Made by a program: the position numbers and the translations under genes. Under the pieces are notes generated by a model. That model saw only the letters and a program-made list of their open reading frames with translations, had not been told where the DNA came from and searched no databases. Positions 1 to 64,000 of a stretch of DNA of 64,000 nucleotides are shown in pieces. Source of the stretch: an uncultured Bacteroidota bacterium (GTDB lineage Bacteria > Bacteroidota > Bacteroidia > Chitinophagales > Chitinophagaceae); assembly GCA_903887415.1 (NCBI GenBank), contig CAISPO010000020.1:62001-126000 (forward strand). The letters run 5' to 3'. Within the stretch, counting starts at the first letter, position 1; every line of letters begins with the position of its first letter.

Positions 1-497
1 AGGTCATGGTCTTTATTCCTGAAAAAAAGAAGCGCTGATGTAAGGTTGATAGCAATGCCGATACCCGCCACTATAGCCACAATACCGCCATCAATGTCAT
101 GGCGTGGATGCAGCAGCCTGTTTACCGACTCATACCCCAGCATACCGATAGCTACACATAATACTACGGCATTAGTGAGCGCGGCCAGGATAGTTGTTTT
201 CTTATATCCGTAAGTAAAGGTTTCTGTTGGCTTCACCTTTGCCAGCTTAAAGGCAATAAGCGACAACGCCAGGCTGGCCACATCACTGAGATTATGCCCT
301 GCATCTGAAAGCAATGCCATAGAATGTGTCATAAAACCGGCTATGGCCTGCACCACTACATAGGCGCTATTCAGCACAATACCAAAGATGAAGGCTTTGT
401 TGGCAACGTCTCCGGGCGACACATGATGGTGGTGATGGCCTGCATGGCTGTGCCCGTGGCTATGATCGTGGTCGTGGCTATGCCCGTGACTGTGCAT
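1..497 (-). CDS. CDF-family divalent metal cation exporter, 5' part only
   Basis: Start of a cation diffusion facilitator, which exports Zn2+, Co2+ or similar ions by proton antiport across the inner membrane. The frame opens at ATG 497 and runs off the window, so about 165 N-terminal residues are seen. Residues 2-25 hold 14 histidines alternating with S, D and G, a metal-binding tail typical of this family. The first membrane segments follow. The second contains S-D-A-G-H-N-L-S-D (residues 64-72), the HxxxD metal site of ZitB/CzcD-like members. A further hydrophobic pair is visible before the cut. The exact metal cannot be told. The family call is firm. Confidence 0.93.
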   Translation of the reverse strand, partial: MHSHGHSHDHDHSHGHSHAGHHHHHVSPGDVANKAFIFGIVLNSAYVVVQAIAGFMTHSMALLSDAGHNLSDVASLALSLIAFKLAKVKPTETFTYGYKKTTILAALTNAVVLCVAIGMLGYESVNRLLHPRHDIDGGIVAIVAGIGIAINLTSALLFFRNKDHD

Positions 498-750
498 TGA
501 TTTAGAAGCTAATTCGGGTGCAAGCTACGAAATATAGGGTTAGGCATTTGTTGTAATGCGTCATATACCTTTGGCATGGTTTTGATTGAGCGCTATAGGA
601 TATTTTTCGCATATACTAAAACATACCATTATTGCGTTGTCAATTAATCGTGAATATCTTGTTAATATAGATGAAAAATAACAAAGGTTAGACATATCGT
701 TATACTTTTATTTTTTTAGGAATAAACTTCCAGTATTTACAAATACCTAA

Positions 751-1599
751 ATGATAGATGAGGCCCGCACATTATTAAGCAGCATACAGGACACGATCGT
801 GAACCTGGACACCATGCTTGCTGAAAAAAATGACATGATCGACTTGTTGTCGCATGATCTGCGGAGCCCTGTGAACAGGATACTGGGCCTTAGTAATCTC
901 ATAAAGATCGACGACGACACCAAGAAAGAAATCTACGCCGATTATATCACCGAGGAATGCAATAGCCTGCTCAGTGTGCTGGAAAACATATTGATGATGC
1001 TGAAGGAAGACAGCCGCCCTTTCACGATGGTCCACGTAAACCTAAAAGAGCTTATAGATGAAACTGTCCGTTTCTTTGATTTTGCACTCAATGAAAAAAA
1101 GCTGGAAGTCATTGTTTCTGTTGACAAATCCATATATATCACCGTTCAGAAAGAGCTGTTTATACAGGCTGTGAGAAACATCATGGGAAATGCCATAAAA
1201 TTCTCATCTGATGGAAAGAATATTTTTATCACTGCAAAACAGGAAAATGACGGAGTGTCGCTCGCAATAAAAGATGAAGGCTTAGGGTTTATGCAGTCGG
1301 AGATCGAAAAGTTGTTCGACCGTTTTACCAGCACCGGTAAGAAGGGCACACATGGCGAAGCATCTATAGGGCTGGGCCTGTACCTGAGCAAGAAAATGAT
1401 AGAAAAGCATGACGGCAAGCTCATCGCAGCTAGTGAAGGAATAAATAAAGGTGCCACATTTACTATAACATTACCAGGCCTGGTAACCAAAAAGCCGAAG
1501 GCGAAAAGCACTCAAAAATCTGCCGAAAATGGCGCTAACATTCCTATTATCTCCGGGCGAAAAGCAGGCTCACGTTTCATCTCTCCGCAAATAATATAA
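751..1599 (+). CDS. Sensorless histidine kinase
   Basis: Histidine kinase of 282 residues with almost nothing before the phosphoacceptor domain. The H-box H-D-L-R-S-P has its histidine at residue 35. The N-box N-A-I-K-F-S lies near residue 147, the G1 motif D-E-G-L-G-F near 175 and the G2 motif G-L-G-L-Y-L-S-K-K near 205, so the ATPase domain looks complete. No transmembrane segment, PAS or receiver domain is visible, so it is probably cytoplasmic and takes its signal from a partner. A stop codon directly precedes ATG 751, so the frame cannot extend upstream. The C-terminal 35 residues are basic and lie outside the catalytic domain. No response regulator gene is adjacent. Confidence 0.9.
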   Translation: MIDEARTLLSSIQDTIVNLDTMLAEKNDMIDLLSHDLRSPVNRILGLSNLIKIDDDTKKEIYADYITEECNSLLSVLENILMMLKEDSRPFTMVHVNLKELIDETVRFFDFALNEKKLEVIVSVDKSIYITVQKELFIQAVRNIMGNAIKFSSDGKNIFITAKQENDGVSLAIKDEGLGFMQSEIEKLFDRFTSTGKKGTHGEASIGLGLYLSKKMIEKHDGKLIAASEGINKGATFTITLPGLVTKKPKAKSTQKSAENGANIPIISGRKAGSRFISPQII

Positions 1600-1722
1600 A
1601 ACCCATAACTGGAAAAATATGGAATCAGACTCCGGATTTTTCCAAACATATCGCGGAATCATACATAAATAGCGTCTTCGGCAATGCCCTCAACATCTTT
1701 CCCAAACTTTCTGCTTTTACAT

Positions 1723-1730
1723 TAGTTTTG
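1723..1730 (+). promoter_or_regulatory. Candidate -7 box of alaS
   Basis: TAGTTTTG matches the Bacteroidota sigma consensus TAnnTTTG and ends 25 bases before the alaS ATG. No clear -33 TTTG was found at the usual distance. Confidence 0.55.
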
Positions 1731-1755
1731 CAGCCTAATTATCAGATCATATACA

Positions 1756-4383
1756 ATGCAATCCGCAAACGAAATACGCAGGCAGTTTTTAGATTTTTTT
1801 CGCAGTAAAGGGCATGAGATAGTGCCATCTGCACCTATCGTTATAAAGAACGACCCTACCCTGTTGTTTACCAATGCGGGCATGAACCAGTTCAAGGATT
1901 TCTTCCTGGGCAACCAGGTACCGAGCTGCACCCGTATTGCTGATACGCAGAAATGCCTGCGGGTGAGCGGTAAGCACAATGACCTGGAAGAAGTGGGTGT
2001 GGATACGTATCACCACACCATGTTCGAGATGCTGGGCAACTGGAGCTTTGGCGATTATTTTAAAGAGGAAGCGATAGCATGGAGCTGGGAACTGCTTACG
2101 GAAGTATATGGCATACCCAAGGACAAGCTGTATGTAACTGTTTTCCAGGGCGATGCTGGGGAGAACCTGCCGAAAGATGAAGAGGCATACAACTTCTGGA
2201 AACAGCATATAGCCGAAGACCGCATACTTCTGGGCAATAAAAAAGACAATTTCTGGGAAATGGGCGATACCGGCCCATGCGGCCCATGCTCTGAGATACA
2301 TGTGGACTGCAGAACCGATGAGGAAAAGAAACTGGTGGACGGCAAAACATTGGTAAACGCCGACCATCCGCAGGTGATAGAGATATGGAACAATGTGTTC
2401 ATGCAGTTTAACCGGCAAAAGGATGGCAGCCTGGTGCCACTGCCCGCTAAGCATGTGGACACCGGCATGGGGCTGGAGCGCCTGGTGCGCGTGCTGCAAG
2501 GAAAGCAAAGCAATTATGATACCGACCTTTTTACCGGCACGATCACTCATATCGAGCACATGACCGGTAAGAAGTACACCTATACAGACAGTAAAAAAGA
2601 TATTGCCTTCCGTGTGCTATCCGATCATATTCGTGCTATAGGGTTTACCATAGCCGATGGGCAGTTGCCCTCCAATACCGGCGCTGGCTACGTGATACGC
2701 CGCATACTGCGCCGTGCAGTGCGTTACTACTACTCCTACCTGGATCATAAGCAACCACTGCTGTACCGATTAATGCCGGTGCTGGCCAGGCAGTTTGAAG
2801 ACGTGTTCCCGGAACTGCATAAGCAGATAGACCTGGTGAGCCGCGTGGTGAAAGAAGAAGAAGAAGCATTTTTGAGAACGCTGGACAAAGGGCTGAAAAA
2901 GATAGACGACATTATTACCGAGACCAAAAGCCGCAATACGCAAACCATAGATGGCAAAGCAGCCTTTGAGCTGTATGACACATTTGGGTTCCCTATAGAT
3001 CTGACCCGGCTGATAGGCAGCGAGAATGGCTTGCACGTGGATGAAGCGGCTTTTGACAAAGCACTACAGGAACAAAAGACCCGCAGCCGCGCCGCTACAG
3101 CGCTGGATACGCAAGATTGGGTGATCGTAAAGGACGGCAATGCAACAAAGTTTGTGGGGTATGACAGCTATGAAGCAGAGGCTTCCGTACTGAAATTCCG
3201 CCGTGTTACATCGAAGGGCAAGGAGTCGTTCCAGCTCGTGCTGGACATTACCCCCTTCTATGCCGAAAGCGGCGGCCAGGTGGGCGATACGGGCGAATTC
3301 ATCTTTCCGAATGAGAGCATACAGATAGTTGATACCAAAAAGGAAGATGGCCTGACGATCCACTTTTCTGAAGTGCTGCCGGAGAATGTTTCAGCACCCG
3401 TACATGCGAAGATAGACGTAGTAAAACGCGGGTCTACAGCGGTACACCACAGCGCTACGCATTTGCTGCACGCCGCTTTGCGCGAGGTGCTGGGCACACA
3501 TGTGGCACAGAAGGGATCTCTGGTAAATGAAGAGCATCTGCGTTTCGACTTCTCGCATTTCGCGAAGGTGACCGATGCGGAGATAGCAAGGATAGAGGCT
3601 ATAGTAAATGAAAAGATAAGAGAGAACATACCGGTAGTTATTAAAGAAATGGCGAAGGATGAAGCGGTAGCACTGGGCGCGATGGCTTTGTTTGGCGAGA
3701 AATACGGCAATATTGTACGCGTAGTGATCATGGACCCGGCTTACTCCATAGAGCTTTGCGGGGGTACCCATGTGGGGGCTACCGGGCAGCTTGGCTTTTT
3801 CAAGATAACCAGCGAAGCAGCCGTGGCTGCGGGTGTGCGGCGTATGGAAGCTGTGAGCGGCAAAGCGGCAGAGCATTTTATCAATGAACAATTGCAACTG
3901 ATCGCCAATATCTCCGCACAACTGAAGAACGCGAAAGATCCGATAAAGGCTATTGAGCGGTTGCAGGAAGAGCGCACCCAATTTGAGAAACATGCCGAGC
4001 ACCTGGAAAACAGGATGCTGGTGGGCATACGCAATGAATTGCTTACTAAGGACGAGATCATAAACCAGGTGACCTTTGTGGGGCAAATGGTATCTGTGAG
4101 TTCACTCGATGCGCTGAAGCGCCTGTGCACCGACCTGAAATCGCACCTAAACGATCACCTGATAGTGCTGTGTGCGAATATTGATGGTAAACCATTTGTA
4201 GCCGTGGGCGTGGATGAAAAGGTGTCAGCAGCTAAAGGACTGGATGCAGGGAAGATCATAAAAGAACATGTGGCCGGAGCCATTAAAGGCGGAGGCGGAG
4301 GCCAGAAGACGTTAGCAACTGCTGGTGGCCAGGATGCGAGTGGATTGCAAGGGGTAATAGATAAGATAAAAGGGCTGTTGTAG
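1756..4383 (+). CDS. alaS: Alanyl-tRNA synthetase
   Basis: Charges tRNA-Ala with alanine in the cytoplasm. At 875 residues it has the full family length. The N-terminal class II catalytic core begins at once (residues 1-20) and includes the family block F-T-N-A-G-M-N-Q-F-K. The editing domain has H-H-S-A-T-H (around 563-568) and C-G-G-T-H (around 667-671), which together form the zinc-binding editing site. The C-terminal DHHA1/C-Ala domain ends with a glycine-rich run G-G-G-G-G-Q near residue 845. The gene is preceded by a good -7 box at 1723 and appears to be transcribed alone. No anomaly was seen. Confidence 0.99.
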   Translation: MQSANEIRRQFLDFFRSKGHEIVPSAPIVIKNDPTLLFTNAGMNQFKDFFLGNQVPSCTRIADTQKCLRVSGKHNDLEEVGVDTYHHTMFEMLGNWSFGDYFKEEAIAWSWELLTEVYGIPKDKLYVTVFQGDAGENLPKDEEAYNFWKQHIAEDRILLGNKKDNFWEMGDTGPCGPCSEIHVDCRTDEEKKLVDGKTLVNADHPQVIEIWNNVFMQFNRQKDGSLVPLPAKHVDTGMGLERLVRVLQGKQSNYDTDLFTGTITHIEHMTGKKYTYTDSKKDIAFRVLSDHIRAIGFTIADGQLPSNTGAGYVIRRILRRAVRYYYSYLDHKQPLLYRLMPVLARQFEDVFPELHKQIDLVSRVVKEEEEAFLRTLDKGLKKIDDIITETKSRNTQTIDGKAAFELYDTFGFPIDLTRLIGSENGLHVDEAAFDKALQEQKTRSRAATALDTQDWVIVKDGNATKFVGYDSYEAEASVLKFRRVTSKGKESFQLVLDITPFYAESGGQVGDTGEFIFPNESIQIVDTKKEDGLTIHFSEVLPENVSAPVHAKIDVVKRGSTAVHHSATHLLHAALREVLGTHVAQKGSLVNEEHLRFDFSHFAKVTDAEIARIEAIVNEKIRENIPVVIKEMAKDEAVALGAMALFGEKYGNIVRVVIMDPAYSIELCGGTHVGATGQLGFFKITSEAAVAAGVRRMEAVSGKAAEHFINEQLQLIANISAQLKNAKDPIKAIERLQEERTQFEKHAEHLENRMLVGIRNELLTKDEIINQVTFVGQMVSVSSLDALKRLCTDLKSHLNDHLIVLCANIDGKPFVAVGVDEKVSAAKGLDAGKIIKEHVAGAIKGGGGGQKTLATAGGQDASGLQGVIDKIKGLL

Positions 4384-4433
4384 TTTTTCATTCGCTTTTC
4401 TCCCCAGTTTTCTTATTTTTACCATAGTAAACA

Positions 4434-4604
4434 ATGATACTCCGGAATCTTTTATATTTTATTGCTGTCATCCTGATTATTGGGTGGGTGCTGGGCTACC
4501 TGGTTTGGAAGCATGAAGGCCATACCGTGCATATTATGCTGGTGATCGGAATTATTTCGCTGGTGTTTGCGCTGATGCAGAAGCCGGCGAGGGACGTTGA
4601 TTAA
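4434..4604 (+). CDS. Tiny lmo0937/DUF5670-like membrane protein
   Basis: A 56-residue protein starting at ATG 4434, 50 bases after alaS. It has two hydrophobic segments (about residues 5-24 and 33-48) separated by a short W-K-H-E-G-H linker. The opening M-I-L-R-N-L-L-Y-F-I-A-V-I-L-I-I-G-W resembles the widespread small 'lmo0937 family' membrane proteins, whose function is unknown. The assignment rests on pattern recall and has not been confirmed by a search. A short polar tail ends the protein. The gene is followed by an AT-rich inverted repeat (4608-4720). Confidence 0.7.
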   Translation: MILRNLLYFIAVILIIGWVLGYLVWKHEGHTVHIMLVIGIISLVFALMQKPARDVD

Positions 4605-4607
4605 AAT

Positions 4608-4720
4608 GGAATTAGGAATTGGGCCGTTGGAATTTGGATTGTTTCCCATAGCCAAGAATCAGTCTTGTTTTATAAAGTACTAATCCAAATTCCCAATTCC
4701 AGACAATAACAACTAATTCC
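4608..4720. repeat. ATCCAAATTCC-type inverted repeat element
   Basis: The left side carries GGAATTAGGAATTGG and GGAATTTGGATT. The right side carries AATCCAAATTCCCAATTCC and later CTAATTCC, which are their reverse complements, with about 40 bases in between. The same words recur at 5948-5996, 15325-15363 and 33535-33567, so this is a dispersed family. Confidence 0.7.
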
Positions 4721-4781
4721 CAAACGGCTCTTATTTATCCACAATACAGCACGGACCCTGAAAAATTGGCCTTAATTCAAA

Positions 4782-4789
4782 TATCTTTG
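4782..4789 (+). promoter_or_regulatory. Candidate -7 box of dnaN
   Basis: TATCTTTG fits TAnnTTTG exactly and ends 20 bases before ATG 4810. Upstream TTGG at 4766 is closer than the normal -33 spacing. Confidence 0.55.
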
Positions 4790-4809
4790 TTTCAAAACCA
4801 ATAATACCG

Positions 4810-5931
4810 ATGCGTTTCATAGTTACATCAACGGCTTTACTCAAAAATCTGCAGCAGGTAGGCGGCGTGATCAGCGCCAATACTGTATTATCTGTGCTGG
4901 AAGATTTTCTTTTTGAATTGCGCGGCAACACGCTTACGCTTACTGCTACCGACCTGGAAACCATGATGCGTGTGCAAATGGAGGTGAACGATGCGCAGGG
5001 CGATGGCCGTATATGCATACCTTCAAAAATACTCACAGATTATCTTAAAAATCTGCCCGAACAGCCTATTACATTCAACATCAACGAGAGCGACCTCTCG
5101 ATAGAAATGTCGAGCGACGTGGGCAAGTACCGCATTGGCGGCGAAAAGGCGGATGATTTTCCGAAAGAACCAGCTCCGGGCGATACAACGGCTTTTACCA
5201 TACCGTCTATATCGTTGATAGAATGTATTAATAAGACACTGTTTGCGGTAAGCTCGGATACCCTGCGCCCGGCAATGACGGGTGTATATTTCGAGCTGAC
5301 GACTGATAGTATCACCTTTGTATCAACGGACGCTCACCGGCTGGTGCAGTTTCGCCGAAACGATGTTAGCTGCCCGGCGAAAGACGGCTTTGTGGTGCCC
5401 AAGAAACCACTGCAGCAGTTGCGCTCAACGCTGCCCGCAGATGAATCTATATTGCAAATGGCCTACAATGGCAGCCATCTGTTTGTAACAGGTGAGCGCC
5501 TGAGCCTGAGCTGCCGACTGATAGATGCACGCTTCCCGGATTATAAAGCGGTAATACCACTGGACAACCCATACAAGCTGACCATAAACCGTGGCGACTT
5601 TGTGAGCGCGCTGCGCCGCGTGAGCATATTTGCCAACAAAACCACTAACCAGGTGGTGCTGGACATAAACGGCAACGCCCTGCAGATAAGCGCACAGGAT
5701 GTGGACTTCTCTTACGAGGGCAAGGAAATGCTGAGCTGCCAGTACAGCGGCGAGGATATGAAAATAGCCTTCAACGCCAAACTGATGGTGGAAATGGTAG
5801 GCAACCTCGATGGCAACGAAATACAGGTAGAATTAAGTACGCCTACACGGGCAGGTATCTTCCGCTCAATGGATAAGGTGGAAAATGAAGACCTGCTGAT
5901 GCTGCTGATGCCGCTGATGGTGGGGGTTTAG
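4810..5931 (+). CDS. dnaN: DNA polymerase III beta sliding clamp
   Basis: Ring-shaped processivity factor that tethers the replicative polymerase to DNA. The 373 residues match the usual length of about 370 and hold the three repeated clamp folds. It starts M-R-F-I-V and ends with a hydrophobic L-M-L-L-M-P-L-M-V tail near the position of the canonical M-P-M-R-L end. No dnaA, recF or gyrB is adjacent, so it is not in the classical origin cluster. A hairpin with a T-run lies just downstream (5948-5996). Confidence 0.98.
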   Translation: MRFIVTSTALLKNLQQVGGVISANTVLSVLEDFLFELRGNTLTLTATDLETMMRVQMEVNDAQGDGRICIPSKILTDYLKNLPEQPITFNINESDLSIEMSSDVGKYRIGGEKADDFPKEPAPGDTTAFTIPSISLIECINKTLFAVSSDTLRPAMTGVYFELTTDSITFVSTDAHRLVQFRRNDVSCPAKDGFVVPKKPLQQLRSTLPADESILQMAYNGSHLFVTGERLSLSCRLIDARFPDYKAVIPLDNPYKLTINRGDFVSALRRVSIFANKTTNQVVLDINGNALQISAQDVDFSYEGKEMLSCQYSGEDMKIAFNAKLMVEMVGNLDGNEIQVELSTPTRAGIFRSMDKVENEDLLMLLMPLMVGV

Positions 5932-5947
5932 ACAAAATCAAAAAAAT

Positions 5948-5996
5948 AAAAATCCAAATTCCAAGTGTATTGCTCACTCCCGGAATTTGGATTTTT
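5948..5996 (+). terminator. Hairpin plus T-run after dnaN, built from repeat words
   Basis: Arms AAAAATCCAAATTCC and GGAATTTGGATTTTT pair perfectly over 15 bp around a 19-base loop, and T's follow. It lies 17 bases after the dnaN stop. It is made of the same sequence as the dispersed ATCCAAATTCC repeat, and a further partial copy (tatttggattttta) follows before 6050. Confidence 0.6.
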
Positions 5997-6051
5997 TATT
6001 TGAATCTTGCTCAAATCGTGAGCTTGGTATTTGGATTTTTATTTTTGGAGT

Positions 6052-7173
6052 TTAATATGTTATCACCTGCTCCACCATTTCCGGCATTTTGCGGAATTCG
6101 TATTGCTGGTTGCGGAGCTGGGGCTCAAAGCCTGCCTCGCGTATGGATTGCTGGATGCTTTTTGCGGTGAACCTGTGCGGGGCTCCTGCCGCGCTTACTA
6201 CATTTTCCTCGATCATTATAGAGCCAAAGTCGTTGGCGCCGGCATTGAGGCATATCTGGGCCACTTGTTTGCCCACAGTGAGCCACGATGCCTGTATGTT
6301 CTTCACATTTGGCAGCATGATGCGGCTGAGGGCTATCATACGTATGTATTCCTCAGGGGTGGTCATGTTTTTAATGCCCCGTATTTTCTCCAGCAGTGTG
6401 TCCACATTCTGGAATGTCCATGGGATGAAGTTGAGGAACCCTTTTGCCCCATCCGGTTTTTCTGCCTGCACCTCGCGGATCTTCACAAAATGCTCAAAGC
6501 GCTCCAGTACTGTTTCCACGTGCCCAAACATCATGGTGGCGCTGGTGGTGAGCCCCAGTTTATGGGCTTCGCGCATTACATCCAGCCATTCCTGCGCGCC
6601 GCATTTACCGTTGGATACCAGCCTGCGCACACGGTCGTTGAGTATTTCTGCGCCTGCACCAGGCATGCTGTCCATACCCGCGGCCATCAATGCCTGCAGC
6701 ACTTCGCGATGTGTGCTTTTTTCCAGCTTGGTGATGTGCGCCACTTCTGGCGGCCCGAGTGTGTGCAGCTTTAAGTTGGGATATAATTCCTTCAGTTGTT
6801 TAAATAGGTCCACATAAAAGGCGAGGCCGAGGTCAGGGTGGTGGCCGCCCTGCAGCAGCAACTGGTCGCCACCGTATTTGAAGGTCTCTTCAATTTTCTT
6901 TTTGTAGGTTTCTATGTCGGTTATATATGCCTCGGCATGGCCGGGAATACGGTAGAAATTGCAGAACTTACAGTTTGCCACGCATACGTTGGTGGTGTTT
7001 ACATTACGGTCTATCTGCCACGTCACTTTGCCGTGTGGCACCTGTATCTTTCGCAGCTCATTGGCCACATACATCAATTCGGTAAGGGGGGCATGCTCAA
7101 ACAGGAAAACGCCTTCTTCGGCACTCAGGAAATCAAACTTTAACGCCCGGTCGTATAACTCAGATAACTGCAT
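6052..7173 (-). CDS. mqnC: Cyclic dehypoxanthinyl futalosine synthase (menaquinone, futalosine route)
   Basis: Radical-SAM enzyme that cyclises dehypoxanthine futalosine in menaquinone synthesis. The cluster motif C-V-A-N-C-K-F-C sits near residues 62-69. Further on come G-G-D-Q-L-L-L-Q-G-G and S-M-P-G-A-G-A-E-I-L, which favour MqnC over its relative MqnE. ATG 7173 gives 373 residues, the normal length. A TTG at 7194 would add seven residues but lies inside the -7 box, so it was not used. No other mqn gene is adjacent, so the pathway genes are scattered. It is divergent from the hydrolase-like gene at 7320. Confidence 0.92.
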   Translation of the reverse strand: MQLSELYDRALKFDFLSAEEGVFLFEHAPLTELMYVANELRKIQVPHGKVTWQIDRNVNTTNVCVANCKFCNFYRIPGHAEAYITDIETYKKKIEETFKYGGDQLLLQGGHHPDLGLAFYVDLFKQLKELYPNLKLHTLGPPEVAHITKLEKSTHREVLQALMAAGMDSMPGAGAEILNDRVRRLVSNGKCGAQEWLDVMREAHKLGLTTSATMMFGHVETVLERFEHFVKIREVQAEKPDGAKGFLNFIPWTFQNVDTLLEKIRGIKNMTTPEEYIRMIALSRIMLPNVKNIQASWLTVGKQVAQICLNAGANDFGSIMIEENVVSAAGAPHRFTAKSIQQSIREAGFEPQLRNQQYEFRKMPEMVEQVITY

Positions 7174-7191
7174 TACAAACAAATTAAGGGG

Positions 7192-7199
7192 CAAATTTA
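7192..7199 (-). promoter_or_regulatory. Candidate -7 box of mqnC
   Basis: On the minus strand this reads TAAATTTG, a perfect TAnnTTTG, 18 bases before ATG 7173. It helps decide the start of mqnC. Confidence 0.55.
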
Positions 7200-7319
7200 C
7201 TGAATAATTACGAGGGGTCGTTATTACGGTATAGGGGATGATTATGATAGGGTTATATATTTCCTGTGAAAATTTCTATATTGATACCTGAATTGATACC
7301 GCCGCACTGTGAACACCTT

Positions 7320-8762
7320 ATGACTACCGCAGAACAGCTAAATGAGTTTCGAAAAACACATCCTGTACAGCACCTTATAGTGTCGGGGCATGAGTGGTCT
7401 TTCATTGATTGCGGGGAAGGGGAAAATGTGATCGTTAACTTGCCTGGAATTTTTGGAGTAGAAGATAGCGGTGCAGAGTCCATATTTCCTGACATTTCTC
7501 AACTTGAATCTCATGCCCGGATAATTTCTATTGGTTATCCGATAAATGCTGCCAAAACAGAAGAGATCATCGAAGGAGTAAAGGGTATTCTGGATAAGCT
7601 GGAAATAGCAGAAGTAACTTTTCTTGCCCGTGAGTTTGGTGCAAGTTTTAGCTTGCGTTTTCTTGCAAAATATAAGGAGCGAGTAAGAAGTATCATATTC
7701 ACAAATTATATTCACTACTCCTACCTGAACCCCAACCTTATTTCGATATTGATCGCTAAGTGCATTATCTATTTTTATCGGGCATTGCCGCATCGCACAA
7801 AAATCGAAAGGTCTAAAAAAGCGCTCATTCATAGCTTAAAAAATAATCCTGATCCATTTTGGATTCCCTATTATATCAGTGCCGGTGAGCAAAATAACTG
7901 GAAGGGCATCGCCAATTATTATGTTTTCTGGATGGACCTGCTTAAAAAACGATGGCGGGTTTCGCCGGAAGGCCTCGGCGCCTGGAAAGGGCGTGTGCTT
8001 ATTCTTAACGCTGAAGAGGTACAGGATAAGGTGAAGACAACCGAGTACAGCCGACCGCTTTTCAGGAACGCGCGGCTCAAAATAATCAAAAACTCTGGCC
8101 CATTCTTTTGGATGACCAACCAGGAGGAGCTCCTTGACGCCATATTAAATTTCCTCGACCCAACACGGCAACAGGCAATTGAAACTGGTAAACAAGATTC
8201 AAAAGACATAGGAGCTACAAGTAGTAATGTAACCGTTTACAAAAGACCTAAAGCGCGGTATTTATTGGGCCTGTTGTGCTTAATACCATTTGCGGGCAAA
8301 TTCGTTGGTATCGGCTTATTTCTTTTGCCCCTTATTTTATATAGGGACAGGAGGTTGGCGTTGATCGGTCTAATGGGCTTTTTTCTTGCAGTAGGCATAG
8401 ACCGTGCTGTTTCTCCCGTATTTCTAAGGTCACCTATTAGCCAGCAAGGTTTTGCGTTCAGTTCGCAATTACAACTGAACAACCTCATAAAAAACGTTGA
8501 ATTTTACAAACTGCAACATGGGCAATATCCGGATAGCCTCCCGCAGCTTAGAAACGATGATAAAACGGCACCCATTTATGATGTTCTTCCATTCAAGGGT
8601 TTCAACAAAAAACCGGGGCACTATTACAATTACCAAAGAGTAGGTGATAAATACCTTTTGTTTTCATCCGGGCTGGATGGAATACCAAATACGCCTGATG
8701 ATCTTTATCCTAAAGTCCTGATGTGCGACAGCAGCAAAATAGGCTGGATAAGGGCGAAATAA
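7320..8762 (+). CDS. Alpha/beta-hydrolase-like domain joined to membrane segments and a pseudopilin-like C-terminus
   Basis: Two-part protein of 480 residues from ATG 7320 (a GTG at 7266 would give 498). The first 280 residues resemble a maspardin-type alpha/beta hydrolase. The expected nucleophile elbow reads A-R-E-F-G-A, so glutamate may replace serine, unless the serine in G-A-S-F-S is the true one. Around residues 305-365 there are two or three hydrophobic helices. The last 110 residues are probably exported and carry L-Q-H-G-Q-Y-P-D-S-L-P and G-L-D-G-I-P-N-T-P-D-D-L, phrases typical of type II secretion G pseudopilin-like domains. There is no prepilin leader. Substrate and function are unknown. 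Confidence 0.75.
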   Translation: MTTAEQLNEFRKTHPVQHLIVSGHEWSFIDCGEGENVIVNLPGIFGVEDSGAESIFPDISQLESHARIISIGYPINAAKTEEIIEGVKGILDKLEIAEVTFLAREFGASFSLRFLAKYKERVRSIIFTNYIHYSYLNPNLISILIAKCIIYFYRALPHRTKIERSKKALIHSLKNNPDPFWIPYYISAGEQNNWKGIANYYVFWMDLLKKRWRVSPEGLGAWKGRVLILNAEEVQDKVKTTEYSRPLFRNARLKIIKNSGPFFWMTNQEELLDAILNFLDPTRQQAIETGKQDSKDIGATSSNVTVYKRPKARYLLGLLCLIPFAGKFVGIGLFLLPLILYRDRRLALIGLMGFFLAVGIDRAVSPVFLRSPISQQGFAFSSQLQLNNLIKNVEFYKLQHGQYPDSLPQLRNDDKTAPIYDVLPFKGFNKKPGHYYNYQRVGDKYLLFSSGLDGIPNTPDDLYPKVLMCDSSKIGWIRAK

Positions 8763-8768
8763 AGCCAC

Positions 8769-8996
8769 TTACGCCGCTTTTTGCCCACCGAACTTTGCAT
8801 GATGCATCTGGGCTATATCCTTGCAAAATGCGTAGAGCAAATCTGTATCAATACTTTCCGCGTTCATGTCAAACTTCATATTGTGTTTTTCTCTCGAGAG
8901 CGTGAATTCCTTTACACCCATACATGCCAGTATATCCTCAAGGTCGTATAGCGCTTTGTTAAGTTTGGTATATTCGTCCTGCTGTATCGTTTTCAT
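8769..8996 (-). CDS. Small unknown protein, 75 aa
   Basis: Hydrophilic protein of 75 residues from ATG 8996, convergent with the hydrolase-like gene and ending 6 bases from it. It has no signal peptide, membrane segment or recognised motif. It looks mostly helical with mixed charge (K-T-I-Q-Q-D-E-Y at the start) and two cysteines. Codon use is similar to its neighbours, which favours a real gene, but no family is recognised. Confidence 0.6.
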   Translation of the reverse strand: MKTIQQDEYTKLNKALYDLEDILACMGVKEFTLSREKHNMKFDMNAESIDTDLLYAFCKDIAQMHHAKFGGQKAA

Positions 8997-9039
8997 TTTG
9001 TTTCTTTTATCCGCTGCACTAATACATTATCAAATCACA

Positions 9040-9105
9040 TGCCACCGAAGTCTCCCCGCGAGTTACACTCCTTCCCTGTCGGGAACTCCGACGAAGAGTG
9101 TGAAG
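9040..9105. repeat. Degenerate CTCCCC...GAACTCC intergenic repeat
   Basis: The words GTCTCCCCGCGAGTTACACTCC and GGGAACTCCGACGAAGAG resemble segments at 27429-27480 (CTCTCCCCGAGAGC ... GTGAACTCCAAAGAAG) and, more weakly, 23634-23670. No coding potential is seen. Confidence 0.45.
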
Positions 9106-9140
9106 CAGAATGAGTAACATAGACAGACTTTAATAGTGTT

Positions 9141-9800
9141 TTAACTACGCCGCTTTTTCGGCGCATTGAGGAAACGACAGGAAAACCCCAGGCTCAGGAT
9201 AGTGTGATTATCATAGCCCGCATCGCCATAAAGGCTGAATTTGCGGGAGATATAGTACCTTACTCCTGCTTTAAGGTACAGATCTGTGGTATGGTCTGTT
9301 CTTACAGACAGGCTATCGCCCTGCGGCCAGGCATTGTAGCGGATATTATTAACAGACAGGCCTACGCCAACAAACGGATCCAATCTTTTTACCCGTATCA
9401 CAGTACCAAGATGGTAAAAAGCCGCCAGGCCACCGCTCAATGCCCGGAATGCATCCGTTTTATAGCGCAGGAACGGGCCGTTATTCCCCACATATTGCTG
9501 GCTGAAGTTGTAATTGAAGGCATCATAGCATAAGGTGGCTGCAATGCCCACATTGCGGGTGAGAACGTATTCTACTTTTACATAGAGCGGAACGAAGCCG
9601 GAGGTATTGTTCTTCGTAAAGCCTTCAGGCAGCGAATAGTTATTGCGGTAAGCATCAACGATGCCAAAAGACACTGATGGTACAAAGGAGCCCCGCTCAT
9701 AGCATGCCTGCGGGGGAAGGCGTTTCCCGGCAGCAGAATCCTGCTGGGCCCATGTAGTAATGGCGCACAACGAAAGTAAAAGCGTAAAACAGATCTTCAT
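9141..9800 (-). CDS. Outer-membrane beta-barrel-like protein
   Basis: Begins M-K-I-C-F-T-L-L-L-S-L-C-A-I-T-T-W-A-Q, a clear signal peptide with cleavage near residue 19. The mature part alternates polar and aromatic residues in strand-like segments (for example Y-V-L-T-R-N-V-G-I-A-A-T) and ends in short strands with a basic K-K-R-R-S tail. This suggests a small outer-membrane barrel of about 200 residues. It is transcribed away from the hydrolase-like gene and is separated from the next barrel gene by a repeat-rich 300-base stretch. Specific function unknown. Confidence 0.75.
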   Translation of the reverse strand: MKICFTLLLSLCAITTWAQQDSAAGKRLPPQACYERGSFVPSVSFGIVDAYRNNYSLPEGFTKNNTSGFVPLYVKVEYVLTRNVGIAATLCYDAFNYNFSQQYVGNNGPFLRYKTDAFRALSGGLAAFYHLGTVIRVKRLDPFVGVGLSVNNIRYNAWPQGDSLSVRTDHTTDLYLKAGVRYYISRKFSLYGDAGYDNHTILSLGFSCRFLNAPKKRRS

Positions 9801-9890
9801 ATTGAGGCAAGCTAGTAAACAAACGGTAAAATTCGCTGAAAATTACATCAAGGCAAATAAAAAACCGAGGATATTTATGCTGTACATAGA

Positions 9891-9909
9891 GCCGTTGCAC
9901 CGCAACGGC
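9891..9909. repeat. Short palindrome GCCGTTGC/GCAACGGC
   Basis: Eight-base arms around ACC. It resembles the inner part of the GTAGAGACGTTGCA palindromes and lies 93 bases from one, so it may be a degenerate member. The surrounding 9801-10050 stretch contains no gene. Confidence 0.45.
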
Positions 9910-10001
9910 TATCGCATTATGTATCCCCCTCGCCGCAGCTCGTTATTTCGCGTAAATGGATTGATGAAGGAGCGACCTGGTGGTAATCCGTGCAGTAGTT
10001 G

Positions 10002-10024
10002 GAGACGTTGCACTGCAACGTCTC
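10002..10024. repeat. GAGACG...CGTCTC palindrome
   Basis: Arms GAGACGTTGCA and TGCAACGTCTC are perfect over 11 bases around a central C, followed by TAC. It belongs to the family with ends GTAGAGACG/CGTCTCTAC that flanks the RAYT transposase at 41996. Confidence 0.85.
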
Positions 10025-10050
10025 TACGTGGAACACCACCCTAAAACAAA

Positions 10051-10075
10051 CATCCCCCCGGAATACGGGGGGATG
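10051..10075 (-). terminator. Intrinsic terminator of the 10102 barrel gene
   Basis: Stem CATCCCCCCG/CGGGGGGATG, 10 bp with a 5-base loop. Reading on the minus strand it is followed by TTTGTTTTAG. It lies 27 bases after the stop of the gene at 10102. Confidence 0.75.
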
Positions 10076-10101
10076 CTTTATATCGTTAAGAAAGAAGATT
10101 A

Positions 10102-10818
10102 TCACTCATCTTCGTCCCTGTTCCTCTGCTTGCGCTTTGGCTTTGGAGCTGCGTCATCTTCGTCTTCCATTTTGTCTGCCTTACGACGGTGAACTTCGTC
10201 GCCTGGCTCATGATGGCTGTGCATTTTGTGGCCGCAGTTGAAGTTTTTGCTGATCCCTAAGTTTACACTATGACCAAATGTTAAATTGAATTCGTTAGTG
10301 CTGTAAGTAGCGCCTGAGTATTTAAGTGTGCTATAGTTGATACCGCCGATATTGAAGTTCAAGCATACACCACGACCGAAGTTTACACCCAATGCAGGGT
10401 AGAAGCCTACGAAAACGCCATTGCCCTTGTTGTAAGCCGGGTTACCTTCGTTGGTTGTATAAGTACCAGCATAGTCGAAATCGAACTGGCCATACCAGAA
10501 GAAAGTTTCGCTCTTGCGGATGTAATGTGAGTAGCGGGCAAATGGGCCAACCTGGTAATTGTTAACCGTAGTCTTATTTCCTGTACTGTCTTTTGTAGCA
10601 TTCTGGCCCCACATAATGGAAAGCCCTAAAGTCCAGTTGTGGTTAAACTGATAACCAATGCCTGGGGCAGCATCCCATATCGTGTTTTTACTAAGATCAG
10701 CGTTTCTTGTTGAAGAAAGGCTAACATCGCCATACAATAATATGCTTTTTGGTTCCTGGGCGTTTGCTGTTGCTACAGTTCCGGCTGTTACTAATAAAGC
10801 GAGAATCAGTTTTTTCAT
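10102..10818 (-). CDS. Porin-like outer-membrane protein with charged tail
   Basis: 238 residues. The signal peptide M-K-K-L-I-L-A-L-L-V-T-A-G-T-V-A-T-A-N-A is cleaved before Q-E. The body has alternating strands typical of the outer-membrane beta-barrel superfamily (F-F-W-Y-G-Q-F-D-F-D-Y-A), and a likely last strand ends near residue 200 (V-N-L-G-I-S-K-N-F-N). Beyond this comes an unusual hydrophilic tail of about 38 residues, with G-H-K-M-H-S-H-H-E and then alternating acidic and basic blocks. A tail after the final barrel strand is atypical and should lie outside the membrane. A TAnnTTTG box precedes the start and a strong terminator follows the gene. Confidence 0.8.
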   Translation of the reverse strand: MKKLILALLVTAGTVATANAQEPKSILLYGDVSLSSTRNADLSKNTIWDAAPGIGYQFNHNWTLGLSIMWGQNATKDSTGNKTTVNNYQVGPFARYSHYIRKSETFFWYGQFDFDYAGTYTTNEGNPAYNKGNGVFVGFYPALGVNFGRGVCLNFNIGGINYSTLKYSGATYSTNEFNLTFGHSVNLGISKNFNCGHKMHSHHEPGDEVHRRKADKMEDEDDAAPKPKRKQRNRDEDE

Positions 10819-10843
10819 ACAGAGTGTGTTTTATTTAGACATG

Positions 10844-10851
10844 CAAATATA
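10844..10851 (-). promoter_or_regulatory. Candidate -7 box of the 10102 barrel gene
   Basis: Minus strand TATATTTG, a perfect TAnnTTTG, 25 bases before ATG 10818. Confidence 0.55.
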
Positions 10852-10902
10852 GTCGCCATTTCCAAAAAACCATAACTTTTGCGAATAATTTTAATGTATA
10901 TA

Positions 10903-10953
10903 TAAACCCCCAGCCCCTGCCGATATGAAATCGGGAGGTGTTAGGGGGTGAGG
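10903..10953. repeat. CCCC-rich degenerate inverted repeat
   Basis: ACCCCCAGCCCC, then CCGATATGAAATCGG (a small hairpin), then GGTGTTAGGGGGTGAGG. It resembles the C-run/G-run repeats at 46688 and 57938 and lies just 3' of the gene at 10956. Confidence 0.5.
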
Positions 10954-10955
10954 TT

Positions 10956-11852
10956 TTACTTCTTATGATAAGTGTACGTGCCATATATCATAGGGCAGAA
11001 CGAAGGGTTAAGGCCATAATCGATTGCGCTTTTCCATTCGTTATGAAATGAGCTGCGGTGGCACATATAAGGTACCCCGTAATTGCGCGCAAGCCCCAGT
11101 ACCTGCCCATTATGATCCGTAATCTCGGCATGTTTTTTTGAGGTGAGCGCCAACTCATTGTTTCCATGCCCCGCTATCCATTCCACCGAGATAAAAACAC
11201 CGCCGGATACAGATATGCGCTTGCTGGCAAGATTCACTTGTACCCACTCGTTACCCTTATTTGCATGTACTACCAGGTTGCTGTCCGTAAGCTCTTTGCC
11301 GGGCAGGTTGGTTCCTGGCTCTTTTTCGTAAATATGTATCCTGAATTTAGTATCCGGAACCCCCTCATTTGTAATGTAAACAAATACCTCTTTCAGGGTA
11401 TTTTTGTTCACTTTATCTGCATAAAGGAACACAGCATCTTCCTCACCATATTTCTGGTAGCAGTCGGAGATGTGGCGCAGTTTCTTTTTCCCCAGTATGC
11501 GCCTCCTTACTTTACCTGTTTCTGCGGTAACCACAACTTCTTTGAGGCTGGTGCTCTCTTTCTGCAGCTCTATTACAAGCGAATCTTTTTTAAAATCACC
11601 GGGGGCTATTTCTCTTTTCGCATAGCCGAGCGAAGAAACAATAAATGCCTTTACCGAATCGGGGTTAGCGGTAAAAGAGAACCTGCCATTCTCATCCGTA
11701 TAAACCCCTTCGTTACGGTCTTTCACCTTCACAATACCGTAGGAAATGCCTTCTTTTTTTTCTTTGTCTATTACGCGGCCGGCAAATATCCTTTCCTGTG
11801 AGAAGGAACAAAGAGAGCACAGCATTGTGATTGTTAGCAGTAGGTATCTCAT
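10956..11852 (-). CDS. Secreted protein with carboxypeptidase-like regulatory domain
   Basis: 298 residues with signal peptide M-R-Y-L-L-L-T-I-T-M-L-C-S-L-C-S-F-S. Residues 22-110 form a CarboxypepD_reg-like domain (G-R-V-I-D ... Y-T-D-E-N-G-R-F-S-F ... V-V-V-T-A-E), the module that also opens SusC-type TonB receptors. No TonB plug or barrel follows. The remaining 180 residues are a soluble, probably periplasmic domain of unknown type. It could help present a surface protein or act on its own. A perfect TAnnTTTG box lies 18 bases upstream. Confidence 0.8.
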   Translation of the reverse strand: MRYLLLTITMLCSLCSFSQERIFAGRVIDKEKKEGISYGIVKVKDRNEGVYTDENGRFSFTANPDSVKAFIVSSLGYAKREIAPGDFKKDSLVIELQKESTSLKEVVVTAETGKVRRRILGKKKLRHISDCYQKYGEEDAVFLYADKVNKNTLKEVFVYITNEGVPDTKFRIHIYEKEPGTNLPGKELTDSNLVVHANKGNEWVQVNLASKRISVSGGVFISVEWIAGHGNNELALTSKKHAEITDHNGQVLGLARNYGVPYMCHRSSFHNEWKSAIDYGLNPSFCPMIYGTYTYHKK

Positions 11853-11870
11853 AAGATTGCGTTATGGGGC

Positions 11871-11878
11871 CAAAATTA
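11871..11878 (-). promoter_or_regulatory. Candidate -7 box of the 10956 gene
   Basis: Minus strand TAATTTTG, 18 bases before ATG 11852. Confidence 0.5.
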
Positions 11879-11929
11879 TTGATTATTTTTTTGCGGAAAT
11901 TCTTTACTTGACGGCAAACTGTAAACTGC

Positions 11930-12688
11930 CTACTGCAAACTGCTGACTGCCTTCGCAGCCTGTGCCATGTCCTTTATCAGCAATGGGTCGCGCTCTATAG
12001 CGTTGCCTACCACAATGAGGTTCGCGCCCGCTTTACAATTTTCATACACTTTCTCTGGCGAAACTATACCACCACCTACCACCAGCGGGATTTCTGTATG
12101 GCTGCTCACCATGGTTATCATTTCCGCCGAAACCGGCCTGCGCGCGCCGCTGCCAGCATCCAGGTATATGAGGTGCTTGCCCTGGAGTTCGCCGGCCCAG
12201 GCGGTGCACAGCGCTATTTCCGGTTTGTCGGCAGGTATAGGCATTGCATTGCTCATATAGGAAACGGTCGTTTGCACACCACCGTCTATAATGATGTATC
12301 CAGTGGAGATAACTTCCAGCCCGCTTGCCCTGACAATGGGTGCAGATGCCACGTGCTGCCCTATAAGCAACTCCGGGTTCCGGCCTGATATAAGGGAAAG
12401 GTACAGCAGCGCATCCGCATAGGGCGTTACCTGTGCGGGACTGCCGGGGAAGAGGATCACCGGGATATCGCTTTCTGTTTTAAAACGCTGGATACATAGC
12501 TCCATTTGGTGGGCCATGAGCAGGCTGCCGCCCATGAATAAGTAGTCAACACCAGCATCATTGCATAGCCTTGCCAGGTACTGCATATCGGCAGGAGCGA
12601 TCTTGTCAGGATCGGCAAGCACAGCGAAACCACTCTTTTTTTGTGATTTCAGTTCGCAAAGCTGCGTGTATATCGCGCCTGTGGCCAA
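11930..12688 (-). CDS. pcrB: PcrB-family geranylgeranylglyceryl/heptaprenylglyceryl phosphate synthase
   Basis: TIM-barrel prenyltransferase that joins a prenyl diphosphate to glycerol-1-phosphate. 252 residues. Family blocks are A-D-P-D-K near residue 25, F-P-G-S-P near 80, and the phosphate-binding loop G-G-G-I followed by V-G-N-A-I-E-R near the end. It has no signal peptide. The start is a TTG at 12688: no ATG occurs for 34 codons downstream and an in-frame stop sits a few codons upstream. What the bacterial product does in Bacteroidota is not settled. It is close to mscL but the two have separate reading units. Confidence 0.88.
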   Translation of the reverse strand: MATGAIYTQLCELKSQKKSGFAVLADPDKIAPADMQYLARLCNDAGVDYLFMGGSLLMAHQMELCIQRFKTESDIPVILFPGSPAQVTPYADALLYLSLISGRNPELLIGQHVASAPIVRASGLEVISTGYIIIDGGVQTTVSYMSNAMPIPADKPEIALCTAWAGELQGKHLIYLDAGSGARRPVSAEMITMVSSHTEIPLVVGGGIVSPEKVYENCKAGANLIVVGNAIERDPLLIKDMAQAAKAVSSLQ

Positions 12689-12715
12689 GATTTGTAGTTA
12701 GTAGGTGATCAAATA

Positions 12716-13156
12716 TCAGGGGCGCTTCTTCAACTCGTCCCGAATCTCCGCAAGCAGTGTCTCCGTAGGCGTTGGCACCGGAGGGGGCGCTGCTGTTGTT
12801 TCCTTGTGCTTCATTCGCTCAAACCCCTTTACAATGAGAAAAATACAGAATGCAACGATGAAAAAGTCTAAAACTGTCTGCAGGAAATCGCCATAAGCGA
12901 ATACCGTAGCGCTGTCTGCCGCGGCAGCCGCCAGGGTGGGATAGGTAGTTGCGGCCGACTTACCGGCTTTGAGCACGATAAACAGGTCGTTGAATTTGGT
13001 GCCGGAAGGCGTGAGATAGCCGATGATGGGCATAAGCAGGTCACCCACAACTGCGGTTACTATCTTACCAAAAGCAGCGCCAATGATCACGCCGACTGCG
13101 AGATCCATAACGTTTCCCTTCAGGGCAAACGATTTAAAATCTTTTAATAAAGCCAT
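12716..13156 (-). CDS. mscL: Large-conductance mechanosensitive channel
   Basis: Pentameric inner-membrane safety valve opened by membrane tension during osmotic downshock. 146 residues. The N-terminal helix and TM1 contain the hallmark [19 protein letters not shown] periplasmic loop follows, then TM2 ([15 protein letters not shown]) and a C-terminal bundle with A-E-I-R-D-E-L. The linker before the bundle has a proline run (A-P-P-P-V-P-T-P). It lies 28 bases upstream of pcrB on the same strand, so co-transcription is possible. Confidence 0.98.
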
Positions 13157-13273
13157 GGGGTAAAAGTAAGTTGATATGTTGAGAAGTTAAAAGGGTGGAA
13201 AATAAATGGTAAAACCGGTATTTTGAGCCAGTATTAATTTCCTAAATGGGTGCATAGAGAGATAAAATACGCC

Positions 13274-13301
13274 GGAAACTATTTTTATCAAAAACGTTTC
13301 C
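13274..13301. promoter_or_regulatory. Inverted repeat at efflux promoter, candidate TetR operator
   Basis: GGAAACTATTTTT and AAAAACGTTTCC are near-perfect inverted arms (one inserted base) around ATC. The repeat ends one base before the -7 box at 13303 and lies 42 bases before the tetR start. Size and position suit a TetR dimer site controlling its own operon. This is inferred from placement. Confidence 0.6.
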
Positions 13302-13302
13302 A

Positions 13303-13310
13303 TAGTTTTG
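13303..13310 (+). promoter_or_regulatory. Candidate -7 box of the efflux operon
   Basis: TAGTTTTG, a perfect TAnnTTTG, 32 bases before ATG 13343 and directly beside the inverted repeat at 13274-13301. Confidence 0.6.
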
Positions 13311-13342
13311 TGTCCAAATTGATGAAGTAAGTTTGTTGAATT

Positions 13343-13969
13343 ATGGAACCATTGACAAAAATACTTAGTGCATCCGCAGAATTGTTTAGCCAGTATGGCT
13401 TCAAAACAATTACTATGGACGATATAGCGCGCCGGGCAGGTATTTCGAAGAAGACGCTTTACCAGCATTTTGCTAATAAGCAAGAGGTAGTGAACGAATC
13501 GGTAGTGTGGTATAAGAACCAGATGACGGATACCTGCGGCGCTGTGCTGAAGGATGCGGAAAATGCGATAGAGGCTATGGTGAAGATGCTGGCGTTCTTT
13601 GACAATATGAATAAGCGCATCAACCCCATGGCAATGTTTGAGATGCAGCGTTTTTTTCCGGAGGCATATAACTTGTTTCGGGGAATGCTTGTGGAAAGAG
13701 ATGTAGTGATGCTGCGGGAAAATATACTGCAGGGTATAAAAGAGGGCCTTTACCGGGATGACCTGAATGCAGATCTGCTGGCACGTTACCGCCTGGAGAC
13801 ATCCTTGCTGGTGCTGCAGCCCAACCTGTTGGTAAGCGACCGGAACGACCTGATGAGCGTGGCACTGGAAATAGGCGAGCATTTTCTTTATGGCATCATG
13901 ACCCCCAAGGGAGAAAAACTGTACCAGAAATACAAAACAAAATACTTAAAGCAAGCAGCGACCGCATGA
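13343..13969 (+). CDS. TetR-family repressor of the efflux operon
   Basis: 208 residues. The N-terminal helix-turn-helix has the TetR signature (L-F-S-Q-Y-G-F-K-T-I-T-M-D-D-I-A, then K-K-T-L-Y-Q-H-F-A-N-K near residues 41-51). The rest is a helical ligand-binding and dimer domain of unknown ligand. Its stop overlaps the start of the TolC gene by four bases, so it is the first gene of the operon. It probably represses the operon through the inverted repeat at 13274-13301 and is released by an efflux substrate. Confidence 0.93.
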   Translation: MEPLTKILSASAELFSQYGFKTITMDDIARRAGISKKTLYQHFANKQEVVNESVVWYKNQMTDTCGAVLKDAENAIEAMVKMLAFFDNMNKRINPMAMFEMQRFFPEAYNLFRGMLVERDVVMLRENILQGIKEGLYRDDLNADLLARYRLETSLLVLQPNLLVSDRNDLMSVALEIGEHFLYGIMTPKGEKLYQKYKTKYLKQAATA

Positions 13970-15324
13970 GACGATCATACACACATTTCATAGTTATTGC
14001 CTTATTTGTTATCGGGGCCGTGAGCCGGGGTTTAGCACAGGAGGTTCCTACACCTCTTAGCATGCAGGCTTGTATGGATTATGCATTGAAGCATAATTAC
14101 AATATTAAGAATTCACAGCTTGATGTGCTGATACAGCAGGCGCAGGTAAAGCAGACGCTTTCCGCCTCTATGCCGCATATAAATGGTAAGGCAGACCTCA
14201 CTTATTTTGATGTTCCGCAACGGTCATTTATTGACGCCCATGAGCTTGACCCAATAGCACCTCCGGGAACCATCGAAGCATTTCCCTTTTCGTTGAACTA
14301 CGCCACAGACGCCAGTATTACAACATCGCAGCTCATTTTTGACGGAGGTGTATTTATTGCTATAAAGGCGCGGAATACGCTTATGGAATTTGCTCGGTTA
14401 AACGGAGCTGTTACTGAAGAAACGGTTAGGTATAATGTTTACAAGTCTTACAATTCGCTGGTTATTGCAAAAAGACAGTATGATATTATAGGAAGCTCGC
14501 TGAAATATGCCCGCAGCATAGAGCACGACCTGGAGGTGACACAGCAGAACGGAATGGCGGAAAAGATAGAAGTAGAGCGTACCAGCGTGCAGGTAAATAA
14601 CCTTGCATCAGATAGTATCCGCATAGGCAACCTGCTTACCGTATCGGAGCAAATGCTGAAATACCAGATGGGCATGGACATTAATAAACCGATAGTGCTT
14701 ACAGATATCGCGCTCGAAGAACGCAAACAAAATACACTGAACCTGCTAAACGAGCAGGAGCAATATGAAAGGGTGCCTGAATATAATGTTGTGACAACTT
14801 CGCTGAAGTTAAACGAGTTCAATCTGAAACGTTATCAGTTGCAGGCCTACCCTTCGCTAAGCGGGTTCTGGGGTTATGGCTCCAATTATGGTGCAGAAAA
14901 TTTTAGCCCATTGCTGAATTTTGACAGATACTGGGCGAATTCAACGCTGGGCCTAACGCTCACGGTGCCTATTTTCAACGGTTTCATGAGGCAAAACCAG
15001 GTAGCAGAAGCCAGGCTGAATGTTGAAAAATCGAAAAACAACATTGAGTTCATGAAGCAGACTATAGATTTCCAGGCTGCAACAGCACGCACCACCTTGA
15101 GAAATGCTGTACTGCAGGTGCAAAGCCAGCGCCGTAACATGGATCTGGCCAATGATGTGCTGGACCTGGCGCAGCGGAAATATAAAGCGGGAGTGGGAGG
15201 CAACGTGGAAGTCACGCAGGCGCAAACAGACCAGCTAAGAGCGCAGACTAATTATTTCAGCGCAATGCTGGATGTGATAAACGCTGAAGCAGATTTAAAG
15301 AAGGCATTAGGGCTGCTGAAATAG
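13966..15324 (+). CDS. TolC-family outer-membrane efflux channel
   Basis: 452 residues. A signal peptide (F-I-V-I-A-L-F-V-I-G-A-V-S, cleaved after L-A-Q) precedes two repeated outer-membrane-efflux-protein halves of long coiled coils. The first starts around L-S-M-Q-A-C-M-D-Y-A-L-K-H-N-Y and the second ends in E-A-D-L-K-K-A-L-G. It forms the trimeric exit duct for the pump encoded next. It overlaps the tetR stop (ATGA), so the two are translationally coupled. The gap to the next gene (236 bases) holds an ATCCAAATTCC-type remnant and a GTAGAGACG palindrome. Confidence 0.95.
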   Translation: MRRSYTHFIVIALFVIGAVSRGLAQEVPTPLSMQACMDYALKHNYNIKNSQLDVLIQQAQVKQTLSASMPHINGKADLTYFDVPQRSFIDAHELDPIAPPGTIEAFPFSLNYATDASITTSQLIFDGGVFIAIKARNTLMEFARLNGAVTEETVRYNVYKSYNSLVIAKRQYDIIGSSLKYARSIEHDLEVTQQNGMAEKIEVERTSVQVNNLASDSIRIGNLLTVSEQMLKYQMGMDINKPIVLTDIALEERKQNTLNLLNEQEQYERVPEYNVVTTSLKLNEFNLKRYQLQAYPSLSGFWGYGSNYGAENFSPLLNFDRYWANSTLGLTLTVPIFNGFMRQNQVAEARLNVEKSKNNIEFMKQTIDFQAATARTTLRNAVLQVQSQRRNMDLANDVLDLAQRKYKAGVGGNVEVTQAQTDQLRAQTNYFSAMLDVINAEADLKKALGLLK

Positions 15325-15363
15325 GGAATTAGGAATTGGTTTTGAGGAATTTGGATTGTTTTG
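15325..15363. repeat. Remnant of ATCCAAATTCC-type element
   Basis: GGGAATTAGGAATTGG followed by GGAATTTGGATTG repeats the left half of the element at 4608-4720. No right half was seen. Confidence 0.6.
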
Positions 15364-15455
15364 TAAACCAAGAAATGAGTAATAAAAATCCGCTATCAAT
15401 TTTATTAAAGGTATTTGGAAGTGAATAGAGCTGGTGGCGTTGTCAGATGCAATAC

Positions 15456-15484
15456 GTAGAGACGTTGCATTGCAACGTCTCTAC
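15456..15484. repeat. GTAGAGACG palindrome inside efflux operon
   Basis: Perfect 14-base arms GTAGAGACGTTGCA and TGCAACGTCTCTAC around a single T. It sits between the TolC and membrane-fusion genes, where it could affect mRNA stability. Confidence 0.9.
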
Positions 15485-15560
15485 CAAAACAAGGGTGAAA
15501 AATAGTTTTGAAAACGATATTAATTACAACTTTCTGCTAAAAAAATAAAACACGCAATAA

Positions 15561-16610
15561 ATGAAACGATTAAATTATTTACTGTTTTTGCCGTTTGTTT
15601 TGCTAGCCTCGTGCGGCGGTGGTAAAACCGATAAGAAAGCGTCTGACGCTGCTCCTAAGGCCGATTCTATCAAAGCTATACCTGTAGCAGTGATGGCAGT
15701 GCAAGCAATAGATTTTCATGCCTATATCGATGTGCAATCGCAGATAGTTGGAGATGAGAATGTGCTTGCCACCAGCCAGACCGCCGGAACCGTTAATAAC
15801 ATAATGGTGCAGGTAGGCCAGCGTGTAAACAAAGGGCAGGCGCTTGCAACACTTGACGCTGCGATCATAAACCAGCAAATAGACGCGTTGCAACCCCAGT
15901 TGCAGTTGACTAAGGCGCTTTATGAGAAGCAACAGGCGTTGTGGAAGGAAAATATAGGCACCGAGGTGCAGTTGATGACTTCAAAGACAACTTATGAATC
16001 TGTACAAAAGCAAATTCAGGCACTGGGAACCCAAAAGGACCTATATAGAATAGTGTCTCCGATAGCAGGTGTTGTTGACCAGGTAACTCTGAAAATAGGC
16101 GAAATGTCCACACCTGGTGGAAATGGACAAATGGGAATACGAGTTGTCAGTTACGACAAGCTGAAAGCTGAAGCCAGCCTTGGTGAGAACTACCTGGGCA
16201 AGGTGAAGCAGGGCGACCCGGTGATATTGGTGCTCTCAGATGAGAACGATTCTATTAAGACAACACTTACTTATGTATCGCAGGCTATAGACCCCACTTC
16301 TCGGGCTTTTACGGTGCTGGTGCGCCTGGGCAATAACAGTAAGCTGCATCCCAACATGGCCTGCGAGATGAAAATAGGAAACTATGAGAACCCTCATGCG
16401 CTGGTGGTACCTGTTTCTGTCATACAGAAAACACAGGAAGGCACAATGCTTTACATCGCCAATGGCAACAAAGCAAAGTCGGTGATGGTGACAGTGGGCC
16501 GCAACTCGAATGGGCAGGTAGAAATATTGTCAGGGTTGAATGAAGGCGACCAGGTCATTGTGAAAGGCTACGAAGGCATAGACAACGGGCAGACAATAAG
16601 CATTCAGTAA
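15561..16610 (+). CDS. RND efflux membrane-fusion lipoprotein
   Basis: 349 residues. The lipoprotein signal ends L-L-A-S-C with cysteine at residue 18, so it is anchored to the membrane. HlyD/AcrA layout: a biotinyl-lipoyl-like half (V-G-Q-R-V-N-K-G-Q-A-L-A-T-L-D), an alpha hairpin, the second lipoyl half, a beta barrel, and a C-terminal domain with G-R-N-S-N-G-Q-V-E-I and G-D-Q-V-I-V-K-G. It links the inner-membrane pump to the TolC channel. The next gene starts 68 bases on, after a perfect hairpin. Confidence 0.95.
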   Translation: MKRLNYLLFLPFVLLASCGGGKTDKKASDAAPKADSIKAIPVAVMAVQAIDFHAYIDVQSQIVGDENVLATSQTAGTVNNIMVQVGQRVNKGQALATLDAAIINQQIDALQPQLQLTKALYEKQQALWKENIGTEVQLMTSKTTYESVQKQIQALGTQKDLYRIVSPIAGVVDQVTLKIGEMSTPGGNGQMGIRVVSYDKLKAEASLGENYLGKVKQGDPVILVLSDENDSIKTTLTYVSQAIDPTSRAFTVLVRLGNNSKLHPNMACEMKIGNYENPHALVVPVSVIQKTQEGTMLYIANGNKAKSVMVTVGRNSNGQVEILSGLNEGDQVIVKGYEGIDNGQTISIQ

Positions 16611-16624
16611 TAAATGGGGGCAAT

Positions 16625-16657
16625 AGGTGTGGGACACCTTTGAGGTGTCCCACACCT
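16625..16657. repeat. Perfect 15-bp hairpin AGGTGTGGGACACCT
   Basis: The arms AGGTGTGGGACACCT and its exact complement are separated by TTG. It lies between the membrane-fusion and pump genes with no T-run on either side, so it is more likely a palindromic repeat or mRNA-stability element than a terminator. Confidence 0.85.
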
Positions 16658-16678
16658 ACCCACAAAAAGATATTCCAG

Positions 16679-19600
16679 ATGAAAGATTCATTCAAAGAGT
16701 TTAAGCCCTCGAGCTGGGCCATAAACAACCGTACTGCTGTTTATATATTGACCATCATCATTACCCTGATGGGGCTGATGGCTTATAACAGCCTGCCCAA
16801 GGAGAAATTCCCGGAGATCAAATTCCCGCAGGTAATCGTGCAGACACTGTATCCAGGCACATCGCCGGAAAACATGGAAAACCTGGTGACAAAGCACATT
16901 GAGAAGCAGGTAAAGAACATCACCGGCGTGAAGAAGGTAACCAGCAATTCGTTCCAGGATTACTCGGTGGTGATCGTAGAGTTTAATCCCGATGTAGAGA
17001 TAGACAAAGCAAAGCTGGATGTTAAGGATGGTGTGGACAAAGCAAAACAGGACCTGCCCAAAAACCTGCCCTACCAGCCCGAAGTAAAAGACATAGACCT
17101 ATCCGAATTCCCGATATTGTCTGTAAACATATCCGGCAATTACGACCTGAACCGGCTGAAACAATATGCCGACAAGGTGAAGGACAATATAGAAGAGATA
17201 AAAGAGGTGAAACGCGCAGACATGGTAGGCGGCCCAGAGCGCGAAATACAGATCAACATAGACCTCTACAAAATGCAGGGCGCAGGCCTCACCTTCGGCG
17301 ATATACAAAACACCATAGCATCAGAAAACCTCTCCGCATCTGCCGGCGATATATCCATGAACAATCAGAAGAGGGTGCTGAGCATAAAGAATGAATACAA
17401 AACCGCCGACCAGATAGGCAACACCATAATCAAGAACCAGAGAGGAAGCGCCATTTACCTGAAAGATATAGCAGACGTCGTGGACGACTTTGCCGAGCAG
17501 AAGAGCTTTGCCCGCCTCGATGGCAAGAATGTGATCACGCTGAACGTGATCAAAGCAAAGGGCAAGAACCTCATTGATGCATCTGACAATGTGACCAACC
17601 TCATCACAAAGATGAAGAAGGACGGCCTCCCATCTGACCTGAAAATAGTGGTCACCGGCGATCAGTCGCAGAACACCAGGGACACACTGCATGATCTTAT
17701 CAATACTATCATCATCGGTTTCATACTGGTAACGCTGATACTCATGTTCTTTATGGGGGTCACCAATGCGCTGTTCGTGGCCATGTCGGTGCCGCTCTCG
17801 TGCGCTATAGCGTTCCTTGTGCTGCCTACTATCGGCTTTACGCTGAACATGATCGTGCTGTTCTCCTTCCTGCTGGCGCTGGGTATAGTGGTGGATGATG
17901 CAATAGTGGTGATCGAGAACACGCACAGGATCTTCGACAATGGTAAAATGCCGATAGCCAAAGCTGCGAAAATAGCTACCGGCGAGGTCTTTCTGCCGGT
18001 GCTCTCCGGCACAGCCACGACCCTTATGCCGTTCGTGCCACTTGCCTTCTGGAACAGCATCATCGGTAAATTCATGTTCTTCCTGCCTATCACGCTTATC
18101 ATAACACTTGTGGCTTCGCTGCTTGTAGCTTATATCATTAACCCGGTATTTGCAGTGAGCTTTATGAAGCCGCACACCGACCACGACAATGAGAAGCCAA
18201 CCTTCAATAAGCGTGACAAAGTGCTGCTGGTGATATTCCTGTCCATCGCTGCGCTGTTTTACCTCGCTCAATCTTGGGCCGTTGCCAACTTTGTAATGTT
18301 CATTTATGTATTCATCCTTCTTGAAAAATTCGTGCTCTCCAAATTGATACATACCTTCCAGAACAAGGCGTGGCCTGCGTTTCAGAACTGGTATGGACGT
18401 TGGCTGGTAAAGGCGTTGAAGAGGCCGGTACTTGTGCTGATCGCAACAGCTGCGTTACTGCCTATAGCCATATTCGGATACATAGCCCGCCATCCTCCGT
18501 TTACATTGTTCCCTGATGCCGATCCCAACTTTGCCTATGTGTATATTAACCTACCCGTAGGTACCGACCAGGCGCATACCGATGAGGTAACAAAGGAAAT
18601 GGAAGGCCGCGTAAACAAGGTTCTGGGCATAGACCCCGCAACCGGTAAAACCAACCCGCTGGTGGAATCCGTAATATCTAACGTAACGGTAAATGCGGTG
18701 GACCCGGGCAGCGGAGAGGTAGGCGATTTCCCTAATAAAGGGCGCATCACTGTGGCCTTCGTAGAATATGCCAAAAGAAATGGCATATCCACCTGGGACT
18801 ACCTGAGCAAAATACGAGCTGTAGTGAATAATGTGCCGGGCGCTGAAATAACCGTGGATAAAGAATCGGGCGGCCCGCCAACACAGAAACCAATATCCAT
18901 AGAGATAACAGGCGATAACCTGGATTCGCTCATCAGCACATCGGAGCAGTTGAAACGCTTCCTCGATGAGAAACAGGTAGCCGGTGTAGAAAAACTGCGC
19001 AGCGACTTCCAGGCCAATAAGCCGGAGATCACCTTCAACCTGGACCGTGAGCGTATGGACAAGGAAGGCATTACCACCAATACGGTAGCATATAACCTGC
19101 GCAGCGCCATCTTTGGTACAGAGATATCGCGCTTCCGTGATGCCAATGACGACTACCCTATTTACATACGCCTGATGAAGGACCAGCGCAAGGATGTGGA
19201 CGCACTGCGCAATATGCCGATCCTCTACCGCGACATGGGCATGGGCGGCATCATACGCGAAGTGCCGGTAAGTGCATTTGCCAACGTAAGCTATACCAAT
19301 ACTTATGGCGGTATAAAGCGCAAAGACGAGAAGCGGATCATCATTCTGTCTTCCAACCTGACCGCTGATTACCAGAGCAAGGGAAATGATGTGGTAGCTG
19401 CGGTGCAGAAAGAGATAGACAAATTCCATGTACCTGCCGGGGTAACAGTGAAAATGGCCGGCGAGCAGGAAGACCAGAAAGAGACAGGCGGCTTCCTTGG
19501 CAGGGCCATGATGATATCTATGATGCTCATCTTCCTGATACTCGTGCTGCAGTTCAATTCATTCAGCCGTACGGTGATCATTATGAGCGAGGTATTGTTT

Positions 19601-20095
19601 AGTATCATAGGCGTGTTCCTTGGGTATGCTATTGCAGGCAATACTTTCTCTATGGTAATGAGCGGCATCGGTATAGTGGCGCTGGCCGGTATAGTGGTAC
19701 GTAATGGCATACTACTGGTAGAGTTCATGGACCTGATGCTGGCACAAGGTATGCAGCCTTATGAAGCGATCATAGAATCGGGCCGCACACGTATGACGCC
19801 GGTATTGCTTACTGCTACCGCAGCCATACTGGGCCTTATACCACTGGCCGTAGGCATGAACGTGGACTTCGGCTCGTTGCTGGCAACCGGCAACCCGCAT
19901 ATCTACTTCGGTGGCGATAATACAGCATTCTGGGCGCCGCTGGCATGGACCATGATCTACGGATTGAGCTTCGCAACATTCCTTACATTAATAGTAGTGC
20001 CGGTGATGTGTTTGCTGAGTTTTAGGTTTAAGGCATGGTTGAAGAAAGTAACAGGATATAAAACGACAGAGGAGAAGGCTGAGCAGCATGAGTAG
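16679..20095 (+). CDS. RND-family efflux pump, inner-membrane subunit
   Basis: Proton-driven drug or solute exporter of the AcrB/hydrophobe-amphiphile type, 1138 residues from ATG 16679. In-frame codons before this ATG fall in the hairpin repeat. TM1 begins near residue 20. A large periplasmic loop follows, then the first membrane block with G-I-V-V-D-D-A-I-V-V-I-E-N, the conserved TM4 motif carrying the paired aspartates of proton relay. The second half repeats this fold, and the protein ends with two helices and a charged tail. An extra hydrophobic stretch lies in the middle (around residues 510-560). It works with the two preceding genes. Confidence 0.95.
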   Translation: MKDSFKEFKPSSWAINNRTAVYILTIIITLMGLMAYNSLPKEKFPEIKFPQVIVQTLYPGTSPENMENLVTKHIEKQVKNITGVKKVTSNSFQDYSVVIVEFNPDVEIDKAKLDVKDGVDKAKQDLPKNLPYQPEVKDIDLSEFPILSVNISGNYDLNRLKQYADKVKDNIEEIKEVKRADMVGGPEREIQINIDLYKMQGAGLTFGDIQNTIASENLSASAGDISMNNQKRVLSIKNEYKTADQIGNTIIKNQRGSAIYLKDIADVVDDFAEQKSFARLDGKNVITLNVIKAKGKNLIDASDNVTNLITKMKKDGLPSDLKIVVTGDQSQNTRDTLHDLINTIIIGFILVTLILMFFMGVTNALFVAMSVPLSCAIAFLVLPTIGFTLNMIVLFSFLLALGIVVDDAIVVIENTHRIFDNGKMPIAKAAKIATGEVFLPVLSGTATTLMPFVPLAFWNSIIGKFMFFLPITLIITLVASLLVAYIINPVFAVSFMKPHTDHDNEKPTFNKRDKVLLVIFLSIAALFYLAQSWAVANFVMFIYVFILLEKFVLSKLIHTFQNKAWPAFQNWYGRWLVKALKRPVLVLIATAALLPIAIFGYIARHPPFTLFPDADPNFAYVYINLPVGTDQAHTDEVTKEMEGRVNKVLGIDPATGKTNPLVESVISNVTVNAVDPGSGEVGDFPNKGRITVAFVEYAKRNGISTWDYLSKIRAVVNNVPGAEITVDKESGGPPTQKPISIEITGDNLDSLISTSEQLKRFLDEKQVAGVEKLRSDFQANKPEITFNLDRERMDKEGITTNTVAYNLRSAIFGTEISRFRDANDDYPIYIRLMKDQRKDVDALRNMPILYRDMGMGGIIREVPVSAFANVSYTNTYGGIKRKDEKRIIILSSNLTADYQSKGNDVVAAVQKEIDKFHVPAGVTVKMAGEQEDQKETGGFLGRAMMISMMLIFLILVLQFNSFSRTVIIMSEVLFSIIGVFLGYAIAGNTFSMVMSGIGIVALAGIVVRNGILLVEFMDLMLAQGMQPYEAIIESGRTRMTPVLLTATAAILGLIPLAVGMNVDFGSLLATGNPHIYFGGDNTAFWAPLAWTMIYGLSFATFLTLIVVPVMCLLSFRFKAWLKKVTGYKTTEEKAEQHE

Positions 20096-20190
20096 TCAAT
20101 AATATTACAGATAATGTGTTTGCGCAGGATTAGAAATAAAGCATGGATAAAGAACAACAGAGGAGCAATAATGGAAACTGCAAACACAAA

Positions 20191-20215
20191 AGAAGCCGCC
20201 CGAAAGGCGGCTTCT
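20191..20215 (-). terminator. Intrinsic terminator downstream of rho
   Basis: Stem AGAAGCCGCC/GGCGGCTTCT, 10 bp, loop CGAAA. On the minus strand it is followed by TTTGTGTTT. It lies about 90 bases after the rho stop, so rho itself seems to end at a Rho-independent site. Confidence 0.75.
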
Positions 20216-20219
20216 TCAT

Positions 20220-20302
20220 GTCTGAACCTTGATGAATGGATTAAAAGATACTCTTGAACAAAATCATGATCATCCTTTAATCAGGCAAATCAAGGTTCAG
20301 AC
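20220..20302. repeat. Long imperfect inverted repeat GTCTGAACCTTGAT
   Basis: GTCTGAACCTTGAT (20220-20233) pairs exactly with ATCAAGGTTCAGAC (20289-20302). Pairing continues imperfectly inward (GGATTAAAAGAT against ATCCTTTAATC), giving an arm of about 30 bases. One end touches the rho stop codon. I believe similar hairpins are common in Bacteroidota genomes, though I could not check this. Confidence 0.75.
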
Positions 20303-22026
20303 TATTTATTCATTGTAGCCAGGAACTCTTCGTTGCTCTTGGTACCCTTCATTTGCTGCAGCAGGAAGTGCATAGCCTCATCGGTATTCATATCAGAGAT
20401 ATGATTGCGGAGGAGCCACATTTTGTTGTGCACATCTTTATCCAGCAGGAGGTCATCGCGGCGGGTAGATGATGATGTGATATCGATTGCAGGATAAATG
20501 CGCTTGTTGGCGAGCTTACGGTCGAGCTGCAGCTCCATGTTGCCAGTACCCTTAAATTCTTCAAAGATCACCTCATCCATTTTGGAGCCGGTATCAATGA
20601 GCGCCGTAGCCAATATGGTGAGTGAACCGCCGTTCTCAATTTTACGTGCTGCACCAAAGAACTGTTTAGGCTTCTGCATGGCATTTGCTTCCACACCACC
20701 ACTCAATACTTTACCACTTGCAGGCGCTACTGTATTATGTGCACGTGCCAGGCGGGTAATAGAGTCAAGTAGTATCACAACGTCATGGCCTACTTCCACC
20801 AGCCTTTTGGCTTTTTGCAGGGCTATGGTAGATACTTTTACGTGTTTATCTGCAGGCTCATCAAATGTAGATGCGATCACTTCTGCGCGCACACTGCGCT
20901 GCATATCAGTAACTTCCTCCGGGCGCTCATCTACGAGCACGATCATGAGATAAATTTCCGGGTGATTAGCAGCAATTGCATTGGCCACTTCCTTGAGGAG
21001 CATGGTCTTACCTGTTTTTGGCTGCGCCACAATAAGGCCACGCTGGCCCTTGCCTATAGGCGTGAACAGGTCCATGATACGAGTGCTGTAGTTACCGCCG
21101 GTTGTAGTAAGGCTCAGCTTCTCGAATGGAAACAATGGGGTCAGGTAGTCGAATGGTACGCGGTCGCGTATCTCATCAGGCAGCCTGCCGTTTATGGTCT
21201 CCACTTTTAGCAGGGCAAAATATTTTTCACCCTCCTTGGGAGGTCGCACATTACCTTTTACGGTATCGCCTGTTTTGAGGCCAAATAATTTTATCTGCGA
21301 TGGTGAAACATAAATATCATCGGGCGAACTGAGGTAGTTGTAATCGCTGCTGCGCAGAAAGCCATAGCCATCGGGCATCATTTCCAATACACCCTCACTT
21401 GCTACTACACCTTCGAACTCAAGGTTGAAATTGCTCTGCGGTTTTTCTTCGCGACGGGGAAGCCTGTTATATGCCTGGTGCGGTGCCTGGTGCGCTGGTT
21501 TTTCCGGCTCAGCTTCAGCCGGCTGCTGCGGCTGCACTTCCGGAGATTCGGTGGGCATAGTGATACCATTACCTCCGTTCTCATTATTACCGCCCTGGGT
21601 ATTCACCGGAGCAGCAACAACCGGAGCTGGCTTCTGTGCTGCGGCAACCGGGGCCTCTCTTTTTACATCCGTCCTTTTGTGGAGGGGTAATTGGTCCGAT
21701 TCAACAGCTTTTGGCATTGCGTCAGGCGCATATTCTTCCTTAGGCTTGCGGAGGCGGCGTTTTTTGTCGCCAGTATCCGCAGTTTCATCGGCTGATGCCT
21801 GTGGTGCTGAAGCAGCTACTGGCGCAGGAGCGTCAGCAACTTCTTCTTTTGGTTTGCGGCCACGTTTCTTTTTAGGTTCTTCTGCACCGGCAGCCTGCTG
21901 CTCAAGTATCTTATCAACCAGTGATTTTTTATCGAGCGAACCGGCGTTCTTGATTTTTAATGAGTCTGCTACGTCTATAAGCTCAGGGATGAGCATATCA
22001 TTTAACTGCAAAATGTCGTAAGGCAT
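20302..22026 (-). CDS. rho: Transcription termination factor Rho
   Basis: Hexameric RNA helicase that ends transcription. 574 residues against about 420 in E. coli. An N-terminal Rho domain (first 45 residues) is followed by a low-complexity insertion of roughly 150 residues, rich in A, P, E and K ([10 protein letters not shown]). The RNA-binding cold-shock-like domain comes next, then the ATPase with Walker A P-K-T-G-K-T near residue 332, [11 protein letters not shown] and the R-loop region. Such an insertion is common in Bacteroidota Rho. A long hairpin and an intrinsic terminator follow the gene. Confidence 0.98.
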
Positions 22027-22194
22027 GCTTAGGTTTTTTCTGAATAATTATTTTTAAAAATAAATATGGCTTATCTCGAAATATCTATGATCTTAATTGA
22101 TAATGGGAACTTTCAGATAAACTGCGAAAGGCTGGAACAAATACTGTTTCCTTGCTGCAAGTTTACGACTGTTTTGGTAAATAAAGAAAAAAAG

Positions 22195-23193
22195 TTACTT
22201 TTTATAAGAATTATCCTGAAAAGACCGTGCCATGACCTCAATGGTCTGTGGAAGCGGCGTGTAGGAAAATTCCGGAAAAGTGCCGAATAGTTTTTGATTG
22301 TTATAGTAAGATAGGGAGTTTGCGTTGCTGGCGGTTTCCTTTGTTATTAGGGTATTAATGCCCAGGCAGCGCAGCATGGCGCTGATCCGCCAGCCTATTC
22401 CGGTCATCAAAGAATTTGCGGCAAAGCGTGGTTGTTTTTTATTCAGGGCTTTGGCCATCTCCACGAGCACTTCTTTATAGGTGTAGCTTCCGTTGCTGAT
22501 GATGAAACGCTCAGCTTCTGTTTGTGAATGCATGAGCATCACCATTGCCTTCACTACATCATTTGCATCCACCCAGGAGGTTACCCCTTTTGAATAAAAA
22601 GGAAATTCGCGTTGCACCATTTTCATAAGCCCGGCGGAAAGGTCGTGGCCGGTTGTGGCGCCGAGTATTATCCCAGGGTTTACGATGGCTGCATTGAGGC
22701 CCTCGCCTATGCCGCGCCATACTTCCATTTCTGCAAGGTACTTGCTGAGTGCATAAGCAGAATTGTACTTACTGTCTTCCCACTCTTTTTCTTCGTCTAT
22801 CTCCTTTTTCGAATCACCTGTTCTGCCCAGAGCAGCGATGGAGCTGACGTGTACAAGCTTCTCTATGCCTTGCACAATCGCCTGGTTCACCACATTGGCG
22901 GTACTCTCCGGGTTGAAGTGCAGCATTGCATCTTTCTTTCGCGGATCGAATGTTACTATGGCCGCGCAATGATAAATATGGGTAATGCCCTGCATTACTT
23001 CTTCAACAGCAAAAACATCGAGCAGATCGCACTGCATCCATGATATACCGGGAAGTTGCTTCAATTCATCGGTCGGCGGATGGCTGTGGTATATGGCGCG
23101 CACGTTCTGCCCCTGTGCGGATAGATGCCGTACAAGATGCTGGCCGAGAAAGCCACTGGCGCCTGTGATAAGAGTTTGAACCTTGATTTGCAT
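22195..23193 (-). CDS. NAD(P)-dependent epimerase/reductase, extended SDR
   Basis: 332 residues. The Rossmann motif T-G-A-S-G-F-L-G (residues 10-17) binds NAD(P). The catalytic Y-A-L-S-K (YxxxK) lies near residue 148 after the serine-containing block V-H-V-S-S-I-A-A-L-G. The mid-region A-T-G-H-D-L-S-A-G-L-M-K and the overall order resemble dihydroflavonol-4-reductase or 3-beta-HSD-like enzymes. No substrate can be read from context: rho lies upstream in the opposite direction of reading and no pathway partner is nearby. Confidence 0.88.
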   Translation of the reverse strand: MQIKVQTLITGASGFLGQHLVRHLSAQGQNVRAIYHSHPPTDELKQLPGISWMQCDLLDVFAVEEVMQGITHIYHCAAIVTFDPRKKDAMLHFNPESTANVVNQAIVQGIEKLVHVSSIAALGRTGDSKKEIDEEKEWEDSKYNSAYALSKYLAEMEVWRGIGEGLNAAIVNPGIILGATTGHDLSAGLMKMVQREFPFYSKGVTSWVDANDVVKAMVMLMHSQTEAERFIISNGSYTYKEVLVEMAKALNKKQPRFAANSLMTGIGWRISAMLRCLGINTLITKETASNANSLSYYNNQKLFGTFPEFSYTPLPQTIEVMARSFQDNSYKK

Positions 23194-23236
23194 GATTAAA
23201 GGATTCCTCAGATTCCTGTTCCATTTGTGTTGTCTT

Positions 23237-23257
23237 GAGACGGCAGCATGCCGTCTC
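23237..23257. repeat. GAGACGGCA palindrome
   Basis: Arms GAGACGGCA and TGCCGTCTC around GCA, followed by TAC. A member of the RAYT-associated palindrome family with a different inner sequence. Confidence 0.8.
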
Positions 23258-23633
23258 TACAGAGATGTGTTATCGAAATATCACAGTTTTTCAAGAAAAA
23301 AAGTTTTGTGGATAGTGGAGGTTATTGGATTGGTTGTCAATAGTTTGGTTTTTGAAAAATGTCACAAACGTATCGCATTCATATCACAGGTTTCCATAGT
23401 TTTTCGTTTGTTTATTTCCGATTTTTCTTCTGGTTTACTTCCGGTTTTCTGCAAGATTGCTGCAAATATTTTCTTCGTTTTGCCTTGATCAAATGCGTTT
23501 TGCGTCACACCCGCCGTTGCCCTAACGCTATGGCGGTAACACGCTCCTTTGCAGTGAAAAACTGCTTCGCGGGAACAAAGGTAGGATGGAATAATGGTAT
23601 GGAAAAAAGATGATATCCACAATTTTTTTTGGG

Positions 23634-23670
23634 GGGGGACCTCTCCCGGCCTCTCCAAAGGAGAGGTGAA
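23634..23670. repeat. ACCTCTCC...GGAGAGGT repeat
   Basis: GGACCTCTCCCGGCCTCTCC AAAGGAGAGGTGAACT forms a hairpin around AAA. A diverged relative runs through the 3' end of the cyclase gene at 27429-27480. Confidence 0.6.
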
Positions 23671-23797
23671 CTTGCGTATGCGTGAGTGGGCCCTTGATTT
23701 GGATAATTGCTAATCGCTTAGAAGATTCCCGCTGTGTTGAAATTTCAGGTGGTTACATTTTGTAGCCAACTCTCTGCCTTCTTTTCAACCTGAGCAA

Positions 23798-23805
23798 TAA
23801 TTTTG
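23798..23805 (+). promoter_or_regulatory. Candidate -7 box of the cyclase gene
   Basis: TAATTTTG, a perfect TAnnTTTG, 63 bases before ATG 23869. Confidence 0.45.
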
Positions 23806-23868
23806 TGTAGCCAAAAGATTAGATTAAGCTGGAATATTTACTACTTTACCATTAATACCATTCCTCTT

Positions 23869-26800
23869 ATGAGTAAAGCCGCATTGCTTTTATTACTTTC
23901 CTTTTCTGTGCTGCTTTTCTGCTGTAAACAAAAGAAGGAACAAAAGAATGCCAACCCGATTGCGCCAAAGGCGGTGGAGGCACATGGATATGTGGTGCCG
24001 AAGGATAGCATGGCTGAACCTGTAGCAGTGCCTGCCGGAAAACCGAAGGTGGTGAAAGCGGGGAAGCCGAAAGTGGTGCTTACCAATACTGTTGTACACC
24101 CTGCAGGCACTCCGAAAGTAGTGTTGGCAGGTAAGCCGAGAGTTTGCACTCCGGGGCAGGATAGCTTTTACTTGCCTAAAACGGTGGTTGCGATCGACCA
24201 CCCGTCTCCTGCATGTATGCCCGAAGTTATCGTTGCGAAAGACGGGCACGTAAATGATAATAGTCCATATAGTTTTATTTCTTTTGGAGAAATGCAAGGA
24301 TTAAATAACGGCCATATTCGATGTATGCTAGCCGATAGAAAAGGGAATCTGTGGATTGGAACTTCCAGTGGTGGCGCAATCAGGTATGACGGCAAATATT
24401 TTAGTGGCTTTTCTACTAATTCGGGTTTGCCGAACAATGCTGTTTTAAGTGTAATGGAAGACAACAATGGAAATATCTGGTTCGGAACGTTCGGAGGCGG
24501 CGTGTCCAAATATGATGGTAAGTCATTTACAAATTATTCAAAAAAAGAAGGCTTGATCAGCAATAACATTACAGCTATAGTGCAATCTAAGAGCGGAGAT
24601 ATTTGGTTTGGCTCATTGGAGGAAGGCATCAGTATGTTTGATGGGCATACATTCACTAGTTATTCAAAAAAAGAAGGGAAAGCGCTTGCTAATGTGACGT
24701 CGATGACTGAAGATAGAAGTGGGAACATTTGGATCGGCACTGTTTATAATGGAGCATTTAAATATGATGGGAAAACGTTTACTAATTACGACCGGGAAGC
24801 AGGTATTGCCGGAAACTATGTGACATCCATTTTACAAGATAAACAAGGGAATGTCTGGTTCAGTGCCTTTGGAAGTGGTGTAAGCAAGTATGACGGGCAG
24901 TCATTTGTGAGTTATACCGAAAAAGATGGACTCACAAGCAATGCAGTTGAGTACATAATGGAAGACAAGCTTGGCGAAATTTGGTTTTGCACGGCTTGTG
25001 GAATTACAAAATTCGATGGAAAAATATTCGAAAATTTGACAAGAAAAGAAGGTTTAAGTGACAACAATGTGGGATGTGCCTTACAAGATATGCATGGAAA
25101 CATATGGTTGGGAACGGAAAACGGCGTCTGTAAATGGGACAACCGACATTTTTATCATTTTACTCAAAATGAGGGTCTCAAGTCGATTGACGACAATAAC
25201 ATCGTTGCCGACAAATATGGAGGGCAATGGATAATGCCACGCGCCGCCGCAGGTGAAGGAAATAAGAATAATACAATTTTTATTAACGATATGTTGCTAG
25301 ATAAAAATGGTAACAAATGGTTTGGAACAAGAAGTGGTGTATTCATGTATGACGGAAAGTCATTTATTCATTTTACTAGTAAAGAGGGATTAAGCAACGA
25401 CTATATAACATCATTGTTGCAAGACACCAACGGTAACATCTGGTTCGGAACATTTGCTGGCGGTATTTCAAAGTATGATGGAAAATGTTTTACTAATTAT
25501 ACTGAAAAGGAGGGATTGCCAGGGAATTATATTTATTGCCTTTTACAAGATAAAAAAGGAAAAATTTGGATGGGTTCCGACAATGGGGTTGGTAAATATG
25601 ATGGTTCGTCTTTTAGTAGAGTCTGGTCAATGGAAAAATTTGGCAAAGCGGTTGTACTTTGTATGTTCCAGGACTCGCAGCAAAACATTTGGTTCGGTAC
25701 AAACGGAGATGGTGCGTTCAAATATGACGGTGAATTTCTTACACATTTCACGCAGAAAGAAGGGCTAAGCGATAACGCTGTTATAAGGATACTACAAGAT
25801 AAAAATGGCTATATTTGGTTTGGTACGCTGGGAGGGGTAACTAAATACGATGGAAAAAATTTTGAGCATTTTACAGAAAAGGAAGGTTTATGTGGTAACC
25901 GGGTTTTGGGCATGCTGCGGGACAAAATGGGGAACCTTTGGTTTGGAACGAATAATGGGCTTAGTGAACTTTCGCAGCGAGTTTTAGAGAAAATAAATCG
26001 ATTATCTTTAAAGAAAACAGTAGGATATGAGCAAGAACAACAGGTTTTGTTTAAAAACTATGCTTACGAAGACGGGTTTTTAGGTATCCAATGCACTGGT
26101 GGTATGTGCGAAGACAATGTGGGTACGATATGGCTGGGAACAACCGACCGCTTGACATTTTTTCATCCAGAATTTTTTGATGACGATTCCATACCGCCAG
26201 ACATAAAGCTGAAAGGTGTTCAGTTGTTTGGCGAAAACATTCCTTGGTTAGACCTGGGCCATAAACAGGACACAATATTAACACTAAGTAATGGTGTGCA
26301 AGTCGGCAGTTTTAAGTTTGATAGTTTGTCAAGATGGTATGAAATACCGGAGGGTCTTAACCTGGCATACAATAACAATTACGTCACTTTTAATTATATC
26401 GGTATCACTACCAATAGACCCAAGAAAGTAAAGTATAAATACAAGCTGGATGGGATAGATGAAAACTGGAGCACGCTTACCAGCAGCACAGAGGCGCCGT
26501 ATGCCAATCTTCCATCGGGCACTTATACATTCAGGGTAAAAGCGAGGAATGGGGATGGGTACTGGAGCGGTGAGGCCAGCTACACATTTACCATTCGCCC
26601 GCCGTGGTGGAAGACCTGGTGGGCCTATACTGCCTATGTTCTACTGGTGCTGGGTGGGTTTGCGCTTTATCTAAGATGGCGCACGGCATCACTACGGGCA
26701 CGGCAGAAAGCACTGGAACAGACAGTGGAGGAACGGACTGCGGAAGTGGTAGCGGAAAAGAAAGAGGTGGAAAAACAGAAGGATGAAGCGGTGCGGCAGT

Positions 26801-27468
26801 ATAACCGGTCGGAAGAGTTGCTGCTGAATATATTGCCATCGGAGGTAGCAGAAGAACTGAAGGCTAAGGGCAGCGCGGAGGCTAAGACATTTGATGATGT
26901 TACCGTGCTATTCACAGATTTTAAGGGCTTTACCAATATATCTGAGCGGTTGTCGGCAAAGGAACTGGTTGCGGAGATAGACTATTGCTTTAAGGGGTTT
27001 GATGGGATAATGGAGAAATATAATATTGAAAAGATAAAGACAATAGGCGACAGCTATATGGCTGCCGGCGGACTTCCGGTAAAGAATAAAACCCATGCAT
27101 GGGATGTAGTAGAAGCAGCAATAGAGATACGGGATTTTATGGCGGCTCATGCACGGCAAAGGAAGGCTGAGGGCAAGGAGGTGTTTGAAATAAGAATAGG
27201 TATACATACAGGGCCCGTGGTAGCTGGAATTGTGGGGGTAAAGAAGTTTGCCTACGATATATGGGGTGATACGGTGAATACCGCATCGCGGATGGAAAGC
27301 AGCGGGGAGCCGGGGAAGGTGAATATCAGCGCGGCAACTTATGAGCTGGTGAAGGATAAATTTGATTGTACCTATCGCGGGAAAGTGGAGGCGAAGAAGA
27401 AGGGGATGATAGATATGTATTTTGCGGAAAGACCTCTCCCCGAGAGCTTCGCTCGTTCACTCTCGTGA
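23869..27468 (+). CDS. Beta-propeller sensor with adenylate cyclase output
   Basis: 1199 residues from ATG 23869. The signal has a lipobox-like L-L-F-C-C. A linker with A-G-K-P-K-V-V repeats precedes about 14-15 Reg_prop blades (G-N-I-W-F-G ... K-Y-D-G-K-S-F type, residues about 137-710), enough for two seven-bladed propellers. A Y_Y_Y domain follows (837-910), then one TM helix near 917, a coiled coil, and a class III cyclase (1007-1180). Metal aspartates sit in L-F-T-D-F and I-G-D-S-Y. Lysine in K-I-K-T-I-G-D and aspartate in D-I-W-G-D predict ATP as substrate. The layout mimics hybrid two-component sensors of Bacteroidota, but cAMP replaces phosphotransfer. The last 12 residues lie in repeat DNA. 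Confidence 0.92.
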   Translation: MSKAALLLLLSFSVLLFCCKQKKEQKNANPIAPKAVEAHGYVVPKDSMAEPVAVPAGKPKVVKAGKPKVVLTNTVVHPAGTPKVVLAGKPRVCTPGQDSFYLPKTVVAIDHPSPACMPEVIVAKDGHVNDNSPYSFISFGEMQGLNNGHIRCMLADRKGNLWIGTSSGGAIRYDGKYFSGFSTNSGLPNNAVLSVMEDNNGNIWFGTFGGGVSKYDGKSFTNYSKKEGLISNNITAIVQSKSGDIWFGSLEEGISMFDGHTFTSYSKKEGKALANVTSMTEDRSGNIWIGTVYNGAFKYDGKTFTNYDREAGIAGNYVTSILQDKQGNVWFSAFGSGVSKYDGQSFVSYTEKDGLTSNAVEYIMEDKLGEIWFCTACGITKFDGKIFENLTRKEGLSDNNVGCALQDMHGNIWLGTENGVCKWDNRHFYHFTQNEGLKSIDDNNIVADKYGGQWIMPRAAAGEGNKNNTIFINDMLLDKNGNKWFGTRSGVFMYDGKSFIHFTSKEGLSNDYITSLLQDTNGNIWFGTFAGGISKYDGKCFTNYTEKEGLPGNYIYCLLQDKKGKIWMGSDNGVGKYDGSSFSRVWSMEKFGKAVVLCMFQDSQQNIWFGTNGDGAFKYDGEFLTHFTQKEGLSDNAVIRILQDKNGYIWFGTLGGVTKYDGKNFEHFTEKEGLCGNRVLGMLRDKMGNLWFGTNNGLSELSQRVLEKINRLSLKKTVGYEQEQQVLFKNYAYEDGFLGIQCTGGMCEDNVGTIWLGTTDRLTFFHPEFFDDDSIPPDIKLKGVQLFGENIPWLDLGHKQDTILTLSNGVQVGSFKFDSLSRWYEIPEGLNLAYNNNYVTFNYIGITTNRPKKVKYKYKLDGIDENWSTLTSSTEAPYANLPSGTYTFRVKARNGDGYWSGEASYTFTIRPPWWKTWWAYTAYVLLVLGGFALYLRWRTASLRARQKALEQTVEERTAEVVAEKKEVEKQKDEAVRQYNRSEELLLNILPSEVAEELKAKGSAEAKTFDDVTVLFTDFKGFTNISERLSAKELVAEIDYCFKGFDGIMEKYNIEKIKTIGDSYMAAGGLPVKNKTHAWDVVEAAIEIRDFMAAHARQRKAEGKEVFEIRIGIHTGPVVAGIVGVKKFAYDIWGDTVNTASRMESSGEPGKVNISAATYELVKDKFDCTYRGKVEAKKKGMIDMYFAERPLPESFARSLS

Positions 27469-27480
27469 ACTCCAAAGAAG
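27429..27480. repeat. CTCTCCCC...CTCCAAAG repeat overlapping a gene end
   Basis: Resembles 23634-23670 and 9040-9105. It supplies the last codons of the cyclase gene. The following bases to 27588 hold further short C-run/G-run words and no gene. Confidence 0.5.
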
Positions 27481-27588
27481 AAGGTGATGTTGGGTAGGCG
27501 TGAGCCAACCACCCCAGATCGTCGCAAGCGACAATCGTCCCCGCCTAAAAACAGGAGGGGAGGTGTTACGCAGGCCCTGATTATCTTT

Positions 27589-28614
27589 CTATAACGCCTG
27601 AAACTGCCTTAAAAACCGCACATCATTTTGTGAATAGAGGCGGAGGTCATTTACCTGAAACTTTATCTGGGTGATGCGCTCTACGCCCATGCCGAAGGCG
27701 AAGCCGGTGTAAACCTCGGGATCTATGTTGAAGTTGCGGAGCATGTTGGGATGTACCATGCCGCAGCCCAGGATCTCTACCCAGCCACTGTGCTTGCAGA
27801 GGCTACAGCCTTTGCCGCCGCATACTGTGCAGGAAATATCCATCTCGGCGCTGGGCTCTGTGAAGGGGAAATAGGACGGGCGGAAACGTACTTTGGTATT
27901 CTCCCCAAACATTTCTGTTACGAAATAATAGAGCGTTTGTTTGAGGTCGGCGAAGGACACATTTTTATCTACATACAGCCCTTCGCACTGGTGAAAGAAG
28001 CAGTGTGCGCGGGCAGATATTGTCTCGTTGCGGTAAACCCTGCCAGGGCAGATAACGCGAATGGGCAGTGGCTGAGTTTCGAGTATGCGGGCCTGCACGG
28101 ACGATGTATGGGTACGCAATACCCAGTCCGGGTTTTGGGAAACATAGAATGTATCCTGCATATCGCGGGCGGGGTGATGCTCGGGCATGTTGAGCGAGGT
28201 GAAGTTGTGCCAGTCGTCTTCTATCTCCGGACCGGTGGCTACGCTGAATCCTATCTTCTCAAAAATAGAGACCATTTGATTTTCCACGATCCGTAAAGGA
28301 TGACGGGTACCTATGGGCAGCGGAGTACCGGGTAAAGTATTGTCTATCGCGGGGCCTTTGCCTGCACCACCGCTGTATTGTTCTTTGAAAGACTCGTACT
28401 TTTCTTCGGCCAGTTGCTTGAATGCGTTGAGCAGTTGACCGGCTTCTTTGCGCAGCTCGGGCGGTACTGTCTTCATTTCGCCGGCCACTTGTTTTACAAT
28501 ACCCTTGGTGCCGAGAAAACGGATACGGTAATTTTCCAGTTCGGCGGCATCAGCGGGGCTGAAGGCATTTATTTCCTGTTCGTGTATTTGTATTTGCTCC
28601 TGCAGGGATGGCAT
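27589..28614 (-). CDS. pheS: Phenylalanyl-tRNA synthetase alpha subunit
   Basis: Catalytic subunit of the alpha2-beta2 enzyme charging tRNA-Phe. 341 residues from ATG 28614, with an N-terminal coiled coil (L-Q-E-Q-I-Q-I-H-E-Q-E) then the class II core. Motif 2 is R-V-Y-R-N-E-T-I, followed by H-Q-C-E-G-L-Y-V. The end has G-F-A-F-G-M-G-V-E-R (motif 3). The pheT partner is not in the window, so the subunits are unlinked, as is usual in this phylum. Ten extra codons upstream would overlap the promoter box, so ATG 28614 is preferred. A pair of CxxC motifs (C-T-V-C-G-G-K-G-C-S-L-C) near residue 285 may bind zinc. Confidence 0.98.
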   Translation of the reverse strand: MPSLQEQIQIHEQEINAFSPADAAELENYRIRFLGTKGIVKQVAGEMKTVPPELRKEAGQLLNAFKQLAEEKYESFKEQYSGGAGKGPAIDNTLPGTPLPIGTRHPLRIVENQMVSIFEKIGFSVATGPEIEDDWHNFTSLNMPEHHPARDMQDTFYVSQNPDWVLRTHTSSVQARILETQPLPIRVICPGRVYRNETISARAHCFFHQCEGLYVDKNVSFADLKQTLYYFVTEMFGENTKVRFRPSYFPFTEPSAEMDISCTVCGGKGCSLCKHSGWVEILGCGMVHPNMLRNFNIDPEVYTGFAFGMGVERITQIKFQVNDLRLYSQNDVRFLRQFQAL

Positions 28615-28621
28615 AGTGGGG

Positions 28622-28629
28622 CAAAGGTA
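28622..28629 (-). promoter_or_regulatory. -7 box almost touching the pheS start
   Basis: Minus strand TACCTTTG, a perfect TAnnTTTG ending 7 bases before ATG 28614. If used, transcription would begin at or one or two bases before the ATG, giving a nearly leaderless mRNA. Confidence 0.5.
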
Positions 28630-29013
28630 TAATAATGAGTTCAAGGGTTAAAATGTTGCGGTAATATTTGCATCTGTTAATGCAACGCCAAAATCTGGCA
28701 CGATAAGTGCGTTCACAACAACAGGCCTCAAGGTGTGCAGTTTTCCCGATTTTAGTGTCCAGGCCCCCGAGCACGATACGTTTTTCTTGTTTTCTATTTT
28801 CAAATGTCCGTAATACAGGTTGGGGCGAAAGTGATATTTGTTGCCGTGAATACAAATAAAATATAAACACATATCACATTAAAAGCTGTAATACAACATT
28901 AAACAGATATATTAAAATATATTCCTAACGTTTTGTATTAAAACTACGTCTATTTAACAAAGTATTATTAACTTTAATTACCCTTTCGGTTTAACACTTT
29001 TTAATATATACCT
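28630..29013. other. AT-rich intergenic stretch
   Basis: 384 bases between divergent pheS and the PKD gene. A 74-codon frame on the minus strand (28648-28872) has no recognisable family or good start context, and I do not call it. The part from 28870 to 29000 is very AT-rich and probably holds the PKD gene promoter, with only imperfect -7 boxes. Confidence 0.45.
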
Positions 29014-32000
29014 GTGAAGCCTTTTTATAACCGCATATTACTGTTCTTATTATTTTCTCTTTCAGCGTACTCTGTCAGCGGGCAAACTGCAAACTTTACT
29101 GAAGATTATATTTCGGGCTGTGCGCCCCTCGTGGTGCATTATACCAATACCTCATCCGGAGCTACGAGCTATAGCTGGAACCTGGGCAATGGGGTAACAA
29201 CCGCTCTTACCGACCCTTCCACCAGCTACCTTACGGCAGGCACTTATACAGTAACGCTCACTGCATACAGCGGGTCTTCATCAAGCACCCATTCCACCGT
29301 GATCACGGTTTACCCCACACCAACGGTGAACTTTTATGCAAGCGATACATCGGTATGCTTTGGGACACCGGTAACGTTCACCAGTACCACATCATCCGGG
29401 GTTGCAGGGCCGATGACCTACTCCTGGAACTTTGGCGACGGAACTTCGAGCACAGCTACCAGCCCCAGCCATACTTTTCCGGGGCCGGGTTATTATAATA
29501 TCACCCTATCAGCCACCAATAGCCAGGGCTGTGTGAGCTCATTGACAAAAACCGCTTATATACACGTACTGTCGCCGCCGATAGCCAGCTTTAGCGCGAG
29601 CACTACCTATATCTGCAACCCACCCGGCTCTGTAACCTTCACCAATACATCCTCTGGAACTGCGCCATATACCTGCAGCTGGTCGTTTGGAGATGGCGGC
29701 ACCGGAACAGGTACTTCACCTACACATACTTATACCACAGATGGTTCTTATAATGTAACGCTTGTGGTAACCGATGCAAACGGCTGTAAAGACAGCCTAA
29801 CGCTTCCGGCATATATCTACGTTGGCAGTGTCACGGCGGCTTTCACAGGGCCATCTACCGCCTGTGTCAATTCATCGGTAACATTTACCAATACCAGCAG
29901 CACACATACCAGCAGCAACTGGACGTTTGGAGACGGTGGCAGTTCAACACTGAACGATGGTACCCATACTTATACGACACCAGGTACTTATACCATAACG
30001 CTTGTAGTAGGCTACGGCCCATGCACCAGCACGATTACCCATACCATAACGATCCTGCCCGGCGCTGTGGCTTCATTTTCGGTGTCGCCTACATGCCCTG
30101 CCCCTGCAGCAGCCACATTTACCGGTACTGTTCCCGGAGGGTCAACCGTAGTGTGGCATTATGGCGATGGCGGCACGGGAAGCGGCACCACATCAACACA
30201 TACGTATGGGGCCTGTGGCACCTATACCGTGAGCATGATAGTTACCAACAGCAGCGGCTGCATTGACACTATAAACCAGGTATATACCAACTATAACCTA
30301 CAGATGAGCATTGATCATGATTCAATTCAGTCGGGCTGTGTGCCGTTAACTGCTCGTTTAAGTGTCCAGATCTGGTCGGACTGCCCGTCTTTTGCTCCCT
30401 ACCCGTTTGCCATAACTTCCTATACATGGAATTTCGGAGATGGTTCACCTTTGTTTTCCGGGGGGATAACCACCTATCACACATATACTGCTGTGGGCAC
30501 TTATACCGCGTCCATTTATATTACTACCGCAAACGGCTGCGTTGACACTGCGCATCTGATAGTGCTGGTGGGTACGCCTCCTGTTGCCGATTTTACTGCT
30601 ATACCCACTACCATATGCTATGGTTTACCCGATACTTTTCTTAACACCAGCACTGGCGCCACCAACTATCAATGGTTTTTTGGCGATGGAGGCGGCAGTA
30701 CGGTCACCAACCCTACCTATACTTATACCGATCCGGGCACGTTTACAGTGATGCTGATCGCTTACAATAATGGGTGTCCGGATACCATGATCAGGACACT
30801 ATACCTGACCGTGGATTCACCGAAAGCAATAATACACGACAACTACCTTTGCATACCCGATGATGCAATGATCTTTGGAGACAGTTCGCTGGGGGATAAT
30901 ACCCATCTGTGGATATTCGGGGATGGCACCACCTCAACAGCCGATACAGTAACGCACATTTTTCCTGGCCTGACCACATATACTGTGAGCCTGGCCACGT
31001 ACAATACAGCAAGCGGCTGCAGGGATACAGACCGGGTGATCGTGAACCTCTCCAGGCCAGTAATAGCTTTTAGCGCCAGTGACACTACAATATGCAGGGA
31101 CCAGTGGGTGGTTATGACACCCACGGTCACGGGAGGCCCTGGTGTGGAGGAGTACTACTGGTACCGGAATGGGATAATGAGGGACGATACCAGTGCGGTC
31201 TATACAGATACCTTTCACGTTACCGGTTTGTACGCGATCACGCTCATCATTGAGGATTCCCACCTGTGCCTTGATACGCTTATGAAGCCCAATTACATTC
31301 ATGTGGCGAAGCCCGTTGCTGCATTCACGGATATACCTGCGTCGGGTTGTGTGCCGCTTCCTGTGCATTTTACAGATATTACTACAGACCTGGCGGGAGT
31401 GCCGCTCACCAGCTTTGCCTGGACCTATGGCGATGGCGCGTCTGCAACTGTGGGGATAACTACTGCTGCTCATACCTATACTGCTGCAGGAACATTTTCC
31501 GTGACAGAAATAGTTACAGACAGTTATGGCTGTAAAGACACGGCAACCGGAACTGTGAATGCTTATAAGCCTGTTGCGGCTTTTAATGCAGTGCCGACTT
31601 TTCCTTGTGTGGGCGCTACTGTTGATTTCAACAATACCTCTACCGGCGCAGCTACCGCATCCTGGCAATTTGGTGATGGCGGTACATCGACAGCAATGTC
31701 ACCCACACATATTTATACAGCTTCCGGTACCTATACGGTACGGCTTATTGTTACCGATATTCATGGCTGCTCAGATACGGCCACCTATGTAAATTATATA
31801 ACCGTGACACAGCCGGTAGCGGCCTTCTCAGAAAGCGATTCTTTCTCCATTTGCCCGCCGCTGTCAGAACTGTTCACAAATCTTAGCACCGGAGCGGTAG
31901 GATATTACTGGACATTTGGCGACGGCAACTCTTCTACCAATGTATCACCAGGCAATCTCTATATAACGTCCGGCTCTTTCACGGTAACGCTTGTGGCCAG

Positions 32001-33531
32001 CAATCTGTATGGATGCAAGGACACTGCTACCGAGCGTGTTGTAGTATATGGCTATGCGGGAGGGTTTAATTATACACCTGATACCGGCTGCGCACCGCTC
32101 ACTGTTTACTTTACCTCAACGATCACCAATGTGCCCTTCATTATATGGGATTTTGGAGATGGCACTACAAGCAGCAATACATCTACAGAGGATACCGTCC
32201 ACACTTATACGTTGCCTGGTGGTTACGTGCCAAAGCTGATACTGAGCGACAATACAGGGTGCCAGAATTCGAGCCTGGGGCCGGATACTATCAAAGTGGA
32301 TGCGGTTACAACAGGGTTCAGAACCACCAATGCGTGTCTCGGAGACTCCGTTAATTTCATCGACAGTTCGGGCAGTTACTGGTCCACGGTAAACAAAGTA
32401 TTCTGGTCGTTTGGAACGGATACCACCAGTGCAACAAGCCCTACCTACTACTATGGCACTGCAGGTACATACAGCGTGACACTGACCGCGACAGATGCCT
32501 GGGGTTGCTATAGTACGGTAACGGAAAATGTTATTATTTATCCGCCGCCAGCGATCACTGCATCACCGGATACCACAATTTGTGTGGGGGATAAAGCCAC
32601 GCTTACCGGCTTCGGAGGTGTGAGCTATGTCTGGAGCCCGCCGGCAACATTGAGCTGTACAGCTTGTAATCCTACCCATGCGGCAACGACCGTGGTAACC
32701 ACCTACACTGTTGTAGGTACAGATGAGCATGGCTGCAAAAACTTTGACACAGTTACCGTATTCCTGAAAACACAAACAGTAAGTGTGGGATACGGTGATA
32801 CCGCGGTTTGTTATGGAACCAAGGTGCAGATATGGGATTCGGGGGCTACGAAATTTACATGGTCGCCACCAATGGGGCTGAGCAGCACCACTATTGCAGA
32901 CCCAACCGCAGACCCAACCGTGACGACCACTTATACGGTTACGGCCCAGTTGGGCAGTTGCGCACCTGATGTAAATTATGTGACCATCATTGTGTATCCA
33001 TTGCCCACCGTGAACGCGGGCGATGACCAGACACTGATAGCCGGCTCAACAGCACAATTGAAAGCTACGGGGAATGACATAAACACCTATAGCTGGAGCC
33101 CGGATGAGACACTAAGCTGCAGTACCTGTTATAACCCTGTTGCCAGTATGTCGGTAACGACTACTTATGTTGTAGATGTGACTTCTATACACGACTGCAG
33201 GAATTCGGATTCTGTGACGATCCATTTGTATTGCAGCTCCGGCCAGGTATTTATCCCTAACTCATTTACACCAAATGGTGATGGACAAAATGATGTGTTT
33301 TATCCGCGGGGTACAGGCATATCGAATATTAAGTCGTTCCGTATTTATAACCGCTGGGGCGAGCTGATGTTCGAACGGACCAACATAGCCATGAATGATG
33401 AGTCGAATGCATGGGATGGGACATTTGGCGGGGCCACGCCGCGGCCGGATGTGTATGTGTATGTGGTGGACGCTATTTGCGAAACAGGGGAACCGATATT
33501 TATTAAGGGGGATGTAACCATTATTCGATAG
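29014..33531 (+). CDS. PKD-repeat adhesin-like protein with type IX secretion C-terminal domain
   Basis: 1505 residues, with a GTG start at 29014 and a signal peptide cleaved after S-G-Q. The body has about 14 PKD-type beta domains marked by W-x-F-G-D-G (for example Y-S-W-N-F-G-D-G), one of them degenerate (Y-Y-W-Y-R-N-G). Three related domains with W-S-P and C-T-A-C-N-P-like loops follow. The last 95 residues form the gliding-motility-associated C-terminal domain (F-I-P-N-S-F-T-P-N-G-D-G, then I-Y-N-R-W-G), a type B signal for the type IX system. It is probably released or held at the cell surface. The next gene, 3 bases on, is its likely secretion partner. Confidence 0.95.
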   Translation: MKPFYNRILLFLLFSLSAYSVSGQTANFTEDYISGCAPLVVHYTNTSSGATSYSWNLGNGVTTALTDPSTSYLTAGTYTVTLTAYSGSSSSTHSTVITVYPTPTVNFYASDTSVCFGTPVTFTSTTSSGVAGPMTYSWNFGDGTSSTATSPSHTFPGPGYYNITLSATNSQGCVSSLTKTAYIHVLSPPIASFSASTTYICNPPGSVTFTNTSSGTAPYTCSWSFGDGGTGTGTSPTHTYTTDGSYNVTLVVTDANGCKDSLTLPAYIYVGSVTAAFTGPSTACVNSSVTFTNTSSTHTSSNWTFGDGGSSTLNDGTHTYTTPGTYTITLVVGYGPCTSTITHTITILPGAVASFSVSPTCPAPAAATFTGTVPGGSTVVWHYGDGGTGSGTTSTHTYGACGTYTVSMIVTNSSGCIDTINQVYTNYNLQMSIDHDSIQSGCVPLTARLSVQIWSDCPSFAPYPFAITSYTWNFGDGSPLFSGGITTYHTYTAVGTYTASIYITTANGCVDTAHLIVLVGTPPVADFTAIPTTICYGLPDTFLNTSTGATNYQWFFGDGGGSTVTNPTYTYTDPGTFTVMLIAYNNGCPDTMIRTLYLTVDSPKAIIHDNYLCIPDDAMIFGDSSLGDNTHLWIFGDGTTSTADTVTHIFPGLTTYTVSLATYNTASGCRDTDRVIVNLSRPVIAFSASDTTICRDQWVVMTPTVTGGPGVEEYYWYRNGIMRDDTSAVYTDTFHVTGLYAITLIIEDSHLCLDTLMKPNYIHVAKPVAAFTDIPASGCVPLPVHFTDITTDLAGVPLTSFAWTYGDGASATVGITTAAHTYTAAGTFSVTEIVTDSYGCKDTATGTVNAYKPVAAFNAVPTFPCVGATVDFNNTSTGAATASWQFGDGGTSTAMSPTHIYTASGTYTVRLIVTDIHGCSDTATYVNYITVTQPVAAFSESDSFSICPPLSELFTNLSTGAVGYYWTFGDGNSSTNVSPGNLYITSGSFTVTLVASNLYGCKDTATERVVVYGYAGGFNYTPDTGCAPLTVYFTSTITNVPFIIWDFGDGTTSSNTSTEDTVHTYTLPGGYVPKLILSDNTGCQNSSLGPDTIKVDAVTTGFRTTNACLGDSVNFIDSSGSYWSTVNKVFWSFGTDTTSATSPTYYYGTAGTYSVTLTATDAWGCYSTVTENVIIYPPPAITASPDTTICVGDKATLTGFGGVSYVWSPPATLSCTACNPTHAATTVVTTYTVVGTDEHGCKNFDTVTVFLKTQTVSVGYGDTAVCYGTKVQIWDSGATKFTWSPPMGLSSTTIADPTADPTVTTTYTVTAQLGSCAPDVNYVTIIVYPLPTVNAGDDQTLIAGSTAQLKATGNDINTYSWSPDETLSCSTCYNPVASMSVTTTYVVDVTSIHDCRNSDSVTIHLYCSSGQVFIPNSFTPNGDGQNDVFYPRGTGISNIKSFRIYNRWGELMFERTNIAMNDESNAWDGTFGGATPRPDVYVYVVDAICETGEPIFIKGDVTIIR

Positions 33532-33534
33532 CAA

Positions 33535-34608
33535 ATGAAAATCCAAGGGTTAAAATCCAAATTCCAAGTAAGTATAGCAACAATCGGTTGCTTTGGGGGG
33601 ATTTTTATTGCCTTACTTCCCCACAAATCGATTGCGCAGGCAGATATACACTTCTCACAGTTTTATGAAACATCTATACTGCGAAACCCTGCGCTGACAG
33701 GTGTTTTCGCGGAAGATTATAAGTTTGGCGTTTACTACCGGAACCAATGGAGCAGCATCAGCAACCCATTTCAGACAGGGCTGGTAAGCGCAGAGACACA
33801 TATTCCTGTAGGCAGGCAAAGGGTAGATTTTTTGAGCTTTGGCCTACTGGGTTATGGTGATGAGGCGGGAAGCATAGACCAGAAAATAACAGCCGTTTAC
33901 CCTGCTGTCAACTACAACAAACTGCTATCTGACCAGCATAACACTTATTTGTCGGTGGGCTTTACCGGGGGTTATGTGCAGTATAGTTTTGACCCCGGAA
34001 AGGCCACCTTCAACAACCAATACCAGAACGGGCATTTCAATCCCGCCAATCCATCGCTGGAAAACCTGCCTAACCCCAAGATGACGATGTATGATGCCGG
34101 GGCAGGTGTTAACCTCAATACTACTGCCGGAAATGCAAACAATATCACTTACATCATCGGCTTTTCAGGCTATCATTTTACCCAGCCGAAATTCAGCTAT
34201 TACCAAGCCTCCGGGCTTACCGAAAACATGCGCTTTAACGGAAACCTGGGCATGGGGGGCAGCATTTCCGAAACTGTATCGCTGGTAGCCCAGGGCAATT
34301 ATGCAAAGCAAGGCACCTACTCAGAAATAATGATAGGCGCACTGCTAAGCTGGGCAGCCGGCACACAATATGGAGAAGAAACGATGGTGCTCTCCGGCGG
34401 GGCATACTACCGCTATGGCGATGCGGTGATACCTGTAGTGAAGCTGAAATATAAGCAGATGGCCCTGGGGGTGAGCTATGACGTGAATGTATCGAGCCTG
34501 AAAGATGCGAGCAAGATGCAAGGCGCGTATGAAGTGACCGTGTTCATAACGGGCAGGTACCCTGATAAAAATGGCATTTCCAGGAAGACGGTTTGCCCGA
34601 GGTTTTAA
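33535..34608 (+). CDS. PorP/SprF-family type IX secretion partner
   Basis: 357 residues. A signal peptide is followed by A-D-I-H-F-S-Q-F-Y-E and then N-P-A-L-T-G-V-F, the family opening, and a beta-barrel-like body. SprF of Flavobacterium johnsoniae helps export SprB, and PorP/SprF genes often follow giant proteins with type B C-terminal domains. The 3-base gap to the PKD protein fits that pairing. Odd point: the first 12 codons (M-K-I-Q-G-L-K-S-K-F-Q-V) come from an ATCCAAATTCC-type repeat, so the n-region of the signal peptide is repeat-derived. Confidence 0.93.
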   Translation: MKIQGLKSKFQVSIATIGCFGGIFIALLPHKSIAQADIHFSQFYETSILRNPALTGVFAEDYKFGVYYRNQWSSISNPFQTGLVSAETHIPVGRQRVDFLSFGLLGYGDEAGSIDQKITAVYPAVNYNKLLSDQHNTYLSVGFTGGYVQYSFDPGKATFNNQYQNGHFNPANPSLENLPNPKMTMYDAGAGVNLNTTAGNANNITYIIGFSGYHFTQPKFSYYQASGLTENMRFNGNLGMGGSISETVSLVAQGNYAKQGTYSEIMIGALLSWAAGTQYGEETMVLSGGAYYRYGDAVIPVVKLKYKQMALGVSYDVNVSSLKDASKMQGAYEVTVFITGRYPDKNGISRKTVCPRF

Positions 34609-34692
34609 GAAAACGTTCTCTCAGAAAGGCGCTGTTCATTCATTTTTTTTAAGGGAGTAGCATCGAAGTCGATGGATGGCATGCAGAGCAGC

Positions 34693-35190
34693 TTACTGCA
34701 TCTTTGCGGACAGGTGTACATTCCAGACATCGCCATAATGGTCGGTCTGGTAGGAGTCGTAGTACATCATGTGCTGGTTGCGCATCACGGTGAGCACTTC
34801 GAATGCCACTGTGTCGATAGAGCCGGCGGGCGAGGTGAAGTATTGGTAATACCTGGCGCCGGCCAAAGTTTGGTAGATAAGGGTATTGGTAATTTTGTTG
34901 TCGGATACCAGCGTCATGGTATCGGCTATCACTTCTCCGTCGAACATATGAGTGGGCATATAATAGTTGGCATATAGCTGCGTACTGTTCAGGTCTGTGA
35001 TGGTGAAAGTGTCATTCAGCACCTTCACACTGGTGACCCATTGATAATTGGTATCCCGACCGACAATGGTATCTGTCCCGCTCCAGTAGTAATTGCCGCT
35101 GATGCCATAGGGCGCGCTGCCCCCACCGGAATTTTTGAAACAACCGGAACAACAGCATATAATAAGAAACGCCGGCAAGATGTTTCGCAT
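34693..35190 (-). CDS. Small lipoprotein of unknown function
   Basis: 165 residues from ATG 35190. The signal M-R-N-I-L-P-A-F-L-I-I-C-C-C-S-G-C gives a lipobox with cysteine at about residue 17, followed by a glycine-rich spacer. The mature part has beta-rich, N/T/D-rich sequence (Y-Y-W-S-G-T-D-T-I) like many Bacteroidota surface lipoproteins. A longer frame upstream (to 35289) lacks a signal and was rejected. No family is recognised. It is divergent from the acetyltransferase. Confidence 0.72.
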   Translation of the reverse strand: MRNILPAFLIICCCSGCFKNSGGGSAPYGISGNYYWSGTDTIVGRDTNYQWVTSVKVLNDTFTITDLNSTQLYANYYMPTHMFDGEVIADTMTLVSDNKITNTLIYQTLAGARYYQYFTSPAGSIDTVAFEVLTVMRNQHMMYYDSYQTDHYGDVWNVHLSAKMQ

Positions 35191-35326
35191 ACCATAAAGA
35201 TACGGAAATAGCAGATGACCGTGGCCGTGCAGAGATGCGCTTTTCTGAGTACCTGCTACGAGATTGGCCACCACGAACAACAAGTGCATTTTTGAATATC
35301 TTCACAAACTGAAACATCAATCGAAC

Positions 35327-35779
35327 ATGTACCTGCTCAAAAGAACAACTTCTGAAGATCCCGACTTTAAAAAATTGGTTGCAGCACTCGACAAAGATCT
35401 GGCCCGCAGAAACGGTGACAGCAATGATTTCTTCGCACAGTTCAATAAAACAGACCTGATAAAAAATGTTGTGGTTGCCTATGACAACGACCTTCCAGTG
35501 GGCTGTGGCGCTATGAAAGAATTTGACAACGCAACAATGGAGATCAAGAGAATGTTTGTACCATTAGAAAATCGTGGAAAGGGAATTGCGGCAAATGTTT
35601 TGAAAGAGTTAGAGAAATGGGCATGTGAATCAGGATATAAAAGGTGTATTTTAGAAACCGGAGACAAAATGCCGGAAGCAATTGCCCTATACATGAAAAA
35701 TGATTTCAGAATAATTCCAAACTATGGCCAATATGCAAATGTAGAAAGCAGCATTTGCTTTGAAAAAGATCTTAAATAA
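35327..35779 (+). CDS. GNAT-family N-acetyltransferase
   Basis: 150 residues from ATG 35327. Acetyl-CoA-binding motif A appears as V-P-L-E-N-R-G-K-G-I-A-A-N-V-L (the R/Q-x-x-G-x-G/A loop) near residues 82-96. The preceding strand is E-I-K-R-M-F-V and a later one is C-I-L-E-T-G. The substrate is unknown. No partner gene is evident. Confidence 0.88.
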   Translation: MYLLKRTTSEDPDFKKLVAALDKDLARRNGDSNDFFAQFNKTDLIKNVVVAYDNDLPVGCGAMKEFDNATMEIKRMFVPLENRGKGIAANVLKELEKWACESGYKRCILETGDKMPEAIALYMKNDFRIIPNYGQYANVESSICFEKDLK

Positions 35780-35901
35780 ATATTGTACTCCAGATCGATA
35801 TACCCACGAAGGCGTGGTATTCACCTTCATTTTGAGGCTTGTCACCGAAAAGCATTTAGCTGCGAGCATCTGTCAGTGTAGTTTTGGTGAAAATTTATTT
35901 T

Positions 35902-36198
35902 ATGAAAAAAAGATGGATGAAAATACCGTTCGTTATTGCGATAGGTGCACTGGCGCTGTTTGTTTTTAGCGGCGCTGTTATGTTCTTATGGAATCATATT
36001 TTGCCTGGAGTGTTCCATATCGGGGTTATCACATTGTGGCAAGCTGCTGGCATTTTGCTGTTGTGCAGGCTGTTGTTTGGCGGCTTCAAAGGACGGCATG
36101 GCAGGTGGCGCGGGAGGAAACAAATGTTCGGCCAGTGGCAGGATATGACGCCGGAAGAAAAGGAGTTGTTTAAACAGCGGGCGCATTGCTGCAGGTAA
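35902..36198 (+). CDS. Small membrane protein, 98 aa
   Basis: From ATG 35902. Two hydrophobic helices (about residues 7-28 and 36-57) are followed by a basic G-R-H-G-R-W-R-G-R-K stretch and a polar end with M-T-P-E-E-K-E-L-F-K-Q-R. The layout suggests an inner-membrane protein with a cytoplasmic C-terminus. Similar small proteins are common in Bacteroidota near metal-stress or sigma-factor genes, but none is present here. No function is claimed. Confidence 0.7.
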   Translation: MKKRWMKIPFVIAIGALALFVFSGAVMFLWNHILPGVFHIGVITLWQAAGILLLCRLLFGGFKGRHGRWRGRKQMFGQWQDMTPEEKELFKQRAHCCR

Positions 36199-36357
36199 TG
36201 TCTCGCGAAAAGAATCTCTCGCAAAGGCGCAAAGCTCGCAATTCATTTCTTTTGTTTTTAAGGTCGCCAAATGCCAGCAAGGTATTTTTGCAAACATAAT
36301 GGATGTAGTTTCCCTGTTTCGTTTAAGGGGCCAAGAGTGAATGAGGCAGTTAAATGA

Positions 36358-37497
36358 TCAGAACGGATGGCCGGAAGTTCCGTTGATAAGGGCTTTGCGG
36401 ACAAAGGGCATTGCGTTTGCGGTTTTGATAAAGAAAGCGGTAGTACTGCCTTTGCCGAAGTTGCTTTGTACAAGCCGGCCCAGGGAGATGCGTTTTGAAA
36501 AAGCTGTTTTCCAGGCTGTGGTGTAGTTGTTTTCCATTTCAATACGGGAGATGCGGGCTTGAAGAAATTCGTCAGCAAGGGCAGCTGCGATCTTTGATGC
36601 ACGGAGCGCCATGCTCATGCCATTGCCACAAAGAGGTGTTATCATACCTGCGGCATCGCCCAGCAGCAGCACATGCTCTTCCACCTGTGCCTTCTTTTCA
36701 AAGCTGATCTGCGAAATGGTGACGGGCGATTCGTAAAGAAACTCAGCATCGCTGAATATTTTGTGGAGCCAAGGGTTTTTCATCACCACATCCTGCTCCA
36801 GCTTTTTTATATCATTGCCGCATTTGTGCAAGCTGGCGGCCGTGGTGAGGTAGCACAGGCAGGTCGTGTTATCTTCCACTTGCGAGATACCACAATAACC
36901 GTTATCGAAATTGTGCAGGCCCACCGTATCAGCCGGCCATGGGTAACTGATGTGATACTTAACGGCGATATAGTTGTTGAGCGCACCTATCTTTTCTGTA
37001 ATAAAAGGCCGGCGCCACTTTACATCTATGTTGCTGCGCTTGCCCCAGGAGCCTAAAACTACCGACGCTTTATATTCCTGCCCTTTGGCGGTGACGGTAA
37101 AAGAATCGTTTTCCCATTGCACATTGTCGGCGCGGGTTTTTGTGAGCAGCGTGGCGCCGGCGTTTTGTGCCAGTGCTGCAAGTGCAGCGTCCAGCTTGTA
37201 CCTGCTGATGCCGAAGCCGCCCTGTGGCAATACGGTATTCAATTCATTGCCACGCGCATCTGTGACCTGCAATTTATTGATCACCGGTAAGTGCATATCG
37301 TCAACCGGGATACCAAGGCTTTGCAGAAAGGGTTTGCTTTCCATGCTTATGTACTCGCCGCATACTTTGTGCCTCGGATAGCTCTCTTTTTCCAGCACCA
37401 GCACCTTGTATTGCCGCTGTGAGAGTAGAATAGCCGCAGAAAGCCCCGCCAGCCCGCCGCCAATGATGGCCACATCGTATGAATTGCTACTGCTCAT
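36358..37497 (-). CDS. FAD-dependent oxidoreductase of the PKS operon
   Basis: 379 residues from ATG 37497. The FAD-binding Rossmann motif is G-G-G-L-A-G-L-S-A near residues 12-20, and the second FAD block is L-L-G-D-A-A-G-M-I-T-P near residue 280. It belongs to the geranylgeranyl-reductase/aromatic-hydroxylase-like flavoproteins. Its start overlaps the end of the methyltransferase gene by 11 bases, so it is the third gene of the operon. By analogy to SrsC-type enzymes it may hydroxylate a phenolic product made by the PKS. A reductase role cannot be excluded. Confidence 0.88.
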   Translation of the reverse strand: MSSSNSYDVAIIGGGLAGLSAAILLSQRQYKVLVLEKESYPRHKVCGEYISMESKPFLQSLGIPVDDMHLPVINKLQVTDARGNELNTVLPQGGFGISRYKLDAALAALAQNAGATLLTKTRADNVQWENDSFTVTAKGQEYKASVVLGSWGKRSNIDVKWRRPFITEKIGALNNYIAVKYHISYPWPADTVGLHNFDNGYCGISQVEDNTTCLCYLTTAASLHKCGNDIKKLEQDVVMKNPWLHKIFSDAEFLYESPVTISQISFEKKAQVEEHVLLLGDAAGMITPLCGNGMSMALRASKIAAALADEFLQARISRIEMENNYTTAWKTAFSKRISLGRLVQSNFGKGSTTAFFIKTANAMPFVRKALINGTSGHPF

Positions 37498-38188
37498 TAT
37501 GCACACAAATAAGATAACGAAATGCCCAGTGCCATTTTATACCATAGCTGTTGATACCCGCGGCGGAAAGAATCTCCAACCAGTCACTTTTTCTGAACGA
37601 GCGCTTTACAGAGAGCGGAGCGTCATTCTTAACCAGGTAAGATTTCGAAAACAGCTTTGTAAGCAGGCTGATAGAATGATAGGCTAACGGGTGCCGGTGC
37701 AGGTCGTTGATAAAAAACCCTACTTTGCTATTCTGCTTCAGCCATATGATCTGTGATATAAGCTCCTCGTTTGTAAAATGGTGGCAAAAAAGTGATGAGA
37801 AAATAATATCCGGTTTATCGCCGGGCCATTTCACAGTGCGGTAGTCGCTGCATATCCACTCTATATCCAGTGCGGAGCTTTGTGCATATTTTATACAGTC
37901 TGGCTTTATATCTATACCGGTAAGCGCGGCAATTTTTCGTTTTTTTCCGAGGTGTTTCTGGATAGCAAACAAGTTGTCGCCGCCGCCACAACCTATTTCA
38001 GCAATAGTTAATGAGCCGGTGGCAGGTATTCTGCGAAGAAAGTAGTCAACACCCCTGCGTGTAACGCCGTGCCCGCCCAGCAATTCGCCAATTGTGTTGA
38101 GCTCAGAAAGATTGACAAGCAAGTCGCCGAACGGGATGTTATCCCCGTCCAGCAACTCCTTTTCGTATGATCTTGTTTTGAGGCTCAT
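37487..38188 (-). CDS. SAM-dependent methyltransferase of the PKS operon
   Basis: 233 residues. Motif I is I-A-E-I-G-C-G-G-G, followed by the acidic strand end A-L-T-G-I-D-I-K-P, giving a class I Rossmann methyltransferase. Later blocks are I-I-F-S-S-L-F-C-H-H-F and N-D-L-H-R-H-P-L-A-Y. It overlaps the PKS stop by four bases (ATGA) and the flavoprotein start by 11, so the three are translationally coupled. It probably methylates the PKS product on oxygen or carbon. It is not of the isoprenylcysteine-type used by SrsB. Confidence 0.9.
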   Translation of the reverse strand: MSLKTRSYEKELLDGDNIPFGDLLVNLSELNTIGELLGGHGVTRRGVDYFLRRIPATGSLTIAEIGCGGGDNLFAIQKHLGKKRKIAALTGIDIKPDCIKYAQSSALDIEWICSDYRTVKWPGDKPDIIFSSLFCHHFTNEELISQIIWLKQNSKVGFFINDLHRHPLAYHSISLLTKLFSKSYLVKNDAPLSVKRSFRKSDWLEILSAAGINSYGIKWHWAFRYLICVHNEQ

Positions 38189-39276
38189 ACTATCGTCATT
38201 ATTACACTCTCCATGGTGAGGCCGGGGCCAAAGGCCGCGGAAAATATGTGTGCGCCTTTATCTGCTGATGTTTTATACCACATTTCCTTTAGCACGAACA
38301 GCACTGTGGCAGAAGACATGTTGCCATATTCCCGGAGTATTTTGTAAGAGGTATCCAGGTCGCCATCGGTAAGTGACAAGCCCTTGCCCAGCGCTTCCAG
38401 TATCCGCTTGCCGCCGGGATGGATACAGAAGTATTTTATAGCATCTTGTTCATACCCGGCTTTTGCAATAGCTCTTTCTTTAAGCGGCCCTATATCTGCC
38501 CTGAACAATTCAGGAACATCGGCATCAAGCGTCATTACAAAGCCGTGTGAAGAGAGGTTCCACGACATACTGTTTTTTGCTTCTTTCAGCACTTCAGAAT
38601 AGAAACTGTCCAGCCTGATGCCGTTGCGGTTATCATCGTCACCACAAACCAGCACGGCAGCAGAGCCATCGCCAAACAGCAGCGGTGCGGTTATCTCGTC
38701 ATCAGAAAATGTCTTTTGGAAATGCAGGCTGCATAGCTCGGTGCATACCAGCAGTACCTTTGATGCCGGTTGCGCAGTGACAATATCATTGGCCATCTTC
38801 AATCCATGGATAGCGGCATAGCAACCCATAAAATTAATAGCGGTCCGTGTCGTATTTGTTTTCAGCCCGAGGGCTTCCATAAGCTCCAGCTCCAGGCCTG
38901 GTGCGCTCATGCCGGTGCAGCTCACCGTGATAAGATGCGTGATCTCTTCTTTATCCACAACGCCCTCTATACATTTGGAAGCGCATTTTAAAGATAGCGG
39001 CAAGGCATGTTTTTTGAACCACTCCATCCTGTGCTCCAGCCTTGGGAATGGTTCAAGATCGCGCGAATGCGGGAAGAACTGCCATTGACCGACCGGCAAG
39101 GTAAAGTCGGGTATCACCGAGTACCTGGTTTCTATACCACTGTGCTTATAGAGGTAACTGAGGATCCTGTTTTCCTTTTCACCCGTGCCGTAAGCGCCTT
39201 TCATAAACTCAAGGAGGTCTTCCTGCCTATGGATATGAGCTGGTACTTCGGTAGCTATGGATATTATTTTTGCCAA
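38185..39276 (-). CDS. Type III polyketide synthase
   Basis: Condenses an acyl starter with malonyl-CoA units and cyclises the product. 363 residues. The catalytic triad is visible as Cys152 in M-G-C-Y-A-A-I-H-G, His286 in C-I-H-P-G-G-K and Asn319 in E-Y-G-N-M-S-S-A. The earlier V-S-C-T-G-M-S-A-P-G block is also conserved. The start is a TTG at 39276 with a TGA stop directly before it and no ATG for 24 codons. It opens a three-gene operon with a methyltransferase and a flavoprotein, an arrangement known for phenolic lipids (alkylresorcinols, alkylpyrones). Starter and chain length are unknown. Confidence 0.93.
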   Translation of the reverse strand: MAKIISIATEVPAHIHRQEDLLEFMKGAYGTGEKENRILSYLYKHSGIETRYSVIPDFTLPVGQWQFFPHSRDLEPFPRLEHRMEWFKKHALPLSLKCASKCIEGVVDKEEITHLITVSCTGMSAPGLELELMEALGLKTNTTRTAINFMGCYAAIHGLKMANDIVTAQPASKVLLVCTELCSLHFQKTFSDDEITAPLLFGDGSAAVLVCGDDDNRNGIRLDSFYSEVLKEAKNSMSWNLSSHGFVMTLDADVPELFRADIGPLKERAIAKAGYEQDAIKYFCIHPGGKRILEALGKGLSLTDGDLDTSYKILREYGNMSSATVLFVLKEMWYKTSADKGAHIFSAAFGPGLTMESVIMTIV

Positions 39277-39402
39277 TCAGTAATATTTATTTTTCTGTTC
39301 CATTCATATACGAAACAGCAAAGCGATGAGTTTCGCTTCATAATATTACCTATAAAAAATCATACCGAAAGCGCACAAGCTATCTCGAACTAGCGGAAAG
39401 CC

Positions 39403-41094
39403 TTATTTTTTTGTTTCTCTGCGGAGGTTGTTTTCTTTGGCTACCACCTCTTTCACCACCGCATCCAACTTTTCGATAGAAACGCTGACCCCCTCGATAA
39501 TTTCCTTATTCAGCGGATCGGCAGGGTCCTCATGATTATAAAATTGCAGCAAGCCAAGGATGGTGGCTATGGGGCCGCGCACAAAATGCGATTGTATGTG
39601 CGCGATGTCACTGAGCACAGTATCCTGGGCCGATATGTGGGCAAGATGGCCCTGTTTTTCTTTTGAGAGCAGGGCGTTGTATTTTTTCTGGGTAGTATAG
39701 CTTTTGTACATAAAGAACGCAAGCAGCAATACCAGTGCCAGGCCGCCGTAACCGCAATAAGTAAGCACCTGCTGGCGGGCAATTTTTTCGTTGAAAGCAG
39801 CAGTTTGCTTTTGCTTTTCAGCATCGAAGGTGTATTCCAGGTCTATACGGGTAAGATAATTAGCATTATCTATACCATGCACACTGTCGCGAACAGTGAT
39901 ATAGTCCCGGTAAGTTTTCAGGGCCTTTTCAGGCTGATTGAGCTTTTCATACACATCACTAAGTGCGCTTAGCGCATTTTGTTCTATATCCAGTTCACCG
40001 TTTGCCTGGCTTAAAGAGAGTGCTTTTTGGAGGAATGCTATAGCCTGGGAAAATTCACGTTGTTTTAGATATACCTGGCCCAAAGTAGCATATAGGCCAG
40101 AAAGCTGATCGTTGTAATGATATTCTTCCGCAAGTTTTAAAGCCCTTTTTGCGCAGTCCATTGCCTTGCCAAAATCACCAGTCTCAACATATACATTTGC
40201 AAGCTCATTAAGAGTAGTTACCTCACCATTTGAATAATTAATATTTGTGCATTCACTTAGTGATATTGTATAAGCTTCTATGGCTTTTGCATAATTTTTC
40301 TTAACCTTATAGGTGCTACCAATCCCATTCAAGGCTAATACCTCGAGCGCATTATTTTTTATTATATGACTTATGTTTATTACCCGATTATAGTTTTCCG
40401 CAGCTTTGTCTGGTTGTCCCATTGACATATAAATGCTGCTGATGTTTAACAATAAGTTTGCCTTCTGAGAAGAGTCTTTCACATCAACGGTCTTCTCCGT
40501 TGAAAGAACACTATCGAGAAGTCGTAAAGAAGTAATATAATTGGACAGTGCATGAGGAAAGTCGCCTATTGACACGTATGTATCGCCCATGTTTCCTAAA
40601 ATGCCCATTTCCATGTCCGCGTCTGGCTTTAACGACAGTGATTTGTCATAATATTCTATTGCCTTTTTATGTTGCCCCAGATAGTTATAGCATGTTGCAA
40701 TCTTTTCAAGTTCGTTGGCCTCGTCGCCAATGTTTTTGCTATTCTGAGAAGCCACTATATTAGCTTGAAAAAAACCACTCGCTGTCACATAATCTTTTTG
40801 AAAAAAGTAAATACCGCCGATCAGATCATTAGCTTTAAAAAGACCCGGCATCCAGTTTGCTTTTTCAGCAAGTGATTTTGCCTCAATACTATATTTTAAA
40901 TTCTCAGCTGTATGATTAGGATTTGCAGCAGCTAACGCAAGGAGAATATTTATTCGATTGGTGTCAGATGTGGTATTTTGTAGTATTGTTTTTAGTGAAT
41001 CGATATTGACCCTCTTGTCTTGTCCAAATATTCGAACAGAAGAAAAAGAAATCATCAAAAAAATAATAAATCCAATATACCTCAGGCAACTCAT
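39403..41094 (-). CDS. TPR sensor ending in a histidine phosphoacceptor domain without ATPase
   Basis: 563 residues with a signal peptide (F-I-I-F-L-M-I-S-F-S-S-V). Roughly nine to ten tetratricopeptide repeats follow up to residue 400 (A-I-E-Y-Y-D-K-S-L-S-L and similar). One TM helix lies near 440-460 (L-A-L-V-L-L-L-A-F-F-M), then a coiled linker and a DHp-like domain. That domain holds H-I-Q-S-H-F-V-R-G-P-I-A-T-I-L-G-L near residue 505, the phosphoacceptor H-box form common in Bacteroidota. The protein stops about 55 residues later with no N, G1 or G2 box. It may need a kinase in trans or be a degenerate scaffold. The stop codon is clean. Confidence 0.85.
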   Translation of the reverse strand: MSCLRYIGFIIFLMISFSSVRIFGQDKRVNIDSLKTILQNTTSDTNRINILLALAAANPNHTAENLKYSIEAKSLAEKANWMPGLFKANDLIGGIYFFQKDYVTASGFFQANIVASQNSKNIGDEANELEKIATCYNYLGQHKKAIEYYDKSLSLKPDADMEMGILGNMGDTYVSIGDFPHALSNYITSLRLLDSVLSTEKTVDVKDSSQKANLLLNISSIYMSMGQPDKAAENYNRVINISHIIKNNALEVLALNGIGSTYKVKKNYAKAIEAYTISLSECTNINYSNGEVTTLNELANVYVETGDFGKAMDCAKRALKLAEEYHYNDQLSGLYATLGQVYLKQREFSQAIAFLQKALSLSQANGELDIEQNALSALSDVYEKLNQPEKALKTYRDYITVRDSVHGIDNANYLTRIDLEYTFDAEKQKQTAAFNEKIARQQVLTYCGYGGLALVLLLAFFMYKSYTTQKKYNALLSKEKQGHLAHISAQDTVLSDIAHIQSHFVRGPIATILGLLQFYNHEDPADPLNKEIIEGVSVSIEKLDAVVKEVVAKENNLRRETKK

Positions 41095-41221
41095 AGACTT
41101 CTTCTATTAAAATAATATAGTCCCCAAATTATGAAAAGTAGAAAATGCACAATACTTTACGGCTAAAAATAGTCCTCAAAGTAATTCATTCATTCGTTTT
41201 TAACCAAATAACTTAAATTTT

Positions 41222-41656
41222 ATGTCAACAATTATTGTTACTGCAAGTTTCGGAACCCCGTCTGCGGGTGGTGGACCATGTACAGGAAAAGGATTTTGCC
41301 AGGTATCGGTCGCAAGTAGTAGCTCTGCCTCGACAGCATCGGGTGTTACACCTACATCGGCGGCAACGCCTGCCAAGGCTACGCAGGGTATCCCTGTTAG
41401 TTTTCATGTATCATCAATCGATAAGAGTATTATGATGATGTCGTTCAAAATGAGCGAGCTTGAGAAAAGCCAGCCGGAGCAGGTTCCGTTTTTCAAATCG
41501 GGCGAGTATAATTTTGATGCGCATTATGATTTTCACCACCCGGAGTTCAGAGCGTTACCGCTTCATAAGAGCCCGAGAATAGAAATGGGCAAGAAAAATA
41601 CCGTGCATATCGTAGGGGATATGGTAACTACTTTTTTTCATTATAGTCATGAATAA
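41222..41656 (+). CDS. Unknown protein, 144 aa
   Basis: From ATG 41222, divergent from the TPR sensor. It has no signal peptide or membrane helix. The N-terminal third is small and polar with G-G-G-P-C-T-G-K-G-F-C-Q-V, then a run of serine, alanine and threonine. The C-terminal part is rich in histidine, phenylalanine and methionine (Y-D-F-H-H-P-E-F). It is not recognised. It directly precedes the RAYT region but no evidence ties the two together. Confidence 0.6.
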   Translation: MSTIIVTASFGTPSAGGGPCTGKGFCQVSVASSSSASTASGVTPTSAATPAKATQGIPVSFHVSSIDKSIMMMSFKMSELEKSQPEQVPFFKSGEYNFDAHYDFHHPEFRALPLHKSPRIEMGKKNTVHIVGDMVTTFFHYSHE

Positions 41657-41710
41657 TGTTCGCTCCCTGCCTTTGAGCAGAATGGATAGTTAGTAGAGAT
41701 ATTGGTGTGT

Positions 41711-41740
41711 AGTAGAGACGGGATGCATCCCGTCTCTACT
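41711..41740. repeat. Perfect 30-bp palindrome upstream of the RAYT gene
   Basis: Arms AGTAGAGACGGGATG and CATCCCGTCTCTACT, perfect over 15 bases with no loop. A nearly identical copy (28 bp) lies just downstream of the transposase gene at 42531, and half-sites GTAGAGAT occur at 41693, 41789 and 41803. Confidence 0.95.
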
Positions 41741-41818
41741 TGTGTGTGTGTGTGCCCCACGATCTATATTTCTCGGATCGTTGTTTGTGTAGAGATTGTT
41801 GTGTAGAGATATTGTTAT

Positions 41819-41853
41819 GTAGAGACGGGATGCATCCCTCTCTCTCTCTCTAC
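41819..41853. repeat. Degenerate GTAGAGACG palindrome with CT expansion
   Basis: The left arm GTAGAGACGGGATGCATCCC is intact. The right arm is stretched into a CTCTCTCT run before TACT. A smaller GAGGGG/CCCCTC palindrome at 41931-41947 follows before the RAYT start. The whole 41657-41995 stretch has no gene. Confidence 0.85.
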
Positions 41854-41995
41854 TTGTGTGTATGTGGTATCTGGCGACTACATTGCTTCGTCATTTGCAG
41901 TAGTATCGGACAAAAAATATTCAGTACGCAGAGGGGTGCATCCCCTCCTATTTACAAACAACAAATCCAGTTCTAACATACATTTATAAGCGGCG

Positions 41996-42514
41996 ATGAC
42001 CCTATTCAACAATAAATATCGCATAGAAACTGCACGTGCCAAGAACTGGGATTATCATTCAGCCGCATCCTATTTTATTACTATTTGCACCAAAGAGAGT
42101 GTTCATTATTTTGGTAAAATTCAAAGCAAAGAGATGGTCCTGAACGATTGTTGCGTCGTTGTCCGGCGTGAATGGATCAAGACGCCGGATATCAGGCCGG
42201 ATATGAATATTACGCTTGGTGAATTTGTAGTAATGCCCAATCATTTTCATGGTATCATCAGCATCGGGGAAAACGGTTATAATGAACAGCGAAAAAACAA
42301 TGAGTTTGGAATCCAATCGAAAAACCTTGGGGCGATAGTTGGTGGTTTTAAGGCTTCGGCAACTAAACACTTGCGAAAGATAAATGCTGCTTTTGGCTGG
42401 CAGGAGCGCTATCATGACCATATTATAAGAGATAATGAATCGCATGAACGGATAAGGCATTACATACAAAACAACCCGGCAAATTGGCTAAGTGACAAAT
42501 TTTATCGCGATTGA
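41996..42514 (+). CDS. REP-associated tyrosine transposase (RAYT), Y1 family
   Basis: 172 residues. Single-strand nuclease of the IS200-like Y1 fold. It opens with Y-F-I-T-I-C-T-K-E, the HUH metal motif is M-P-N-H-F-H-G (near residue 84), and the C-terminal helix region has W-Q-E-R-Y-H-D-H-I-I-R followed by I-R-H-Y-I-Q-N-N-P-A-N-W. These features are typical of RAYTs, which act on palindromic REP sequences but rarely move themselves. Palindromes sharing 28 bases lie at 41711-41740 and 42531-42558 on both sides. The frame is intact. The catalytic tyrosine is probably in one of the two C-terminal blocks. Confidence 0.93.
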   Translation: MTLFNNKYRIETARAKNWDYHSAASYFITICTKESVHYFGKIQSKEMVLNDCCVVVRREWIKTPDIRPDMNITLGEFVVMPNHFHGIISIGENGYNEQRKNNEFGIQSKNLGAIVGGFKASATKHLRKINAAFGWQERYHDHIIRDNESHERIRHYIQNNPANWLSDKFYRD

Positions 42515-42530
42515 CTATGATTTACCACGG

Positions 42531-42558
42531 GTAGAGACGGGATGCATCCCGTCTCTAC
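42531..42558. repeat. Perfect 28-bp palindrome downstream of the RAYT gene
   Basis: Arms GTAGAGACGGGATG and CATCCCGTCTCTAC, no mismatch, 17 bases after the transposase stop and 38 before the dxs stop. It is identical in sequence to the core of 41711-41740. Confidence 0.95.
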
Positions 42559-42595
42559 TACACACGGGTAAGTATCCCTCTATATACAAATCGCA

Positions 42596-44524
42596 TCAGA
42601 TCAAGTTAGCTGCAAATATTTTAACGTCGGCTATCTCTCTTACGGCATCTGCAATGGCTTTGGCATCGTAGCCGCATTCGCGGTGCAGCTCTTCGGGCTT
42701 GCCGTGTTCCACAATGCGGTCAGGGATGCCCAGTATTTTTACTTCTGGAGTGTAGTTGTTTGCCGCCATGAATTCCAGTATGGCACTGCCGAAGCCGCCT
42801 ACTACTGTTCCGTCCTCTACTGTAATGATCTTGTTATAGCGCTGAGCCACTTCGTGCAGCATGAGCTCATCCAGTGGCTTTACAAACCGCATATCGTAGT
42901 GGGCGGGGAACAGGTCATCTTCAGCCAGCATCTTGCAGGCGGCAACAGCAAAGTTGCCGGGATGCCCTATAGTGAGGATGGCTACTTCCTGGCCATCACA
43001 TATTTTGCGACCGGTACCGGTTTCTATTTTTTCAAACGGCGTGCGCCATTGCGGCATCACACCTTGCCCGCGCGGGTATCGAATGGTATATGGTGCATCG
43101 ATCTCCGGCAACTGCGCCGTGTACATCATATTGCGCAGCTCTGATTCGTTCATTGGTGCAGCCACGATCATATTGGGGATACAGCGCATGAAGGCAATAT
43201 CATAAGCGCCATGGTGCGTGGGGCCATCATCGCCTACCAGCCCCGCCCTGTCCAGGCAGAAAACCACGGGCAGTTTTTGAATGGCCACATCATGTATTAC
43301 CATGTCATAGGCGCGCTGCATAAAGCTGCTGTAGATGTTGCAAAACACCTTAAGCCCTTGGGTAGCCATTCCTGCGCTCAGCGTCACGGCATGCTGCTCG
43401 GCAATACCCACGTCTATGGCGCGATCCGGCATGAGGTCCATCATGAACTTAAGCGAGCTGCCCGACGGCATTGCGGGCGTAATACCCATGATGAGCGGGT
43501 TCTTCTCCGCCAGCTCTATTATAGTATGCCCGAAAACATCCTGGTATTTAGGCGGCTCGGGTATAGTAACTATTTTCTTATTGATCTTGCCGGTGATCTT
43601 ATCAAAAGTACCGGGTGCATGCCACAAGGTCTGGTCTTTCTCAGCCAGGTCAAAGCCCTTTCCTTTTACTGTTTTTATGTGCAGCAGCTTGGGCCCTGGT
43701 ATGTCGTTCAGTCCTTTTAAGGTCTCTGCGAGCTTCAATACATTGTGCCCGTCTATAGGCCCGAAATAGCGCAAGCCCAGCGCCTCAAAAAGGTTACTGC
43801 TTTTGGATACTACACCCTTCAGTCCGGCTTCTATTTTAGATGCCAGCCGCTGAAAGTCTTTGGTAGGCAGTTTGCCCAGCACTTTCCACACATCGTCACG
43901 AAAACGGTTGTAAGAATGAGAGGTGGTAATGTCTGTAAGATATTCTTTAAGGCCCCCTACGTTGGGGTCTATGGACATGTTGTTGTCGTTGAGGATAATC
44001 AGCACATTCGCATTGGTGACCCCGGCATGGTTGAGCGCCTCGAAAGGGAGGCCGGCAGTCATGGCCCCATCGCCTATTACGGCTATGTGCCGGCGGTGCT
44101 CTTCGCCTTTATACTTTGAGGCTATTGCCATACCCAAGGCTGCCGAAATAGAGGTGGAAGAGTGCCCCACCCCGAAAGTATCATAGACGCTCTCGCTGCG
44201 CTTAGGGAAGCCGCTGATGCCGCCATACTTGCGGTTGGTATGAAAAACCTGCCGCCTGCCGGTAAGAATTTTATGTCCGTATGCCTGGTGGCCTACATCC
44301 CATACCAGTTGGTCATCGGGAGTATTGAATACATAATGCAGTGCAACGGTCAGCTCCACAACACCGAGGCTGGCGCCGAAGTGGCCGCCATGCACGCTTA
44401 CGCAGTCAACAATAAACTGCCGTAACTCATCACAAACCTGAACAAGCTGGTTTTTATTCAGCTTTTTAAGATCATCAGGAGAATTTATCCCGCTAAGTAG
44501 TGGCCCTGCTGCTATTTCTTCCAT
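42596..44524 (-). CDS. dxs: 1-deoxy-D-xylulose-5-phosphate synthase
   Basis: First enzyme of the MEP isoprenoid route; it makes DXP from pyruvate and glyceraldehyde-3-phosphate with thiamine diphosphate. 642 residues, the usual length. Early H-G-G-H-F-G-A-S-L-G and the thiamine motif G-D-G-A-M-T-A-G ... N-D-N-N-M-S-I are clear. Pyrimidine-domain E in D-V-G-I-A-E-Q-H-A-V and the C-terminal transketolase domain follow. It has its own promoter and is divergent from the CPBP protease. Confidence 0.98.
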   Translation of the reverse strand: MEEIAAGPLLSGINSPDDLKKLNKNQLVQVCDELRQFIVDCVSVHGGHFGASLGVVELTVALHYVFNTPDDQLVWDVGHQAYGHKILTGRRQVFHTNRKYGGISGFPKRSESVYDTFGVGHSSTSISAALGMAIASKYKGEEHRRHIAVIGDGAMTAGLPFEALNHAGVTNANVLIILNDNNMSIDPNVGGLKEYLTDITTSHSYNRFRDDVWKVLGKLPTKDFQRLASKIEAGLKGVVSKSSNLFEALGLRYFGPIDGHNVLKLAETLKGLNDIPGPKLLHIKTVKGKGFDLAEKDQTLWHAPGTFDKITGKINKKIVTIPEPPKYQDVFGHTIIELAEKNPLIMGITPAMPSGSSLKFMMDLMPDRAIDVGIAEQHAVTLSAGMATQGLKVFCNIYSSFMQRAYDMVIHDVAIQKLPVVFCLDRAGLVGDDGPTHHGAYDIAFMRCIPNMIVAAPMNESELRNMMYTAQLPEIDAPYTIRYPRGQGVMPQWRTPFEKIETGTGRKICDGQEVAILTIGHPGNFAVAACKMLAEDDLFPAHYDMRFVKPLDELMLHEVAQRYNKIITVEDGTVVGGFGSAILEFMAANNYTPEVKILGIPDRIVEHGKPEELHRECGYDAKAIADAVREIADVKIFAANLI

Positions 44525-44564
44525 TCACTATCTGTAGTAACCTGCCTATCGGCAGGCAAGTCTG

Positions 44565-44572
44565 CAAAAATA
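44565..44572 (-). promoter_or_regulatory. Candidate -7 box of dxs
   Basis: Minus strand TATTTTTG, a perfect TAnnTTTG, 40 bases before ATG 44524. Confidence 0.55.
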
Positions 44573-44659
44573 ATTAAAAATCCCTTTATATAGACTTAAC
44601 ATTGAGCCGAAAGTTAAATACTACAAGGGCAATAATTGAGCCAATATGTAGCTATCAGT

Positions 44660-44667
44660 TACCTTTG
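44660..44667 (+). promoter_or_regulatory. Candidate -7 box of the CPBP protease gene
   Basis: TACCTTTG, 40 bases before ATG 44708. It lies inside the longer open frame, which argues for the downstream ATG as the true start. Confidence 0.55.
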
Positions 44668-44707
44668 CAGCCCCACCGCACTATATTGGGGGTTAATTAT
44701 TGTTAAA

Positions 44708-45649
44708 ATGAGGTATTTCCGGGATTATCCGTGGCTTTTGCAGCTTTTGTTGTTTGGGACTATGTTCTTCACCCTGCTATTTGGCCTTGGGGGTATTATT
44801 CCCGTTGTACTTGTTAAGTTAACAGGATTTAAGCTCGAGCAGTTGGCTGGTATCGGCACTGACAGTCCGTACGCATTGGTGCAAACGGCTATTGTGATGC
44901 AAGGCATAATGAATTGCTTTACATTCCTGGTACCCGCAATTCTTTTTGCCTATCTCAGCACACCCCGGCCGTTGGAATACCTGGGGTTGAGAACGCCCGG
45001 CAAAAGCATACAGGTGGTCCTGGCGGTGTTTATTATGCTTGGGGCTGCCCCTGTGCTGCAAAAAACTGAAGAACTAATAGGCAAGATCAATTTTGGCGCT
45101 GCCCTGAAGGCCGAGCAGGCCGCCAACGACAATATGACGAATGCATTCCTGAACATGAACTCTTTTGCAGGTTTTGTTAAGGTGTTTGTTATCATGGCTA
45201 TAATACCGGCTTTGGGGGAAGAGCTGTTTTTCCGGGGTATGATGATGCGGCTTGTAAGGCAACGCAGCAGAAGCATGCTTTTACCCGTACTATTTACCGC
45301 TACTCTTTTTGCGTTTATTCATGCCAATGTTTACGGGCTGTTGTCCATTTTGCTGGCAGGTGTGCTGCTAGCGGTAATATACAATCTTACCGGGTCCCTG
45401 TGGTGCAGCATTGCAGCGCATATGTCTTTCAACGGCATCACGATAATACTTGTTTACCTGAGCAGCTATAACAACTATGCAAAAGCATACCTGAGCCAGA
45501 ATTCTATCTCGCCGTATTTTGTTGTTGCGGGAGCTATTGTTTTTGGTATCTCCTTTTACCTGCTGCTGAAAAATAAAACGCCGCTGCCGGCCAATTGGAG
45601 TGATAATTTTACACCGGCGGAACTGGCGGAAAGAACCAATACTTTATGA
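44708..45649 (+). CDS. CPBP-family intramembrane metalloprotease (CAAX-like)
   Basis: 313 residues from ATG 44708. There are about seven to eight hydrophobic helices. The abortive-infection/CAAX-protease motifs are present: E-E-L-F-F-R-G (E-E-x-x-x-R), F-A-F-I-H-A-N (F-x-x-x-H) and A-A-H-M-S-F-N-G near residues 175, 200 and 240. The family includes CAAX proteases and bacteriocin self-immunity proteins; the role here is unknown. A 160-base hairpin element follows the gene. Confidence 0.9.
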   Translation: MRYFRDYPWLLQLLLFGTMFFTLLFGLGGIIPVVLVKLTGFKLEQLAGIGTDSPYALVQTAIVMQGIMNCFTFLVPAILFAYLSTPRPLEYLGLRTPGKSIQVVLAVFIMLGAAPVLQKTEELIGKINFGAALKAEQAANDNMTNAFLNMNSFAGFVKVFVIMAIIPALGEELFFRGMMMRLVRQRSRSMLLPVLFTATLFAFIHANVYGLLSILLAGVLLAVIYNLTGSLWCSIAAHMSFNGITIILVYLSSYNNYAKAYLSQNSISPYFVVAGAIVFGISFYLLLKNKTPLPANWSDNFTPAELAERTNTL

Positions 45650-45661
45650 GTATCCTGTTTT

Positions 45662-45821
45662 AGGAACGATGACAAAATAAATCCCACCGATTTGAACGCT
45701 TCTTTTCCATTTCTGCTGCGTTGAAAAAATCCTTAAATAGCCCACTATTCGCAGATTTTTCAACTTGCATAAAAGAAAAATAATTATCCAACTTGATAGA
45801 CTTTATTTTGTCAACGTTCCT
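45662..45821. mobile_element. MITE-like or structured 160-base element with 20-bp terminal inverted repeats
   Basis: The left end AGGAACGATGACAAAATAAA matches the reverse complement of the right end with one mismatch in 20. Inner segments also pair (GTTGAAAAAATC with GATTTTTCAAC), so the whole element could fold into one long imperfect hairpin. It has no open frame. No clear target-site duplication was seen. It fills the gap between the protease and cdsA. Confidence 0.65.
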
Positions 45822-45852
45822 TATCGCTTAATTTCGCACTCAAATATTAATA

Positions 45853-46683
45853 ATGGCGCTCAACTGGCCCACATTTTTTAAACGATTAGGCAGCTCTGTA
45901 ATATTTGTGGCAGTTATGCTTACCGGCCTGCTGTGGAATGAATGGTCGTTCCTGGGGCTTATCGCATTGATCGGGATGCTGTGCCTTCGGGATTATTTCA
46001 GGCTGGTGCAAAAAGTGGACAAGGAATCATACTGGCCAAAATGGCTGTCCGTTGCGGTGCAACTGTCTGCGCTGGCTATTATCTGCCTGTTTTCGAATAA
46101 AGTAAATGAGCTGCTGCCACCATATGGCCGCATTGTGTTTATGCTGCTGCCTATACTGCCGGCCCTGCTATTGCTAAGCAGTGTGCTGTCAAAAAATAAT
46201 TCGTTATTTCCGCTGCTGCAGGCGGCTGGCGGGTTGCTGTATATTACTTTACCAATGCTGCTGCTGCTGAATATCCATACCTATGATGTTGTGTTACCGA
46301 TAGCGGTGATCCTCATGATCTGGTGCAATGATACAATGGCCTACCTGGTGGGATCATTCATAGGTAAGCACCAATTCTCTCCCATATCGCCTAACAAGAC
46401 GTGGGAGGGTGTAGTAGGCGGTGCCGTGTTAACGATAGCTGGGGCAGGCGTGTATGGTTATTATTCCGAAACCTATCGGTTCATAGACTGGATGTCGCTG
46501 GCACTGTGCGTGACCGTTGCCGGTACCCTTGGCGACCTGATGGAGTCGAAACTGAAGCGCATGGCGGATATAAAAGACTCCGGCACACTGATGCCGGGCC
46601 ACGGTGGCGCGCTGGACCGTTTTGATTCGCTGCTGGTGGCGGCGCCGTTTGCGTTTGTGTATAGTTATTATTTTATGAGGTAA
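45853..46683 (+). CDS. cdsA: Phosphatidate cytidylyltransferase
   Basis: Makes CDP-diacylglycerol from phosphatidate and CTP in the inner membrane, the branch point of phospholipid synthesis. 276 residues with about eight hydrophobic helices. The C-terminal signature is clear: S-P-N-K-T-W-E-G near residue 180, and G-D-L-M-E-S-K-L-K-R ... D-S-G-T-L-M-P-G-H-G-G-A-L-D-R-F-D near 232-262. The 3' flank carries a C-run/G-run repeat. Confidence 0.97.
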   Translation: MALNWPTFFKRLGSSVIFVAVMLTGLLWNEWSFLGLIALIGMLCLRDYFRLVQKVDKESYWPKWLSVAVQLSALAIICLFSNKVNELLPPYGRIVFMLLPILPALLLLSSVLSKNNSLFPLLQAAGGLLYITLPMLLLLNIHTYDVVLPIAVILMIWCNDTMAYLVGSFIGKHQFSPISPNKTWEGVVGGAVLTIAGAGVYGYYSETYRFIDWMSLALCVTVAGTLGDLMESKLKRMADIKDSGTLMPGHGGALDRFDSLLVAAPFAFVYSYYFMR

Positions 46684-46687
46684 GTCA

Positions 46688-46733
46688 CCCAACCCCCTAA
46701 AACCCCCAAACCCCCTGAAGGGGGCTTCGCGTG
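46688..46733. repeat. CCCCCT...AGGGGG intergenic repeat
   Basis: CCCAACCCCCTAAAACCCCC AAACCCCCTGAAGGGGGCTTCGCG includes the hairpin CCCCCTGAAGGGGG. Related copies lie at 57938-57962 and, in degenerate form, 10903-10953, 58137-58170 and 63737-63770. Confidence 0.65.
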
Positions 46734-46806
46734 AGAATATATTTTAGGCTGAGGAATTTGAAGCAGCTTTTGTGTTGGATGTTCTATCCAAAAAGAGCAA
46801 CATAGA

Positions 46807-47349
46807 TCATTTACACATTTTCGCATCCACATACACCTTTCTTCCTTTTGCATTGACGTAGTAGCAACCGCCTCGCGGGCCTTTCCGGTATTTCGCTCCG
46901 TTTAAAACATCAAAGTTTTTCTCGCCTCCTTTATATTTCGGGTATGGGTAGCTGCGATAGTTTAGCTTTGGCGGATTGTCTCTTGAAACCGGGCTTGTCG
47001 TATAGGCTATTGTCTGGCTGCTGTCTGTATAGTGTGCCGTAATTTTATCATGTGCGTTCACCACGTACTTTTTCTCCACCCACCCATAGCCGTTGTAAGA
47101 TTTTTTTGTCTTTTCAAACCAAATCTTAAGCGCCACATGATAAAACCGGTCTCTGATAGCCTTGGTTTCATAGCCTGCGCTGTAGGGGATTACTTCAAGA
47201 CGGCAGGGCGCATGCAACACATCAAATACATTGTATTCTTTTTCAGGCCGGTCGCGGAGCAGGAGGTTGGCAGTATTTACATACACATATTCCTGTGCCA
47301 TTGCGGTGCCGGCAAGTAAGAAGAGAATGGAAAAAACCAGTTTTTTCAT
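46807..47349 (-). CDS. Secreted protein with SH3-like region and GPRGG basic motif
   Basis: 180 residues from ATG 47349, with signal peptide M-K-K-L-V-F-S-I-L-F-L-L-A-G-T-A-M-A. Residues 20-90 look like a bacterial SH3 domain (N-L-L-L-R-D-R-P). The last 30 residues contain K-G-P-R-G-G-C-Y-Y-V-N-A-K-G-R-K-V-Y-V, which resembles the PBCV-specific basic adaptor motif also found at the ends of some bacterial secreted proteins and nuclease toxins. No catalytic domain is present. Function unknown, perhaps wall or surface binding. Confidence 0.72.
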   Translation of the reverse strand: MKKLVFSILFLLAGTAMAQEYVYVNTANLLLRDRPEKEYNVFDVLHAPCRLEVIPYSAGYETKAIRDRFYHVALKIWFEKTKKSYNGYGWVEKKYVVNAHDKITAHYTDSSQTIAYTTSPVSRDNPPKLNYRSYPYPKYKGGEKNFDVLNGAKYRKGPRGGCYYVNAKGRKVYVDAKMCK

Positions 47350-47429
47350 TTGTCGCACACAAAATAATAATAAGATTGCTGCATAAACTATTTTTATGCT
47401 CCAATAAGCCCTGCAAAAGCGGTTTATAT

Positions 47430-47437
47430 TAACTTTG
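47430..47437 (+). promoter_or_regulatory. Candidate -7 box of the first MBL-rhodanese gene
   Basis: TAACTTTG, a perfect TAnnTTTG, 18 bases before ATG 47456. Confidence 0.55.
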
Positions 47438-47455
47438 CTGTATCAATTAAATGAC

Positions 47456-48865
47456 ATGGAAATAAAGCAATTATATACCAGTTGCCTGAGCGAGGCCGCA
47501 TATTTCATAAGTAGTGAGGGCGAGGCAGCAGTAATAGACCCGCTAAGGGATGTGGATGCCTATATCCAGATGGCGGCCGAGCAGGGTGTAAAGATCAAAT
47601 ACATATTTGAAACACATTTTCACGCCGACTTTGTGAGCGGGCATATAGAACTCGCGCAGAAGACGGGCGCACCTATAGTATATGGGCCGGATACCGAAGC
47701 GTCTTTCAAAATACACATGGCAAAAGATGGGGAGGAATTTATGGTGGGCAAGCTGAAGATAAAAGCGATACACACCCCCGGCCATACGCTGGAAAGCACC
47801 TGCTACCTGCTGCATGATGAGGCGGGAGCGCCATATTGCATCTTCACGGGAGATACGCTTTTCGTGGGCGACGTAGGCCGGCCAGACCTCTTTAGCGGTA
47901 ACCTGACCAAAGAAGAGCTTGCGGGAAAAATGTATGACACCCTTCAGAATAAAATAAAGCCACTGAACGATAATATCATCGTATATCCGGCTCATGGACC
48001 GGGTTCATCCTGTGGCAAAGCACTTGGGCCAGAGACGTTCAGTACAATTGGGGTGCAAAAGGCGACCAATTATGCCCTGAAAGACATGACCAAGGAGGAA
48101 TTCATTAAGGTAGTGACAACTGGGTTGAACACGCCTCCTTCTTATTTCCCGGTGAACGCTAAAATAAATAAGGAAGGCTATGAAAGTCTTGATGAAGTAT
48201 ATGAGAAGGGGCTGAATGCATTGAGTGTTGCAGACTTTAAAAAAGCGGTAAACGATGATGTGTGGATACTGGATACAAGGCCTGCTACCATATTTACATC
48301 TGGATTTGTGCCCGGCTCCATAAATATAGGTGTAGGTCCGAATGACCGCTATGCGGAGTGGGCGGGAACGCTGATACCTAATAAACAACCGCTGGTGCTG
48401 GTAACAGAGCCCGGAAAAGAAAAAGAAAGTATCACTCGTCTTGCCCGCGTGGGTATCGATAATGTTGTTGGCTACCTGGCCGGAGGCTACGAGACATGGA
48501 AGACCAGCGGTGAAGAGATAGACATGATCATAGACATAGAGCCAGATGAACTGGCTATGGACATACCGCATGACAACCTGCTGGAAATAATAGATGTGCG
48601 CAAGCCGGCTGAATTTGAAACAGCTCATGTAAAAGGCGCTATAAACATGCCGCTGGACACGCTGGCAGACCCGCTGAACATAGCCATGATAGAAGATGAC
48701 CATAACCTGTATGTGCACTGCGCTGGCGGCTATCGCTCTGTGATCGCAGCATCGTTGCTGAAACGCCAGGGATATCACAACCTGCGCAATGTATTGGGTG
48801 GCTTTGCAAAGATGAAGGCGGAGCAAGGGATACCGGTTGTATTTCCAGATAGTGTGAAGGCATAG
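47456..48865 (+). CDS. Persulfide-dioxygenase-like MBL protein with two rhodanese domains (copy 1)
   Basis: 469 residues from ATG 47456. The N-terminal metallo-beta-lactamase fold has T-H-F-H-A-D-F-V-S-G-H near residues 51-61 and G-D-T-L-F-V-G-D-V-G-R-P-D-L, as in ETHE1/persulfide dioxygenases. Two rhodanese domains follow. The first lacks cysteine at the active position (L-V-T-E-P-G-K-E) and is probably structural. The second has C-A-G-G-Y-R-S (cysteine near 421), a persulfide-carrying loop. It may convert glutathione persulfide or protein-bound sulfane sulfur to sulfite, as in CstB. A paralogue lies 1.5 kb away. Confidence 0.9.
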   Translation: MEIKQLYTSCLSEAAYFISSEGEAAVIDPLRDVDAYIQMAAEQGVKIKYIFETHFHADFVSGHIELAQKTGAPIVYGPDTEASFKIHMAKDGEEFMVGKLKIKAIHTPGHTLESTCYLLHDEAGAPYCIFTGDTLFVGDVGRPDLFSGNLTKEELAGKMYDTLQNKIKPLNDNIIVYPAHGPGSSCGKALGPETFSTIGVQKATNYALKDMTKEEFIKVVTTGLNTPPSYFPVNAKINKEGYESLDEVYEKGLNALSVADFKKAVNDDVWILDTRPATIFTSGFVPGSINIGVGPNDRYAEWAGTLIPNKQPLVLVTEPGKEKESITRLARVGIDNVVGYLAGGYETWKTSGEEIDMIIDIEPDELAMDIPHDNLLEIIDVRKPAEFETAHVKGAINMPLDTLADPLNIAMIEDDHNLYVHCAGGYRSVIAASLLKRQGYHNLRNVLGGFAKMKAEQGIPVVFPDSVKA

Positions 48866-48886
48866 TTCATTTAAAAATTGTTTTTT

Positions 48887-48916
48887 CGTAGAGACGCAAA
48901 GCATTGCGTCTCTACG
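48887..48916. repeat. GTAGAGACG palindrome between MBL and permease genes
   Basis: Arms CGTAGAGACGCAA and TTGCGTCTCTACG, 13 bases perfect, loop AGCA, followed by TTTTTTAG. It could also act as a terminator after the MBL gene. Confidence 0.85.
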
Positions 48917-48945
48917 TTTTTTAGACCATAACACATTATCAGCAG

Positions 48946-50301
48946 ATGCTGTATTTTGTGCCGGTGAGAAGATCAACGACATTAAAAAAGATCCGGCCAA
49001 TACACCTGGCTGCGGTTATTTTTTTCACGGTGTCCGGCGGGCCATATGGACTGGAGCCACTGCTGTCCTATGCCGGTGAGCATGGGGCGCTGATATTGTT
49101 AGTTATCACTCCGCTGCTGTGGGACGTACCTTCGATATTTACCGTGCTGGAACTGAATGGCATGATGCCAATAACAGGCGGATATTACAAATGGGTGAAA
49201 CGTGCACTTGGGCCGAGATGGGGTTTTTATGAAGGGCTCTGGACCTGGTTCTACACATTTGTTGACCTGGCTATTTACCCAGTATTGTTTGTTCAATATG
49301 CATCGTTTCTGCTGGCCGGCATTGCCGCTTATAAGATATGGCTGTGTCTTGCCATCATCTGGTCTTCAGCAGGCCTGAATATCCGGGGCATACTGCCGGT
49401 TGGCCGGATGTCCCTGGTGCTGGCGGCAATGGTTCTTATTCCCTTTATCGTTTTATTTGTTGTTTTCTTCTGGCATCATGCCGCGCCCGTAGCACTACCC
49501 GCACCATCGTTAAAGGGTCTTAGCTATTCTTCAATTGGATTGAGCCTGTACACCATTATGTGGAACTGCCTGGGCTGGGACAATGTAACCACCTATGCAG
49601 AGGAAGTGGAGAACCCGCTACGTTCCTACCTTACTTCTATGGCCATTGCATTTATTACGGTGATCGTTGTGTATGTACTTGTTATTATTGTCGCGCAGCA
49701 GTCAAGGATCAACTATACTATTTTGACCTCGGCAGGTTTTCCGGCATTAGGTGCGTTGATCGGTGGCCAATGGCTTGGTGTCCTTATCGCAGCAGCAGGA
49801 ATGGCCAGTACATTGGGCCTGTATAGCGCCAACCTTTTATCGGTATCCCGACTGCCGAAAGCAATGGCAGATGATGGACTGCTACCCTCCAAGTTAGGCA
49901 TACTACATTCAAGATTTCAGACCCCATGGTTCTCCATAGTCGTTTGCTCAGTTGTCATCAGCGCCATGACCCTTTGGACCTTTGGTGAGCTCATTATTAT
50001 CGATGTAACGATATATGGGGCAGGGTTGTTTTTGGAGTATATATCACTCATCAGGCTAAGGATAAAAGAACCATCTGTACACCGGCCATTTAAAATACCG
50101 CTGGGTGTGCCAGGCCTGTGTGTGATGGCAGTGCTGCCGGTTGGCGTGTACACACTCGCGTTAACAGGCGTTTTCTTTTCTGCTACAGAGATCATTAAAC
50201 CGGCCCTTTTTGCGGTATCTGTTTTATTGACTGCAGAGGTAGCATGGCGGGCGGTAGTGTGGCGGAAGCCATATCTGAATAACAAAACCAGGGTGGATTA
50301 G
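48946..50301 (+). CDS. APC-family amino-acid/polyamine permease
   Basis: 451 residues with about 12 hydrophobic helices. The opening has I-F-F-T-V-S-G-G-P-Y-G-L-E, the helix-1 loop of LAT/AGT-type transporters. Then come M-P-I-T-G-G-Y-Y-K-W-V and W-T-W-F-Y-T-F-V-D. It is therefore an amino-acid or polyamine transporter of the APC superfamily, with unknown substrate. It is convergent with the second MBL-rhodanese gene and shares a hairpin terminator with it. Confidence 0.9.
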   Translation: MLYFVPVRRSTTLKKIRPIHLAAVIFFTVSGGPYGLEPLLSYAGEHGALILLVITPLLWDVPSIFTVLELNGMMPITGGYYKWVKRALGPRWGFYEGLWTWFYTFVDLAIYPVLFVQYASFLLAGIAAYKIWLCLAIIWSSAGLNIRGILPVGRMSLVLAAMVLIPFIVLFVVFFWHHAAPVALPAPSLKGLSYSSIGLSLYTIMWNCLGWDNVTTYAEEVENPLRSYLTSMAIAFITVIVVYVLVIIVAQQSRINYTILTSAGFPALGALIGGQWLGVLIAAAGMASTLGLYSANLLSVSRLPKAMADDGLLPSKLGILHSRFQTPWFSIVVCSVVISAMTLWTFGELIIIDVTIYGAGLFLEYISLIRLRIKEPSVHRPFKIPLGVPGLCVMAVLPVGVYTLALTGVFFSATEIIKPALFAVSVLLTAEVAWRAVVWRKPYLNNKTRVD

Positions 50302-50313
50302 CCGTCCTACAAA

Positions 50314-50343
50314 ATTGGGTTTCAACTTTTGTTGAAACCCAAT
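50314..50343. terminator. Bidirectional hairpin between convergent genes
   Basis: Arms ATTGGGTTTCAAC and GTTGAAACCCAAT, 13 bp perfect, loop TTTT. It sits between the permease stop and the MBL stop on the other strand. Runs of A on the left would serve as a T-run for the minus strand. Confidence 0.75.
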
Positions 50344-50366
50344 GCAGCAATGCCCGGAACATTACG

Positions 50367-51767
50367 TCATTCGCTAATACTACGATCTATATCCATTTCC
50401 ACCAATGCCGGCGCATGCTGCATTATTTCTTTTATTCCACCTTCTACACTGGCCACAAAGTGAAAGCCTTTGCCGATAAGGAATGAAGCTGCTATCATAG
50501 AACGATATCCACCTGCACAATAGATGAGCCACTTCTTGTTCTTATTCAGTTCGGTATATCTATTCCTGAGCGTGTTCAGCGGAATGTGCAATGAACCGGT
50601 CATCCTGTTTTTTGCAACCTCCCCACGGTTCCGCACATCCAGCAGGTTGTATTCTTCGGTTTCCAGTAATTGGTTTACTTCCTGCCCGGTAAAGGTCATC
50701 ACAATACCATAGTCGAATTTGCCCGAGAACCAGGGATTCATTCCACCGTCCAGGTAGCCATAAACATTTTCATACCCGATCCTTGCCAACCGCTCAATAG
50801 CTTCTCTTTCCCTGCCGGCCTGCGTTACCAGCAGGATGTTGCTGCTTGCATCAAGCAGCGTTCCCACCCACACCGCAAAATCTCCGTTAAGCCCAATATT
50901 CAGTGAGCCTTTAATAAAGCCGGCAGCGAACTCCTGCGGGTCGCGGGTATCCAGTATTACTGCTCCTTGTTTTCTGAAAGCATTGAATTGATCTATCGAT
51001 AACGGATTTAGATTCATGTTCATCACGTCATCAAATGAGGAGTAACCAGTTTTATTGATCACGGCATCTGTGAAAAAATAACCGGGGATAACGGGCAGAT
51101 CGGAAGTAACTAAATCAATAAACGTATTACGATCGTTGGTGAGCATGGCATAATTAGTGGCCTTCTGCTCGCCAATTGTAGAATATGATTGCGAGCCAAT
51201 ATTCTTTCCGCAGGCCGAACCGGCACCGTGTCCGGGGTACACGATCACATCATCCGGCAATGTCTTTATTTTGTTCTGCAAGGAACTGAACAGCATACCA
51301 GCGAGTTCTTCTTTGCCAAGGTTGCCGCTCAAAAGGTCTGGCCTGCCTACATCGCCCACAAATAAAGTGTCACCTGTGAAGACAGCAAATGGCTTCCCCT
51401 CATCATTGTGCAGCAGAAAACTGGTTGATTCTATCGTATGCCCTGGTGTGTGCAGTATCTCCAGGTCCACATTACCTATTTTCAATTTCTCACCGTCTTG
51501 CGCTATGTACGCTTTATAGCCGGGAGCGGCATTTGGCCCATACACTATTTGCGCCCCTGTTTTGTTCGCAAGATCTATATGTCCGGATACAAAGTCGGCA
51601 TGAAAGTGTGTTTCCAGCACATATTTAATGGTTGCCCCTCGTTCTTTTGCGAGCTTCATGTATGGTTCGGGATCCCGGAGCGGGTCAATCACGGCAGCTT
51701 CATTACCTGATTCGATATAGTATGCTGCATGCGCCAGGCAACTGGTATATAATTGTTGTACGTACAT
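50367..51767 (-). CDS. Persulfide-dioxygenase-like MBL protein with two rhodanese domains (copy 2)
   Basis: 466 residues from ATG 51767. It has the same layout as the gene at 47456. The metal site is T-H-F-H-A-D-F-V-S-G-H, then G-D-T-L-F-V-G-D-V-G-R-P-D. The first rhodanese lacks a cysteine (V-T-Q-A-G-R-E) and the second has C-A-G-G-Y-R-S. It starts 14 bases after the paaD stop and so appears to be the last gene of the aromatic operon. That linkage could mean removal of persulfides, or a thiol-linked function that is not known. Paralogy to copy 1 is clear along the whole length. Confidence 0.9.
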   Translation of the reverse strand: MYVQQLYTSCLAHAAYYIESGNEAAVIDPLRDPEPYMKLAKERGATIKYVLETHFHADFVSGHIDLANKTGAQIVYGPNAAPGYKAYIAQDGEKLKIGNVDLEILHTPGHTIESTSFLLHNDEGKPFAVFTGDTLFVGDVGRPDLLSGNLGKEELAGMLFSSLQNKIKTLPDDVIVYPGHGAGSACGKNIGSQSYSTIGEQKATNYAMLTNDRNTFIDLVTSDLPVIPGYFFTDAVINKTGYSSFDDVMNMNLNPLSIDQFNAFRKQGAVILDTRDPQEFAAGFIKGSLNIGLNGDFAVWVGTLLDASSNILLVTQAGREREAIERLARIGYENVYGYLDGGMNPWFSGKFDYGIVMTFTGQEVNQLLETEEYNLLDVRNRGEVAKNRMTGSLHIPLNTLRNRYTELNKNKKWLIYCAGGYRSMIAASFLIGKGFHFVASVEGGIKEIMQHAPALVEMDIDRSISE

Positions 51768-51781
51768 AAAATTTGTATTGA

Positions 51782-52273
51782 TCAATGACACTTAAAATAT
51801 TCAAAGGGCTCTTTGCAATTGTTGCACTGGTACAGCGCTTTGCAGGCAGTAGCGCCAAACCTGCTCATGAGCACGGTATCGTCGGAGTGACAATGCGGGC
51901 ACTCAATAATATTGTTTGTAAAAACTTCGTTGCTGCAAGAGGAGTGAAGCGGTGGCGCAATGCCATATTCTTTTAATTTGGCCTTGGCTGTGTTGCTCAT
52001 CCAGTCGGTGGTCCACGCAGGGTCATATACCAGTTTAACGGTTACCGGGCGAACGCCTTTTGCTTCGAGCGTCATCTTGATGTCCTGCTCAATGATGCCC
52101 ATGGCCGGGCAGCCACTGTATGTGGGCGTGATGATGACCTCATAACCTTTGTCTGTGATCTTCACGTCTCTCAGCATACGCATTTCGAAAATCGTAACCA
52201 CCGGTATCTCCGGATCATTGATCACCGAAAGCATTCGGAAAATGTCCTGCTTTGTATGTCCCGATATTACCAT
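51782..52273 (-). CDS. paaD: 1,2-phenylacetyl-CoA epoxidase subunit PaaD
   Basis: 163 residues. An N-terminal MIP18/DUF59 domain (D-P-E-I-P-V-V-T-I-F near residue 20) is followed by a zinc-ribbon-like tail with C-P-H-C, a lone C and C-N-N-C. PaaD is an Fe-S maturation-type accessory needed for PaaABC activity. It overlaps paaC by seven bases and is followed by the MBL-rhodanese gene. Confidence 0.95.
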   Translation of the reverse strand: MVISGHTKQDIFRMLSVINDPEIPVVTIFEMRMLRDVKITDKGYEVIITPTYSGCPAMGIIEQDIKMTLEAKGVRPVTVKLVYDPAWTTDWMSNTAKAKLKEYGIAPPLHSSCSNEVFTNNIIECPHCHSDDTVLMSRFGATACKALYQCNNCKEPFEYFKCH

Positions 52274-53025
52274 ATTGCTTCCGGATATGCGCGTTGCAGA
52301 TATTGCATTTCTGATAAGATATGTCCGAGATATTCTGTGTGTACGCCATTACCACTGCCGGTTTGGTTATAACCATCTGCGGGTATCTTTAGTTTGGCCT
52401 CCGTGAGTATGCGCGTTACATCAGTTTTCCATTTTGCCCTGATCATTCCCATGTCCACGGCTATGTTGCGGTCTTCCAATACAGCAGTTGCGTCATCGGT
52501 TTCAAACAGTTCCCCGGTATATGCCCACAGGTCATCTACAGCTTGTTGCATACGGGTATTACTTTCATCCGTTCCATCGCCAAGCCGCAGTGCCCAGTCG
52601 GTAGCATGTGCCATATGGTATTTTACTTCCTTCACTGTTTTTGCAGCAATCGCCGCAAGAGTAGTGTCTGCGCTATGAGATAATTCACTGAAGAAGTAAT
52701 ATTCAAAGATAGAGACGAACAATATCCTCGCCATAGTATAGGCAAAATCACCGTTGGGCAATTCCATGATGAGGTGATTGTAAAAATCCCGCTCCTTTCT
52801 TCTATAAGCGAGGTCATCGCTGGTCTTACCCTTACCGTCAATTTTCCCGGCATAGTCGAGTATAGCCTGGGCACGGCCTATCATATCAAGTGCGAAGTTG
52901 GTGAGCGCAAGATCTTCCTCCAGTATTGGCGCGTTACTGCACCATTCCGACAATCTGTAAGCGTGTATCAATGCATCGTCTCCCATCCGGAGACAGTATT
53001 TGTATAATGCTTGTTCCTGTGTCAT
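52267..53025 (-). CDS. paaC: 1,2-phenylacetyl-CoA epoxidase subunit PaaC
   Basis: 252 residues. Ferritin-like helical scaffold partner of PaaA. E-V-K-Y-H-M-A-H-A-T-D-W near residue 130 is the block remnant of a metal-binding helix; PaaC is thought to be structural. It lies 12 bases after paaB and overlaps paaD by seven bases. Confidence 0.95.
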   Translation of the reverse strand: MTQEQALYKYCLRMGDDALIHAYRLSEWCSNAPILEEDLALTNFALDMIGRAQAILDYAGKIDGKGKTSDDLAYRRKERDFYNHLIMELPNGDFAYTMARILFVSIFEYYFFSELSHSADTTLAAIAAKTVKEVKYHMAHATDWALRLGDGTDESNTRMQQAVDDLWAYTGELFETDDATAVLEDRNIAVDMGMIRAKWKTDVTRILTEAKLKIPADGYNQTGSGNGVHTEYLGHILSEMQYLQRAYPEAIW

Positions 53026-53037
53026 GATCTTAAGTTT

Positions 53038-53328
53038 TTAAATCGCCTTTGCACCTTCGGGCATTACATAAAAAGTGGGGATGCGGTACACTTTATCATT
53101 CGCCGGATCAAAGAACATTTCATTGTCATCCGGGTTTGATGCAACAATGGCATTTGATGGCACTACCCATATGCTGGTTCCCTCGCCCCTGCGGGTATAA
53201 GTGTCCCGCGCATTCTGGAGGGCCATCTCTTTGTCTGATGCATGTACACTGCCGGCATGTATATAGTTTGCACCTGGCTTCGACTGCATAAATACTTCCC
53301 ACATTGCTAACTGTGAATCTGTTGCCAT
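53038..53328 (-). CDS. paaB: 1,2-phenylacetyl-CoA epoxidase subunit PaaB
   Basis: 96 residues, the usual size. W-E-V-F-M-Q-S-K-P-G near the start and R-R-G-E-G-T-S-I-W-V-V-P are family blocks. It bridges subunits in the epoxidase complex. It lies 13 bases after paaA. Confidence 0.95.
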   Translation of the reverse strand: MATDSQLAMWEVFMQSKPGANYIHAGSVHASDKEMALQNARDTYTRRGEGTSIWVVPSNAIVASNPDDNEMFFDPANDKVYRIPTFYVMPEGAKAI

Positions 53329-53341
53329 AAAATTTATTTTA

Positions 53342-54304
53342 TCAGTGAAATATTTTCTTCTCTTTCTTCTGGCGGTATGCTTCTGCAGCCTCTCTTACCC
53401 ATGCACCGTCATTGTGTACTTTTACATGATGCGCCATGCGTTGCTTATTGCACGGGCCATTGCCGCTGATCACCCTGTAAAATTCCTCCCAGTTTATCGG
53501 GCCATGGTCGTAGCACTTTTTTGCCTCATTCCATTTCAGGTCTTTGTCCGGAATAGTAAGGCCGATCACTTCTGCCTGCTGCACCGTTTTATCGATAAAC
53601 TTCTGACGCAATTCGTCATTCGAACTTCTTTTAATTTTCCATTTCACGGCATCTCCGGTATGTGGCGACTCACTGTCGTGCGGGCCAAACATCATGAGTG
53701 AGGGCCACCACCACCTGTTCATTGCATCCCGGGCCATTTCCTGCTGGTCTTTGGTTCCCTTCATCATTTTAGCCATGATCTCATAACCCTGCCGCTGGTG
53801 AAAGCTCTCTTCCTTGCATATGCGCACCATTGCACGGCTATACGGGCCATAGGATGTTCGCTGCAGGGATACCTGGTTTACAATGGCAGCACCATCCACC
53901 AGCCATCCTATAGCGCCAATGTCTGCCCACGTCAGTGCCGGGTAATTAAAAATGTTGGAGTATTTCGCCTTTCCCGAATGAAGTTGCTCGATCATTTCTC
54001 TCCGGGAAATACCAAGAGTTTCTGCTGCACTATACAGATAGAGGCCATGGCCACCTTCGTCCTGTATTTTGGCCAGGAGAATTTGCCTGGCGCGCAGGCT
54101 AGGGGCGCGCGTTATCCAGTTACCTTCCGGCTGCATGCCGATCACTTCGGAGTGTGCATGCTGCGACATCTGGCGGATAAGGTGTTTACGGTATGCATCG
54201 GGCATTTTGTCTCTTGGCTCGATAGCATCGCCGCGGTCTATTTTTGCTTCAAAGTTCTTGAGCAGGTTATCCTGTATCTCGTTTTTCTTTTCCAGTACTT
54301 CCAT
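53342..54304 (-). CDS. paaA: 1,2-phenylacetyl-CoA epoxidase catalytic subunit PaaA
   Basis: Diiron oxygenase converting phenylacetyl-CoA to its ring-1,2-epoxide. 320 residues. Metal-ligand blocks are Q-D-E-G-G-H-G-L-Y (near residue 85) and [11 protein letters not shown] (near 163), each with the E-x-x-H spacing of diiron helices. It works with paaBCD, and electrons come from PaaE, which is not in this window. It follows hpd by 55 bases on the same strand. Confidence 0.96.
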
Positions 54305-54359
54305 AAAATACTTTTTAAATTTTCAGCAAAATGTTTTGTTCACCAGCAACCTCCATGAA

Positions 54360-55517
54360 TTACAATGTTCCCCGCCTGGCCTGTTCTGCTTCAATTGATT
54401 CAAACAAAGCCTGGAAGTTTCCTTTTCCAAAAGACCGGGCGCCTTTACGTTGTATGATCTCGAAAAACAAGGTAGGCCTGTCTTCCACCGGTTTCGTGAA
54501 TATCTGCAACAGGTAACCTTCCTCATCCCTGTCCACCATTATTCCCAGGGCCTTAAGAATGGCCATGTCTTCAGCAATGTCGCCAACACGCTCTGCGACG
54601 GTATCGTAATAAGTGCCGGGCACATGCAGGAATTCCACACCCCGTTTTCTCATTTGCGATATGGTGTACACAATATCATCTGTAGCCACTGCAATGTGCT
54701 GGCATCCCGGCCCTTCATAGAAATCCAGGTATTCTTCCACCTGCGATTTTTTCAGCCCTTTAGCCGGTTCGTTTATCGGGAACTTTATGCGGCCGTTTCC
54801 ATTGGTCATTACCTTGCTCATTAAAGCAGTGTATTGGGTAGAAATGTCTTTGTCATCAAAAGTGATGAGATTGGCAAAGCCCATCACATCGGCATAGAAG
54901 CCGGCCCATTTGTTCATGGTGCCCAGCTCCACATTACCTACCATATGGTCTATATACTTGAGGCCGGTTGGTGTGGGATCGTATTCCGACACCCATTTTT
55001 CATACCCTGGCAGGAAGATGCCTTTGTAGTTTTTTCGTTCCACGAAGATGTGCACGGTATCCCCATAGGTGCGAATGCCCGCCCGTACTACCTCGCCATC
55101 ATTATCCTTTTCCACCATCGGCTCAAAATAGACTTCGGCGCCACGCGACGTCGTCTCCTGGAAAGCCTTGCGCGCATCATCCACCCATAGGGCTATGACT
55201 TTTACACCATCACCGTGTTTCGTGATATGCGCTGATATGGGGCTTTCTGAAAGTAAAGGCGTGGTTAACACCAGCCTGATTTTATCTTGTTGCAGTACAT
55301 AAGATACGTGGTCTTTCACACCAGTTTCAAGCCCGGCATATGCCAGCGACTGAAAGCCGAATGCCGTCTTGTAATAGTGGGCCGCCTGCTTAGCGTTTCC
55401 GACATACAGCTCTACATAATCGGTGCCATTGATCGGCAGGAAATCCTGCGCCTTTTCAAAGATCTTTTCAATACCGTAGTTATAATTTGTAACTTCTTTC
55501 AGATCGTGCGTATCCAT
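54360..55517 (-). CDS. hpd: 4-hydroxyphenylpyruvate dioxygenase
   Basis: Fe(II) enzyme making homogentisate from 4-hydroxyphenylpyruvate in tyrosine breakdown. 385 residues with two VOC domains. Iron ligands are H in Y-I-D-H-M-V-G-N (near residue 190), H in Q-H-I-A-V-A-T-D-D (near 268) and E in F-F-E-I-I-Q-R-K-G near 360. It starts 10 bases after hmgA and leads into paaA. Confidence 0.96.
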   Translation of the reverse strand: MDTHDLKEVTNYNYGIEKIFEKAQDFLPINGTDYVELYVGNAKQAAHYYKTAFGFQSLAYAGLETGVKDHVSYVLQQDKIRLVLTTPLLSESPISAHITKHGDGVKVIALWVDDARKAFQETTSRGAEVYFEPMVEKDNDGEVVRAGIRTYGDTVHIFVERKNYKGIFLPGYEKWVSEYDPTPTGLKYIDHMVGNVELGTMNKWAGFYADVMGFANLITFDDKDISTQYTALMSKVMTNGNGRIKFPINEPAKGLKKSQVEEYLDFYEGPGCQHIAVATDDIVYTISQMRKRGVEFLHVPGTYYDTVAERVGDIAEDMAILKALGIMVDRDEEGYLLQIFTKPVEDRPTLFFEIIQRKGARSFGKGNFQALFESIEAEQARRGTL

Positions 55518-55527
55518 AACAGGTGTT

Positions 55528-56685
55528 TTAGTCAGTTAACCATGATTTATAATAGTCTGCAACCTCCAGCTTCATTGCCTCCGTCGTTATCATTACCGGG
55601 TTAAAGGGATCGATCATTACTGCAAGCTCTTTTGTTTCCTTCTGCCCTATGCTGCGCTCGATAGCGCCGGGGTGCGGCCCATGCGGGATGCCGCCGGGAT
55701 GCAAGGTGATCTGCCCTGATTTAATATTGTTCCGGCTCATGAAATCTCCGTCCACATAGTACAGTAGTTCGTCACTGTCTATGTTGCTATGGTGATAAGG
55801 GGCAGGAATAGCCAGTGGATGGTAATCATAGAGCCTTGGTACAAACGAACAGACCACAAAGTTCTTGCTCTCAAACGTCTGGTGTATCGGCGGCGGCATG
55901 TGTATGCGCCCGGTGATGGGCTCAAAATTGAAGATGGAAAAAATATAGGGATAATGATATCCGTCCCAGCCAGCCACATCAAAAGGATGGTTGGCATACA
56001 CATAAGGGAATATCATTCCTTTCTTTTTTATAAAAATGTCGAAGTCACCGATCTCGTCAATAGCCTGAAGGTTAGATGGCCTTTTTATATCCCGCTCACA
56101 AAACGGAGCATGCTCAAGCAGTTGTCCAAAGTCATTCCTGTAGCGGCGCGGGGTGAAAATGGGATCGAATGATTCGATGTACAGGAGACGGTTGTCTGGC
56201 GTGTTAAAATGTATCTGGTAAACAGTACCTCTTGGAATTACGATATAGTCGCCATACTGAAAGTGAAGTGAACCGTACATTGTTTCTACAACACCACTGC
56301 CCTTGTGCACAAACAACATTTCATCCGCATCCGCATTCTTATAAAAATAAGGTGTTGATTCCGTAGGTGCTGCCAGGCCAATATGCATTGCAGCATTCAC
56401 AAACAATGTTTTCCGGCTTCTTAAATAGTCCTTTTCGGGCTTTATATCAAAGCCATTAAAGCTCATAGCATTCAGGCCATTGTCTATAGCGATCTCTGGC
56501 TTTACCGAATAAGGTTTCCCCTTCTGCCTTACTCTAGTAGGTGGGTATAAATGATAAACAAGAGATGAGAGTCCCGCGAATCCTTGCGTGCCAACCAGTT
56601 CTTCCTGAAACAATTTTCCATTTAACTGCCGGCTTACTGTGTGGCGTTTCTCCGGTACTATTCCTAGCGTGTGATAAAAAGGCAT
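55528..56685 (-). CDS. hmgA: Homogentisate 1,2-dioxygenase
   Basis: Opens the homogentisate ring to maleylacetoacetate. 385 residues, somewhat shorter than the 430-445 of many homologues. The cupin region has G-S-G-V-V-E-T ... G-D-Y-I-V-I-P-R-G-T. The metal-site region holds D-S-D-E-L-L-Y-Y and L-H-P-G-G-I-P-H-G-P-H-P-G. It is the first gene of the operon, with a -7 box 18 bases before the start. The next enzymes (isomerase, fumarylacetoacetase) are not in the window. Confidence 0.94.
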   Translation of the reverse strand: MPFYHTLGIVPEKRHTVSRQLNGKLFQEELVGTQGFAGLSSLVYHLYPPTRVRQKGKPYSVKPEIAIDNGLNAMSFNGFDIKPEKDYLRSRKTLFVNAAMHIGLAAPTESTPYFYKNADADEMLFVHKGSGVVETMYGSLHFQYGDYIVIPRGTVYQIHFNTPDNRLLYIESFDPIFTPRRYRNDFGQLLEHAPFCERDIKRPSNLQAIDEIGDFDIFIKKKGMIFPYVYANHPFDVAGWDGYHYPYIFSIFNFEPITGRIHMPPPIHQTFESKNFVVCSFVPRLYDYHPLAIPAPYHHSNIDSDELLYYVDGDFMSRNNIKSGQITLHPGGIPHGPHPGAIERSIGQKETKELAVMIDPFNPVMITTEAMKLEVADYYKSWLTD

Positions 56686-56703
56686 GAACTACGTTTTAAC
56701 ACA

Positions 56704-56711
56704 CAAACGTA
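56704..56711 (-). promoter_or_regulatory. Candidate -7 box of the aromatic operon
   Basis: Minus strand TACGTTTG, a perfect TAnnTTTG, 18 bases before the hmgA ATG. It probably drives hmgA-hpd-paaABCD-MBL. Confidence 0.6.
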
Positions 56712-56799
56712 CTCACGGTTATTTGCCGGAAACATGACCGCGGACAGCCCCTAGCATGATTTTGGTCAGAAAAGCAAAGGAAATATTTTGCATACACGA

Positions 56800-57996
56800 T
56801 CAGCGACCCCGAAGTCCGCGCAGGCGCGCCACGGCATCGTTCAGCGTTTCCTCTTTCTTTGAAAAGCAGAAACGAATGAGCTTATCATCTTTTTTGCTTT
56901 TATAGAAAGCGCTGACCGGTATAGTAGCCACGCCATGTTCTTTAGTGAGCCATTGCGCAAATTCCATGTCCGGCATATCACTGATGCGCTCATAACTAGC
57001 TACCTGGAAGTAGCTGCCTTTTGCCGGCTTGTGTATCGTGAAGGGCGTCTCCTTTATAAGCGAAAGAAAATGGTCGCGCTTGCGCTGCATGAGGGCATTT
57101 ACAGGTTCGGCAGTGCCATGGGCAAGGATATGGGCCAGCGCATGTTGTGCCGGCGTATTCGTAGTAAAGCCTACAAACTGGTGTATGCGCCGGAAGGCCT
57201 GGGTAAATTCGGGAGGGGCTATGCAGTAGCCCATTTTCCAACCGGTGCAGTTATAAACCTTCCCGAAGGAATACAGTGCAAAGCTGCGCTGCCGTAGTTC
57301 AGGATGTTCCAGTACGCTATAGTGCCGCTCACCGTCAAACACTAATTGCTCATACACCTCGTCAGACAGTATAACAATATTGGTATCTCTCACGATGTCG
57401 GCAAGTTCGTCCCAATCGCTTTTGCCCCATATTGCTCCGGTGGGATTGTGCGGGGTATTAATAATTATGGCCCTGGTCTTGGAAGTTACTGCGTCCTTTA
57501 CCTTATTCCAGTCCACATTAAAATCGGGAGCGGACAGAGCCACCGTTACGGCTTTTGCGCCATTCATTTCTATATTGGGTATGTAGCTGTCATACGCCGG
57601 TTCCAGCACTATAGCCTCGTCTCCGGGCTGCAATACAGTGGTGAAAGCTGTATAAATAGCATAGGTAGCGCCGGGAGTGATAGTTATCTCACTATCCGCG
57701 TTAACGTCAACATTGTACCGCAGCTTGAAATTGGCCGCAATCTGCTGCCTAAGTGTGGGTAAGCCCGGCATGGGCGCATATTGGTTAAAGCCATTGCGTG
57801 CGGCATCGCCAAGCGCCTGCGATAACGCCTCATCAATATGAAAATCAGGAAAACCTTGCGAGAGGTTAATAGCGTTGTGCTGAGTGGCAAGGGCACTCAT
57901 TACTGTAAATATAGTAGTGCCGGTGGCAGAATGCTTAACCCCAAACCCCTGAAGGGGCTTTCCCTTAATGTCTGTCCCGTGTTTGTTGCTGTCCAT
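56800..57996 (-). CDS. Methionine/kynurenine-type aminotransferase, fold type I
   Basis: PLP enzyme of class I/II. 398 residues from ATG 57996. It has G-T-T-I-F-T-V-M-S-A-L-A and I-N-L-S-Q-G-F-P-D-F, the opening typical of YbdL-like methionine aminotransferases and kynurenine transaminases. The PLP lysine is in Y-S-F-G-K near residue 250. It could supply 4-hydroxyphenylpyruvate for hpd, but this is an inference from position only. The first codons after M-D-S-N-K-H-G-T-D-I (K-G-K-P-L-Q-G-F-G) lie in a CCCCTGAAGGGG repeat, so the N-terminus is repeat-derived. Upstream in-frame codons run into the GTAGAGACG palindrome and were rejected. Confidence 0.88.
   Translation of the reverse strand: MDSNKHGTDIKGKPLQGFGVKHSATGTTIFTVMSALATQHNAINLSQGFPDFHIDEALSQALGDAARNGFNQYAPMPGLPTLRQQIAANFKLRYNVDVNADSEITITPGATYAIYTAFTTVLQPGDEAIVLEPAYDSYIPNIEMNGAKAVTVALSAPDFNVDWNKVKDAVTSKTRAIIINTPHNPTGAIWGKSDWDELADIVRDTNIVILSDEVYEQLVFDGERHYSVLEHPELRQRSFALYSFGKVYNCTGWKMGYCIAPPEFTQAFRRIHQFVGFTTNTPAQHALAHILAHGTAEPVNALMQRKRDHFLSLIKETPFTIHKPAKGSYFQVASYERISDMPDMEFAQWLTKEHGVATIPVSAFYKSKKDDKLIRFCFSKKEETLNDAVARLRGLRGR
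57938..57962. repeat. CCCCTGAAGGGG repeat inside a coding start
   Basis: AACCCCAAACCCCTGAAGGGGC matches the repeat at 46688-46733 and encodes residues near 12-20 of the aminotransferase. Confidence 0.6.
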
Positions 57997-58018
57997 AGGA
58001 AGCATATTTGTGCATATC

Positions 58019-58046
58019 GTAGAGACATAATGCATTGCGTCTCTAC
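58019..58046. repeat. GTAGAGACG palindrome upstream of the aminotransferase
   Basis: GTAGAGACATAATGCA and TGCATTGCGTCTCTAC share the four central bases; two of the pairs mismatch. The end sequences match the family flanking the RAYT gene. Confidence 0.75.
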
Positions 58047-58168
58047 ACGCGGTGAACATTTATTGAAACGCTAATTGCGATCAGCTGACCTGGAAAATTA
58101 TACGCAACTCATCTATCTCGCCGCCCTGATGCATGGTTCCTCCTTCAGGGGGAGGGGATTTGGTGGGG

Positions 58169-59254
58169 TTATAGAAACTTATCCCCCTTATTCCTTTTCA
58201 CTTCGGCCACATATTCCTTGATCTGTTGCTCCCTGTTGCGTTCGCAGATGAGCAAAATATCGGGCGTATCCACAACAATAAAATTTTCAAGGCCCTGCAG
58301 CACTACGAGCTTTTCGTTGGGGGCTTTTATCATACACTGCGTAGCATCGATCACCATTACATTGTTGCCTAGCACGGCATTGCCCAGGTAGTCCTTATTG
58401 CAGTTGTCGTAAGCAGACTCCCATGTACCGAGGTCGCACCAGCCAAAGTAAGAAGGGATAACATAGACATTCCGTGCTTTTTCCATAATACCGTAGTCTA
58501 TGGAGATATTAGTGCAATGGGGGTAAAGTTTGGTTATCGCGTCGTGCTCGCCGGGCGTATTATAAGCACCCGTAGCCTGTAAGAAAACATCATTCATCTC
58601 CGGCAGGAAATGTTCCAGGGCTTCCATTATTGTTTGCACGTTCCAGACAAATATCCCGGAGTTCCAGAGAAAATCGCCGCTTTTCAGGAAGGTACGAGCA
58701 AGCTCAAGCGATGGCTTTTCTGTGAATGTTTTTACACGGTAAGATTGGTCCACTTCCTGCTCCGGGTCGTACTGTATATAACCATAACCGGTGTCGGGGC
58801 GGGTGGGTTTGATGCCCAGTGTCAGCAGCGACTTGTGATGAGCTACAAAATCAAGCGCCTCATGCGCAGTGCGCTCAAAAGCATGCTCATCCATTATAAG
58901 GTGGTCAGCCGGTGACATGATAATGTTGGCCAGCGGGTTCAGCGCCATGATCTTGTGGGCAAAGTAGGCTGCACAGGGCGCTGTATTTTTCCGGGATGGC
59001 TCGCTGATGATGTTTTCATCACTTAGTTCCGGTATCTGCTGTTTCAGGGTATCTATATATTGCTCGTTGGTAATGAAATAGATATTCTCCTTAGGGCAGA
59101 TATGCTTGAAACGGTTGTAAGTCCACTGTATCAGGGAGCGGCCGGTACCGAGCAGATCAAGGAACTGCTTGGGGTGATGCGTACGGCTTTCCGGCCAAAA
59201 CCTGCTGCCGATACCCCCGGCCATTATAGCTACGTAGTTATTTTGAATACTCAT
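58169..59254 (-). CDS. manC: Mannose-1-phosphate guanylyltransferase
   Basis: Makes GDP-mannose from mannose-1-phosphate and GTP, for surface polysaccharide. 361 residues. The nucleotide-binding motif is M-A-G-G-I-G-S-R-F-W-P-E-S-R (residues 11-24), then P-K-Q-F-L, and later F-T-E-K-P and N-S-G-I-F-V-W. It lacks the isomerase domain of the longer bifunctional type II enzymes. It appears to be a single-gene unit. Confidence 0.94.
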   Translation of the reverse strand: MSIQNNYVAIMAGGIGSRFWPESRTHHPKQFLDLLGTGRSLIQWTYNRFKHICPKENIYFITNEQYIDTLKQQIPELSDENIISEPSRKNTAPCAAYFAHKIMALNPLANIIMSPADHLIMDEHAFERTAHEALDFVAHHKSLLTLGIKPTRPDTGYGYIQYDPEQEVDQSYRVKTFTEKPSLELARTFLKSGDFLWNSGIFVWNVQTIMEALEHFLPEMNDVFLQATGAYNTPGEHDAITKLYPHCTNISIDYGIMEKARNVYVIPSYFGWCDLGTWESAYDNCNKDYLGNAVLGNNVMVIDATQCMIKAPNEKLVVLQGLENFIVVDTPDILLICERNREQQIKEYVAEVKRNKGDKFL

Positions 59255-59386
59255 TTCAAATTCAAAAGTTAAAAGTCAAAAATCAAAAAAAACGTATCGT
59301 CGACACCCCAAACAAAGAATCCGCTATGTTGTGCTTGAATAATACCAGCTAAAAATAGAACAAATCAAGGCATTATTATAACAATA

Positions 59387-59413
59387 AACGGCGCCCGGAT
59401 CACGGACGCCGTT
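59387..59413 (-). terminator. Terminator of the Nfu-type gene
   Basis: Arms AACGGCGCCCGG and CGGACGCCGTT pair with one mismatch. On the minus strand TTTATTGTTAT follows. It lies 19 bases after the stop. Confidence 0.65.
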
Positions 59414-59432
59414 AAATAACGTTAATGGAAAA

Positions 59433-60023
59433 TTATTCGGCTTCCGCCACCACTTCCTTCACTTCGGGTATCATGCGCTTCATCATACCTTCTATACCTG
59501 TTTTCAGGGTTATCATAGAAGATGGGCAGCCGGAGCAGGAGCCTTGCAGCATCAGCTTCACCGTACCGTTATCGAACCCTTTGAAGCTGATAGCGCCGCC
59601 ATCCATTTCCACTGCGGGTTTCACATAGTTTTCCAGCAGCTCTTTTATACGCACTACCACGTCTTCGTCGCCTGCGCTTACGGTGTTAGTGTCTGCTTTC
59701 GCCACTACCAGGTCTTCATTTATCACCGCCTTGCCCTCTTCCAGGTATTCTTTCAGGAACTGGCGGATGGATGGGATCACATCGTCCCAATTGGTTTCTA
59801 TTGTTTTTGACAGCGTCACAAAGTTGCTGGCTATAAATACACTCCGGATAAACGGGAACGCAAATAATTCCTTTGCAAGGGGGGAAGGCGTTGCGGACGA
59901 CTCATCCGGGAAATCAATGCTCTTTCCGGGATATAGCAGCTTGTTGGCCACAAACTTCATAGTCTCCGGGTTAGGGGTCATTTCGGTATAAATACTCACG
60001 ATCGTGTTTCCTGTCTTCAGCAT
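59433..60023 (-). CDS. Nfu-type iron-sulfur cluster scaffold protein
   Basis: 196 residues. An N-terminal Nfu domain (T-P-N-P-E-T-M-K-F near residue 16) is followed by a NifU C-terminal domain with G-S-C-S-G-C-P-S-S near residue 160, whose two cysteines hold a cluster between subunits. It hands Fe-S clusters to client enzymes. No suf or isc genes are adjacent. A good promoter lies 16 bases upstream. Confidence 0.94.
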   Translation of the reverse strand: MLKTGNTIVSIYTEMTPNPETMKFVANKLLYPGKSIDFPDESSATPSPLAKELFAFPFIRSVFIASNFVTLSKTIETNWDDVIPSIRQFLKEYLEEGKAVINEDLVVAKADTNTVSAGDEDVVVRIKELLENYVKPAVEMDGGAISFKGFDNGTVKLMLQGSCSGCPSSMITLKTGIEGMMKRMIPEVKEVVAEAE

Positions 60024-60039
60024 CTCAAATATATTTTGA

Positions 60040-60047
60040 CAAAAATA
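60040..60047 (-). promoter_or_regulatory. Candidate -7 box of the Nfu-type gene
   Basis: Minus strand TATTTTTG, a perfect TAnnTTTG, 16 bases before ATG 60023. Confidence 0.55.
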
Positions 60048-60218
60048 CTGAAATATGGCTTTCCGCCTGATTATTTATAGCAATATGCATAAAGGTTAAA
60101 TCAATAGCCAGGGCGATAAACGTAAGCTGCACTCTTTTTCACGTTTCGTTGGCTGCACATGGATTGGTTTTTATTATTTATCAAGGGGGAAGTGTTTCCT
60201 GAAAATTAAACTACGATC

Positions 60219-60545
60219 ATGAAAACTATCTTAATTATCATATGCCTGTCCTTCAGCGTTAACCTGCACTCCCAGATAGTGCAGATAAGAAGAGACACGG
60301 CTACCACGCCGGCTCCGCCGGTATATAATCCATTCCAATTGCCTAATTATTACCAGAACAACTCCATGTTCAGCAACAATAGTATGCAAACAAACCCACC
60401 ACCAAATCCCCATGCAGGCCCATATACCGGTAATGCAACCTATACCGACCCCACAAAGGGCACTCCAGGACCGGCACCTTATAACAGTGCGAATGTTAAC
60501 CAGCCGTTTCCACCTGTTACAACCAACCCCAAAAATGACAATTAA
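60219..60545 (+). CDS. Small secreted Pro/Asn-rich protein
   Basis: 108 residues. The signal peptide M-K-T-I-L-I-I-I-C-L-S-F-S-V-N-L-H-S is cleaved before Q. The mature part is rich in proline, asparagine and tyrosine (Q-L-P-N-Y-Y-Q-N-N-S-M, P-P-P-N-P-H) and is likely disordered. No family is recognised. It is the first of three small secreted genes on this strand. Confidence 0.7.
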   Translation: MKTILIIICLSFSVNLHSQIVQIRRDTATTPAPPVYNPFQLPNYYQNNSMFSNNSMQTNPPPNPHAGPYTGNATYTDPTKGTPGPAPYNSANVNQPFPPVTTNPKNDN

Positions 60546-60671
60546 AAAAATATTGCTGTAATAGCCTGATTTGCAGTGTTTTCTATTTTATTATTTTATT
60601 AACAGGCTGCGGGTACGGTTTTGTTTACACTAAGGGAGAACAGGATTGTGAACTAATAAAAACGTAAGATC

Positions 60672-61217
60672 ATGAAAAAGATACTAATAGCACTGGCAAT
60701 GAGCGGATTTGTTTATTGCAGCGCGGAAGCCCAGACAGACAATAAGAAGAATTGCGAAACAACCAGCAACCAGGTTTGCAGGCGGTCTTCAGGAAATAAT
60801 ATCTCCTGCTACAAAACTAAGTATGCCGAAAACTTCAAGGTATGCAAGAATGAAAATGGCTACTTTATCTGCTGCGAAACACCTGATGGCGGCAATGCAA
60901 CGCATCCGGTAAATACCACTGTTGCGGTCAATGAATTCCGTGACGATTATAATGCCGGCCAGCCGCAGTACGCCAACCAGGACTATACCATGCGGGCGCC
61001 AGTGTCTCAGTCATTCCTGGAATATAGCCAAAACGCATCTGCGTCTTATGAAGGCTATTACGCCACCCCTAAAGGGAAAATGAAGGTTTGCTATGGCGGG
61101 AACAATGTAGCAAAACTGACCCGCGCACCATGGGAAGGCTGCCCAAGTCCAGAAAACGATGGGCCTGACAAGAACATACAGAGGAACCCAAATGCTATGG
61201 CTCCCGAAACAAAATAA
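60672..61217 (+). CDS. Small secreted cysteine-rich protein
   Basis: 181 residues with signal peptide M-K-K-I-L-I-A-L-A-M-S-G-F-V-Y-C-S-A-E-A. Seven cysteines lie in residues 24-80. The block N-F-K-V-C-K-N-E-N-G-Y-F-I-C-C-E-T-P recurs, slightly changed, in the next gene. Probably periplasmic or extracellular with disulfides. No family is recognised. A terminator follows at 61236-61270. Confidence 0.72.
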   Translation: MKKILIALAMSGFVYCSAEAQTDNKKNCETTSNQVCRRSSGNNISCYKTKYAENFKVCKNENGYFICCETPDGGNATHPVNTTVAVNEFRDDYNAGQPQYANQDYTMRAPVSQSFLEYSQNASASYEGYYATPKGKMKVCYGGNNVAKLTRAPWEGCPSPENDGPDKNIQRNPNAMAPETK

Positions 61218-61235
61218 AACCTTACCACTCATGAT

Positions 61236-61270
61236 AAAAAGCAGGATGGATATACCGTCCTGCTTTTTTT
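61236..61270 (+). terminator. Intrinsic terminator after the secreted cysteine protein
   Basis: Arms AAAAAGCAGGA and TCCTGCTTTTT with an 11-base loop, then T's. It starts 19 bases after the stop at 61217. Confidence 0.8.
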
Positions 61271-61337
61271 ATGGGTACAAAAGGATAAATTTGCACGGAA
61301 GGGTAAAATACTGTGTACGTGTAAACTGTAAAGCGCA

Positions 61338-61715
61338 ATGCAAAAAATACTTGTAGCAATTCTAATACTCGGCTTATCTTCTTTAAATGCCGTGGCCAAA
61401 AAGCCATCTGCCGGAATCATAGGCATTTCTCACCAAAGGAAGGCTGCAAAAGATACAGCAGCCGTGAATTTCAAAGTATGTAAAAATGACGTTGGTTATT
61501 CCATTTGCGGAGAAACCCCGTCTTTAGCCAATTCCACATACCATGAGCCTGCCCACAAACCGGAATACACACCAGATTACGAAAAAGACATTGCGGCCAT
61601 TATACTGCGTGGCATACCCGAAATACCAAAGGTGAAATTCCCAAACGACAAACCGGGCCCCGAAACACAATCGGGAGAAATTGCGGGTATCTGTTCATGG
61701 AACGGTGCGTGGTAA
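61338..61715 (+). CDS. Small secreted protein sharing a block with its neighbour
   Basis: 125 residues with signal peptide M-Q-K-I-L-V-A-I-L-I-L-G-L-S-S-L-N-A-V-A. N-F-K-V-C-K-N-D-V-G-Y-S-I-C-G-E-T-P matches the gene at 60672 at 13 of 18 positions, so the two are distant paralogues. The rest is P/K-rich. It ends 8 bases before the converging kinase-RapZ gene. Confidence 0.7.
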   Translation: MQKILVAILILGLSSLNAVAKKPSAGIIGISHQRKAAKDTAAVNFKVCKNDVGYSICGETPSLANSTYHEPAHKPEYTPDYEKDIAAIILRGIPEIPKVKFPNDKPGPETQSGEIAGICSWNGAW

Positions 61716-61723
61716 ATATGTGC

Positions 61724-63208
61724 CTATGCCGGTTCTGTAGTTTCTTCCTGTTGCACCCATTTTTTCTCATTGAGATGGGTCACTGAAACTTCAAGGTTGT
61801 AGCGGGTTGTCAGGTAGGCTGCCAGTTGATTGGCCGCATATACAGACCTGTGCTGGCCGCCGGTGCAGCCGAACGCCACACTTAGCTGCTCAAATCCACG
61901 GGCAATATAGTCCTCAATATTTATTGACACCAGCGAATAAACGTGATTCATAAAATCAGGCATTCTCGTTTCGCGCTCCAGGAACTGGCGCACCATTTCA
62001 TCGTTTCCGGTGAGAAATTTATAGGCTGCGTACCTGCCCGGGTTCAGGATGCCCCTGCAATCAAATACATAACCCCCACCATGTGAGTTGGTAGGTTTTG
62101 GCATACCCGCCTTGTAAGAAAAACTACTGATCTGCACTTCCAGCTTTGGCTTGTCTGCACTTGGCACGGTCGTGTACCGGTCCTGCATTTCCGGCGACGA
62201 CAACTTGTCCAGTAATGACCTCAATTCGGGATAGGCTGGTGTCTGCGGATGATCGGAAAGAAAAAGCTGGAGGTTTTTTAATGCCGGGCCTATGCTGGTA
62301 ATAAAATGAGCCTTGTGCTGCAGCAGCCCGCGGAAGCCATAAGAGCCTAACACCTGCAGCAGCCGCACCAGTACAAATTGCACATAACCGCGCCTGAAAT
62401 GTATCTCGTCCATACGGGATATATGCAGATCGTTGAGGCTGCTGATGTAACCATTGAGCAGGTCTTCCTTCCATGCCCCAGGCAACTGCGCCCTTGCCTG
62501 CCAGAGCAGGGAGGCTATATCATATTGCGGCGGCCCCTGCATGCCGCCCTGGAAGTCGATAAAGTATATCTTGCCATCATGCACCATAATGTTGCGGCTC
62601 TGGAAGTCGCGGTACATAAATGTTTGTGGCTGCACACGGCCCAGATCTTTACTCAGCAGTTCCATTTCACTCATCAGCAGCGAACGGTCGTAAGGAATAT
62701 TCTGAAGGTCGGCGAAGTAGTATTTGAAATAAAGGAGATCAGCCATTATAGCTTTCTCATCGAACTGGCGGGAAGCGAAACACTGTTTGTAATCAGCATC
62801 CCTGCCGGCTATCCACTGCACCTTTGCAAGCTGAGCGAGCGCTTTGTGGTATAGTTTGCGCACCGGCTCCGTATATCCGTCTTTTGTTACGAGGTCGAAA
62901 AGGGAAATTTTGCCAAGATCCTGCTGCAGATAGGCCCTGCGGTCTTTACTGGTCTTGTAAACTTCCGGTACGTTGATCTGGTGTTTGCGAAACAGCTCAG
63001 TGAAATAAAAATAGGTGTTATTTTCAGCTACGTTGGTGTTGTATGTGCCTATACAAGTTGTTTTGCCGCAGGTAAGCCGGTAATAACGGCGGTCTGAACC
63101 AGAAACGGCAAGCGCTTCAATAGTTTCGGCCTTTTTTTCAAAATGCTCTTCAAACAGTTTTTCTAAAATGCCAGTGATCTGCACGATGGATTTATTGTGT
63201 GTTATCAT
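61724..63208 (-). CDS. AmgK-like sugar kinase fused to a RapZ C-terminal domain
   Basis: 494 residues. The N-terminal part is an aminoglycoside-phosphotransferase-fold kinase with Y-R-D-F-Q-S-R-N (near residue 199) and F-I-D-F-Q-G-G, the pattern of AmgK/MurK amino-sugar kinases. From about residue 355 comes the C-terminal domain of RapZ (F-D-C-R-G-I-L-N-P-G, then A-F-G-C-T-G-G-Q-H-R-S-V), which in E. coli binds glucosamine-6-phosphate. The RapZ Walker domain is absent. A role in cell-wall sugar recovery or sensing is likely. No MurU-like nucleotidyltransferase was seen nearby. Confidence 0.88.
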   Translation of the reverse strand: MITHNKSIVQITGILEKLFEEHFEKKAETIEALAVSGSDRRYYRLTCGKTTCIGTYNTNVAENNTYFYFTELFRKHQINVPEVYKTSKDRRAYLQQDLGKISLFDLVTKDGYTEPVRKLYHKALAQLAKVQWIAGRDADYKQCFASRQFDEKAIMADLLYFKYYFADLQNIPYDRSLLMSEMELLSKDLGRVQPQTFMYRDFQSRNIMVHDGKIYFIDFQGGMQGPPQYDIASLLWQARAQLPGAWKEDLLNGYISSLNDLHISRMDEIHFRRGYVQFVLVRLLQVLGSYGFRGLLQHKAHFITSIGPALKNLQLFLSDHPQTPAYPELRSLLDKLSSPEMQDRYTTVPSADKPKLEVQISSFSYKAGMPKPTNSHGGGYVFDCRGILNPGRYAAYKFLTGNDEMVRQFLERETRMPDFMNHVYSLVSINIEDYIARGFEQLSVAFGCTGGQHRSVYAANQLAAYLTTRYNLEVSVTHLNEKKWVQQEETTEPA

Positions 63209-63229
63209 CTACTTACTATGTTAAAGGGT

Positions 63230-63733
63230 TTAGGCCTTGCCATTACCCGGATATTCAAACAAAAATACTTCCCTTTTTGCAGAGGAAAAATTATTCCAGT
63301 GCACTTCTTCAATTTTCGCTGCCACCACACCGCAGGTTGGCATATTATCTATCCTGAACTGCGGTGATAAATTGTTGACAAACTCAGTAATACCGGGATT
63401 ATGCGCCACGATAAATACCGTTTTCACCGAATCCTTGACATCATGGATCACCTCATCAAAAACAGAGGGGATGCAATGATACAGTTTTTCTTCCCATTTG
63501 ATATTATCGGCATCATAACCTACTTCTTTTGCTATCCTCTTAGCTGTTTGCCGCGTCCGTTTTGCGCTGCTCGATATGATAAGATCGGGGATGATGTGCT
63601 GCTCTTTCAGCTTTTTCCCCATTGCGGGCGCTTCCTCTTTTCCCCGGTCATTGAGCGGTCGCTCAAAATCACTTTGCAGGGGGTTTGCCCAACTGCTTTT
63701 GGCATGCCTGATTATCACTAATGTTCGTTGCAT
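63230..63733 (-). CDS. SixA-like histidine phosphatase
   Basis: 167 residues. The R-H-A motif (I-I-R-H-A-K-S-S-W) is at the start, followed by D-F-E-R-P-L-N-D-R-G and later H-N-P-G-I-T-E-F. This is the short SixA branch of the histidine phosphatases, which in E. coli acts on phosphohistidine of phosphotransfer proteins. It lies 21 bases upstream of the kinase-RapZ gene and is probably co-transcribed. The substrate here is unknown. Confidence 0.9.
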   Translation of the reverse strand: MQRTLVIIRHAKSSWANPLQSDFERPLNDRGKEEAPAMGKKLKEQHIIPDLIISSSAKRTRQTAKRIAKEVGYDADNIKWEEKLYHCIPSVFDEVIHDVKDSVKTVFIVAHNPGITEFVNNLSPQFRIDNMPTCGVVAAKIEEVHWNNFSSAKREVFLFEYPGNGKA

Positions 63734-63894
63734 AAAAAACCCCAGCTCCTATAGGAGAGCTGCCCCTAAAATTGTAACACCCGATCCGTGAACAGGGAAG
63801 CCAAAATTCGCTTTTTTTTTACAAAGCAAAACAGATTTTTCTATGCCCGTGGGATGAAGAGCGTACTTTTATTTAAAGTACCGGGCACATACAC

Positions 63895-64000
63895 TTATTT
63901 TTCAGCGTTCCAGATGAGCTTTTCCAGTTGGGTGCGGTCTGTTATGAGGTATGCGCGGTACTGGTCGGTATAGGCCCACTTTTTTGCAACCGGATCAAAT
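63895..64000 (-). CDS. C-terminal end of an unidentified protein
   Basis: The last 34 codons of a minus-strand gene that continues past the window. It ends at TAA 63895-63897 with A-Y-L-I-T-D-R-T-Q-L-E-K-L-I-W-N-A-E-K. Too short to identify. Between this stop and the phosphatase start (63734-63894) only a degenerate C-run/G-run repeat (63737-63770) is seen. Confidence 0.6.
   Translation of the reverse strand, partial: FDPVAKKWAYTDQYRAYLITDRTQLEKLIWNAEK

Follow-up and report, generated by a model that had tools for sequence, protein, structure and literature searches.

The 64,000-nt stretch of DNA analysed here (the window) contains an intact gene of a REP-associated tyrosine transposase (RAYT, TnpA-REP) with double-foot REP palindromes on both sides. 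Such palindromes are in excess over chance, the type of their core correlates with the type of RAYT, and the block that carries the RAYT is less diverged from a genome of the same genus than are the neighbouring genes. Judged by sequence comparison, variation of the cores is constrained, the core type going with the RAYT clade. The element is probably a group 4 REPtron, that is, the gene of an HUH/Y1 single-strand DNA transposase between double-foot REPs, with the other palindromes being leftovers of several RAYTs.

The RAYT gene (41996..42514, plus strand) is an intact ORF of 172 amino acids. The initial annotation had described an H-F-H HUH motif and the C-terminal blocks of these transposases, and both are confirmed: the protein has H83-F84-H85, W135-Q136 and Y156 within YIQNNP, and in an alignment of 37 RAYTs H83, H85, W135, Y156, N160 and P161 are invariant and Q136 is nearly so. 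All motifs of RAYT group 4 / TnpA-REP subclass 2.4 that were looked for are present, namely NH[IFV]H (N82-H83-F84-H85), WQ (W135-Q136) and YIxNNP (YIQNNP, 156-161). There is no C-terminal extension, the protein stopping 11 residues past NNP, and the catalytic tyrosine has Y---NP instead of the Y---Q that marks TnpA of IS200/IS605. By these motifs and by the double-foot REPs, the product is assigned at the sequence level to group 4 / subclass 2.4. No REP lies inside the ORF; an in-frame gene REP is described as predominant, and not stated to be obligatory, in the relevant parts of Quentin et al. 2018. The scores against family models, which count against the reading as a group 4 REPtron, are 56.1 bits for NCBIfam REP_Tyr_transpos (NF047646; curated cut-off 80) and 22.6 bits for Pfam Y1_Tnp (PF01797; gathering cut-off 23), both under the cut-off. 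An AlphaFold model (pLDDT 84, pTM 0.79) has its top PDB match in 4er8 (Foldseek E 7e-7, TM 0.58, 18% identity), the E. coli RAYT (TnpA-REP) bound to a REP hairpin, followed by the ISDra2 and IS608 transposases. Searching PDB by phmmer with the single RAYT sequence returned zero matches; a profile search recovered 4er8.

The pair of flanking palindromes had been recognised correctly: the upstream REP (41711..41740) is a perfect 30-bp palindrome with the core GGATGCATCC, 255 bp 5' of the RAYT ATG, and the downstream REP (42531..42558) is a 28-bp copy with the same core, measured at 16 bp past the RAYT stop. For the 28-mer as single-stranded DNA, a hairpin of 12 bp closed by a TGCA loop is predicted (-12.3 kcal/mol, z -7.7). 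A third copy of the GGATGCATCC core is found in a second upstream REP (41819..41853), whose left half is intact and whose right half has decayed into a CT run, and a degenerate REP, GCAGAGGGGTGCATCCCCTCCTA, was read by eye in the 5' leader of the RAYT (about 41928..41950). Six further elements had been described as keeping the ends GTAGAGACG/CGTCTCTAC. This stands for two of them, the TTGCA-class REP at 15456..15484 and the REP at 48887..48916 (both ends exact, counted from 48888), which has the core CAAAGCATTG, one base from CAATGCATTG, and is followed by a T-run. Of the others, the TTGCA-class REP at 10000..10027 (degenerate partner at 9888-9912) and the REP at 23235..23260 (core GCAGCATGC) have damaged left ends, the REP at 58019..58046 (core TAATGCATTG) has one base changed in its left end, and the sixth is the damaged 41819 element. 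Exact ends occur four times in the window (15456, 41712, 42531 and 48888) and never in 100 shuffles. No match to Rfam was found in the window at gathering thresholds, and PHROGs gave two weak matches of unknown function. The window also holds a near-perfect 35-bp palindrome, TAGGTGTGGGACACCTTTGAGGTGTCCCACACCTA, at 16624-16658, and G117, a metagenome-assembled genome of the same genus, has a similar one upstream of its RAYT; this is perhaps another dispersed palindrome family.

The proposed genome-wide excess was borne out too: the 4.73-Mb genome has 42 exact GTAGAGACG...CGTCTCTAC copies and none of the reversed control pattern. Their cores fall into 18 NN-ATGCAT-NN, four one-base variants thereof, 10 TTGCAnTGCAA or near, and 10 CAAnATTTTG-like. 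The resident core GGATGCATCC with exact ends is present in two copies, both at the RAYT gene, and both exact copies in G117 are at the RAYT as well; there is thus no sign that the resident protein has spread REPs, a point against the reading as a group 4 REPtron. The resident RAYT sits in the NNATG clade, and the remaining NNATG copies may be its substrates if the NN pair is not read. Twenty of the 42 copies have core types typical of other RAYT clades. A search for further RAYT relatives in this genome (E <= 0.01) found one on contig C18, a 71-aa remnant on C44 and one on C48, and no intact RAYT of the clades to which the cores of these 20 copies belong. The C18 RAYT (L024 3509-4121), which adjoins uvrA, has a different REP, GGGCGGACCCATGTGTCCGCCC, both within the gene, in frame, and downstream of it; the C48 relative has no palindrome in the first 4 kb of its contig.

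The link between core and RAYT was investigated in a set of 120 distinct RAYT proteins or loci, the window's own included. Palindromes tipped GT[AG]G or C[CT]AC, either within the gene or at most 450 bp away, are found at 94 of the 120 loci (72 inside the ORF, 35 upstream, 30 downstream). The same filter passed none of nine whole dxs control loci; a tenth, from G117, was excluded as it holds the resident RAYT's own downstream REP. The in-gene palindromes number 91, and 69 of the 75 in genes with both motifs found are between HUH and Y. Among 48 loci with at least two palindromes, 137 of 175 within-locus pairs have the same core (five-mer plus parity), as compared to 927 of 16845 pairs between loci, and 2000 permutations gave at most 26 within-locus matches. 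On a tree of 110 RAYTs, 57 rows were labelled by core class (NNATG 23 rows, CAANA 12, RGGCA 12 and TTGCA 10; the other 53, with no palindrome or a rare core, were not counted), and these labels need six changes, while 300 shuffles need at least 24. Exact core labels (56 rows) need 25 changes, against at least 36 in shuffles. Exceptions to the class rule include L090 and L125, which have TTGCA cores outside the TTGCA clade. Within one genome, several RAYT cores can be found (CGATG and TTGCA in G055; GGATG, TTGCA and GAAAA in G117), hence the core goes with the RAYT and not with the genome; in G014, neighbouring RAYTs share one palindrome. The tips vary as well, reading GTAGGGGC, GTAGCACC or GTAGAGACA at other RAYTs of the group. 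Two points in the reading of the initial annotation are therefore not supported, that of one RAYT owning all palindromes, as the core follows the RAYT clade and the resident core with exact ends is restricted to its own gene, and that of conserved tips with variable cores. Against the group 4 REPtron stand the exceptions named, and core class and RAYT clade could also covary by shared history, without specificity. Separately, the RAYT genes of L102/L114, L060/L126 and L122/L195 show 79-88% identity over their first 120-140 bp and are otherwise more diverged, so RAYT genes may be mosaics.

Copy number of the palindromes had been suggested to track the presence of a RAYT, and on average it does. 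Counting any homologue at E <= 1e-5 as RAYT-positive, whatever its REP, and with the window's own genome in both samples, 23 of 117 genomes of the family have a RAYT, 17 have palindromes and 10 have both: palindromes are in 10/23 RAYT-positive and 7/94 RAYT-negative genomes (Fisher p 1e-4, ignoring kinship), with mean copies of 4.65 and 0.43, respectively. Of 35 genomes of the genus, 14 have a RAYT and 16 have palindromes (10/14 RAYT-positive versus 6/21 RAYT-negative; p 0.015, ignoring kinship). The tracking is incomplete in both directions: 13 of the 23 RAYT-positive genomes of the family have no palindromes, and three RAYT-negative genomes hold 11 (G026), 24 (G090) and 25 (G152) copies, which counts against the reading as a group 4 REPtron. 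A PF01797 search of ten genomes (G152 not among them) found four other Y1 proteins in G026 (best E 1.4e-8) and none in G090. Among 24 control loci of other Y1 proteins, two (L299 and L306) pass the palindrome filter, neither with the GTAGAGAC tip. L306, which encodes a Y1 protein outside the resident RAYT group (G122:C83), has three other palindromes nearby, two of them GTAG-tipped, for example GTAGTCTCCGACTAC. The initial annotation as a Bacteroidota REP/RAYT system is supported.

The placement of the copies raises the question of whether they function at 3' ends as RNA or DNA elements (as bidirectional terminators or by stabilising mRNA) and are kept there by selection, with the RAYT being incidental. 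The 41 of the 42 copies that were classified (C38:43258 was left out) are 24 convergent, 16 tandem and one divergent (24 versus 1, p 1.5e-6), none is inside an ORF of at least 100 aa, the hairpins are stable, and copies exist in genomes without this RAYT type. Runs of five T within 14 nt on one strand follow four of the 41 copies, and the copy at 48888 is seen with such a run, but 37 have none, and placement off promoters also fits selection against harmful insertions. Functional elements with an incidental RAYT explain neither why the core follows the RAYT clade nor why palindromes flank or sit in 94 of 120 RAYT loci, and we consider this explanation improbable. 

The RAYT of the window has diverged little from that of G117 (MAG Umea_bin-01667, fragmented, with 6% contamination). 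One G117 contig carries the TPR gene, the small ORF (ORF41222) and the RAYT, and a second one has dxs and the 3' half of the RAYT; by their matching gene order, the two contigs appear to join inside the RAYT. The dS of the RAYT is 0.151 (14 of 102.5 sites), as compared to 0.914 for dxs, 0.892 for cdsA, 1.617 for CPBP, 1.244 for TPR and 0.624 for the small ORF, and is lower than that of dxs with p 1e-13 and that of the small ORF with p 1e-5. At the protein level, the RAYT is 95% identical to G117, Dxs 98% and the other four neighbours 70-88%. Gene and leader together (41850..42514, plus strand) are about 96% identical (95.5% for the gene, 135 of 140 aligned bases for the leader). On the left, this highly identical block has its border within the REP cluster (the BLAST match starts at 41800), with the damaged 41819 element at its left end; the right border is the RAYT stop codon. 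In G117 the downstream REP is also between RAYT and dxs, and the spacer leading to it is unrelated. The dxs loci of G118-G124 (L154-L160) have no match to the RAYT or its REPs. In a control comparison, the C18 RAYT has a dS of 0.976 to G120, close to that of uvrA (0.897), and so looks vertically inherited. On one G117 contig (C352; L101 1-132), the RAYT is joined near codon 90 to 132 bp of unrelated sequence, although the complete gene is present on another contig of this MAG; the junction may reflect strain variation, an insertion or an artefact of assembly.

For the low divergence of this block between the two genomes, there is close to an even chance that ordinary homologous recombination is responsible, or a recent acquisition common to both, neither REPs nor RAYT playing a part. 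In favour of this are the right border at the RAYT stop, not at the downstream REP, the unrelated spacer, and the meeting of the two contigs of G117, a fragmented and partly contaminated MAG, inside the RAYT. Against it, the left border lies in the REP cluster, and at an unrelated locus a RAYT of another clade is found with the flanks kept.

This unrelated locus is shared by five genomes (L084, L089, L122, L125 and L143): the flanks are 74-90% identical and the RAYTs belong to two clades, L084 and L089 to the NNATG part of the tree and L122, L125 and L143 to the RGGCA clade. Between L084 and L143, the flanks are 87 and 88% identical and the RAYTs 61% (nt) and 50% (aa); the respective values are 87 and 88%, 60% and 52% for L084-L125 and 84 and 79%, 67% and 56% for L089-L122. 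A tree holding the five rows together is rejected (AU p 0.0004, for a group named after the tree was seen and on a quick tree). The RAYTs of L125 and L143 are 84% identical, yet have different in-gene REPs. A further pair, L182-L184, has flanks of 75 and 72% identity and RAYTs of 60% (nt). In other cases (L043-L044, L093-L099, L105-L113, L109-L133, L191-L204 and L104 with L105 or L113) the RAYT is about as diverged as the flanks. Loci like these pairs and C18 show plain vertical descent, against exchange as a general rule.

The dispersed REPs also differ between species at corresponding sites. Seven REP sites of the window's genome were located in G117: three of them lack the REP (15456; 23237, with one flank located; C44:155809, with the flanks on two contigs), the same core is present at two (10002, with decayed ends, and 42531), at C44:153780 another core is in the same intergenic space, and C44:148130 is degenerate. 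The orthologous stretches of G117, G120, G121 and G123 have no palindrome at 15456, and no REP lies beside the orthologous left-hand gene of the 23235 element in the same four genomes (left flank only). In the same intergenic space as 15456, G117 and G121 (L274 and L276) have another inverted repeat of the CCCTCTCC...GGAGAGGG type. With exact REPs in other species as the starting point, the sites C18:110934 and C37:77924 are common with G117 and have a different core class there, C7:55830 is common with G121 with a similar core, and C12:31862 and 48888 are common with G120, where the core is identical or nearly so (CAATGCATTG for the G120 orthologue of 48888). Sites common between species with other cores indicate that sites can persist while cores change. 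This fits replacement of one REP by another, and also loss with new insertion at permissive spots, or stepwise change. Clean empty-site junctions of dispersed REPs were sought and none found, the intergenic DNA being too diverged to read target sites. A greater conservation of tips than of cores at shared sites had been considered and was dropped, since both copies came from an exact tip search.

It is unlikely that the diversity of cores arose by mutation and template-switch correction of quasi-palindromes instead of RAYT specificity or replacement. In its favour, asymmetric one-base variants are present beside symmetric cores (CAAAGCATTG, CGATGCATTG and TCATGCATGG), and the NN pair does vary within the NN-ATGCAT-NN class; however, TTGCAnTGCAA, CAAnATTTTG and NNATGCATNN are distinct in length or at the apex, each with its own peak in the genome, and the class changes at the shared sites C37:77924 and C18:110934 and in the same intergenic space at C44:153780. 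Tentatively, and at somewhat less than an even chance, we propose that RAYTs of this group reside at fixed sites and can be swapped there in the manner of cassettes: an incoming RAYT from a different clade, bringing its own core, would take the place of the resident while the flanks stay, and dispersed REPs would likewise be replaced by REPs with other cores at the same site. If so, REPs would be docking and exchange sites, the mixed cores of a genome would record the RAYTs it once held, and REPs in genomes without a matching transposase would be explained.

Type I restriction-modification subunits are encoded within 5 kb of 14 of 80 RAYT loci (L077, L082, L084, L089, L090, L100, L114, L121, L122, L125, L126, L132, L143 and L150; the profiles were built from a few of the subunits), in 13 of them within 600 nt. 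Of the 28 restriction-modification hits, 27 are on the RAYT strand, and restriction families are the commonest Pfam matches among the 145 of 150 neighbour proteins scanned (five large ones were left out). Five of the 14 are one shared locus, with the RAYT start overlapping the hsdR stop by one base, followed by an hsdM-hsdS fusion. Among the matches listed, no paper on adjacency of RAYTs and restriction-modification genes was found.

For the group 4 REPtron, which we prefer, the following mechanism is proposed. A single-stranded REP would fold into a hairpin with a GTAG 5' foot and a CTAC 3' foot, and the transposase would most likely bind the foot and the apical part; the apical core, which differs between RAYT clades, is the best candidate for the specificity signal. 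Tyr156 would cut beside the hairpin on the lagging strand and the ends would then be rejoined, by which REPs could be copied into other REPs or swapped for them. The other palindromes of the genome would be a mixed population from several RAYTs of the group that passed through the lineage and were presumably lost, and the present RAYT would have been acquired or exchanged at its site fairly recently. A point against is the symmetry of the hairpin, since the RAYTs studied so far rely on a strand polarity that a symmetrical hairpin does not provide.

Bacterial chromosomes commonly contain REP repeats, whose mode of spread is unsettled. In print, as far as the portions of these papers at hand go, are REPs flanking the gene on either side, double-foot REPs, REPs within the gene, co-evolution of REPs and RAYTs, and REPs in the absence of a RAYT (PMC6006769, PMC2817692, PMC3733652, PMC8266576). 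Among the matches listed in the open-licence literature, there is no account of in-place RAYT replacement or of these Bacteroidota core classes. The four-class core code along the transposase clade is a direct prediction for binding and cleavage tests of group 4, the biochemistry presented in the relevant part of PMC8266576 concerning groups 2 and 3.

Of the known systems, RAYT group 4 / TnpA-REP subclass 2.4, as presented in the pertinent sections of Quentin et al. 2018 (PMC6006769), is alike in NHFH, WQ and YIxNNP, in double-foot GTAG...CTAC REPs and in its occurrence in Bacteroidetes. Its in-gene REPs lie between HUH and Y, and relatives of the window RAYT carry in-frame gene REPs too, whereas the window gene has none in its ORF, its own core is not dispersed with exact ends, and the RAYT dS is below that of the neighbours. 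The IS608 and ISDra2 TnpA proteins (IS200/IS605) share the HUH/Y1 fold, and the elements have hairpin ends (PMC6006769, same sections); the window RAYT differs by Y---NP instead of Y---Q and by having one full copy in the genome. E. coli TnpA-REP (group 2, 4er8), the best PDB match, is alike in fold, HUH/Y1 layout and GTAG foot, but shares only 18% identity, and E. coli REPs are imperfect with a required bulge according to the part of PMC8266576 that deals with them, while the window REPs are perfect palindromes. The gammaproteobacterial rayt loci have the same REP-rayt-REP arrangement, with RAYT and REP evolving together, in the passages concerned of Nunvar 2010 (PMC2817692). In those loci, RAYT orthologues have a lower protein identity than the products of the adjacent genes; here, the RAYT dS is about sixfold below that of dxs, and the RAYT protein, at 95%, is below Dxs (98%) and above the other four neighbours (70-88%).
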